Source of the DNA: a virus
DNA length: 35,859 nucleotides
Reading direction: 5' to 3' (one strand)
IMG/VR virus record: IMGVR_UViG_3300043775_000034
Location: 1-35,859 of that record
Every line of letters begins with the position of its first letter. Positions within the stretch are counted from its first letter, which is position 1. The position numbers and the translations under genes are program-made. The notes under the pieces were generated by a model that searched no databases, was not told the DNA's origin, and worked only from the letters and a program-made list of their open reading frames with translations. Positions 1 to 35,859 of this stretch are shown here, piece after piece.

Positions 1-1
1 A

Positions 2-442
2 TGGAATAACACAGCGCCAACTTCGTCTGTGTTTACGGTTGGAAATGATGCGTCTGTTAATGCAAACACAAATAACTACGTTGCCTACCTATTCGCCGCA
101 GTAGCTGGATACTCTGCATTTGGTAGTTACACAGGCAATGGAAGTGCTGATGGGCCTTTTGTGTACTTGGGGTTTAGGCCAAGGTTTATTATGTTTAAAA
201 AATCATCAGCCGCAGAAGATTGGGTAATTTTTGATACTACAAGAAATGCATCTAATCTCACCAACTTACAGCTTTATCCTAACCTGTCATCAGCAGAAGC
301 TACTGGTGTGGCTGGTGTTATAGATATTTTATCTAATGGATTTAAAGTCAGAGGAACTTCTGATGCCCTAAACACTAATGGTGGCACATACATATTTATG
401 GCTGTAGCCGAAAACCCATTCAAACTTTCTCTTGCGAGGTAA
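2..442 (+). CDS. Tail fiber C-terminus, 5'-truncated by contig start
   Basis: The reading frame is open from base 2 and ends at a TAA at 440-442. It is the last 146 codons of the same gene that is complete at 32510-34921; five to seven residues differ between the two versions. It carries the last unit of the YTGxGS-type repeats described there (DUF7483-like) and the same C-terminal ending NPFKLSLAR. The SD-like GAGG for the next gene lies in the final codons. An internal ATG-like start in this stretch should not be used: the frame simply begins upstream of the window. Confidence 0.92.
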   Translation, partial: WNNTAPTSSVFTVGNDASVNANTNNYVAYLFAAVAGYSAFGSYTGNGSADGPFVYLGFRPRFIMFKKSSAAEDWVIFDTTRNASNLTNLQLYPNLSSAEATGVAGVIDILSNGFKVRGTSDALNTNGGTYIFMAVAENPFKLSLAR

Positions 443-445
443 CTC

Positions 446-919
446 ATGTTTTTACTCAACGGCAATCCACTTCCACTTGACACACCATTCACCATTGATG
501 GCACAAGCTATCCAGCCAACTGGCTACGCCTAACAAGCATTGCAGAGAAGAATGCTGTTGGCATCACAGAGGTGGCAGATGTGACCACCACATACGATGA
601 CCGTTTTTATTGGGGCGTAGACAATCCCAAGCAATTGGAAGACATCACAGTCACGCCAGACCAAGGTGACCCATACACACAGTATGGACTCAAACACCAA
701 TGGATTGCACAGGTCAAAGACACCGCAAACAAACTGCTTGCCCAGACCGATTGGATGGTGATTCGCAAGGTTGAGCGTAGCGTTGATGTGCCTGCTGAAA
801 CAGTTACCTACCGTGCCGCAGTCATTACTGAATGCACACGGCTTGTGATTGCCATCCAAGGCTGCGCTGATGTACCTGCTTTGATTGCGGTTGTAACTGC
901 ACAAGGATGGCCCAAATGA
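446..919 (+). CDS. Probable tail fiber assembly / chaperone-like protein (left copy)
   Basis: A 157-residue protein that starts 3 bases after the fiber stop, with GAGG six bases before the ATG. The central-to-C-terminal part (about residues 90-130) has the LLAQTDWMVIRKVER pattern followed by a YR-containing segment, which resembles the helical end of caudoviral fiber assembly proteins; its place directly after the fiber supports that role. No signal peptide or membrane segment is visible. Compared with the right copy at 34925-35398 about 22 residues differ, so the gene diverges together with the fiber end, as expected for a chaperone matched to its fiber. The family assignment is from pattern and position only. 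Confidence 0.6.
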   Translation: MFLLNGNPLPLDTPFTIDGTSYPANWLRLTSIAEKNAVGITEVADVTTTYDDRFYWGVDNPKQLEDITVTPDQGDPYTQYGLKHQWIAQVKDTANKLLAQTDWMVIRKVERSVDVPAETVTYRAAVITECTRLVIAIQGCADVPALIAVVTAQGWPK

Positions 920-1071
920 CACCTGTTGAAGCCCGATTAGATACGCATGAACAAGTGTGCGAGTTTCGCTACGACAGCATCAACGCACGTTTAAAACGCA
1001 TCGAACAGATATTGATAGGGTCATGTGCCGCCATCATTGGTATGCTGATGACGCTTGTTTTAAAGCTCTAG
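916..1071 (+). CDS. Small XhlA/hemolysin-like membrane protein, 51 aa
   Basis: The ATG overlaps the previous stop (ATGA), typical of coupled phage genes. The first 33 residues are charged and helical (possible coiled coil, ending RLKRIEQIL) and residues about 33-50 form one hydrophobic segment, GSCAAIIGMLMTLVL. This build, a short cytoplasmic coil plus a C-terminal membrane helix, matches XhlA-type proteins that accompany holins. It opens the lysis block. It ends with TAG at 1069-1071, and the next gene continues in the same frame directly after that stop (see 1081-1611). The family assignment is moderate because the protein is short. Confidence 0.65.
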   Translation: MTPVEARLDTHEQVCEFRYDSINARLKRIEQILIGSCAAIIGMLMTLVLKL

Positions 1072-1080
1072 GAACGTGAA

Positions 1081-1611
1081 ATCGAGCCGATCACGCTGGC
1101 GCTTGCTGCAATAGCCGGAATCAAGCAGGGCGTGGCTCTGTACAAGGATGCAAAAGCTGCGGGTACAGACCTTTACAAGATCACCAAAGAAATCTCTGGA
1201 TTTATTGGGCAATTCTTTGACTCACATGAGGAGATCAAAAAAGAAGTCAAAAAGCAAGAACTTGACCCGCCCAAAACCAAATCAATGAAAGCACAGGCAC
1301 TAGAAAATGTGTTTCACCAGATTGAATTAGAGCGCCAGTCAGTAGAATTGCGTGAGTTTTTGATCTACCACACAGACCCAGCACTAGGTGCGGTTTGGTC
1401 AAGGTTTGAGGAAGAATACAAAAAACTAAACGAGGAAAACGAGAAGCAAATTGAACTTGACCGCCAAATGGAGATTCAGCGCAAATGGCAACGCAGAAAA
1501 AGACTCAGCAATCTGCAAGACAAGGCGCTAATAATCGCAGCAGTTCTGACGCTTACTATATACCTCCACCTCCTCCTATGGTCAATCAAACAAATGACAA
1601 CGGGCAAATAG
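1081..1611 (+). CDS. Lysis-region membrane protein with apparent non-canonical start
   Basis: About 176 residues if begun at the ATC at 1081; 159 if begun at the GTG at 1132. The N-terminus is an alanine-rich helix (EPITLALAAIAGIKQG), the middle is a long charged coiled coil (about residues 55-140 with QIELERQ, EEEYKKLNEENEKQ) and the C-terminus has one membrane helix (ALIIAAVLTLTIYLHLLLW). The frame is open back to the TAG at 1069-1071 and contains no ATG, GTG or TTG upstream of 1132. AGGAA sits six bases before ATC 1081. The two strain copies differ upstream of 1132 only at third positions of this frame (1104, 1116), which argues that the upstream part is translated. Function unknown; the coil plus membrane helix next to a holin suggests a spanin or holin-accessory role. 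Confidence 0.65.
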   Translation: MEPITLALAAIAGIKQGVALYKDAKAAGTDLYKITKEISGFIGQFFDSHEEIKKEVKKQELDPPKTKSMKAQALENVFHQIELERQSVELREFLIYHTDPALGAVWSRFEEEYKKLNEENEKQIELDRQMEIQRKWQRRKRLSNLQDKALIIAAVLTLTIYLHLLLWSIKQMTTGK

Positions 1612-1769
1612 TTTTTTTGATTTCACTGATTGCGGTGATGTTGATTTTGCCGTTGTTCCTGTATTTGATGGCTTCGATGTATTTTGATATGCTTGTGTTG
1701 CAACAAGAAAACAAACAACAGCAGGCCATTATTCGCCGCCTTATCATTGAATTGGAGAACAAAAAATGA
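1485..1769 (+). CDS. Single-membrane-segment protein overlapping the previous gene
   Basis: 94 residues from the ATG at 1485 (GGAG about 11 bases upstream), overlapping the previous gene by 127 bases in another frame. The N-terminus is polar, Gln/Ser-rich and carries YYIPPPPP near residue 25; residues about 43-68 form a strong membrane helix; the tail is a short coil (LQQENKQQQAIIRRLIIELENKK split by charge). A shorter version could begin at ATG 1578 (63 residues) but has no SD there. It ends over the start of the holin gene (ATGA). Membrane helix plus periplasmic-type coil could fit an inner-membrane spanin; this is inference. Confidence 0.6.
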   Translation: MATQKKTQQSARQGANNRSSSDAYYIPPPPPMVNQTNDNGQIVFLISLIAVMLILPLFLYLMASMYFDMLVLQQENKQQQAIIRRLIIELENKK

Positions 1770-2278
1770 TTCCCATAGTCGCATCGTTACTTGGCACATT
1801 GGCTCAAAACGGCCTTGGCCTGTTATCTAGTGCCATCCAAGCCAAAGGCAAGGAAGTGGTTGAAAACACGTTGGGCGTAAAAATTCCTGACAACCCCACA
1901 CCAGAGGACGTTAGCAAGCTAAGAGAGCTGCAATACGCCCATGAGGAAAGACTGCTTGAGCTGGGCATTGAAAAAGCCAAGATGGAACTTGCCGAGCTTG
2001 ATCTGCTGGCAAAGGCCGCCCAGAGTGATGCAGATAACGTGACAGACCGCTGGCAGGCAGATATGTCTAGTGATTCATGGCTGTCCAAAAACATACGCCC
2101 TATGAGCCTTATAGCTATCTTTATGGGCTATTTTTTGTTTGCCATGATGTCTGCCTATGGGTACAACGCAAATGAATCTTATGTAACCCTGTTGGGTAAC
2201 TGGGGAATGTTGATTATGGGCGCGTACTTTGGCGGCAGAACAATTGAAAAACTTGCTGATATGCGAGGTAAAAAATGA
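1766..2278 (+). CDS. Holin, GTA-type 3TM family
   Basis: 170 residues. The N-terminus has a hydrophobic helix (about residues 3-24), the middle is an amphipathic charged helix (about 55-85) and the C-terminus has two membrane helices (about 111-131 and 140-158). The stretch DRWQADMSSDSWLSKNIRP before the first C-terminal helix is the hallmark of the 3TM holin family found in gene transfer agents and many podoviruses. The family forms the inner-membrane lesion that releases or activates endolysin. It overlaps its neighbours by 4 bases on both sides (ATGA type) and directly precedes the endolysin. Confidence 0.85.
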   Translation: MIPIVASLLGTLAQNGLGLLSSAIQAKGKEVVENTLGVKIPDNPTPEDVSKLRELQYAHEERLLELGIEKAKMELAELDLLAKAAQSDADNVTDRWQADMSSDSWLSKNIRPMSLIAIFMGYFLFAMMSAYGYNANESYVTLLGNWGMLIMGAYFGGRTIEKLADMRGKK

Positions 2279-2613
2279 GCCTATCTAACGAACAAGCGGC
2301 ATTCTTGTTGGATGCTTGCAAACTGATTCAATACGCCACAGAACAAGGTTTTAAAGTTACTGGTGGGGAACTATCCCGCACACCAGAACAGCAGGCCATT
2401 TACGTCAAAACAGGCCGTTCTAAGACCATGAAATCCATCCACCTAAAACGCTGTGCTATTGACTTGAACTTCTTTAAAGATGGCAAGATCATCTGGGACA
2501 AGGCCACCATTGCGCCATTGGGTGCATATTGGGAATCTTTAAATGTCAAAAATCGTTGGGGCGGTAATTTTTCCAATTTGGTGGATTGCCCGCATTTTGA
2601 GCGTAATGTTTAA
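2275..2613 (+). CDS. Endolysin, M15-family peptidase
   Basis: 112 residues, coupled to the holin by an ATGA overlap. The zinc-peptidase motifs are visible: H56 in SIHLKRCAIDLN with D63, and the C-terminal DCPHFE with D104, H107 and E109, preceded by the WGGNF stretch. This is the compact M15 (L-Ala-D-Glu or D-Ala-D-Ala type) fold used as phage endolysin; it would cut peptide cross-links of the cell wall. There is no signal peptide, so it needs the upstream holin. The stop at 2611-2613 runs into the stop of a tiny gene on the opposite strand. Confidence 0.9.
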   Translation: MSLSNEQAAFLLDACKLIQYATEQGFKVTGGELSRTPEQQAIYVKTGRSKTMKSIHLKRCAIDLNFFKDGKIIWDKATIAPLGAYWESLNVKNRWGGNFSNLVDCPHFERNV

Positions 2614-2705
2614 TCTGCAAAAAAGTGCAGTAAGGCAACAATAACAACAATGCCAATAATTGCGCCTATGAACAAAATTGCAATGGTGATGATTACTTCT
2701 TCCAT
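2610..2705 (-). CDS. Putative 31-aa single-pass membrane microprotein
   Basis: ATG at 2703-2705, stop TAA at 2610-2612. The product is almost entirely one hydrophobic helix (VIITIAILFIGAIIGIVVIV, then ALLHFFAD) with two acidic residues at the start. The start overlaps the end of the 61-aa gene upstream, as in the rest of this operon, and AGGAG lies 11 bases upstream; an in-frame ATG at 2712-2714 is possible but is too close to that AGGAG. It is the last gene of the leftward operon and ends tail-to-tail on the endolysin gene. Role unknown. Confidence 0.5.
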   Translation of the reverse strand: MEEVIITIAILFIGAIIGIVVIVALLHFFAD

Positions 2706-2878
2706 CGGTCGCATATCTCCTGTACGTTTTTGGTTTTTTTAGGTTTTTGACATAGCTCGCTGATTGACTTTTCTTTTGACTTGCGCTGCATTTGGTAGAT
2801 ATTGAGAGGCGCTGGCGGCAATAGGTTATAACCGCCAACGCCTATCATTGACAAGCACAAGATGATGCGGCTAATCAT
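2693..2878 (-). CDS. Small protein with N-terminal hydrophobic segment, unknown
   Basis: 61 residues. Residues about 4-20 are hydrophobic (IILCLSMIGVGGYNLL), followed by PPAP and a Lys-rich polar tail with two cysteines. It may be exported or membrane-anchored; no clean lipobox is seen. The ATG overlaps the TAG of the upstream 208-aa gene and has no good SD, so translation probably depends on coupling. Its 3' end overlaps the 31-aa membrane gene. I do not recognise the family. Confidence 0.55.
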   Translation of the reverse strand: MISRIILCLSMIGVGGYNLLPPAPLNIYQMQRKSKEKSISELCQKPKKTKNVQEICDRWKK

Positions 2879-3497
2879 GTTCGTTTATTGAATAAAACCA
2901 GTCATCTCCAGCCGTCCACTTGCGTGTGCCATCGACTGAGTAAATGGTTTTTGCTGCTTGGAAATCAGGAAACTTGGCTTGCTGGATCAGGCTTTGGTCA
3001 TACCACAGGCATCGGTTGTTGGGTTGGGCGGCAAACTGACCATTGTCTAGCTTAATGAAATTAAACGACTTATGTTCCTCAGCGGTCTCGGTAAAGCCAG
3101 TGTCAACGTCCATGCCGTCAGCACAAAAATCAACAGTGAACATATATGTCCCAAAATGCCATTGCTTATCTTTACCAAGAAACTTAACGCCAAGGTTACG
3201 CAAGCCAATCTTTTCCACAATGGTGAACCGATAGCCCATGCAATCCCACAACTGGAGGGTATCCACAGGCAGGTCACTAGCGCCCTCTTTCCACACATAG
3301 GCGTGAATGGGTAGCTTGTCGTACAAAGCGCCGTATTCGGTCAGCAGCGACTCAATCCTGAATACCTGACCCCTGATGGCTTTAAGACTGACCCACACGC
3401 AAGGCACAAGCTCGCCATGCCCTTTGGTGTGGTTGTATAGGAATTCAGCCTTGATAAAGCATTGCAAGGGCGGTAATGATGCGACAAGATAGCTCAT
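2871..3497 (-). CDS. Conserved-looking early phage protein of unknown function, 208 aa
   Basis: The ATG at 3495-3497 has AAGGAG eight bases upstream. The protein is soluble, rich in Trp, Tyr and Phe, and predicted mixed alpha/beta from its pattern; examples are LQLWDCMGYRFTIVEKIG and KQWHFGTYMFTVDFCADG. No nucleotide-binding or catalytic motif is evident. It sits in the leftward early operon next to recombination genes, overlapping its neighbours on both sides by 4-8 bases. Ends with TAG. Confidence 0.75.
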   Translation of the reverse strand: MSYLVASLPPLQCFIKAEFLYNHTKGHGELVPCVWVSLKAIRGQVFRIESLLTEYGALYDKLPIHAYVWKEGASDLPVDTLQLWDCMGYRFTIVEKIGLRNLGVKFLGKDKQWHFGTYMFTVDFCADGMDVDTGFTETAEEHKSFNFIKLDNGQFAAQPNNRCLWYDQSLIQQAKFPDFQAAKTIYSVDGTRKWTAGDDWFYSINEHD

Positions 3498-3655
3498 GTG
3501 TTTTTCTCCTTGAGTTGCTGTTCAATGTACTTGCGCAGTTCGTCAATTTCTTCATGCAACCGCTGTTGAATCATTGAGTGGCTAATCATTTCGCTTTGAT
3601 GGTCAGGGTGTTCTTCACAGCGTTGATAGAAGTATTTGATGTCTTCGTATTTCAT
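3494..3655 (-). CDS. Small helical protein, 53 aa, unknown
   Basis: The ATG at 3653-3655 overlaps the stop of the upstream gene (ATGA) and its own stop overlaps the next start in the same way. GAGGAG precedes the start by about eight bases. The product is highly charged and probably all helical, starting MKYEDIKYFYQRCEEH and ending with an EEIDELRKYIEQQLKE coil. Perfect nesting in the ATGA chain of the operon is the main support. Function unknown. Confidence 0.7.
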   Translation of the reverse strand: MKYEDIKYFYQRCEEHPDHQSEMISHSMIQQRLHEEIDELRKYIEQQLKEKNT

Positions 3656-3906
3656 GTGTTGTTCTCCTCGGCATAGCCGTTCTTTTGCTTGAGTTTGGCT
3701 TCAATGCTCTTTGCAAATGATGTGACCATAGTCATGGTGCTTCTGTCGGGTTTTGTGGCTTCTTCCCACAAATTCCTAATTTCTTCTCCCTCTAGCCCTA
3801 CCCATTGGCGCTGTGGTGGCTCTTGCATTGAGTATTGGCACATACACCCTTGCAATATGCTTGAGTGACCACCCTCTACCTTTCCGCAGTTTGGACAAGT
3901 GTTCAT
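3652..3906 (-). CDS. Small zinc-ribbon-like protein, 84 aa
   Basis: The N-terminus MNTCPNCGK has a CPxCG-type knuckle, and a second cysteine pair (GCMC) follows at about residues 21-23, suggesting one zinc site. The rest is a polar helical tail. AAGGAA precedes the start. It lies between the winged-helix gene and small operon genes and overlaps the next gene by 4 bases. Such small zinc proteins are common in early phage operons; the partner is unknown. Confidence 0.65.
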   Translation of the reverse strand: MNTCPNCGKVEGGHSSILQGCMCQYSMQEPPQRQWVGLEGEEIRNLWEEATKPDRSTMTMVTSFAKSIEAKLKQKNGYAEENNT

Positions 3907-3919
3907 GTGTTGAGTTCCT

Positions 3920-4222
3920 TCATATCAACTCCCGCTGGACAGGCGTAAATTGCCATTCACGCTCTGCCCTGCCAGATTTTGATTTGGTGGTGTGTCCAGT
4001 CAGCTCAACCATGCCAAGCCGCGCCATTTCAGGTAAACGCCTTGCCACTTGATTGCTATCTAGACCACTCAAATAAGCAATGCCATCTTTACCCATTGGC
4101 CCAAAACGCTCAAGACAATGCATAATTAATTTAAAGTGCAAATCGCTAGATTTAAACTGGTCGGCTGCGGCATGGCTAGTCACTGGGTCAAGCGACCGTG
4201 CGCGTTTAAAAAGGGATGTCAT
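3920..4222 (-). CDS. Winged-helix DNA-binding protein, about 100 aa
   Basis: I place the start at ATG 4220-4222 rather than at the longer in-frame ATG at 4285, because AAGGAG lies about seven bases upstream of 4222. The product begins MTSLFKRARSLDPVTSHAAAD. Residues about 30-85 look like a winged helix: a helix (LHFKLIMHCLERFG), a turn, the recognition-like SGLDSNQVARRLPEMARLG, then a beta wing MVELTGHTTKS. The pattern resembles MarR/replication-type winged helices used to read transition from one gene set to another. It overlaps the upstream SSB-tail gene by 17 bases. Role (regulator or replication accessory) cannot be decided from sequence. Confidence 0.65.
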   Translation of the reverse strand: MTSLFKRARSLDPVTSHAAADQFKSSDLHFKLIMHCLERFGPMGKDGIAYLSGLDSNQVARRLPEMARLGMVELTGHTTKSKSGRAEREWQFTPVQRELI

Positions 4223-4433
4223 CTCGGCTCTCCTTATTTGTCTTTTCCTCCAAGTCATAGCAATTTGCCCACCCATTCCAGCCACCCTCTACCAAGGGTA
4301 CGGTGTCTAACTTAATTTTAAAATTTTCACCGTCTTCAAACAAACTACCAATGGTTTGGTAGCGTTTCTTTTCTTGACCGTCTTTGTTGGTGTATGTGCC
4401 AGTGATGACAACGATGTTTTTGATTTTCTTCAT
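4206..4433 (-). CDS. 75-aa protein with SSB-like acidic tail (DDIPF)
   Basis: The last five residues are DDIPF, the form of the C-terminal tip by which bacterial SSB recruits partner enzymes. The body is beta-rich (KNIVVITGTYTNKDGQEKKR, then FKIKLDTVP) with basic and aromatic residues, as in a minimal OB-type strand set, but it is half the length of normal SSB (about 110-180 aa). It sits directly after the YqaJ exonuclease and ERF genes with an ATGA overlap, the place where phages often encode SSB. A reduced single-strand DNA-binding protein is the best guess. Confidence 0.6.
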   Translation of the reverse strand: MKKIKNIVVITGTYTNKDGQEKKRYQTIGSLFEDGENFKIKLDTVPLVEGGWNGWANCYDLEEKTNKESRDDIPF

Positions 4434-5035
4434 GGGAGGCTTTCTAATTGTTGGATTTTTAGGTCTACATCACCCAAGAACTGGATGACTGAATTCTCAA
4501 GCAAATTAACCATTTCAGGGTCATAGTTAATGCGCTTGATGAATAGCTGATGTCTCTCGGGCAACCGAGGGTCAAAACTTACAAAGTCGCACCAAGGGCG
4601 GTCGGCACAAGCCATTTGCCACATCATTTGCGTAATGTATTTCTCAGGTACTTTGCGGTCTAACAGGGTCTGAATATGGGTAGCGGTGTTTGGGCATTTG
4701 ATCTCCACCATACCCTCATTAGCCAAGCCGTCAGGAGACGCACCAGACATTGTGATCCAAGGGTGGTCTATAAACCCGACCTCGGTTACTAAGATGTCCA
4801 TTCTGGCCTCATACGCGGCTCTGGCAAACGGCTCGGTGTCTGTGCCATGTTGCATGGCTGAGTTGCTGTAAGACTCGGCAGGTTTGCCGGTCATGCGCTC
4901 ACAAACCAATTGGGCAAGGTAATTTTCGCGGCTGGCGCTTGGCCCTGATTTGGTCTTGGCAATAATGTCAGCCACACGGCTGGCGGTGACCTTACCGCAT
5001 CTGGCGGCAAACCATTCTTCTGTGCGTTGTTCCAT
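4430..5035 (-). CDS. YqaJ-type viral recombinase (5'-3' exonuclease)
   Basis: 201 residues, near the usual 200-250 of the lambda-exonuclease/YqaJ family. Visible motifs: R12/R20 region AARCGKVTASR, E68 in GTDTEPFARAAYE, D102 in SGASPDG, E111-x-K113 in VEIKCP, and Q136 in YITQMMWQM. These form the PD-(D/E)XK site that resects DNA ends to leave 3' single strands. It follows the ERF annealing gene with a TAATG overlap, giving the classic exonuclease-annealase pair for phage recombination and genome circularisation. Confidence 0.93.
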   Translation of the reverse strand: MEQRTEEWFAARCGKVTASRVADIIAKTKSGPSASRENYLAQLVCERMTGKPAESYSNSAMQHGTDTEPFARAAYEARMDILVTEVGFIDHPWITMSGASPDGLANEGMVEIKCPNTATHIQTLLDRKVPEKYITQMMWQMACADRPWCDFVSFDPRLPERHQLFIKRINYDPEMVNLLENSVIQFLGDVDLKIQQLESLP

Positions 5036-5625
5036 TATTTACCTTTCAGTTGTTCAGACAATGTGGCTTCTAATTGCGCCTTTTTAGCGTCTTTTTTGGC
5101 AATGACCTTAGCCTGCCATGCCTGCTCGCCGTTTGCCGCCTTGTACGCCGCTTTGTTGGCTTCCTGAAGCTCTTTGAGCGTAGAAACTTCATCCATTGCC
5201 GCCATCAGGTCAAGGATTTGGTTTTCGTTGACCGTGGATTTAATCTCAGTCTTACGGCTACCAGCATTGCCATCGTCATCTTCAGGTGCAATACCGCAGG
5301 CAGCCATCAAGGAATACCGTCTGGCGTAGGTCAAAGCAGACCCGTAACCTTGTGGGTCTTGTTTGCTGGCGGGAACGTGGAGAATGCCGCATTCCAGCAT
5401 TTCGCCACTTTCATGCACAAACATGGTTTCCACCATTACGCCATCAGTGCAGTCATAGCATTTTTGGATCAGGGCTATACCGTTGTCGTTTAAGCCTGCA
5501 ATGACCGCCTCAACGCAAGCCGCTAGATCAGCGTAACGTGACTTGAAATGCGGGTTAGTGGAAGATTTGAGGGCAGGGCCAAAAGCCTTTTGTGCTTTGA
5601 CCAGTGCGGTTGCAATTTGTTTCAT
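5035..5625 (-). CDS. erf: ERF-family single-strand annealing protein
   Basis: 196 residues. The N-terminal half shows the ERF signatures NPHFKSRYADLA (about residues 24-35) and YGSALTYARRYSLMAACGI (about 93-111) followed by APEDDDGN. The C-terminal part is a Lys/Ala-rich helical region. ERF proteins form rings that pair complementary single strands made by the partner exonuclease. AAGGAG lies five bases before the ATG at 5623-5625. Upstream is a lipoprotein gene; downstream the exonuclease overlaps its stop. Confidence 0.95.
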   Translation of the reverse strand: MKQIATALVKAQKAFGPALKSSTNPHFKSRYADLAACVEAVIAGLNDNGIALIQKCYDCTDGVMVETMFVHESGEMLECGILHVPASKQDPQGYGSALTYARRYSLMAACGIAPEDDDGNAGSRKTEIKSTVNENQILDLMAAMDEVSTLKELQEANKAAYKAANGEQAWQAKVIAKKDAKKAQLEATLSEQLKGK

Positions 5626-5634
5626 GTTGTCTCC

Positions 5635-5880
5635 TTAATAAAATTTTGGGCCACAGGTGACATCCACCAGTGTTTCGGCGGTAAAACCATTGATCTTGCG
5701 TTTACCGTAAATTGTGATGGCTCGGAGGCCATTCTTTTCGCACTGCTTGATTGCGTCTATCACCTCATTTCTGCCCATTGGCTGGATTTGTTTGTCCATG
5801 ATCAGCTCTTGTTCGGTAAGTTTTGTTTCGGTAAAGTGGCTGCAACCCACCAGCGCCAGCAATAAAAATGCATATCTCAT
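5635..5880 (-). CDS. Small lipoprotein
   Basis: 81 residues from ATG 5878-5880, chosen because GGAG lies six bases upstream; a longer in-frame ATG at 5892 has no such site. The N-terminus is a lipoprotein signal: MRYAFLLLALVGC, with lipobox LVGC and Cys13 as the lipidation site. The mature part is polar with a conserved-looking C-terminal stretch including two cysteines. It would be anchored in the host envelope. Placed in the early recombination operon, it may act on host or superinfecting phage rather than on lysis; that is inference. Confidence 0.75.
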   Translation of the reverse strand: MRYAFLLLALVGCSHFTETKLTEQELIMDKQIQPMGRNEVIDAIKQCEKNGLRAITIYGKRKINGFTAETLVDVTCGPKFY

Positions 5881-5996
5881 TACGGTCTCCAAACAAAAAG
5901 GTCAAGCAAAACCACCACGATGGCAACTATGGACACAATCCAAAGGGCGACTTGCGCCCAATCGGTGGGTTTTTTGTAGTGCTCAATATCAAACAT
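5880..5996 (-). CDS. 38-aa single-pass membrane microprotein
   Basis: ATG at 5994-5996 with GGAGAG five bases upstream; its TAA shares one base with the start of the lipoprotein gene (TAATG). The sequence is a short polar head (MFDIEHYKKPTDWAQ) and one strong membrane helix (VALWIVSIVAIVVVLLDLF) ending WRP. The start overlaps the 3' end of the upstream 80-aa gene, so it is part of the same coupled chain. Function unknown. Confidence 0.7.
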   Translation of the reverse strand: MFDIEHYKKPTDWAQVALWIVSIVAIVVVLLDLFVWRP

Positions 5997-6231
5997 AATT
6001 TCTCTCCATTAAAGGTGCAAATTCGCGCTCAAGCTGGGCAATCACGGTATCGGCAAGGATGTTGTAAAGGTCAACTTGACCAAGGTAGCAATGCCACAAA
6101 TTTCCGCTGACAGGGCAAAAGTAGCAATCCATCTTTTCGGTCATATCAAAGTGCGTGACTTGCAGATGCTCTAAACCGCTTCTGACCATAATTCGTGCAT
6201 CATTGAATGGCAGTGTTTCTATGTGTTTCAT
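5989..6231 (-). CDS. Small early protein, 80 aa, unknown
   Basis: The ATG at 6229-6231 overlaps the previous stop (ATGA). The product is soluble, with a CYFCP cysteine pair and HCYLG further on, and a helical C-terminus (LADTVIAQLEREFAPLMERN). A bound metal is possible but not shown. It is the second gene of the leftward operon. I do not recognise the family. Confidence 0.7.
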   Translation of the reverse strand: MKHIETLPFNDARIMVRSGLEHLQVTHFDMTEKMDCYFCPVSGNLWHCYLGQVDLYNILADTVIAQLEREFAPLMERNYV

Positions 6232-6407
6232 GCTGCCACTTGTTGATTTAAGATTGACAAAGCTTCTTTGCTAGATGAAGCCTCATATTCGCGGCAAATA
6301 GCCACTTCTATACCGTTGGCGTAAACAGCAATCCAAGCGCCGGGTACTGTGCAATTAAGGCGAGGATTGAATTTTTCCTTTTGGCAATAAATTTCTACAA
6401 TTTTCAT
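6228..6407 (-). CDS. First gene of leftward early operon, 59 aa, unknown
   Basis: ATG at 6405-6407 with a strong AGGAG five bases upstream; stop TGA at 6228-6230 overlaps the next start. The product begins MKIVEIYCQKEKFNPRLN and contains a GAWIAVYANGIEVAIC strand pair, so a small beta-alpha fold is likely. It contains three cysteines. Function unknown. The leader upstream leads directly to the leftward promoter described at 6454-6482. Confidence 0.75.
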   Translation of the reverse strand: MKIVEIYCQKEKFNPRLNCTVPGAWIAVYANGIEVAICREYEASSSKEALSILNQQVAA

Positions 6408-6453
6408 ACTTACTCCTAAAAGACCCTATGCGAAATTGCTGGGGCATGGGTGC

Positions 6454-6482
6454 ATTGTTAAGTTAAATTAACAACCATGCAA
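6454..6482 (-). promoter_or_regulatory. Predicted leftward early promoter
   Basis: On the minus strand TTGCAT (6482-6477) and AACAAT (6459-6454) are 17 bases apart, a plausible sigma-70 pair (4/6 at each). The spacer is largely the inverted repeat at 6455-6474, so a bound dimer would block it. It would start transcription about 40 bases before the first leftward gene at 6407. Confidence 0.5.
6455..6474. promoter_or_regulatory. Operator-like perfect inverted repeat between divergent operons
   Basis: TTGTTAA and TTAACAA are perfect 7-base arms around a 6-base spacer. Outside them, TGCAT (6451-6455) and ATGCA (6477-6481) form a further inverted pair, so dyad symmetry spans about 30 bases. A related half-site TTAACA occurs at 6535-6540. 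Position inside the leftward promoter and next to a Cro-like gene suggests the operator of that protein. Confidence 0.6.
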
Positions 6483-6518
6483 GCACTTTATTTAATTCTT
6501 GACTGTTTTGTGGGGGTT

Positions 6519-6546
6519 TTGTTGTTTAGATGCCTTAACATAGAAT
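6519..6546 (+). promoter_or_regulatory. Predicted rightward promoter giving a leaderless transcript
   Basis: TAGAAT at 6541-6546 matches five of six bases of the -10 element; TTGTTG at 6519-6524 is a weak -35 at 16-base spacing. The expected start point is about 6553, which is the A of the ATG of the Cro-like gene. No SD precedes that ATG. A TTGACT at 6499-6504 lacks a good -10 at normal spacing. Confidence 0.4.
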
Positions 6547-6552
6547 TACCGC

Positions 6553-6705
6553 ATGACAAAACAGCAATTAGTTCAGTTGGCAGGCTCACAGAGTGAGCTG
6601 GCAAAGATTCTAGGCATTAGCCGAGTGGCGGTGTGCTTGTGGAAAGCTGTGCCAGAGCTGAGATTGCGCCAGTTAAAAGATTTACGCCCACAATGGTTTG
6701 CATAG
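6553..6705 (+). CDS. Cro-like helix-turn-helix regulator, 50 aa
   Basis: Residues about 11-36 form a helix-turn-helix: SQSELAKILGISRVAVCLWK, with the usual A-x3-G-x5-V/W spacing; the N-terminal MTKQQLVQLAG is the preceding helix. Length and build match small Cro/YdaS-type repressors. It faces the leftward operon across a 145-base control region with an inverted repeat, the position of Cro in lambdoid phages. There is no SD, so the message may be leaderless. No CI partner was found in the window, so it may simply switch off early genes in a lytic phage. Confidence 0.8.
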   Translation: MTKQQLVQLAGSQSELAKILGISRVAVCLWKAVPELRLRQLKDLRPQWFA

Positions 6706-6713
6706 GAGAAAAC

Positions 6714-6863
6714 ATGAAAAAAGCACTTTTGGCAGTTTGGTTTGCAGCATCATCCACAATGGTTTGGGCGGCTTGTTCAACCCATACCTACTATGCAAAC
6801 GGTAAGTATGTGACTTGCCAGACTTGTTGCTACGGCAACAATTGCACGACCAATTGCTACTAA
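6714..6863 (+). CDS. Secreted Cys-rich small protein, 49 aa
   Basis: Start at ATG 6714 is fixed by GGAG five bases upstream. An N-terminal signal peptide is clear: MKKALLAVWFAASSTMVWA, with cleavage likely after VWA. The mature peptide of about 30 residues has six cysteines in the pattern C-x12-C-x2-CC-x4-C-x3-C, rich in Thr, Asn and Tyr, so up to three disulfides in the periplasm. It sits in one unit with the Cro-like gene, eight bases downstream. I know no function; exclusion of other phages or binding of an envelope protein are guesses. Confidence 0.75.
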   Translation: MKKALLAVWFAASSTMVWAACSTHTYYANGKYVTCQTCCYGNNCTTNCY

Positions 6864-6881
6864 ATTTTTTCTGTGTATAAT
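6854..6881 (+). promoter_or_regulatory. Strong sigma-70 promoter ahead of structured RNA
   Basis: A perfect TATAAT at 6876-6881 with TTGCTA (4/6) at 6854-6859, 16 bases apart. The -35 lies in the last codons of the Cys-rich gene. The start point would be near 6888, exactly where the first hairpin of the RNA region begins. Confidence 0.7.
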
Positions 6882-6887
6882 TTAAAC

Positions 6888-7045
6888 CGTCTAGAGTGGC
6901 ATTTAGACGATGAATCGACAGAGAACCCCGCAGAGTACTGTGTGGTCTTGCAAGGTGGCAAGCGTGACTTTTGTCGATTCAATCGTTTAGCTGCTGCTCT
7001 CGCCAAGAGCCAAGACCACAGAGCATTTTGCGGGGTTTTTGCTTT
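6888..7045 (+). ncRNA. Structured RNA with pseudoknot, ending in terminator-like stem
   Basis: Perfect complementary arms: P1 CGTCTA 6888-6893 with TAGACG 6904-6909; A 6911-6920 with 6972-6981 (10 bp, TGAATCGACA); B 6924-6932 with 7029-7037 (9 bp, AACCCCGCA); C 6941-6950 with 7011-7020 (10 bp, TGTGGTCTTG); and a small hairpin GCTCT/AGAGC at 6996-7010. C nests inside B, but A crosses both, so the fold is a pseudoknot. B can be lengthened with G-U pairs to about 16 pairs and is followed by TTTTT, like a terminator. The region directly follows a strong promoter and precedes replication and late genes. Candidate roles are a small RNA, or an antitermination or attenuation leader. No known family is claimed. 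Confidence 0.65.
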
Positions 7046-7283
7046 TGGACAACGCAATGCGGTACGTCGATGGTTGCGTTTGAGATACCCCGATACACGA
7101 GCAAACCAGATCGGGGAGCGTGGGCTTAGTCCTAGAGCGCGGTGGTTGAAACAGTCTGGGACAGTGCGAGGCGATGACATGGCTCCGAAAGGCAAGCATC
7201 GAGGCACAGGCGAACTTTGGTTTTGACCACGGTAAGGCTGTGCTTTGCTCCAACATTCACCAAAAGGCAATAAGGGATAGAAG
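7046..7283 (+). other. Hairpin-rich leader between structured RNA and next gene
   Basis: No convincing gene in this 238-base stretch. It continues with clear hairpins: AACGCAA 7051-7057 with TTGCGTT 7074-7080, CCCCGAT 7088-7094 with ATCGGGG 7110-7116, and CGATG 7172-7176 with CATCG 7197-7201, plus TGGT/ACCA near 7218-7229. Several frames on both strands stay open, which fits GC-rich structured RNA better than one gene. It may be an extension of the RNA element or the 5' leader of the gene at 7284. Confidence 0.45.
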
Positions 7284-7631
7284 ATGACAAACTTTGAACT
7301 ATTCTGGGCTGCATGGCCTACCAGTACCCGAAAGGGCGGCAAGTCTGATTGCTTGAAGCGGTGGGAAAAGTATTATTGTGATAGCTGTGCTGACCAAATA
7401 ATCAAGCACATTGAGTGGATGAAAACCACCGACCAGTGGCGCAAAGACGGCGGTGCTTACATTCCCTCACCCGCTGTTTATCTAAACCAACGCCGCTGGG
7501 ATGGCGCTGAAATACCTGAAGTTAAAAAAACCATCAACATTTTGGACAAGCTGGCAGAAGACAGAGCCAGAGCAGTGCCAATGCCTGCTGACGTAAAAGC
7601 CCGACTGGATGCACTACGGGGTCGCAGATGA
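7284..7631 (+). CDS. Phage replication-type protein (C-terminal domain-like), 115 aa
   Basis: AAGGGAT precedes the ATG. The pattern FELFWAAWP...KGGKSDCLKRWEKYY, then IEWMKTTDQW, then GGAYIPSPAVYLNQRRWDG is the small helical module found at the C-terminus of phage O-like replication proteins and DnaT/primosome-type proteins. Here it stands alone without the N-terminal winged helix. It would help load the host replication helicase or primase; that role is inferred from the family. It begins a chain of overlapping genes ending at 8456. Confidence 0.65.
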   Translation: MTNFELFWAAWPTSTRKGGKSDCLKRWEKYYCDSCADQIIKHIEWMKTTDQWRKDGGAYIPSPAVYLNQRRWDGAEIPEVKKTINILDKLAEDRARAVPMPADVKARLDALRGRR

Positions 7632-7837
7632 ACCATGAGCACAGACAAGTCGCCAACAGCATCCTCTCCCGACTTAAAGACGGGGAACAATTTAGCCAAT
7701 CTGTCATTCGAACAGCGCTTAGAGATACAGGAGACCTTGCGGACGATGGAAGCAAGGGACTGGATCAATCGGTACAAAAGGAAAATCAAGGCGGTTGGCA
7801 AAAGAGAAGCCTACGCTTGGTGGCTAAAAACGATTGA
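7628..7837 (+). CDS. Possible 69-aa protein overlapping the next gene in another frame
   Basis: The ATG overlaps the previous stop (ATGA), as in the rest of this operon. The N-terminal stretch VANSILSRLKDGEQFSQSVI and the following ALRDTGDL resemble the start of small phage proteins I have seen in nin-like regions. All but the first 7 bases overlap the gene at 7635-7913 in a different frame. Either both are translated, or only one is. Kept with reduced confidence. Confidence 0.4.
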   Translation: MNHEHRQVANSILSRLKDGEQFSQSVIRTALRDTGDLADDGSKGLDQSVQKENQGGWQKRSLRLVAKND

Positions 7838-7913
7838 AGACATTGAAAAACGCCGAGGCAAAGCTGAAGCTGACGAATTACGCAGGAGAATGAATGAGGG
7901 CGGCAAAAATTGA
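7635..7913 (+). CDS. Small DUF7696-like phage protein, 92 aa
   Basis: The C-terminal two thirds has a conserved-looking pattern: LSFEQRLEIQETL, W43-I-N-R-Y-K-R-K, AYAWWLKTIEDIEKRRGK, LRRRMNE. I recall this W...WW...DIE..RGK..A..LR.RMN pattern from a short uncharacterised family in nin-type phage regions. All-helical and basic. The first about 25 residues (MSTDKSPTASSPDLKTG) look like low-information filler and coincide with the overlapping frame starting at 7628. Its 3' end overlaps the nuclease gene by 20 bases. Function unknown. Confidence 0.6.
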   Translation: MSTDKSPTASSPDLKTGNNLANLSFEQRLEIQETLRTMEARDWINRYKRKIKAVGKREAYAWWLKTIEDIEKRRGKAEADELRRRMNEGGKN

Positions 7914-8181
7914 TGCAAATCAAGAAGCGGTGGTTACGGCGCTACGAGCGGCTGGCGCTACGGTGCAGTCTTTGGCTGGTGTTGGTAAGGGTGTACCTGA
8001 TCTGTTGGTGGGCTATAAAGGCCAGACCCTCTTATTTGAAGTTAAAGACGGCTTTAAAGCGCCGTCTGCGCGACTTTTGACCGAAGACCAGATAAGGTGG
8101 CATGGAAGCTGGAAAGGGGGCGCATTGGCGGTTGTAGACAGCCCTGATGCGGCATTACGAATGATTGGGGTGATTAAGTGA
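7894..8181 (+). CDS. VRR-NUC / PD-(D/E)XK nuclease
   Basis: 95 residues, the normal size of stand-alone phage VRR-NUC proteins. Motifs: GVGKGVPDLLVGY with D36, then LLFEVKDG with E49 and K51, and LTEDQIRWHGSWKGG further on, which together give the PD-(D/E)XK active site. Members of this family cut branched DNA and act as Holliday junction resolvases or replication nucleases. It sits between the replication-type gene and NinB, in line with a role in recombination intermediates. Confidence 0.88.
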   Translation: MRAAKIDANQEAVVTALRAAGATVQSLAGVGKGVPDLLVGYKGQTLLFEVKDGFKAPSARLLTEDQIRWHGSWKGGALAVVDSPDAALRMIGVIK

Positions 8182-8456
8182 GAAGCCTTGAGCAAAACCG
8201 GCTGATGTGGGCAAACCTTGAGGACATTGCCCAGCAAGTGGTTTGGTACGGTCAAAAGCTACACAAAGAGGAATGGAAAGATGTGCTGACTGCTGCGCTG
8301 AAAAAGCAAAAGATTGTCCCCGGCATTGAGGGCGGCTTTGTGGTCATTGGCGCAAGGACAAGCAAAATGACCGTGGCAGAAATGAACGAGGTTATTGAGC
8401 TGTCAACCATGTTTGGCGCACAGCAGGGCGTTAAGTTTCGAGCTTTAGAGGAATAA
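8178..8456 (+). CDS. ninB: NinB-like recombination protein
   Basis: 92 residues from a GTG that overlaps the previous stop. RSLEQNRLMWANLEDIAQQV, the KLHKEEWKDVLTAALKKQ stretch, VPGIEGGFVVIGARTSKM and the EMNEVIELS helix follow the NinB pattern of lambda closely. Lambda NinB (Orf) is longer (146 aa), so this is a short form lacking part of the C-terminus. It binds single-strand DNA and SSB and helps recombination load. Fits the ERF/exonuclease and SSB-tail genes on the other strand. Confidence 0.88.
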   Translation: MRSLEQNRLMWANLEDIAQQVVWYGQKLHKEEWKDVLTAALKKQKIVPGIEGGFVVIGARTSKMTVAEMNEVIELSTMFGAQQGVKFRALEE

Positions 8457-8532
8457 AAAGGGGATCGGCACAAGGCCGACCCAAAATGATCACCGCAAGC
8501 ATTTAAAACGGCAACCAAAAAGAAGTGTACCC

Positions 8533-8886
8533 ATGTTCCAAAAACACAGTTATGTAAGGTCAAAAAAGCTACTTAAGCTGGTGGCAGGGCTTGACTGCCA
8601 AGCCTGCGGGTCAGGGCAAATGGTGCAGGCAGCACACACAAATTGGGGCGGCGGCAAAGGCAGGGGCGTTAAGGCTGATGACAATCTGGTGGCTGCGCTG
8701 TGCCTGAAATGCCATTACGAGATTGACCAAGGCAGAAAGTTAAGCAAGGAAGAACGCCAAGAATTGTGGAAACAAGCGCACATTGCCACGGTAAAAAAAC
8801 TGTACATCCAAGGCTTATGGCCTGTTGACGTACCTATTCCAGCGTTTACAATTGAGCCGCAGTTGTCTTCTTTGCAGGGGCATTGA
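8533..8886 (+). CDS. HNH-type nuclease, YbcO/DUF1364-like
   Basis: 117 residues. C-x2-C at DCQACGSG, then AAHTNWGGGKGRGVKADD, then LCLKCHYEIDQG: the cysteine pairs and the H...GGGKG...D...CH..ID pattern match the YbcO-type phage nuclease with a beta-beta-alpha metal fold. Last gene of this operon: its stop codon lies in the loop of the terminator at 8874-8900. The 76-base gap upstream (8457-8532) holds a small hairpin but no gene. Confidence 0.82.
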   Translation: MFQKHSYVRSKKLLKLVAGLDCQACGSGQMVQAAHTNWGGGKGRGVKADDNLVAALCLKCHYEIDQGRKLSKEERQELWKQAHIATVKKLYIQGLWPVDVPIPAFTIEPQLSSLQGH

Positions 8887-8900
8887 CCCCTGCTTTTTTT
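8874..8900 (+). terminator. Intrinsic terminator closing the replication/recombination operon
   Basis: GCAGGGG (8874-8880), six-base loop CATTGA, CCCCTGC (8887-8893), then seven T. The stem is perfect. The TGA of the upstream gene forms the end of the loop. Confidence 0.95.
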
Positions 8901-9057
8901 GCCAAGACGCATGGAGATTGTCACTTTAAGCTGGTGAATTCAACCAGTCTCCAGCCGTGTTGGTGGAAAGCGGTTTAGCTCCGGTGGGAGTTTTTTGTTG
9001 TTGAATTGCGCCCAAATCCTGCTTTATGGAAGCCACTAACAACCTTTAAGGATGACC
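8901..9057 (+). other. Gene-free leader with tandem hairpins
   Basis: A compound stem pairs TGGAGA 8912-8917 with TCTCCA 8948-8953 and CTGGT 8931-8935 with ACCAG 8943-8947. A second short stem CTCC/GGAG at 8979-8990 is followed by six T and looks like a weak terminator. No gene is visible. The AAGGA for the next start lies at 9048-9052. Confidence 0.5.
8979..8996 (+). terminator. Weak second terminator-like hairpin
   Basis: CTCC, GGTG loop, GGAG, then TTTTTT. Only four base pairs, so it is likely weak or part of a larger leader fold. Confidence 0.35.
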
Positions 9058-9414
9058 ATGAAAAAAGACGTTGCCGACTTTATTTCCACGCTGTTTCACA
9101 GCTCAACGGTGACGCATTTCATGCACCTGAGCACCGATTCATACGCTGTACACAAGGCTTTGGGCAAATACTACCCTGCCATTGTTGACTTAGCTGACAA
9201 TTACGCAGAGGCTTATTCTGGCTGTTACGAAAAGATCAAGGACTTTCCTGAGAACTTTCACAACGCCAAAGACCCTGTTAAGTACCTGACCAGCATCAAA
9301 ACCTACATTGAAAAAAACCGCGAGGCTTTGCCAGACGATAGCCATTTGCAAAACATTGTGGATGAGATCGCTGCGCTGGTGGACAGCACAATCTATCTAC
9401 TGTCATTCAAATGA
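9058..9414 (+). CDS. DUF5856/Dps-like four-helix protein, 118 aa
   Basis: I start at ATG 9058 because AAGGA is five bases upstream; the ATG at 9052 touches that site. The sequence is all helical with the pattern TVTHFMHLSTDSYAVHKALGKYYPAIVDLADNYAEAY split over two helices, typical of the ferritin/Dps-like phage family DUF5856. Metal-ligand candidates H and E are present but not a full ferroxidase set that I can prove. Overlaps the next gene by 4 bases. Role in phage growth is unknown. Confidence 0.7.
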   Translation: MKKDVADFISTLFHSSTVTHFMHLSTDSYAVHKALGKYYPAIVDLADNYAEAYSGCYEKIKDFPENFHNAKDPVKYLTSIKTYIEKNREALPDDSHLQNIVDEIAALVDSTIYLLSFK

Positions 9415-10091
9415 TCAGAATATTCGCTGGCTATGACCCTCGGGAGGCCATTGGCTACCATGTGTTCTGCCAGAGCCTGATTGAGCGCACCAGCGAGCCA
9501 GTCGCCATAACACCGCTACACGGTACACAGCGGGACGGCACAAACGCATTTACCTATCAGCGGTTTCTAGTCCCCTATTTCACCAAATTCACTGGCAGGG
9601 CGATATTTATGGATGCCAGCGATATGCTGATGCTGTCCAACATTGCTGACCTAAGCAAGCTGTTTGACCCGACCAAGGCGGTGCAGGTGGTCAAGCACGA
9701 ATATCAGACCAAGCACCCAAGGAAATACATTGGCACACCGATGGAAGCGGCGAATCGGGACTATCCCCGAAAGAACTGGTCAAGTTTAATACTTTGGAAT
9801 TGTGATCACCCAAGAAATAAGGTATTAACACCTGAGTTTGTGGATGACCACAGCGGCTCAGACTTGCACCGATTCGGTTGGTTGCCCGATTCACTTATCG
9901 GTGAGCTACCGAAAGAATGGAACGTACTGGTGGGCGAGCAAGACAACAAAAACGCCAAGATAGCGCATTACACGCTAGGCATTCCTGAGTTTGACCATTA
10001 CCAAGATTGTGATTTCAGTAAGCAGTGGCACAATACTAAAAGCCGAATGATGAACGGCTTAATTAAAATGCGGGAGACGGTTGATGGCTGA
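9411..10091 (+). CDS. GT-A fold glycosyltransferase-like protein
   Basis: 226 residues. Starts MIRIFAGYDPREAIGYHVFC, then TYQRFLVPYF, then AIFMDASDMLML, where MDASD (67-71) is the metal-binding acidic motif of GT-A enzymes, and later a WNCDHP and H-x-W pattern. The layout resembles GT8-like phage proteins that use nucleotide sugars. It precedes the large unknown gene and lies 10 kb before a second sugar-related cassette at 20295-23091. It could modify phage virion protein, host surface or DNA; the sequence does not say which. Confidence 0.72.
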   Translation: MIRIFAGYDPREAIGYHVFCQSLIERTSEPVAITPLHGTQRDGTNAFTYQRFLVPYFTKFTGRAIFMDASDMLMLSNIADLSKLFDPTKAVQVVKHEYQTKHPRKYIGTPMEAANRDYPRKNWSSLILWNCDHPRNKVLTPEFVDDHSGSDLHRFGWLPDSLIGELPKEWNVLVGEQDNKNAKIAHYTLGIPEFDHYQDCDFSKQWHNTKSRMMNGLIKMRETVDG

Positions 10092-11640
10092 TTACCGTGA
10101 CATGGCTGCGGCGCTGGGTGGTGGGTATGGACAAGATACCGGCCCGATTACGGCTGACACGTTGATCACGCTGAAAAACGGCAAGAAAGCCACGGCCGGC
10201 GACCTGCTTGGAATGCTGAAAGGGTTTAGCCAAGCGGTTGGCAGTAATCTGGAATCATTGGGTCGCGGAGGTTTATCAACATTTTTGGGTGCGCCTGTGG
10301 ATACCGCAAACACGGTTAGGACACCTTACCCAATGGAAGTGTTTGGGGATGTGAACTACACGCCTGACAAACAGTTACCGGGCGGCTCGCGGGATATTTT
10401 GGGCATGATGCCTAGAGGAACGGCCACCAGACCAGAAACGGCGGGGATGGAGGAGCTGGGCGGGTACATGACACCAGCGACCGCTAAAGTGCTGAAACCT
10501 GCGGTAACAGGATATGCAAAATTGGCGGGGCAAGAAATTAGCAACAAGCTCACAGGCCAACCCACACGGTCATTGCTGGGAACAATTACGCCTGAGTCGC
10601 AATTTATTTATATGCCGACTAGACCAAAGATGCCGCCAGAAGTTGGCACAAGGTATCAAAGAACTGATTTAGGCGGTTTGGTAGCCCCGCAAGCATTTGA
10701 CATACAAAAATACAAGGGCGCAAGCATAGGCACAATTCCTTGGGACAATTCAAGCCGAAACGTCCGAATTGAATCTGTATCAGATGAAGCGCTGACAAAC
10801 CCGTTAATTACTACTGGCGGGCAAGGCCATTTGATGGATATTTTGCATCAACAAAAAAATATTGGCGGGGCATCAGCCAAAAGCATTGTTGACAGAATTG
10901 CAGACCGTGTGGATGTTGCAAGAAAAGAAAACCTAGACGCTGGTGGCTCGGGCATTGTTTTACAAACACCCACTACAATGGGAGCGTTTTCAGAAAATTA
11001 CTCAGTACAACCAACAACTATATTATTAGATTTATTTGATAAACGTAAGGCTGCAAAATCTAAAGCAAACGAAATAAATAAATTTGTACAAGAGGATTAC
11101 CCAGAATTTGCCGGTATCAATACGCCAGAGGGTAGAGCGCAATTGCTAAATGTAAACAATGGACAATTACGCAAAAAGTTTGTGCGGTCAATGTACACCG
11201 AAGACAACGAAAAATATTTTAAATTTAACCGGCAAGACATAAGCAACGCAATTACTGCCGAAGATTTATTGGGTGTACCGCGAGGATATGGATTGAATGT
11301 GGTGATGTCGCATGGAAAAAAGCCCTTAACACTATCGCCATCAAGCAACCCAAGTTACACAACAGACTTCAGCGGCAAATATGTGGGCGGCATAGGTAAT
11401 GTGCCATCTGAAGTATTTATGCGCGACCGATACAACGCCATACGCAAAGAATATGAAAATGCCGTAGACAAAAACGGCAAGCCTTTTAATGAAAGCCAGA
11501 TACACGATGCAGTCATTGGCGCATTAGAAAAACGCAAGGCTGGCGTATTCCAGATCATTGACCAACAATTGATTGACCAAATCAAAGCCTACGAAGAAAA
11601 AGTTAAGCAGCGCGGCTGGAAAGATGCTTCAAGAAAGTGA
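10084..11640 (+). CDS. Large protein of unknown function, possible virion-associated
   Basis: 518 residues from ATG 10084 (a TTG at 10081 is upstream in frame). The N-terminal part (about 1-160) is glycine-rich and resembles the front of phage internal/structural proteins (LGGGYGQDTGPI, GAPVDTANTVRTPYP). The centre and C-terminus (about 170-518) are a globular alpha/beta region with LITTGGQGHLMDILHQQK, KSIVDRIADRVDVARKE and a Lys-rich helical end. The middle is AT-richer than its neighbours, a hint of separate origin. No catalytic motif recognised. It sits just before the terminase genes. Options include an ejected effector or a minor virion protein. Confidence 0.7.
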   Translation: MADYRDMAAALGGGYGQDTGPITADTLITLKNGKKATAGDLLGMLKGFSQAVGSNLESLGRGGLSTFLGAPVDTANTVRTPYPMEVFGDVNYTPDKQLPGGSRDILGMMPRGTATRPETAGMEELGGYMTPATAKVLKPAVTGYAKLAGQEISNKLTGQPTRSLLGTITPESQFIYMPTRPKMPPEVGTRYQRTDLGGLVAPQAFDIQKYKGASIGTIPWDNSSRNVRIESVSDEALTNPLITTGGQGHLMDILHQQKNIGGASAKSIVDRIADRVDVARKENLDAGGSGIVLQTPTTMGAFSENYSVQPTTILLDLFDKRKAAKSKANEINKFVQEDYPEFAGINTPEGRAQLLNVNNGQLRKKFVRSMYTEDNEKYFKFNRQDISNAITAEDLLGVPRGYGLNVVMSHGKKPLTLSPSSNPSYTTDFSGKYVGGIGNVPSEVFMRDRYNAIRKEYENAVDKNGKPFNESQIHDAVIGALEKRKAGVFQIIDQQLIDQIKAYEEKVKQRGWKDASRK

Positions 11641-11790
11641 GTCATACCGCAACGACATTAGCTTATCTTCTAAAGCGGCTATGGCATCAGCAACAAAAGC
11701 GTCCTGATCATCTTCTGGCGAATCGGCTAGTTCTTGGTCAAATTCAACGGTGTAGCCAGAGTTAGATTTCTTAACTATAATCAGTTTCAT
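11629..11790 (-). CDS. Small antisense gene, 53 aa acidic protein
   Basis: ATG at 11788-11790 with GGAGG seven bases upstream, stop TGA at 11629-11631. It begins MKLIIVKKSNSGYTVEFDQE and continues with an acidic stretch (ADSPEDDQD) and a short helix. It is the only leftward gene inside the long rightward late region and overlaps the end of the preceding gene by 12 bases. Strong SD and protein-like sequence support it. Function unknown; it fills the gap before the small terminase. Confidence 0.7.
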   Translation of the reverse strand: MKLIIVKKSNSGYTVEFDQELADSPEDDQDAFVADAIAALEDKLMSLRYDSLS

Positions 11791-11831
11791 TGCAAATCCT
11801 CCAAAACCATATTGTAAAGCAACCTTAACAT

Positions 11832-12143
11832 ATGCCGTTTAAAAAAGGTGAAAAAACAACAGCAGGGCCGGGCCGACCCGCCGGACTGCCAAACAAGCGC
11901 ACAGTTGAAGCTAGGCAAGCCATAGCCATGTTTGTTGACAACAACTCACACCGCCTAGAGCACTGGCTTGATCAGGTCGCTAACGGCGTTCCTGACCACG
12001 ATATAAAGCCAAACCCTGCCAAAGCCTTTGAGCTATTTCAATCAGTGGTTGAATACCATGTACCCAAGCTGGCAAGGACTGAGATCACCGGCAAAGATGA
12101 CGGGCCGGTAGAAATGGTGGTGACATGGGGCGGCGTGAAGTAA
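11832..12143 (+). CDS. Terminase small subunit-like (DUF5681-type N-terminus)
   Basis: 103 residues. MPFKKGEKTTAGPGRPAG then LPNKRTVEARQ is the DUF5681 start pattern seen in phage packaging and DNA-binding proteins; the remainder is helical (IAMFVDNNSHRLEHWLDQV). It overlaps the large terminase start by 19 bases and stands where the small subunit is expected. It would bind the packaging site. Short for a small terminase, so the assignment rests on position and N-terminal pattern. Confidence 0.72.
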   Translation: MPFKKGEKTTAGPGRPAGLPNKRTVEARQAIAMFVDNNSHRLEHWLDQVANGVPDHDIKPNPAKAFELFQSVVEYHVPKLARTEITGKDDGPVEMVVTWGGVK

Positions 12144-13444
12144 TCCTGCCCTACAGCCCAAGGGCGGCTTTTATGCCATTTCACAACAGGACTGAGCGTT
12201 GGTCTTGTTTGGTTGCCCACCGTAGAGCTGGAAAGACCGTAGCGGCAATCAACGACTTGATCAAGCGAGCCATTACCGAGGGTCACAGGGGGGCGCAATA
12301 CGCTTATATAGCCCCATTCCGCAGCCAAGCCAAGCGGGTGGCGTGGGATTACATCAAACACTATGCCGCGCCCATTACCAAAACCACCAATGAATCAGAC
12401 TTAGCCGTGGAATTAGTCAATGGCGCAAAGATCATGCTGTTTGGCTCTGACAACGCAGATGCTATGCGGGGCTTAGGTTTTAACGGCGTTTACCTTGATG
12501 AATACGGTGACTTTAAGCCCAGCGTTTGGGGTAATGTCATTCGCCCCACATTGTCTGACCGCCTTGGCTGGGCTGTGTTTGGGGGTACGCCAAAAGGCAA
12601 AAACCAGTTCCACGACATCTACAAGGTAAGCCAAGTAGTGCCTGATTGGTTTCTGTTAAGGCTGCCCGCAAGCGTGTCCCAGATATTGCCCGACTCAGAA
12701 TTGCAGGCGGCTCGGTCACAGTTAAGCCAAGACCAATACGACCAAGAATACGAGTGCAGCTTTGATGCCGCCTTGTTGGGGGCGTTTTACGGTCAAGAAA
12801 TGCGCTTGGCTGATGATGAGGGCAGGATTTGTGAGCTACCGTTTGAGCCAGAAGCGCCGGTTTACACCGCATGGGACTTAGGGTATCGGGATGACACCGC
12901 AATTTGGTGGTATCAGGTGGTTAGGGGTGAGATCAGGGTAATGGACTATTACGCTGTCAGCGGCGCAAGCATTGAGGAATTAGCCAATACGGTTATAGCC
13001 AAGGGCTACCGATACACCCGCCACTTTCTGCCGCATGATGCCAGAGCCAAAACCTTGGCCTCGGGGGGTAAGTCGATTGTCGAGCAGTTGGCTGCACATT
13101 TGGGCGGCATGAGCAAACTGGCAATCGTGCCTGAGATCGGCATACAGGACGGCATCCAAGCGGTAAGGATGATCCTGCCCATCTGTTACTTTGACTCTAG
13201 ATGCGATGAGGGGCTGGAAGCGTTAAGGCAATACCAGCGAGAATACGATGAAGACAAGAAAACTTTTCGTCAAACTCCACGCCACGACTGGTGCTCACAC
13301 CCCGCAGATGCGTTTAGAATGTTGGCAGTAGCCTATCGACAAGAGGCAAGAGATCAAACACCGCCCAAGGGCAAGACCCTGCAAACCATCACACTTGATG
13401 AGCTGTGGGAATATGAGATGCAACATAAAGAGGAACGCATATGA
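12125..13444 (+). CDS. Terminase large subunit
   Basis: 439 residues, normal length. Walker A at residues 31-38 (AHRRAGKT), Walker B at 121-126 (GVYLDE), and the RNase H-like nuclease with D251 (AWDLGYRDDTAIWW), the HFLPHDARAKT stretch and the HPADAFRM aspartate near the C-terminus. It drives ATP-powered packaging and cuts the concatemer. Next genes: a small protein, then portal, the usual order. Confidence 0.95.
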   Translation: MGRREVILPYSPRAAFMPFHNRTERWSCLVAHRRAGKTVAAINDLIKRAITEGHRGAQYAYIAPFRSQAKRVAWDYIKHYAAPITKTTNESDLAVELVNGAKIMLFGSDNADAMRGLGFNGVYLDEYGDFKPSVWGNVIRPTLSDRLGWAVFGGTPKGKNQFHDIYKVSQVVPDWFLLRLPASVSQILPDSELQAARSQLSQDQYDQEYECSFDAALLGAFYGQEMRLADDEGRICELPFEPEAPVYTAWDLGYRDDTAIWWYQVVRGEIRVMDYYAVSGASIEELANTVIAKGYRYTRHFLPHDARAKTLASGGKSIVEQLAAHLGGMSKLAIVPEIGIQDGIQAVRMILPICYFDSRCDEGLEALRQYQREYDEDKKTFRQTPRHDWCSHPADAFRMLAVAYRQEARDQTPPKGKTLQTITLDELWEYEMQHKEERI

Positions 13445-13716
13445 GCCAGCCAGTAGCAGAAGTAGGTGGATACAAAAACATCACCAGCACAGGCGCAGTC
13501 AGCACTGGCCCTTGCCAGTTGATTGGTTTCTACGTTAATAACACCAGCTCAGGCACTTTGGTGCTCAAGGATGGTGGCGCAAGCGGTGCGGTCATGTCTG
13601 GCACGATCACGCCAGCCATTGGGTTTCACCGATTCCCTGCCAACGTGGGATCAAACCTACACGCAACCATAGGCAGCACATTAGATGTGACGTTCTTCTT
13701 CTCTAGCGGTAACTGA
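13441..13716 (+). CDS. Small beta-rich protein between terminase and portal
   Basis: 91 residues, Gly/Ser/Thr-rich, likely all beta (ITSTGAVSTGPCQLIGFYVN, FHRFPANVGSNLHATIG). Overlaps the terminase stop by 4 bases and ends one base before the portal. Proteins of this type in this slot may be minor capsid or decoration proteins. Not recognised further. Confidence 0.65.
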   Translation: MSQPVAEVGGYKNITSTGAVSTGPCQLIGFYVNNTSSGTLVLKDGGASGAVMSGTITPAIGFHRFPANVGSNLHATIGSTLDVTFFFSSGN

Positions 13717-13717
13717 T

Positions 13718-16018
13718 ATGTACGCAGAAAACGGCGCATACGAGGGGGAAGACTCAGGCCCGTACTGGCACGACCAGATTGAGACCGCCATCAAGATTTT
13801 TGATAAGTGGGAAAAGCGCGGCTTAAAGGTTGTCAAGCGGTATCGGGATGAGCGTGATGCCATAGAGATGCCAAGGATGAAGTTCAACATCCTGTGGTCA
13901 AACATTCAAGTGCTATTCCCCGCCCTGTACGGCAGACAAGCCAAGCCCGAAGTCTCACGCAGATACATGGATCAAGACCCTGTGGGTCGATTGGCCTCTA
14001 CGATGCTTGAGCGTGTCATGGAATACGAGACCATGCAATTCGGTGACTTTGATGCTGCCATGTCTGGTGCGGTTCAGGACAGATTGCTGCCCGGTCGCGG
14101 TACAGCATGGATTCGGTACGAGCCTGTGATTGTCAATGACCGCCCCGAGGTTGAGGGCGAGATGGAACAGGACGAAGCGCAGGTCTACAACACGATTGAA
14201 GACCCGACAGAGCGCATTGACGCAGCTCACAGCCCCATTGATTACGTTTACTGGTCAGACTTCTTGCATTCACCCGCCCGCACATGGGATGAGGTTTGGT
14301 GGGTGGCTCGCGCTGTCTACATGACCAAGGAGGAGGGTGTAGAGCGCTTTGGTGACGTATTCAACAACGTCAGCCTGACCAGCTCAAACACCGACATGGA
14401 CGGCAAGAATCCATTGACCGCCAAGATGACCTACGACAAAAAGGCGATGGTCTATGAGATTTGGAACAAGCGCACCGCCAAAGTCTGCTGGATTGCCAAA
14501 GGTTATCCACAGGCATTAGATGAGCGTGATGACCCGTTAGAGCTGGAAGAATTCTTCCCATGCCCTAAGCCGTTGATGGCGACCACCACCACCGGCACAA
14601 TGATTCCTGTACCTGATTACTGTGAATACGAGGATCAGGCGCAAGAGTTGGACAACTTAACGCAACGCATTTACTTGCTGACAAAAGCCTGTAAAGCGGT
14701 TGGCGTGTTCAATGCTGAGTTTAAAGAGCTGGCGCGGATGTTTAGCGAGGGCGTGGACAACAAGCTATTCCCAGTGACTGGATGGGCGGCAATGTCGGAA
14801 AAGGGCGGCTTAAAGGGCGCTATCGACATGATGGACACCTCGCAGATCATTGTGACCTTGCGGGAGTTGTACGCAGCCAGAGAACAGGTCAAGCAGTCGA
14901 TCTACGAGATTATGGGCATATCGGACATCTTGCGTGGATCGTCTAAGGCTCAGGAAACCCTCGGTGCTCAACAGCTCAAGGCCAACTTTGGTAGCTTGCG
15001 GTTAAAGAGCAGTCAAGGCGATGTGGCTCGGTTTGCCACTGACATCTTTAAGCTCAAAGCGCAAGTTATCTGTAAGTTTTACCCGCCCGAGTTGATTGTG
15101 CAGATGTCTGGGGTGATGAATACACCAGACGGTCAAGACCCGCAAAGGTTGCAAGCGGCATTGGAGATGCTATCGAACAGCACCATCCGCGACTTCCACA
15201 TTGCGGTTGAAGCCGACAGTTTGGCTCAGATTGATGAGCAGGCAGAAAAGCAAGGCGCACAAGAGGCCATCCAAGCTATTGGTTTGTTCTTGCGTGAGGC
15301 AATCCCCATGATTACCCAAGCGCCTGAAACTTTGCCTATGGCTTCCGAGATGCTGTTATTCCTTGTACGCCGGTTTAGAGCTGGTCGGGGATTGGAGAGC
15401 GCGGTTGAAAGGGCAATGAAAGCCCTGCAAGACAAGGCAAATGCTGCAACACAGCAACAGCCCGGCCCGCCGCCCGAGATGCTTCAGATGCAAGCTGAAC
15501 AGCAAGCAGAGCAAATGCGGATGCAAGCACAAGCGCAAACTGAGCAAATGAAGATGCAAGCGCAGGCACAGATTGAACAAGGCAAGGCACAGCTTGAGAT
15601 GCAGATGCACCAAGCAAAGGTCGAGGCTGAGATGCAATTGGCTCAGATGAAAGCCGATTTTGAAACAATTAAGCAGAACAATGAGCTTCAAATCAAAGCC
15701 AGAGAGATGGCTGGAAGGGAAGAATATGAGCGATGGAAAGCAGAGCTTGATGCAGCGACTAAGATCATGGTGGCAAGGATTGGTAGCAATCCCGGTGTCG
15801 ATTTACCAGTGGTTGAAGCAGCGGCTGCACAAATAACCAACGAGCTGGGCGGCACAATTGTTCAAGCAATGGACAAAATAACCGCCTTGCACGACAACAT
15901 GGCAAACCTGCATGGTGAATCTATGCAAAACATTGGTGAGGCCATGCAAAGGCTTACCGCGCCCAAGAAAGTCATCAGGGGTGCTGACGGTCTTGTCATA
16001 GGCGTAGAAACAGCATGA
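13718..16018 (+). CDS. Portal protein, P22-like
   Basis: 766 residues, similar to long P22-type portals (about 725). The N-terminal part has RMKFNILWSNIQVLFPALYG and QDRLLPGRGTAWIRYEP, the usual portal core; the middle holds EIMGISDILRGSSKAQETLG. The end (about residues 585-660) is a Gln/Met-rich heptad region with repeated QAQ and QMKMQ units, the expected coiled barrel, followed by an extra helical tail. It forms the dodecamer through which DNA enters and leaves. Confidence 0.93.
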   Translation: MYAENGAYEGEDSGPYWHDQIETAIKIFDKWEKRGLKVVKRYRDERDAIEMPRMKFNILWSNIQVLFPALYGRQAKPEVSRRYMDQDPVGRLASTMLERVMEYETMQFGDFDAAMSGAVQDRLLPGRGTAWIRYEPVIVNDRPEVEGEMEQDEAQVYNTIEDPTERIDAAHSPIDYVYWSDFLHSPARTWDEVWWVARAVYMTKEEGVERFGDVFNNVSLTSSNTDMDGKNPLTAKMTYDKKAMVYEIWNKRTAKVCWIAKGYPQALDERDDPLELEEFFPCPKPLMATTTTGTMIPVPDYCEYEDQAQELDNLTQRIYLLTKACKAVGVFNAEFKELARMFSEGVDNKLFPVTGWAAMSEKGGLKGAIDMMDTSQIIVTLRELYAAREQVKQSIYEIMGISDILRGSSKAQETLGAQQLKANFGSLRLKSSQGDVARFATDIFKLKAQVICKFYPPELIVQMSGVMNTPDGQDPQRLQAALEMLSNSTIRDFHIAVEADSLAQIDEQAEKQGAQEAIQAIGLFLREAIPMITQAPETLPMASEMLLFLVRRFRAGRGLESAVERAMKALQDKANAATQQQPGPPPEMLQMQAEQQAEQMRMQAQAQTEQMKMQAQAQIEQGKAQLEMQMHQAKVEAEMQLAQMKADFETIKQNNELQIKAREMAGREEYERWKAELDAATKIMVARIGSNPGVDLPVVEAAAAQITNELGGTIVQAMDKITALHDNMANLHGESMQNIGEAMQRLTAPKKVIRGADGLVIGVETA

Positions 16019-16887
16019 GCCTTGTCCTTGCTGATCGGGTAAGACAGACCACCACCTCCACAGGGACTGGGACGATCACGCTGGATGGCTCAATTGAGGG
16101 CTTTCAGTCATTTGCGGTCATTGGCAACGCCAATACAACCTATTACACCATTGCAGGCGGTACGCAGTGGGAGGTGGGAATCGGGACGTATTCCAGCGGG
16201 ACACTAGCCAGAACAACCGTAATTTCCTCATCCACAGGCTCAAAACTTGATCTTGCGGCTGGCACAAAGGATGTATTTGTCACCTTGCCTGCTGAACACA
16301 CAATAACTTCTATTGTGTCGGATGATGGTAGCGTCACAATTAACCAAACTGGTTCTGAAGTTGAAGCAAAGGTTTATTCCTCACCGAGATTGATTTCTGA
16401 GGTTCGCAATGAAACCGGCGCACTTTTGACAAAGGGAACGGTTGTCTACATTAGTGGCGCTTCTGGCAACAAACCCACCGTAACCAAAGCTATTGCAACA
16501 AGCGACATTAGTTCTGCTCAAACATTTGGTTTGGTTCTGGCAGATATTTCAACAAGTAACAATGGTTATGTGATCTTGGCTGGCGACATTGCAGGGCTAG
16601 ATACTTTTGCGTATGCCGCTGGCACACAGCTTTATTTAAGTTCTTCAGTAGCTGGCGAGTACACATCTACCAAACAATATGCGCCTAACCACTTGGTTTA
16701 TATAGGCGTTGTGACCCGCAGCCATCAAAATCAAGGCTCAATTGAGGTCAACATCCAAAACGGCTACGAAATGGATGAGTTGCACAATGTGTCGGCACAA
16801 AACCCAAATGATGGCGATATATTGGTTTACAGCTCGGCAACCAATTTATGGGTGACTGCCGCACCATCTGCCACTTGGGGGGCGTAA
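16015..16887 (+). CDS. Beta-rich structural protein with fiber-like N-terminus
   Basis: 290 residues. The start DRVRQTTTSTGTGTITLDGS and GFQSFAVIGNANTTYYTI is a very common N-terminal unit of phage virion proteins and fibers; the rest is predicted beta sheet (KGTVVYISGASGNKPTV, YLSSSVAGEYTSTKQY). It overlaps the portal stop by 4 bases. Likely a head-outer or fiber-type protein on the capsid; its place between portal and scaffold is unusual for a tail fiber. Confidence 0.7.
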   Translation: MSLVLADRVRQTTTSTGTGTITLDGSIEGFQSFAVIGNANTTYYTIAGGTQWEVGIGTYSSGTLARTTVISSSTGSKLDLAAGTKDVFVTLPAEHTITSIVSDDGSVTINQTGSEVEAKVYSSPRLISEVRNETGALLTKGTVVYISGASGNKPTVTKAIATSDISSAQTFGLVLADISTSNNGYVILAGDIAGLDTFAYAAGTQLYLSSSVAGEYTSTKQYAPNHLVYIGVVTRSHQNQGSIEVNIQNGYEMDELHNVSAQNPNDGDILVYSSATNLWVTAAPSATWGA

Positions 16888-17250
16888 GTGTTTGGTTTCG
16901 CATCGTTTGCGGAGTTGCCATTTGCCACAATAAACCTTAGTGGAGCGCCGATACCGATTGAAGCTCCATTAGGTGGTCACTTTGGCTTTGACGAAAAGAA
17001 GCGTGACGAACAATGGGCAAAAGACCGCAAGCTAGAGGCGCAACGTAAACGTAAACTGCAAGAAGCGCTATTTGGCCTACCGCCCGAGGTCAGAGAAGAA
17101 ATCACCACAGCACCCGCGCAAACAATAGAGGTTGCGGTCAGAAAACAAATTGATTATGATTTGCTCATGCAACGGGTTAAAGACCTTGAAGTGCGTGTTA
17201 AGCTAAAACGTGATGAAGAAGATGTCGCAATGATTTTGGAGCTTATGTGA
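16888..17250 (+). CDS. Unknown head-region protein, 120 aa
   Basis: Starts at a GTG right after the previous TAA, with a G-run upstream. The first 30 residues are hydrophobic/proline-rich (FASFAELPFATINLSGAPIP) and the remainder is charged coiled coil (EKKRDEQWAKDRKLEAQRKR, LMQRVKDLEVRVKLKRDEED). Overlaps the next gene by 4 bases. Possible head-assembly helper; family unknown. Confidence 0.65.
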   Translation: MFGFASFAELPFATINLSGAPIPIEAPLGGHFGFDEKKRDEQWAKDRKLEAQRKRKLQEALFGLPPEVREEITTAPAQTIEVAVRKQIDYDLLMQRVKDLEVRVKLKRDEEDVAMILELM

Positions 17251-17669
17251 GAACAACTTGGGTATTTCCATCTGACGGTAGCGAGCCTTACGAAAAATCT
17301 AAGGGTCGATCTGGCGAATACACCGCAGTGATGGGCGATATTGCCCCGTTCATGTCGCCTGATGGCGTAATGATTGAGGGCAGAAAGCAGTGGCGTGACC
17401 ACCTCAAGCGCACCGATTCAATCGAAATGGGACATTCTGACGTTAAGTATGCCCAACAAGAATGGAACAAGAAAAAGGAAGCGCACCGAGACAGGCTGCG
17501 CGGACAATTGGCGACCGTGCAAGAGTTTGATCGACCCGGCGCACCGATTGCTCCTGTTAAGATGTCTAACCTAAACGTAGAGATGGCAAACCGTTTACAC
17601 AACCGTCCCATGCCTGAGCGCAAGGAGATGATCAAAATGACTTTGGAACAAATGAAAAGGATGAAGTGA
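17247..17669 (+). CDS. Conserved head-region protein, 140 aa
   Basis: GTG start with GGAG five bases upstream, overlapping the previous stop. The central segment DIAPFMSPDGVMIEGRKQWR and the following HLKRTDSIEMGHSDVK are typical of short proteins located upstream of the scaffold in many podoviruses. C-terminal part is helical and basic. Its stop shares one base with the scaffold ATG. Function unknown. Confidence 0.7.
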   Translation: MRTTWVFPSDGSEPYEKSKGRSGEYTAVMGDIAPFMSPDGVMIEGRKQWRDHLKRTDSIEMGHSDVKYAQQEWNKKKEAHRDRLRGQLATVQEFDRPGAPIAPVKMSNLNVEMANRLHNRPMPERKEMIKMTLEQMKRMK

Positions 17670-18718
17670 TGGAAAACGAAGTTGTCGCACCCGACACAGT
17701 AGAAACACCAGCACCCGAAACTCCAGCGGTCGAAGCGCCCCAAGCAGAGCCGCAAAGCAGAGCCGACACGATTCGTGAGGCGCTGACAAAGACACCGACA
17801 AACCGTGGCAAACACGCCGCAAGCCAGCCCCGAGAGGGTGGCAAGTTTGCCCCTAAGTTTCCAACTGACCAGACCCAAGCGCCCCAGATGGCTGACAAGC
17901 CTAGAACTGAGATGCCTAAATCTTTGCGCCTTGAGCTGAAAGAACATTGGGAAAAAGCTCCGCCTGAGTTACAGCAAGCCTTTGCCCAGCGGGATGCTGA
18001 CTACGAAAAGGGCATCACCTCATATAAGCAACGAGACGCTGAGGCTCGGGCAATCACCGAGCAATTTGCGCCGTATGAATGGATTTTGCGGAATGAGGGC
18101 AGTACGCCCGCGCAAGCTATTGGCCCATTGCTCCAGACTGCGGCATTGCTGAGAACAGGCACACCACAGCAAAAGTCGCAAGCGGTCGCCCAAATGATTC
18201 AGCAGTTCCAAATTCCATTGGATCAGGTGGCTGCTTATTTTGGCGGCGAAGCACCACCACAGCAAGATTCTCACTACAATCAACTGGCGCAACAAGTACA
18301 GCAACTGACGCAACACATCACGCAGTCGCAGTACGAAGCACAGAAACAGAATGAAAACAGAGCACTCTCTGTAATCCAGCAGTTTGCGAGCGACCCCGCA
18401 AACGCGCACTTTGAGGCAGTCCAAGACCGTATGTTGTCGCTTCTCCAAGCGCCGCAGGTACTAGGGGACATTAGTCATATGTCAGAACGCGAGAAATTGC
18501 AGGTGGCATATGAAACCGCTGTAAGACTTGATCCACAATTGGCACAAAGTTTATTTGCTCAACAGCAACAAAGCTACGCCGCACAGAATCAAGTACAGAA
18601 AGCAAGACAAGCGGCTGTACAGGTAAGAGGCGCACCCGGTGCATCAGTCTCTGGCCCAGTCAGTCAATCAGACCGCCGAGCTGTTATCGCAAATGCGTTA
18701 CGGTCGGCAAATTTTTAA
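17669..18718 (+). CDS. Scaffolding protein
   Basis: 349 residues from ATG 17669. Pro/Glu/Ala-rich disordered start (PAPETPAVEAPQAEPQ), a defined helical centre (PKSLRLELKEHWEKAPPELQ, AITEQFAPYEWILRNEG) and a Gln-rich coiled C-terminal half. Composition, length and position immediately before the coat gene fit a P22-like scaffold, which guides shell assembly and then leaves. GC and codon use match neighbours. Confidence 0.82.
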   Translation: MENEVVAPDTVETPAPETPAVEAPQAEPQSRADTIREALTKTPTNRGKHAASQPREGGKFAPKFPTDQTQAPQMADKPRTEMPKSLRLELKEHWEKAPPELQQAFAQRDADYEKGITSYKQRDAEARAITEQFAPYEWILRNEGSTPAQAIGPLLQTAALLRTGTPQQKSQAVAQMIQQFQIPLDQVAAYFGGEAPPQQDSHYNQLAQQVQQLTQHITQSQYEAQKQNENRALSVIQQFASDPANAHFEAVQDRMLSLLQAPQVLGDISHMSEREKLQVAYETAVRLDPQLAQSLFAQQQQSYAAQNQVQKARQAAVQVRGAPGASVSGPVSQSDRRAVIANALRSANF

Positions 18719-18729
18719 AGGGGTAAATC

Positions 18730-19710
18730 ATGGCATACGCCAATAGTAATTACTCAGACGTTTTAGCAACCACCATTGAATCACGCTCGGGCATCGTTGC
18801 CGATAACGTGACCAAAAACAATGCGTTGCTGACTCGCCTGCGCGAAAAAGGCCGTTACAAGCCTTTCACAGGTGGATCGACAATTCTGCAAGAGTTGTCA
18901 TTCCAAGCAAACTCAACAGCCATGTACTACTCAGGCGCTGAAGTATTGAACATCTCCCCAGCGGACGTGATCAGTGCGGCTCAGTTCCCGATTAAACAGG
19001 CAGCCGTAGCAGTCACCATCAATGGCTTGGAAATGCTCCAAAACAGCGGCGAAGAACAGATCATCGATTTGTTTGACGCACGTTTGGACGTTGCTGAGGC
19101 ATCCATTGAGAACTTGATCTCTACTGGTATCTACTCTGACGGTACAGCCAACAACGGCAAGCAAATCACTGGTTTGCAAGCTATGGTGGTTGCGTCTCCA
19201 TCCACTGGTGTGGTTGGCGGCATTGACCGTGCAACTTGGTCATTCTGGCAAAACCAGACCTTTGACTTCTCTGGCGATCTGGGCGCATCTGCTTCCAGCT
19301 CCAACATTCAGACCGGTTTTAACCGCCTGTATGCAAAGACAAGTCGCGGCTCTGATGTTGTCGATTTGATCTTGTTGGACAACAACTTGTGGGGCTTCTT
19401 CATGTCTTCCCTGCAAAACATCCAGCGTTTCCCCGGCTCAAGCAAGATGGCTGAATTAGGCTTTGTTGCTTCCAAGTACATGAACGCTGACGTTGTTCTT
19501 GACGGTGGTATCGGCGGTAATATTCCAACATCCACTGGTTACTTCCTTAACACGAAGTACATTTTCTTCCGTCCTCACGCCAATCGGAATTTCGTTCCTA
19601 TCGGTGATGAGCGTATGTCTACCAATCAGGACGCAATCGTGCGCTTGATCGGCTGGGCTGGCAATATGACAGCCTCGGGACTCCAGTTCCAAGGCGTGAT
19701 GACTGAATAA
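18730..19710 (+). CDS. Major capsid (coat) protein
   Basis: 326 residues with AAAGGGG upstream. Opening SNYSDVLATTIESRSGIVAD, then RLREKGRYKPFTGGSTILQE, later DLILLDNNLWGFFMSSLQ and a C-terminal FVPIGDERMSTNQDAIVRL, the pattern of HK97-fold coat proteins of podoviruses. Follows the scaffold and precedes a small virion protein. Clean codon use and an excellent SD suggest high expression. Confidence 0.9.
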   Translation: MAYANSNYSDVLATTIESRSGIVADNVTKNNALLTRLREKGRYKPFTGGSTILQELSFQANSTAMYYSGAEVLNISPADVISAAQFPIKQAAVAVTINGLEMLQNSGEEQIIDLFDARLDVAEASIENLISTGIYSDGTANNGKQITGLQAMVVASPSTGVVGGIDRATWSFWQNQTFDFSGDLGASASSSNIQTGFNRLYAKTSRGSDVVDLILLDNNLWGFFMSSLQNIQRFPGSSKMAELGFVASKYMNADVVLDGGIGGNIPTSTGYFLNTKYIFFRPHANRNFVPIGDERMSTNQDAIVRLIGWAGNMTASGLQFQGVMTE

Positions 19711-19721
19711 GGAGCAAAATC

Positions 19722-20255
19722 ATGGCTGATTACGTCACCGATGGAAAAATTGGTATTGATTTGACCGCTACTTATGCGTCAACTTCTGCTGGTTCAACCA
19801 CTTTGTTCCCCGTTACCCCCGGTACACGGGTGAACACCTCCAACAACGGCGTGTATATGTTTGTCCGCGCCGAATCCACTATCAACGCATTTGATGCGGT
19901 GATCATGAGCACATACGCAAACTCAGCGAGCTTGACTCCTGTGATGCGTGCTGTGCCTGTGACCACCACAAATGCTGCGGCTTTGGGTTACAACATGGTT
20001 GGCTTTGCACAAACTGCGATTGCCTCTAGCTATTACGGCTGGGTTGGCTTGAACGGTATGTTGCAGGTTAACTTGCTGGTTGGATGCAATCCTAAAGTGC
20101 CTTTGTACACCACTGCTACCCCCGGTGCGCTGGACGACACAACCGTGTCTGCCGGTTTCATCCAAGGTATCGTGGCTAACACCTCGGCTACTTCTGCATC
20201 AGCACCATTCTGCATGGTTAACAATGCAGGCTTAATGCCGTCTAACCCTGTGTAA
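19722..20255 (+). CDS. Capsid-associated (decoration-type) protein, 177 aa
   Basis: AAGGAG precedes the ATG, matching the coat gene. The protein is Thr/Ala/Ser-rich and beta-strand rich (TTLFPVTPGTRVNTSNNGVY, VGFAQTAIASSYYGWVGLNG), without membrane segments. Last gene before the terminator, and cotranscribed with coat, the usual place for decoration or head-stabilising proteins. Confidence 0.65.
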   Translation: MADYVTDGKIGIDLTATYASTSAGSTTLFPVTPGTRVNTSNNGVYMFVRAESTINAFDAVIMSTYANSASLTPVMRAVPVTTTNAAALGYNMVGFAQTAIASSYYGWVGLNGMLQVNLLVGCNPKVPLYTTATPGALDDTTVSAGFIQGIVANTSATSASAPFCMVNNAGLMPSNPV

Positions 20256-20261
20256 AAAAAT

Positions 20262-20293
20262 GGCCTCTCCCTTAAAAAAGGAGGGGTCTTTTT
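20262..20293 (+). terminator. Intrinsic terminator after capsid genes
   Basis: GGCCTCTCC (20262-20270), A-rich 9-base loop, GGAGGGGTC (20280-20288), then TTTTT. Pairing is complete if two G-U pairs are allowed. The 3' arm also provides the GGAGG placed about ten bases before the ATG of the next gene. Confidence 0.88.
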
Positions 20294-20294
20294 A

Positions 20295-21926
20295 ATGAGT
20301 TCTGTACCCTTAAAAATAACCGGAAAATGTGTCGCTGAAGATGAGACACTGTTTGCCCACATGGATGCGGCAATCGCCAGAGGTTATCCGCAGATCAAGC
20401 AAGCCCAGCCCATAAAGACTGAGCCGATCTTGTTGGTGGCAAGCGCACCGAGCGTTAGGGGTCAGATAGAGGTCATTAGAAAGATGAAAGCGGCGGGGTC
20501 GCCCATTGTGGCGATCAAGGGCGCACACGATTGGCTTATTGCCCAAGGCGTGATACCCGACTATGCCTTAGCTATTGACCCACAAGAGCACCGTATTGCG
20601 TTTTACAAGCCACGCAAGGAAGTGCATTACATGATTGCCAGCCAATGCCACCCAGCGCTGTTTGACAACCTCAATGGGTATCAGGTCACGATATGGCATC
20701 CCTACGTCAAAAAGGGCCAAGACCGCCCTAAAAACTCCATGCTGATAGGTGGGGGCACAACCTCGGGATTAAGGGCTATATCGCTGTTCTACGTCCTTGG
20801 CTACCGCCAGTTTGAACTGTTTGGCTTTGATTCTTGTAATGAGGATCAGATGCTTAGGGTTAACGGCGAAAAAATCAAAGAGGGCGACAGTTTGGTTGAG
20901 GTCAAGATTGACCCGCAAGGCGAAACCTTTTATTGCAATACCGCAATGGCGTTGCAGGCCGAGCATTTCCAAACCTACTACGATTACTTGCCAGATGCGG
21001 TATTTAATGGGCATGGGCATGGCCTGATCCAAGCCATTATTAAAAAGCGCGAGCAAAACATAATGGAGCTGGGCGGCATCATCAATGGCAAGACAGAGCT
21101 TAACAATCGCACATCATTCATCCATTGGGGCGACAAGAACGCTGCGAGCTGGCGCTATCGGGCCAAGATACCTGCGGGCGACTGGGCAAGCCAGAACGAT
21201 TTGACTGCTGACACACTGGTGTTTGCCAAGCCGCAGGCCAATGAGCTGATGGTGATGGCAAGAGCCAAAGCCCGAGGCGCATGGGTGGTGGTGGACTTTT
21301 GTGATGACCATTTTGATTGGATGCACTACCAAGAGGCATTGCGTCTTGCGGATGCGGTGACCTGCTCAACTACTGAGATGGCTAAAAGAATTAAAAAGCT
21401 GGGACGGGATGCCACGGTAATCCCTGACCCTTATGAATACCCCGAGATGCCACCGCACTGCAATGGGGATAATTTGCTTTGGTATGGGCATCATGTCAAC
21501 CGTGAAAGCCTGCAACGCATACTGCCAGACCTTAAGGGTTATCCTTTTGCGGTGGTATCAAACTTTGATGGGGCAATCCCTTGGTCGCATGAGACCATGC
21601 TGAGGGAATTTGCCCGAGCCGATATAGTGGTGATCCCTGCCACAGCTCCTTACAAGAGCGCAAACAGGGCAATTGAGGCAATTCGGCAGGGGTGTTTTGT
21701 GGTTGCAGAACCGCATCCAGCCTTGGAGGGTTTCCCGATCTACATCGGCAACATCAAAGAGGGCATCGAATGGACGAAAACACAGGACATGGAAAAACTT
21801 ATTTCCAAGGCGCAGAAGTTCGTGAGGGAAGAATTCTCGCCTCAAACACTGATCGACAAGTGGAAGATAGCTACGAGACGGCCTACAACCTTGGATGCGG
21901 AAAAAAGAAATGGGACGGTTGGATAA
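20295..21926 (+). CDS. MptE-like (DUF115) - glycosyltransferase fusion
   Basis: 543 residues. N-terminal half (about 40-250): ILLVASAPSVRGQIEVI, IVAIKGAHDWLIAQGVIPDY, MLIGGGTTSGLRAISLFYVL and ELFGFDSC, which is the MptE-like/DUF115 fold also present in Maf flagellin-glycosylation proteins. C-terminal half (about 265-530): glycosyltransferase-like GT-B pattern with WVVVDFCDDHFDW, ATVIPDPYEYPE and SANRAIEAIRQGCFVVAEPH. So a two-domain sugar-transfer protein. The ATG follows a terminator at once and its SD lies in the terminator stem. It overlaps the methyltransferase by 157 bases. Confidence 0.8.
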   Translation: MSSVPLKITGKCVAEDETLFAHMDAAIARGYPQIKQAQPIKTEPILLVASAPSVRGQIEVIRKMKAAGSPIVAIKGAHDWLIAQGVIPDYALAIDPQEHRIAFYKPRKEVHYMIASQCHPALFDNLNGYQVTIWHPYVKKGQDRPKNSMLIGGGTTSGLRAISLFYVLGYRQFELFGFDSCNEDQMLRVNGEKIKEGDSLVEVKIDPQGETFYCNTAMALQAEHFQTYYDYLPDAVFNGHGHGLIQAIIKKREQNIMELGGIINGKTELNNRTSFIHWGDKNAASWRYRAKIPAGDWASQNDLTADTLVFAKPQANELMVMARAKARGAWVVVDFCDDHFDWMHYQEALRLADAVTCSTTEMAKRIKKLGRDATVIPDPYEYPEMPPHCNGDNLLWYGHHVNRESLQRILPDLKGYPFAVVSNFDGAIPWSHETMLREFARADIVVIPATAPYKSANRAIEAIRQGCFVVAEPHPALEGFPIYIGNIKEGIEWTKTQDMEKLISKAQKFVREEFSPQTLIDKWKIATRRPTTLDAEKRNGTVG

Positions 21927-22372
21927 ACGTAGACCTGCATTCAGATATTGCAGACATCCAATGTGACCTAAGAAAACTTGAGTTAGCGACCGATTCAGCC
22001 GATGCGGTAGCAGCAATCCACGTTTTAGAGCACTTTTACGAGTGGGAGGTTTACGACCTGCTGACCGAGTGGAAGCGGGTGCTAAAGCCCGGCGGCAAGA
22101 TGATTTTAGAGCTTCCCTGCATGGACAAGGTGTTTGCCTATGTCCACAATTGCGTGGTTAAAAAAGAGCCGTTACAGCCCTTTATGACCCTGAATGCGCT
22201 GTATGGAGACCCCAAGTACAAGAGTGAAGCCATGTGCCACCATTGGGGCTGGTTTCAGCGCCCATTGCAAGATATGCTGGAATCGGTAGGAATGCAAAAC
22301 ATCACATTTTGCGAGCCTCGCTACCATTTCCCATTTCGTGACATGAGGGTGGAATGCTTAAAGGGGTCTTGA
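21770..22372 (+). CDS. SAM-dependent methyltransferase (class I)
   Basis: About 200 residues from ATG 21770 (GAGG seven bases upstream); an earlier frame opening at 21692 is not used. The AdoMet site is NLGCGKKKWDGWINVDLH (about residues 39-56), followed by SADAVAAIHVLEHFYEW, then RVLKPGGKMILELP, as in small-molecule or sugar methyltransferases. Its first 157 bases overlap the sugar-transferase gene in another frame. Position between two MptE-like genes suggests it acts on the same sugar product. Confidence 0.85.
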   Translation: MDENTGHGKTYFQGAEVREGRILASNTDRQVEDSYETAYNLGCGKKKWDGWINVDLHSDIADIQCDLRKLELATDSADAVAAIHVLEHFYEWEVYDLLTEWKRVLKPGGKMILELPCMDKVFAYVHNCVVKKEPLQPFMTLNALYGDPKYKSEAMCHHWGWFQRPLQDMLESVGMQNITFCEPRYHFPFRDMRVECLKGS

Positions 22373-23091
22373 CCAATGCCGAGCGCCATGAGCAGATGGC
22401 AAAGTCAATGCACTTGCCCTTGCTGAAGAAAAAGGGCAAATTCAACGACCGGCGCATGACCATTGCGTGTTACGGCCCGAGCCTTGAGGATACATGGCGG
22501 CAGCTCAAGCACCCAATAATGACGGTCTCAGGGGCGCATGACTATCTGGTGGAAAGAGGCGTTATTCCTGATTTCCATGTGGACTGCGACCCCAGAGCGC
22601 ACAAAGCGCAGATGCTGAAAAAGCCTCAGAAGAACACAAAGTACCTGATGGCCTCGGTTTGCCACCCAGACTTTTGGGAGACCCTCAAAGGGAAAAATGT
22701 TAAGGTATGGCATTTGGTAAATGGAGATGATTTCGAGACGGTGGCATGGGTTGCCCAGCACCACCCCGAGGGAATGGAAAGCCTGATAGGTGGCGGTTCG
22801 AGCGTAGGAATGCGGGCAATGAATGTTTCAGCGGCTTTAGGGTTTCGCAGATTTGACATTCATGGCATGGATTGTTCGTTTGTAAAAAACCGCCACGCAG
22901 GTGCTCACACTGGCAAAGATCAGACTAAAATCATGGTCAGAGTTGGTTTGAGAACATTCCAGACAACGCACCAGATGCTTCAATCTGCGATTGAAATGGA
23001 GAAATTCATAGAAACGCAAGACGCTGAAGTGGTGTTTTACGGTGATGGACTAATGCAGGAAACTGCTTTCAAACTCAAGGAATTAGCATGA
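22354..23091 (+). CDS. Second MptE-like (DUF115) protein
   Basis: 245 residues. ACYGPSLEDTWRQLK, MTVSGAHDYLVERGVIPDFH, DCDPRAHKAQML, SLIGGGSSVGMRAMNV and GFRRFDIHGMDCSF align pattern by pattern with the N-terminal half of the protein at 20295 (GAHDWLIAQGVIPDY, IGGGTTSGLRA, FELFGFDSC), so the two are paralogs or domain copies. No glycosyltransferase half here. GAGG lies before the ATG and it overlaps the methyltransferase by 19 bases. Confidence 0.8.
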   Translation: MLKGVLTNAERHEQMAKSMHLPLLKKKGKFNDRRMTIACYGPSLEDTWRQLKHPIMTVSGAHDYLVERGVIPDFHVDCDPRAHKAQMLKKPQKNTKYLMASVCHPDFWETLKGKNVKVWHLVNGDDFETVAWVAQHHPEGMESLIGGGSSVGMRAMNVSAALGFRRFDIHGMDCSFVKNRHAGAHTGKDQTKIMVRVGLRTFQTTHQMLQSAIEMEKFIETQDAEVVFYGDGLMQETAFKLKELA

Positions 23092-23678
23092 AAAACGAAG
23101 TGGCAGGCTGGACAAACGAGAGCTGGATGGAAGACAACCGAGGCAAGATGGCGGTGTTTTTCTATACTAAGCAGGTGCAAAACTCATTTAAGACGGCGCA
23201 GGAAAACCGCCCGATCTTTGATGAAAAGGTGTTTTTGAAGAAACTTGTACCCGGCGATTCCACCTTGGTTGTTGACCGCCCAATGCGCCCAACCGATGTA
23301 GATGATCACCCAATTGAGTGGGCAAGGTTTGAGCAAAAGAAAGAAAACCGCGTGTCAGGCACACCTTTGGAAGCATGGTCTATTCTGAGCGACACCCAAA
23401 AAGCCGAGTTCAATGCTTTGCACATTTACACGATTGACCAGTTTGCACAGCTCCCCGACTCGGTGGGCAACAAAATCATGGGCTTTAATGACTTGCGCGA
23501 CAAGGCTCGCACATTTATTTTGGCGGCTAAAGATTCCAAATTGATGGACAACGTAAGGGCTGAGACTGAGAAAGTTATGCAGACTCAAGCCGCTGAAATT
23601 GCTCAATTGCGTGAGATGATCAACGAGTTGACTGCTAAAAAAGCAGGCCGACCCAAAAAAGAAACCGTAGAGGAATGA
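23088..23678 (+). CDS. Conserved podovirus virion-region protein, 196 aa
   Basis: 196 residues. Polar N-terminus with RGKMAVFFYTKQVQNSFKT, centre with RPMRPTDVDDHPIEWARFEQ and a TPLEAWSILSDTQKAEFNALHIYT helix-turn pattern, and a C-terminal coil ending KKAGRPKKETVEE, an AT-hook-like GRP core. Overlaps the previous stop by 4 bases, two bases before the adaptor gene. Role unknown, possibly DNA-contacting in the head. Confidence 0.65.
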   Translation: MKNEVAGWTNESWMEDNRGKMAVFFYTKQVQNSFKTAQENRPIFDEKVFLKKLVPGDSTLVVDRPMRPTDVDDHPIEWARFEQKKENRVSGTPLEAWSILSDTQKAEFNALHIYTIDQFAQLPDSVGNKIMGFNDLRDKARTFILAAKDSKLMDNVRAETEKVMQTQAAEIAQLREMINELTAKKAGRPKKETVEE

Positions 23679-23679
23679 T

Positions 23680-24597
23680 ATGAGCTACACATTACTGCAA
23701 TTGGTTGATCAAGTATCGGGAGAGCTGGGTTTGACTCAGCCAACGGCAGTAATTGGCTCATCAAACAACCAAACCATCCAGCTATTGTCTTTGGCTCAAC
23801 GTCTGGGTAAGGATTTGGTCAGGGATTACGAGTGGCAGCGCTTGGTGCAGGCTTACATCTGGCAAACCCAGAATGCGGTGAGCACCACGGGCAACATTAC
23901 GGCAAACTCTAAAGTAATTACTAACATCCCTGACACTTCTGGATTGCAGGTGGGAAACGTGGTTACAGGCACAGGGCAGACACCGTATGCGGAGATTTTG
24001 ACAATTGACAGCTCCTCACAGGTCACGCTGAATGCGCCTGTTACCACTTCCACCGCCTCGGTTTCAATGACGTTTGCCAAGCAAGACTATGACTTGCCGG
24101 GCGGTTATGACCGCATGATCTCGGACACCAATTGGGACAGAACAGACCATTGGCGCAACCTCGGGCCAAAGTCATCACAAGATTGGCAGTTCTTGCAAGG
24201 CGGCATTATCTCCATTGGCCCACGCGAGCGCTTTCGGATATACAACAACAAATTCAGGATTTTTCAAGCCCTGACCACGGTTTACAACTTTTCATTTGAG
24301 TATGTGTCTAACTATTGGGTATGTGCGGCAGGCTCAGATCAAGGCTCAAAGTCAGCGTATACGTTGGATACCGACACCAGTATTTTCCCTGATGACCTGA
24401 TGCTTTCAGGTTTAAAGTTTTATTTCCTGAAAGCCAAAAAACTGGACTATGCCATTGAGTTGGGCGAGTTCATGCGGTCGCTGGCTTATTGCAAGGCTCA
24501 GGATCAACCAGTTTCTGCCATGTCGCTTGCACCAGTAGGAATGAATCAACTGGTCGGGCCGTGGAGTGTGCAAGATGGCAATTGGCCTAGCGTTTAA
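23680..24597 (+). CDS. Head-tail adaptor, gp4-like
   Basis: 305 residues. SYTLLQLVDQVSGELGL and SLAQRLGKDLVRDYEWQRL form the helical core typical of P22 gp4/gp6-type adaptors; a beta insertion (about 70-125: ITANSKVITNIPDTSGLQVG) interrupts it; then WRNLGPKSSQDWQFLQGG and RERFRIYNNKFRIF, with a helical C-terminus. It would sit under the portal ring. Longer than gp4 (166 aa) because of the insert. Confidence 0.75.
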   Translation: MSYTLLQLVDQVSGELGLTQPTAVIGSSNNQTIQLLSLAQRLGKDLVRDYEWQRLVQAYIWQTQNAVSTTGNITANSKVITNIPDTSGLQVGNVVTGTGQTPYAEILTIDSSSQVTLNAPVTTSTASVSMTFAKQDYDLPGGYDRMISDTNWDRTDHWRNLGPKSSQDWQFLQGGIISIGPRERFRIYNNKFRIFQALTTVYNFSFEYVSNYWVCAAGSDQGSKSAYTLDTDTSIFPDDLMLSGLKFYFLKAKKLDYAIELGEFMRSLAYCKAQDQPVSAMSLAPVGMNQLVGPWSVQDGNWPSV

Positions 24598-24606
24598 GGG
24601 GATGAC

Positions 24607-24765
24607 ATGAAACTTGATGGACTATACGCAAACATTCACGCTAAAAGAGAAAGAATAGCCGCAGGGTCTGGCGAGAAGATGAGAAAGCCGGGTACTGAGG
24701 GCGCACCGACTGCCAAAGCGTTTAAAGAAGCCGCAAAAACAGCCAAGCCTGAGAAAAAGAAATAA
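24607..24765 (+). CDS. Small conserved basic protein, 52 aa
   Basis: ATG 24607, TAA directly before the next ATG. MKLDGLYANIHAKRERIAAG then SGEKMRKPGTEGAPTAKAF is a pattern I recall from very many podovirus tail-adaptor regions. Lys/Ala-rich, probably unstructured or helical. Function unknown; conservation of the LYANI-KR-RI-AGSGE-MR-PG string suggests a virion or DNA-binding role. Confidence 0.8.
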   Translation: MKLDGLYANIHAKRERIAAGSGEKMRKPGTEGAPTAKAFKEAAKTAKPEKKK

Positions 24766-26313
24766 ATGCTGAATTCATTTGCCAAAGCACCGCGCCAGCA
24801 AGCCTCACAAACTGTTACGGTTGCCGCGCCAATTGGGGGCTGGAACGCCCGCGATGCGTTGGGGGCAATGGATGCCTTAGATGCGGTGACTTTGCAAAAC
24901 TTCTGGCCCGGCACGAATTCAGTTATTTTGCGAAACGGCTACACCAAACACGCCACGGGGTTTCCCGGCACGGTTGACAGCCTAATGGCGTATTCGTCAG
25001 GCACAGTAAACAAATTGTTTGCTGCAAGCGTAAGCAGTATTTATGACGCAACTAACCCCGGCGCAATTGGCTCGGCAGCGGTTGGCAGTCTTACCAACGC
25101 AAAATTTCAGTACACCAATATAACCACCGCTGGCGGCTCATATTTAATGGCGGTCAATGGTGCAGACAAGCTCCAAATTTTTGATGGTGCAAGTTGGCAT
25201 AAGGATGGGGACGGCCCGCCTTATGACATTACAAACGTGGACACGGCTGATTGTTCCAACATTTTGCTATTTAAAAACCGTATTTGGTTAATTGAAAATA
25301 ACAGCCTTAAAGTTTGGTACTTGCCAATAAATGCAATTGGTGGGGCGGCTGTGGCGCTGGATATGACCAGCTTGGTTCAATTGGGTGGCTACATCATGGC
25401 AGGCATGACGTGGACGCTAGACGCTGGCTATGGTGTGGACGACAACTTGGCGTTTATCACCAACAAGGGCGAGCTAGTTCTTTGGCGACTGACTGACCCG
25501 ACCACGCCAACAGGCATATCAATGGTGGGCTTGTGGAAGATGGGCGCACCGATTGGTCGGCGCTGTTACACAAAGTTTGGTGGGGATTTGCTGATCATCA
25601 CGCAGGATGGCATTGTTCCCATGTCGGGGGCATTGCAGTCATCTAGGCTTGATCCCAGGGTCTCAATTACCAACAAAATCCAGTATGCGGTCAGCCAAGC
25701 GGTCAGCTTATATAGCCAAAATTTTGGGTGGTGCTTACTGTATTACCCCAAAGAAAACCAGTTAATTATGAACGTGCCAATTCAGGCAGGGTTTCAGCAG
25801 CAATATGTGATGAATAACATTACAAAAAGCTGGTGTAACTTTACAGGCTGGGCGGCAACAAGTTGGGAATTGTTTAACGATAACCCCTATTTTGGCGGGG
25901 ATGGCTATGTGGCGGCGGCATGGAACGGCACATCAGATGATTTCACCGACATTGATGGCTTTAGCTTGCAATCATTCCAAACCTATGGAACAGCTCTGCA
26001 AAAGCAATGCAAAATGATCCGCTACCACTTGCAAAGTGATGGATCACCCGCGGTGTTTGGCAATGTGAATGTGGATTACAACCTTGCTGATGAATCCGCG
26101 CAGCTTAACTTTTCCACCAGTATTTACGGCTTGTGGGACACGGGTTTATGGGATTCTGCTATTTGGGGTTCAGGACTTGTACCTAGCGCTGACTGGCAGG
26201 GTGCAACAAATATTGGTTACAGCTTTGCGCCGTTGTTGAAAACAGCAACGCAAGGCATACAATTGCAGTGGGTCGCAACCGATCTAGTGTTTGAGGCTGG
26301 CGGTGTGCTTTGA
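24766..26313 (+). CDS. Tail hub / packaged-DNA stabilisation protein, gp10-like
   Basis: 515 residues, close to P22 gp10 (472). Starts with APIGGWNARDALGAMD and AVTLQNFWPGTNSVILRNGY, then repeated beta-propeller-type blades with TNAKFQYTNITTAGGSYLMA, FKNRIWLIENNSLKVWYLP and TKFGGDLLIITQDGIVPMSG. This is the usual start of the family in the podovirus tail. It follows the adaptor, the same order as gp4-gp10 in P22. Confidence 0.82.
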   Translation: MLNSFAKAPRQQASQTVTVAAPIGGWNARDALGAMDALDAVTLQNFWPGTNSVILRNGYTKHATGFPGTVDSLMAYSSGTVNKLFAASVSSIYDATNPGAIGSAAVGSLTNAKFQYTNITTAGGSYLMAVNGADKLQIFDGASWHKDGDGPPYDITNVDTADCSNILLFKNRIWLIENNSLKVWYLPINAIGGAAVALDMTSLVQLGGYIMAGMTWTLDAGYGVDDNLAFITNKGELVLWRLTDPTTPTGISMVGLWKMGAPIGRRCYTKFGGDLLIITQDGIVPMSGALQSSRLDPRVSITNKIQYAVSQAVSLYSQNFGWCLLYYPKENQLIMNVPIQAGFQQQYVMNNITKSWCNFTGWAATSWELFNDNPYFGGDGYVAAAWNGTSDDFTDIDGFSLQSFQTYGTALQKQCKMIRYHLQSDGSPAVFGNVNVDYNLADESAQLNFSTSIYGLWDTGLWDSAIWGSGLVPSADWQGATNIGYSFAPLLKTATQGIQLQWVATDLVFEAGGVL

Positions 26314-26746
26314 GATAACTACCGATCATTCAGTGGGTCATTGGACTGCTGAACAAATTGAGGGCGGTTATTTTGAGGCAAGAAGTCGGTCAATCGGATT
26401 GAAAAGAAACGGTGAGTTTGTTGCCGGTGTGATCTACGAAAATTGGAATAGGCGCTCAATAACGTGCCACATTGCAATCACAGGTAGATTGACACCGCGA
26501 TACTTGGCGGTGATTTTTGACTATCCTTTTGTGGTTTGCGATGTCAAAAAAATTATCGTTCCAGTAGATGCAACAAATTCAAAAAGCGTCACTTTGGTGG
26601 AAAAAATGGGTTTTACAGAGGAAGCCCGCATCAAAAATGGCATGGCTGATGGGGATTTGATCCTGTACACATTGGCAAAAGAGAATTGCAAATATTTGGG
26701 GGAACGATATGGGAAAAAAAGCACCAGCACCACCACCAGCGCCTGA
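26303..26746 (+). CDS. GNAT acetyltransferase-like protein
   Basis: 147 residues from GTG 26303, set by GAGG six bases upstream. ITTDHSVGHWTAEQIEGG, FVAGVIYENWNRRSITCHIA, CDVKKIIVPVDATNSKSVTL and VEKMGFTEEARIKNGMADGD give the GNAT order: strand 4, the CoA-binding loop and the helix with LVEKMGFTEE. Located between tail hub and needle genes. Target unknown: a virion protein or host factor. Its 3' end overlaps the next gene by 38 bases. Confidence 0.8.
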   Translation: MCFEITTDHSVGHWTAEQIEGGYFEARSRSIGLKRNGEFVAGVIYENWNRRSITCHIAITGRLTPRYLAVIFDYPFVVCDVKKIIVPVDATNSKSVTLVEKMGFTEEARIKNGMADGDLILYTLAKENCKYLGERYGKKSTSTTTSA

Positions 26747-27791
26747 TTACAGGGGTGCGGCGATTGAGCAGGGCGCAGCCAATTTGGAATCGGCAAGGGC
26801 TACCGCTCGGTTGTCCAATCCCAATACTTACACGCCATATGGCACTCAGCTAGTAAGCTATGACGGCGATATTCCTACCATTCGCCAGACCCTTACACCG
26901 ACCGCGCAAAAGACTTTAGAGGCTCAACAAGGCGTTGAATTGGCATTGGCTAACCTTGGGTCTAAAGGAGCGCAAACAGCGTCTACTGTGCTTGATAAGC
27001 CGTTTAGCTTTGGTGGGCCTGATGTTCAGACTGCATTAGATTTGAGCAATGTGGCAAAGATGCCAGTTAACGCAGGCATGACAGGCCAAGAAGCCATCAT
27101 GCAGCGTTTAGAACCGTCTTTGGCAAGGCAGCGCACCAGTACAGAAACGCAATTGATTAATCAAGGATTGCGACCCGGCACAGAGGCTTACGACAACGCA
27201 ATCAACCTACTTGGTCAACAAGAGACAGATGCTAGAACGCAGGCGGTTTTACAGGGTCTTAACCTTGATATTGGCGCAAATCAACAAGGATTTGGTCAGG
27301 CGCTTGAAGCTGGCAAGTTTGGCAATACTGCCCAACAACAAATGTTGGCGCAAGCAATTCAAGGTCGCCAAATGCCATTGAATGAAATCACGGCGCTCAT
27401 GTCTGGCTCGCAGATTCAAAATCCGCAGTTTGGGGCTTATTCTGGGTCTACTGTGCAACCTGCACCAATATTTGCAGGCACACAAGCACAAGGGGCGTTT
27501 GATCAAAACAATTACAACCAGCAAGTTTCTCAAGCTAATGCAGCCACAGCGGGTTTGTATTCGCTGGGTGGGGCGGCTTTGGGTGCGCCTAAAGGCACGT
27601 TTTCTGACCGCAGATTGAAATCAAACATTGTCAGGCTTGGTACTCACCCAATTGGCATTGGAATTTATGAATACGACATATTTGGCGGTCGCCAGATTGG
27701 TGTTATGGCGCAAGAGCTGTTAGAAGTGATGCCAGATGCTGTGCATCAACATTCAAGCGGCTACTTGATGGTTGATTACGGGAGACTTTGA
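26709..27791 (+). CDS. Tail needle/fiber-like protein with S74-type C-terminus
   Basis: 360 residues. GKKAPAPPPAPDYRGAAIEQ start, a long Gln-rich helical middle (about 20-290), then the C-terminal block SDRRLKSNIVRLGTHPIGIG, YEYDIFGGRQIGVMAQELLE, VMPDAV: the peptidase S74 intramolecular chaperone signature. The block is only about 60 residues, shorter than the usual 100-150. It suggests a trimeric needle or fiber maturing through this domain. GGGGGAA precedes the ATG. Confidence 0.72.
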   Translation: MGKKAPAPPPAPDYRGAAIEQGAANLESARATARLSNPNTYTPYGTQLVSYDGDIPTIRQTLTPTAQKTLEAQQGVELALANLGSKGAQTASTVLDKPFSFGGPDVQTALDLSNVAKMPVNAGMTGQEAIMQRLEPSLARQRTSTETQLINQGLRPGTEAYDNAINLLGQQETDARTQAVLQGLNLDIGANQQGFGQALEAGKFGNTAQQQMLAQAIQGRQMPLNEITALMSGSQIQNPQFGAYSGSTVQPAPIFAGTQAQGAFDQNNYNQQVSQANAATAGLYSLGGAALGAPKGTFSDRRLKSNIVRLGTHPIGIGIYEYDIFGGRQIGVMAQELLEVMPDAVHQHSSGYLMVDYGRL

Positions 27792-28981
27792 TGCCAGCAA
27801 TTAACTTAAGCCCACTTACTGCGGAACAAGAAGCGCTTGACCGCCGGCGCAAAATGGCAGAGGCAATGCAACAACAAGCAATTTTGCCAATTGAAATGCC
27901 AAACGTACCCGGCGCAAAAGTCAGCCACCTACAAGGCTTTGCAAAACTATTGCAAGGCTACATTGCGGGCAAAAATCTTGAAAGAGCAGAGGAAGAAAAG
28001 AAACAATACGAAGCCGACACAATGGGCGACTTTGCTAAGATTTTGAGAAATACTGGCAAATATGAAACCATACCGGGTACGCCCGCTGTCCCTGCGCAAA
28101 CCACCGATGTTGTTGAGCCAAACATTGCTAATCAAAATTTGGTGGCGGTAGCGTTAAGACAAGCTGACCAAAAAACTCGCAACCCCAATGCGCCTATCAG
28201 CCCATTTGAAAGACAAATTAGCGAAGATGAAAGAGCGCAGATTAGTCAATTGCCATTGCAATCTACGCAAACAAGGGTAACGCCTGCGGTAGCAGCAGTG
28301 CCTGACAGACAAGTGCCTTTGTTGTCACCTGAGTTACTTAGCGACCCTAACTTTATGAAGACCAGTTCAGGTCGCATGATGCTGGCGCAGGCTTTGATGG
28401 CAGAACAAGAGCGCAAAACGGCTGCCGCACAAAGAGCCGCAGAAAAAGCAGAGGAATATAGAAGTTTTGCGCCGGGCAGCGTTGTCTTTAGAGGTGACAA
28501 ACAAGTTCTTACCGTACCAAAAGATTCGCCTATTCGTGAGGTCAAAACCATTGATGCAAATGGAATGCCTGTAACTAAGTACATTCCAGAAAATGTGCTT
28601 TTGACAATGGGTGCAATACCTGATCAATTTAAAGGTTTTGCGTCTGACTTGATCATGTCTAAGTATTTGCCGCCTGCAATTATGAATGACCCGCAATTGC
28701 TTAACTTAGTTGGCTCACAATTGAATAAAGCCGCCGGTCAAGTTACTCAAGAAGATGTCTCCAACTATATGTTGAGAGTGGCAGAAACTCGAGCCAAACT
28801 TGGCTATGAGGGCATACCATTTCCAGAGCCTAAACCATTGGTGGCAGCGCCCAATCCTTTGATCAAACCAACATTGCCAAAAGGTGTGCCATTGAATGCT
28901 GTTCAAACTGGCAAATTCACGCCAGACGGCAGACCTGTTTATCAAACGCCAGATGGCAAAAATCATGTGGAGGATAAATAA
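27788..28981 (+). CDS. Probable virion ejection/internal protein 1, 397 aa
   Basis: Overlaps the needle stop by 4 bases. Helical and Gln/Ala-rich: EQEALDRRRKMAEAMQQQAI, VSHLQGFAKLLQGYIAGK, LAQALMAEQERKTAAAQRA, with a proline-rich end (PKPLVAAPNPLIKPTLPKG). This is the look of the first internal virion protein in this phage group. No enzymatic motif. Three such genes follow each other, as in the ejection block of P22-like phages (gp7-gp20-gp16). Confidence 0.65.
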   Translation: MMPAINLSPLTAEQEALDRRRKMAEAMQQQAILPIEMPNVPGAKVSHLQGFAKLLQGYIAGKNLERAEEEKKQYEADTMGDFAKILRNTGKYETIPGTPAVPAQTTDVVEPNIANQNLVAVALRQADQKTRNPNAPISPFERQISEDERAQISQLPLQSTQTRVTPAVAAVPDRQVPLLSPELLSDPNFMKTSSGRMMLAQALMAEQERKTAAAQRAAEKAEEYRSFAPGSVVFRGDKQVLTVPKDSPIREVKTIDANGMPVTKYIPENVLLTMGAIPDQFKGFASDLIMSKYLPPAIMNDPQLLNLVGSQLNKAAGQVTQEDVSNYMLRVAETRAKLGYEGIPFPEPKPLVAAPNPLIKPTLPKGVPLNAVQTGKFTPDGRPVYQTPDGKNHVEDK

Positions 28982-29752
28982 ATGGCTGAATACACAGGCC
29001 CATTATTGGATGCGCCCGCCGCGCCTATTGCGCCCGCCGCAAAGCCCAAGCAAAAGTCTTATGTGCCTTTGCAACAAGTTATGCCAAATGCTCCACCAGC
29101 GGCCTCACAAGCCGCAGCAATTCAACCATTAAATGCTCAATTGCCTGAGCTTGTCCCAAGTCCGCCGCCAGCGGGTTTAACGCCAAAAGCGCGTAACGAA
29201 TTTATTGCAAATGAAGCAAACCGCATTGCAGCAGAAAGAATAAAGCGTTCTACGGAAAATAAAAAACCTCTGACAGAAACACAAAGCAATGCAACTGCTT
29301 TTGGCATGAGGATGCAAGATGCAAACCAAATCTTAAATGCATTGGAAGATAAAGGCGTTACAGATACTGGAATTATTCGTTCTGCCGTGTCAGGAACTGC
29401 TGGGTTAGCCCCATTTATTGGAGAAAAATTAGAAGAAAAAACTTCAGGGGCAATGAATGCGTTGCCGGGTTTTTTGGGTGGCCCAAGCCCTGAACAACAA
29501 CAAGTTGAGCAAGCTAGAAGAAATTTTGTTACCGCAAATTTAAGAAAAGAATCAGGCGCATCAATTTCTCCAGCAGAATTTGCAACTGAAGAAAAGAAAT
29601 ATTTTCCTCAAATAGGAGATGCTCCTCCTGTGATTAAGCAAAAAAGAGAGGCAAGAGAGCTTGCAATTCGAGCAATGAACATTCAATCAGGAAATAATAT
29701 ACCTAACCTAAATTCTTCAAACAATGATCCATTAGGTTTAAGGAAAAAATAA
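28982..29752 (+). CDS. Probable virion ejection/internal protein 2, 256 aa
   Basis: Pro/Ala-rich start (LLDAPAAPIAPAAKPKQ), then a helical core ending FVTANLRKESGASISPAEFA and EEKKYFPQIGDAPPVIKQKR, a C-terminal pattern that recurs in podovirus internal proteins. AT-richer than neighbours. ATG follows the previous TAA directly; the TAATG junction with the next gene shows coupling. Likely ejected into the periplasm or forms part of the conduit. Confidence 0.68.
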   Translation: MAEYTGPLLDAPAAPIAPAAKPKQKSYVPLQQVMPNAPPAASQAAAIQPLNAQLPELVPSPPPAGLTPKARNEFIANEANRIAAERIKRSTENKKPLTETQSNATAFGMRMQDANQILNALEDKGVTDTGIIRSAVSGTAGLAPFIGEKLEEKTSGAMNALPGFLGGPSPEQQQVEQARRNFVTANLRKESGASISPAEFATEEKKYFPQIGDAPPVIKQKREARELAIRAMNIQSGNNIPNLNSSNNDPLGLRKK

Positions 29753-31560
29753 TGGCAACACTTGTTGAATTTCGAGCACAGAATCCAGCATATAACGATA
29801 TGCCAGATGCGGCGCTGGCTGATGCCTTGCATTCAAAGTTTTATTCTGACATTCCAAAGCCGCTGTTTTACAAGCAATTGGGCATTACAAGCGCACAGAT
29901 ACCGGGTGCGGAAAAATCTACAACCCTGCCGCCTAAGCCTGTGTCCATGCAAGACCGCATCATGGGCGCAATTGAAACCCCTGCAATCGTAGCTGGTGAA
30001 GTCGGGCGCATGGTGGCTACACCCTTGGCTAAGATGTTTGGCGAGGCATATGGCGGCTATGGAACGCCGCAAGGCAAAGAAATGGGGCAACAAGCTGCCC
30101 AAGTAACTAGCCAACAGTTTTATCAGCCCCGCACAGAAACAGGGCCGAATATTGTCAATCAGATAGGCAAGGCTTTGGCTGTTTTACCGCCAACCTATGG
30201 GGCAATAGGCAATAAATTATCTGTTTTAACGCCTGCCGCTGTAAGTCAAACTCGGGCAATGGTTACGCCTGCGGCAACAAGCACCCAACAACGCATGGCG
30301 GCGCTTTTACAGCCCCAAAAACAACAAATGATAGGTGGTGGTGCAGCATCAACTGATGAGGCTATATTGCGCCAACAAAGGGCTTTGGAACAAAAGATTC
30401 CTTTGACCAAGGGTGAGCAATTACAAGACTTTAGTCTTTTAAAGCGTGAATCTGACTTGCCTAAAGAAAACCCAGAATTGGCAAAAGGTTTGATTGAATT
30501 CAAGCAAGGTCAGAAACAAAGCATTTTGAAACGGTTTGAAGAATTGTCAGAAAAGACTGGCGCTCAATACGCTGATCCAACTGCATACCGAAAAATTGGC
30601 GCTTTGGTTGACAATGAAATGGTCAAGCAATTTGATGCCAAAAATCTTAAGGTAGATAACGCTTATCAAGCGGCTAGAGATGCTGGCGAAACCAAACAAG
30701 TGGTTGACACTACAAAACTTGATCAATGGCTTGAAACTAATGCAGGCAAAGCTATTTCTGTTCCTGAAATTAAATCAATCAAAGCAGATTTGGCTGCATT
30801 GAAAAAAATCAAAAATGGTCAATTAACCATTGACGATGTTGAGGAGTTGTATAAGTCTGCGGGTCAATTGGGTGAGCCGGGCAAGCCATCAGGTTTGTTT
30901 ATGAAACAAGTTAAAGACGTTATTAACGACATGACCGAGGGCGCAGGTGGTGACTTATACCGAGCTGCTAGAACGCAACGCAAAGAGCTTGCAAATGACT
31001 TTGAAAACACTTACCGAGTGGCTAAATTGCTTGGCACAAAAGGCGGCTATAAAGACCGCGCTGTGGCTTTGGACGATGTGTTTTCTCACGTTGTCTTGGA
31101 TGGCAGTTTGGAAGAAATGCGAACAGTCACCAAATTGCTGAAAAAAGGTGGCCCAGATGGGCAACAAGCATATGCTGAATTGCAAGGCCAAACTGTTCAA
31201 TATCTCAAAGACCAGCTTACTAAGAACGCAAGTGGTCAGTTATCATTTGCCAAGCTAAAAACAGCAATCGACACGTTGGATCGGGAAGAAAAACTTGCTT
31301 ATATGTTTGGCAAGCAAGGTCGCCAGACATTGATGGATGTGAGAGACACCATACAAGATGCTTTGATCAAGCCAGAGGGTGCGGTTAATTACTCAAACAC
31401 TGGCAGCGTGGTGGCAAGATTGTTGGACAAAATGGCAGCGATTAGATTCCCATTGGCAAAATCTGCATCTGATGTTGTTAAAAATCGAGAAATCACCAAA
31501 CAAGTGGAAGAATCTACAAAATACAATGCACTTGCTGATGCTTTGAAAGGTAAAAAATGA
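29752..31560 (+). CDS. Probable virion ejection/internal protein 3, 602 aa
   Basis: The start MATLVEFRAQNPAYNDMPDA and LADALHSKFYSDIPKPLFYK is the usual N-terminal unit of large internal proteins of this phage type. Long helical region with NELAKGLIEFKQGQKQSIL-like repeats of charge and a Lys-rich C-terminus; no lytic transglycosylase motif is visible. It ends with an ATGA overlap with the fiber gene. Confidence 0.68.
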   Translation: MATLVEFRAQNPAYNDMPDAALADALHSKFYSDIPKPLFYKQLGITSAQIPGAEKSTTLPPKPVSMQDRIMGAIETPAIVAGEVGRMVATPLAKMFGEAYGGYGTPQGKEMGQQAAQVTSQQFYQPRTETGPNIVNQIGKALAVLPPTYGAIGNKLSVLTPAAVSQTRAMVTPAATSTQQRMAALLQPQKQQMIGGGAASTDEAILRQQRALEQKIPLTKGEQLQDFSLLKRESDLPKENPELAKGLIEFKQGQKQSILKRFEELSEKTGAQYADPTAYRKIGALVDNEMVKQFDAKNLKVDNAYQAARDAGETKQVVDTTKLDQWLETNAGKAISVPEIKSIKADLAALKKIKNGQLTIDDVEELYKSAGQLGEPGKPSGLFMKQVKDVINDMTEGAGGDLYRAARTQRKELANDFENTYRVAKLLGTKGGYKDRAVALDDVFSHVVLDGSLEEMRTVTKLLKKGGPDGQQAYAELQGQTVQYLKDQLTKNASGQLSFAKLKTAIDTLDREEKLAYMFGKQGRQTLMDVRDTIQDALIKPEGAVNYSNTGSVVARLLDKMAAIRFPLAKSASDVVKNREITKQVEESTKYNALADALKGKK

Positions 31561-32510
31561 GTTACAACGGTAGCGGCACATTCCAAATAAACACTTCTGG
31601 GCAACCAGTAGTTGCAGGCACGGTCATATCCTCGACTGCCTTTAACGCCCTCACAGCGGACTTGGCGACAGGTCTGTCCACGGCTATCACAAAGGACGGT
31701 CAGACCACTACAACGGCTCGCATACCGTTTGCCGCAGGTATTTCCTCCACATTGACCACAGACTCATCTAGCACCACCACAGGGTCGATTATTACGGCGG
31801 GTGGTGTGGGTATAGCTAAAGCGCTGTATGTGGGTACAACATCGAATTTTGCGGGTGCGGCGACCTTTGGCTCTACCATCACTTATGGCGGCGTGACTTT
31901 AAGCGCTGCGGTGACCGGCACGGGCAAGATGGTCTTGGACACTAGCCCCACATTGGTGACACCAGTTTTAGGTGTGGCAACGGCTACAAGCATCAATAAA
32001 TTAACTTTGACAGCGCCAGCCACATCAGCAACTTTAACGGTGGCTGACGGGGCTAGTTTGGTTACATCAGGCGCATATTCTTTGACGCTGACTACAACTG
32101 CATTAACTAACGTCACTTTGCCCACCACAGGCACTTTGGCGACTTTGGCGGGTGCTGAAGCGCTTACCAATAAGACGCTGACAAATCCAACAGTTACCAA
32201 TTATGTGGAAACTTTGTACGCCATTGGCAACAGTTCCACAGCAGTCACCATTGACCTTGCCAACGGCACTGTGCAGACCGTGACCATGACAGGTAATTGC
32301 ACATTCACCATGCCCACAGCTACCGCAGGCAAGTCATTCATTCTGATTGTCAGCTCAGGCGCTGGATCGTTTGCTGGCACGTTTACAAGCGTTAAATGGC
32401 CTAGCGCAACAGCACCCACACTGACCACCACAGCAAGCAGATGGGACATCCTGACTTTTGTTGCTGATGGTACAAACTGGTACGGTAACTCAGCACAGGC
32501 ATACGCATAA
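31557..32510 (+). CDS. Tail fiber-type protein, Thr/Ser-rich beta repeat
   Basis: 317 residues. MSYNGSGTFQINTSGQPVVA start, followed by many Thr/Ala/Gly-rich short strands (SSTLTTDSSSTTTGSIIT, LTNKTLTNPTVTNYVET) and an ending with FILIVSSGAGSFAGTF and WDILTFVADGTNWYGN, typical of fiber shafts with a small C-terminal knob. It overlaps the next fiber gene by one base (TAATG). Likely a proximal fiber. Confidence 0.8.
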   Translation: MSYNGSGTFQINTSGQPVVAGTVISSTAFNALTADLATGLSTAITKDGQTTTTARIPFAAGISSTLTTDSSSTTTGSIITAGGVGIAKALYVGTTSNFAGAATFGSTITYGGVTLSAAVTGTGKMVLDTSPTLVTPVLGVATATSINKLTLTAPATSATLTVADGASLVTSGAYSLTLTTTALTNVTLPTTGTLATLAGAEALTNKTLTNPTVTNYVETLYAIGNSSTAVTIDLANGTVQTVTMTGNCTFTMPTATAGKSFILIVSSGAGSFAGTFTSVKWPSATAPTLTTTASRWDILTFVADGTNWYGNSAQAYA

Positions 32511-34921
32511 TGTTTGCATCCAAAGACATCTTTTTAAAGTCAAGCGGTGGGGCTTATCAGATTAGCCGTAGTGTGCGTCTTCGTGCGAGTGCGACTGCGT
32601 ATTTCAATCGGACACCTGCAAGCGCAACCAATCGTCAAATATGGACATGGAGCGCATGGACAAAATTGGGTTCTAAGATTGGGGCCGCTGATGCTTGTAT
32701 GTTCAATGGAGGCGCAACTAGCAATGATAGAACAGCAGTAGCTTTTGCATCGAATGATAGGCTTCATGTTTACAACGCCACTGGCGGCTCAATAAATGCT
32801 CAACTAATTTCAACTGCCAAATACCGTGACCCATCGGCTTGGTATCACATTGTTGTAGCTGTTGACACAACACAAGCCACTTCATCTAATAGAATTAAAA
32901 TATATGTAAATGGAATACAACTAACTGCTTTTGATGTTGCAACTTACCCATCACAAAATTTAAACACTAGCGTCAACAACAACGTATCTCATACCATAAA
33001 TACCAACCCGTCAAATGAATATTGGGATGGCTACCTAACCGAAATCAACTTCATTGACGGTCAATCCCTAACACCATCATCCTTTGGCGAAACCAATGCT
33101 GTCACTGGTGTATGGCAACCAAAGAAATATGCTGGCACATACGGCACAAATGGCTTCTATCTGAACTTTAGCGACAACTCAGGAGCAACAGCGACTACCA
33201 TTGGCAAGGACTACAGCGGCAACGGCAACAACTGGACACCGAACAACATCAGCGTGACTGCTGGTGCAACATACGACTCCATGCTGGATGTGCCTACGCC
33301 TTATGCTGATGGTGGCAATGGGCGGGGGAACTATTGCGTGTTGAATCCGTTGGCTAGCAGCACTATATACACAATATCTAAAGCTAATCTACAAGTAAGT
33401 GGGGCGGCTACATCATCCGCTACACATTATTGTCACGGCACTTTACCTGTATCTACTGGTAAATGGTATTTTGAAGTAACTCCAACAGATGTTGGTGGTG
33501 GCCCAAACATATACGTTGGAGTTAAGTTACCAAACACCTCTGTAAACAATGTAGGCGCAATTAATACTATACAAAATGGTTATGGTTATGGTGGTGATGG
33601 AACTAAAATAAGTTCTGGCGTAGTGGCATATGGGGCTACTTACACTAACAACGATGTAGTTGGTGTTGCTCTTAATTTAGACGCAGGAACAATTGTTTTT
33701 TATAAAAATAACGTGTCTCAAGGAACAGCATTTACAGGATTAACTGGAGAGTTTGTTCCAGTTATAGCTATGTCTGTTGGTGGTACTGCTAGAACTATTG
33801 CGGCTGAAGCTAACTTTGGTCAACGCCCATTCACCTACACACCACCCACAGGCTTTGTTGCACTGAACACGCAGAATCTGCCTACGCCTACGATTAGCAA
33901 TGGTGCTAGTTACATGGCGGCTACTACTTACACAGGCACAGGGTCAGCTTTATCTGTAAGCAACGCAGTCAATGGTATTTCATTCCAGCCTGATTTTGTG
34001 TGGACAAAACCAAGAAGCACCGCTGTTGGTCACACACTGTTTGATAGTTTGCGAGGCGTTACAAAGTATTTGCAATCAAATACCACTGGGGCAGAGGGAA
34101 CAGCTGCAACAAGTTTGACTGCGTTTAACAGCGACGGATTCACCGTAAATTCTGATACCAGCACAGGCGCAAATGGTGTTACCTACATCGGCTGGCAATG
34201 GAACGCTGGCGGCTCAACTGTAACCAACACCAGCGGGACAATCTCAGCACAAGTAAGAGCAAACCCCACTGCTGGCTTTAGCGTGGTGACTTATACAGGT
34301 AATGGTACTTCTGGTGCTACTGTGGGTCATGGCTTGGGTGTTGCTCCTGCGATGATGATTGTGAAGAACCGATCCAGCGGCACAGAGCCGTGGCGCATTT
34401 ATCACAAGAACATGGCTGCTTCTCCAGCAACGGTGGCAATGAATTTTGATACTGGCGCAGCGAGTGCTTCATCAACACGATGGAATAACACAGCGCCAAC
34501 TTCGTCTGTGTTTACGGTTGGAAATGATGCGTCTGTTAATGCAAACACAAATAACTACGTTGCCTACCTATTCGCCGCAGTAGCTGGATACTCTGCATTT
34601 GGTAGCTACACAGGCAATGGTTCTGCTGATGGGCCGTTTGTGTACACAGGTTTTAGGCCAAGATTTGTGATGTTTAAAAAATCATCAGCCGCAGAAGATT
34701 GGGTAATTTTTGATACTACAAGAAATGCATCTAATCTCACCAACTTACAGCTTTATCCTAATTTGTCAGCAGTAGAAGCTACTGGTGTGACTGGTGTTAT
34801 AGACATCTTATCTAATGGATTTAAAATTAGAGGAACTTCTGATGCCCTAAACACTAATGGTGGCACATACATATTTATGGCTGTAGCAGAAAACCCATTC
34901 AAACTTTCTCTTGCGAGGTAA
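32510..34921 (+). CDS. Large modular tail fiber: LamG-like, SPRY-like, DUF7483-like repeats
   Basis: 803 residues. Residues about 25-205 look like a concanavalin/LamG fold (WSAWTKLGSKIGAADACMF, AWYHIVVAVDTTQATSSNRI, IKIYVNGIQL). About 315-440 resembles a SPRY domain (GKWYFEVTPTDVGGGPN, VVGVALNLDAGTIVFYKNN). From about 472 three related units begin with YTGxG (about 472, 594, 698), each followed by a PxFVxxK-type strand, as in DUF7483-type fiber ends. The same 3' end is present with strain differences at 2-442. Probable receptor-binding protein. Confidence 0.82.
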   Translation: MFASKDIFLKSSGGAYQISRSVRLRASATAYFNRTPASATNRQIWTWSAWTKLGSKIGAADACMFNGGATSNDRTAVAFASNDRLHVYNATGGSINAQLISTAKYRDPSAWYHIVVAVDTTQATSSNRIKIYVNGIQLTAFDVATYPSQNLNTSVNNNVSHTINTNPSNEYWDGYLTEINFIDGQSLTPSSFGETNAVTGVWQPKKYAGTYGTNGFYLNFSDNSGATATTIGKDYSGNGNNWTPNNISVTAGATYDSMLDVPTPYADGGNGRGNYCVLNPLASSTIYTISKANLQVSGAATSSATHYCHGTLPVSTGKWYFEVTPTDVGGGPNIYVGVKLPNTSVNNVGAINTIQNGYGYGGDGTKISSGVVAYGATYTNNDVVGVALNLDAGTIVFYKNNVSQGTAFTGLTGEFVPVIAMSVGGTARTIAAEANFGQRPFTYTPPTGFVALNTQNLPTPTISNGASYMAATTYTGTGSALSVSNAVNGISFQPDFVWTKPRSTAVGHTLFDSLRGVTKYLQSNTTGAEGTAATSLTAFNSDGFTVNSDTSTGANGVTYIGWQWNAGGSTVTNTSGTISAQVRANPTAGFSVVTYTGNGTSGATVGHGLGVAPAMMIVKNRSSGTEPWRIYHKNMAASPATVAMNFDTGAASASSTRWNNTAPTSSVFTVGNDASVNANTNNYVAYLFAAVAGYSAFGSYTGNGSADGPFVYTGFRPRFVMFKKSSAAEDWVIFDTTRNASNLTNLQLYPNLSAVEATGVTGVIDILSNGFKIRGTSDALNTNGGTYIFMAVAENPFKLSLAR

Positions 34922-34924
34922 CTC

Positions 34925-35398
34925 ATGTTTTTACTTAACGGCAATCCACTCCCACTCGACACACCCTTTCAGATAGATGGCACAAGTTATCCAGCCAACT
35001 GGTTGCGCTTGACCTCTATTGAGGAAAAGAACGCTGTTGGCATCACAGAGGTGGCAGATGTGACTACCACATACGATGACAGATTTTTCTGGAACGTAGA
35101 TAACCCCAAGCAACTAGATGACCTCACTGTCACACCAGAAGAAGGTGACCCATACACACAGCATGGACTCAAACACCAGTGGATTGCACAGGTCAAAGAT
35201 ACCGCCAACAAATTGCTGGCTCAGTCTGACTGGATGGTGATTCGCAAGGTTGAGCGAAGTGTGGACATACCCGCTGACACTGCGACATACAGGGCGGCAG
35301 TGATTACTGAATGCACAAGGCTTGTAACTGCCATTGCTGGCGCTGCCGATGTACCTGCTTTGATTGCCGTTGTAACCGCACAAGGATGGCCCAAATGA
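34925..35398 (+). CDS. Tail fiber assembly-like protein (right copy)
   Basis: 157 residues, same length and frame as 446-919, with GAGG before the ATG. About 22 residues differ (for example DDLTVTPEEGD against EDITVTPDQGD and AIAGAADV against AIQGCADV), spread over the whole protein with most codon changes at third positions. This is the version that goes with the complete fiber gene upstream. Confidence 0.6.
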   Translation: MFLLNGNPLPLDTPFQIDGTSYPANWLRLTSIEEKNAVGITEVADVTTTYDDRFFWNVDNPKQLDDLTVTPEEGDPYTQHGLKHQWIAQVKDTANKLLAQSDWMVIRKVERSVDIPADTATYRAAVITECTRLVTAIAGAADVPALIAVVTAQGWPK

Positions 35399-35550
35399 CA
35401 CCCGTTGAAGCACGACTAGACACGCACGAAACTGTTTGTGAGTTTCGTTACCAAAGCATCAACGCCCGTTTAAAGCGCATTGAGCAGATATTGATAGGGT
35501 CATGTGCCGCCATCATTGGTATGCTGATGACGCTTGTTTTAAAGCTCTAG
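35395..35550 (+). CDS. XhlA-like small membrane protein (right copy)
   Basis: 51 residues, ATGA overlap with the previous gene. The first half differs slightly from the left copy (THETVCEFRYQSINARLK) whereas the membrane helix and the TAG are identical at the nucleotide level. An upstream in-frame opening at 35311 is only the neighbouring gene read in another frame. Confidence 0.65.
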   Translation: MTPVEARLDTHETVCEFRYQSINARLKRIEQILIGSCAAIIGMLMTLVLKL

Positions 35551-35559
35551 GAACGTGAA

Positions 35560-35859
35560 ATCGAGCCGATCACGCTGGCGCTCGCTGCAATAGCTGGAAT
35601 CAAGCAGGGCGTGGCTCTGTACAAGGATGCCAAAGCTGCGGGTACAGACCTTTACAAGATTACCAAAGAAATCTCTGGATTCATTGGGCAATTCTTTGAC
35701 GCACATGAAGAAGTCAAAAAGGACGTTAAGCGGCAAGAACTTGACCCGCCCAAAACCAAATCAATGAAAGCACAGGCACTAGAAAATGTGTTTCACCAGA
35801 TTGAATTAGAGCGCCAGTCAGTAGAATTGCGTGAGTTTTTGATCTACCACACAGACCCA
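35560..35859 (+). CDS. Coil/membrane lysis-region protein, 3'-truncated by contig end
   Basis: Same as the gene at 1081-1611, cut at codon 100 by the end of the window. Begins with the ATC candidate at 35560, again with AGGAA six bases upstream and no ATG, GTG or TTG before the GTG at 35611. Differences from the left copy before that GTG are silent. Confidence 0.6.
   Translation, partial: MEPITLALAAIAGIKQGVALYKDAKAAGTDLYKITKEISGFIGQFFDAHEEVKKDVKRQELDPPKTKSMKAQALENVFHQIELERQSVELREFLIYHTDP

What the first reader, a model, noticed from the sequence alone, without database searches (positions are those of the whole stretch)
6714..6863. Secreted six-cysteine peptide cotranscribed with the Cro-like regulator
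A clear signal peptide plus about 30 residues with six cysteines, eight bases behind the regulator, is unusual for an early phage gene. It needs the periplasm and could bind an envelope protein, block DNA entry of other phages or inhibit a host enzyme. I know no matching family.
Basis: partly seen in the sequence, partly recalled or inferred. Interest (0 to 1): 0.52.

Follow-up and report, generated by a model that had tools for sequence, protein, structure and literature searches.

The report
Exported disulfide-ladder phage microprotein family
Many environmental phages carry a tiny exported protein, held together by three predicted disulfide bonds and unknown to the usual family libraries, which probably acts in the envelope of the infected bacterium early in infection; what it binds is not known.

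Summary
Window 6714-6863 is a real 49-codon gene, 8 bases behind a Cro/YdaS-like regulator. The first C-C spacing is x13, not x12. It belongs to a large phage family: three IMG/VR scans each reached 137 to 545 relatives, and I extracted 176 distinct proteins. All 176 keep the six cysteines, the C-x2-CC and C-x3-C spacings and exactly one residue after the last cysteine. The mature part evolves at dN/dS about 0.05. AlphaFold gives the mature peptide as a three-stranded meander (pLDDT 92) in which every cysteine faces another: C1-C3, C2-C6, C4-C5. One clade gained a fourth in-register pair. It looks like a type I signal-peptide product, not a lipoprotein. No Pfam, NCBIfam or PDB sequence match was convincing, nor any PHROGs match; UniProt's member is called 'Lipoprotein'. 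The link to Cro is not specific: SSB-like and other genes precede it elsewhere, and 19 loci have a Cro-like/RNA junction without the peptide. It is thus an optional early cassette. Best guess: an envelope-binding accessory factor, most likely for superinfection exclusion; function is unproved. Next to it lies an apparently undescribed, widespread pseudoknotted phage RNA.

The parts
6553..6705 (+). Cro/YdaS-like HTH regulator, 50 aa, first gene of the rightward operon
   Evidence: Pfam P22_Cro 4.4e-08, above cut-off; PHROG 409 5.4e-10
6704..6709 (+). ribosome-binding site AGGAGA of the peptide gene, overlapping the stop codon of the regulator
   Evidence: read directly from the sequence
6714..6863 (+). 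peptide gene, 49 codons and stop
6714..6770 (+). signal peptide, residues 1-19, predicted cleavage VWA/AC
   Evidence: K-K, hydrophobic core, A19 in 109 of 110 49-residue relatives; no signal-peptide program was on hand
6771..6860 (+). mature peptide, residues 20-49: three-stranded beta meander with predicted disulfides C21-C38, C35-C48, C39-C44
   Evidence: AlphaFold pLDDT 91.7, strands 2-9, 12-21, 24-29 of the mature part; pairing inferred from strand register
6854..6881 (+). promoter-like TTGCTA-16-TATAAT of the downstream RNA; its first hexamer lies in the end of the peptide gene
   Evidence: consensus scan, 10 of 12; 3 found against a shuffled mean of 1.2, so weak by itself
6888..7045 (+). 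neighbouring conserved structured RNA with pseudoknot and terminator-like 3' end (not part of the peptide's function as far as shown)
   Evidence: fold z -5.4; covariation
7284..7631 (+). next gene, fragment-like relative of phage replication initiation proteins
   Evidence: PHROG 9474, 1.1e-14

Best explanation
The gene is an optional early cassette encoding a Sec-exported microprotein. After signal peptidase I cleavage (inferred) about 30 residues fold in the oxidising periplasm into a three-stranded beta meander locked by three cross-strand disulfides (predicted). It has no enzyme-like features and almost no charge, so it most likely works by binding. Its near-invariant surface, shared by phages with different early genes and by a podovirus-like and a myovirus genome, points to a conserved host envelope component as target rather than a phage-specific tail protein. 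The most likely benefit is superinfection exclusion: soon after the first genome enters, the cell is made refractory to further phage entry. Shown: gene, conservation, purifying selection, cassette behaviour. Predicted: export, fold, disulfides. Inferred: target and purpose.
For: Strong purifying selection on the mature part, dN/dS 0.045-0.056. Six cysteines, C-x2-CC, C-x3-C and a one-residue tail in 176 of 176 proteins (the core was required for extraction, and one search also required the one-residue tail, but searches did not). Length changes in 18 of 176 rows, all within the C1-C2 hairpin (16) or the C4-C5 turn segment (2), where the model puts its turns. All three cysteine pairs fall in register: with two-residue turns at mature residues 10-11 and 22-23, pairs sum to 21 (2+19) and 45 (16+29, 20+25). 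36 of 176 have two more cysteines, none has only one, and the new pair (8+13) is in the same register. Upstream gene on the same strand in 194 of 212 loci with a called upstream gene, 170 of these within 30 bases. Empty sites in 19 loci. T4 Spackle shows that a periplasmic early phage product can exclude superinfection (PMC7677548, abstract and passages).
Against: No experiment, no host, no target. The early position also fits host takeover or lysis control. Exclusion factors often track their target phages, whereas this sequence is very conserved. The 36 eight-cysteine proteins form one clade, so the paired gain is one event. pTM of both models is only 0.41. The register argument leans on a model that may itself have used cysteine pairing. 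One relative lies in what looks like a bacterial contig, so it is not strictly a phage gene.
Confidence: 0.38

Rival explanations
1. Host-takeover or lysis-timing factor: the peptide inhibits a host periplasmic protease, peptidoglycan hydrolase or assembly factor, keeping the envelope sound until lysis, without excluding other phages.
For: Export, small disulfide-locked binder, early expression context, conserved surface. Fits a conserved host target at least as well as exclusion does.
Against: No target known; optional presence says only that it is accessory.
Confidence: 0.27
2. Antibacterial or anti-competitor peptide released at lysis, acting on neighbouring cells.
For: Disulfide-laddered beta peptides are a common antimicrobial design (recalled, not from a call); one bacterial copy stands next to a WYL regulator.
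Against: Mature net charge (K+R-D-E) is 0 in 48, +1 in 127 and +2 in 1 of 176, unlike cationic antimicrobials. No immunity gene noticed.
Confidence: 0.08
3. Thiol or metal binding peptide: the cysteines stay reduced and bind metal or buffer redox stress.
For: Six invariant cysteines in 30 residues.
Against: Predicted export; every cysteine has an in-register partner; two extra cysteines came together, facing each other.
Confidence: 0.07
4. Secreted signal between infected cells, an arbitrium-like system with the HTH regulator as receptor.
For: Regulator and exported peptide side by side; weak NCBIfam look-alikes AimP (3 of 34 members, best E 0.033) and NprX (6 of 34, 0.035).
Against: Those E-values are chance level and probably driven by the signal part. 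The upstream regulator is usually a different gene. Signals of this kind diverge between phages; this peptide hardly does. The regulator has 50 residues and no room for a peptide-binding domain.
Confidence: 0.05
5. Spurious ORF conserved because of overlapping RNA or DNA function.
For: A conserved RNA starts right behind it and its promoter-like first hexamer overlaps the gene's end.
Against: dN/dS about 0.05; most relatives have no such RNA directly behind them, and 93 of 104 RNA elements have no peptide in their locus.
Confidence: 0.01

Closest known systems
UniProt A0A6J5M8Q5, 'Lipoprotein [uncultured Caudovirales phage]', 49 aa
   Same: 59% identical over full length and best fold match, E 4e-5; a member of this family already deposited without a function
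   Different: The deposited name is not supported: W or Y stands at position -3 from the first cysteine in 108 of 110 49-residue relatives, and N or T at -1 in 12 of 110, which does not fit a lipobox (lipobox rule recalled)
Unannotated ORF in MW202462.1 (Myoviridae sp. ct2t2046, Manatee Spring)
   Same: 47-residue full-length relative, all six cysteines (L228:755)
   Different: Not called in the record; an ORF on the other strand was annotated over it
T4 Spackle (gp61.3)
   Same: Early phage product, signal cleaved, periplasmic, disulfide (PMC7677548, abstract and passages)
   Different: Mature Spackle has 75 residues and an alpha-helical bundle with one disulfide; this one is 30 residues, all beta, three predicted disulfides; no sequence relation
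Surface lipoproteins for superinfection exclusion (Ltp type; abstract seen in the search listing)
   Same: Small exported phage accessory proteins
   Different: Lipid anchored and, for Ltp, in Streptococcus phages; no lipobox here
G106 C139 relative (L435:1489), 52 aa
   Same: Signal peptide, six cysteines, same motif; E 2.4e-16
   Different: In a 5,343-base contig of a bacterial assembly, between a vWA/VIT-like gene (by eye) and a WYL-domain regulator

Membership tests
T4 Spackle family | sequence match to PHROG 1586 (spackle periplasmic) | tested here: not met
   1 of 138 members at E 0.07, window member not among matches
T4 Spackle family | alpha-helical bundle after signal cleavage | tested here: not met
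   model is all beta; helical fold of Spackle from PMC7677548 passages
T4 Spackle family | inhibits incoming phage's tail lysozyme | not testable with these tools
   needs biochemistry
Exclusion lipoproteins (Ltp, Llp, Cor type; types recalled) | lipobox and lipid anchor on the first cysteine | tested here: not met
   position -3 is W or Y in 108 of 110; residue before C1 is N, T, Q, Y or V in 30 of 176 by the script's choice of C1 (one V row is an artefact)
Arbitrium AimP peptides | NCBIfam AimP model | tested here: not met
   3 of 34 members, best E 0.033; window member none
Arbitrium AimP peptides | AimR receptor next to the peptide | tested here: not met
   neighbour is a 50-residue P22_Cro/YdaS-like protein
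Any curated Pfam or NCBIfam family | hit above cut-off | tested here: not met
   none for the window peptide; over 34 members only weak scattered hits, best E 0.011 and 0.0092
PHROGs families | consistent hit across members | tested here: not met
   best is phrog_27496, 14 of 138 members, best E 0.0011, unknown function
Known small disulfide-rich folds in PDB | clear structural match | tested here: inconclusive
   best Foldseek E 0.85 for the full-length model; best VIA-align Z 3.5 for the mature model

The most novel reading that the evidence does not exclude
An undescribed family of exported disulfide-ladder microproteins is shared by hundreds of environmental phages as a swappable early cassette. 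It seals the host envelope against further phages in general, by gripping a conserved host component, rather than one rival's tail.
Probability: 0.25. Interest if true: 0.75.

Novelty: new variant of a known kind. Interest (0 to 1): 0.52.

Why it matters
Phage genomes are full of short genes that annotation skips; this one was missed in a deposited complete genome. Here is a compact family with a testable fold, strict conservation and clear cassette behaviour. If it blocks phage entry through a host component, that component becomes an identifiable weak point of infection in environmental bacteria, and a 30-residue stable binder would be a handy tool.

Tried and rejected
Cellular origin: the search for related loci on genome contigs gave 12 pattern matches, none a relative. 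In the order search 12 further genomes matched at 5.8e-4 to 0.0086; none of the loci fetched for them shows the cysteine layout in a credible ORF. Four genomes tried first gave only matches at E 0.09 or worse.

Phage collection by tblastn: 2 records at E 2, because filtering hides the cysteine-rich half; one proved to be a full relative when read. blastn with a closer relative found the same two Manatee Spring records and one 28-base chance match. The bacterial version found nothing in plasmids; the window peptide itself was not tried there.

Near phages Rhodoferax P26218, Methylophilales MEP301, Podoviridae ctfPj964 and Microcystis Mvi-Yong1342-1 were scanned whole for short exported cysteine-rich ORFs: no relative.

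Host: not settled. Terminase relatives are at most 43% identical, portal relatives at most 38%, and the best DNA match in the early region is a 117-base piece of MEP301 at 74%. I therefore do not name a host.

Structure searches gave no fold relative beyond a member of the family.

Literature: searches for this kind of peptide and for freshwater phage RNAs listed nothing that describes either; only PMC7677548 was opened (abstract and passages). Papers outside that open library were not searched.

Rows dropped before counting: from 178 candidate proteins I dropped one chance ORF on the window's minus strand and one truncated 34-residue fragment (L308); one more ORF (a diverged copy in L325) had failed the signal filter. 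The 176 remain.

Full report
What is there. The window is a 35,859-base IMG/VR virus record. At 6553-6705 stands a 50-residue Cro/YdaS-like regulator. Its stop overlaps a ribosome-binding site, and 8 bases on begins the 49-codon peptide gene. The next gene, 7284-7631, resembles part of phage replication initiation proteins. To the left and reading the other way lie an Erf-like annealing protein and a RecE/YqaJ-like exonuclease. So the peptide is the second gene of what looks like the rightward early operon; early expression is inferred from this, not measured.

It is a real gene family. I extracted 176 distinct proteins. In a 138-row alignment the six cysteines and T46 are invariant. In 176 of 176 the C2-C3 spacing is 2, the C5-C6 spacing is 3 and one residue follows the last cysteine. 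The extraction demanded the C-x2-CC core and demanded the one-residue tail, so these counts are partly by construction; the 71 proteins, found without that demand, show the same tail. dN/dS of the mature part is 0.045 and 0.056 in two identity bands; of the signal part 0.135 and 0.220. The exported half is what selection guards.

Export. Residues 2-19 look like a signal peptide: Lys-Lys, a hydrophobic core, and an A at position 19 in 109 of 110 relatives of the same length, with W or Y before it in 108. This suits signal peptidase I. It does not suit a lipobox, whose rule I recall: position -3 of the first cysteine is W or Y and -1 is often N or T. The UniProt relative named 'Lipoprotein' is thus probably misnamed. 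No signal-peptide program was available.

Fold. The full-length model has pLDDT 77 with a helix for the signal and three strands. The mature part alone, on 76 sequences, reaches pLDDT 91.7 with strands 2-9, 12-21 and 24-29; pTM is 0.41. With two-residue turns at 10-11 and 22-23, antiparallel partners sum to 21 and 45. The six cysteines then pair without remainder: 2+19, 16+29, 20+25. I inferred this from strand ends, not coordinates. Two independent signs agree. Length changes occur in 18 of 176 proteins, and all fall in the first hairpin (16) or between C4 and C5 (2). And 36 of 176 have exactly two more cysteines, at positions that also sum to 21 in the unexpanded hairpin; none has one alone. 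On a tree these 36 are one clade, so this is a single paired gain.

Where it sits. In 223 non-redundant loci the upstream gene is on the same strand in 194 of 212 with a called upstream gene, and within 30 bases in 170 of those 194. But the partner varies: SSB-like by C-terminus (39 and 12 loci), Cro-like (29), a winged-helix-like small protein (23), and others of 17, 11 and fewer; the gene after it is most often one cluster (59 loci) of replication-initiator look (names by eye). In 19 loci a Cro-like gene runs directly into the conserved RNA with 32-81 bases between, no peptide present; in the window the peptide sits between the two. The peptide is therefore an optional module, not the regulator's partner. 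A myovirus genome from Manatee Spring has an unannotated copy. One copy lies in a contig of a bacterial assembly beside a WYL regulator.

What it does. No family library, structure search or paper gave a function (papers 22, 66, 82, 94, 95). The anatomy says: exported, tiny, rigid, uncharged, no catalytic look, so a binder. The sequence hardly changes between phages with different early genes, which suggests one conserved target, more likely in the host than in rival virions. Superinfection exclusion is the best-precedented job for an early exported phage protein; T4 Spackle is the instructive case (PMC7677548, abstract and passages), though neither sequence nor fold is shared. I put this at 0.38 and a host-takeover or lysis-timing role at 0.27; the remainder is spread over weaker rivals and things not thought of.

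The neighbour. Bases 6888-7045 fold with z -5.4 over 6864-7060. Relatives turned up in other loci, some far from any peptide. A pseudoknot between the stretch after hairpin P1 and a loop inside the main stem is carried by 71 different arm pairs: 102 of 104 elements have at least 8 paired bases in a row, against a mean of 17.7 and at most 27 of 104 when the partners are re-dealt 200 times. Of 42 nested pairs in 47 sequences, 16 show changes on both sides. Rfam has no credible match in the region, nor has the phage collection by blastn. This looks like an undescribed phage small RNA. Its promoter-like first hexamer lies in the end of the peptide gene.

Verdict. Observation confirmed with a small correction. 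Interpretation partly supported. New family, plausible but unproved role.

Noticed in passing
window 6888-7045, strand +: Conserved, pseudoknotted structured RNA with promoter-like box and terminator-like end, in at least 120 viral contigs and mostly independent of the peptide; no Rfam match. 102 of 104 elements keep a pseudoknot helix of 8 or more bases with 71 different arm pairs. Probably a bigger find than the peptide.
   Followed up: partly
window 7049-7230, strand +: DNA behind the RNA's terminator is also conserved (five of the ten aligned loci carry it, at 83-88% in three), with no evident gene or tRNA.
   Followed up: no
L435:1489-1647 (G106 contig C139): Relative of the peptide in a bacterial assembly, between a vWA/VIT-like gene and a WYL-domain regulator.
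   Followed up: partly
L228:755-898 (MW202462.1): Unannotated copy of the peptide in a deposited complete phage genome, overlapped by an ORF annotated on the other strand.
   Followed up: yes
L325, L337 and one more locus, 84 bases upstream of the peptide: A 48-residue ORF that looks like a diverged tandem copy of the peptide, with a changed cysteine layout.
   Followed up: no
window 2871-3497, strand -: 207-residue protein matching PHROG 3704, labelled 'ferredoxin' under morons, at 1.5e-74.
   Followed up: no
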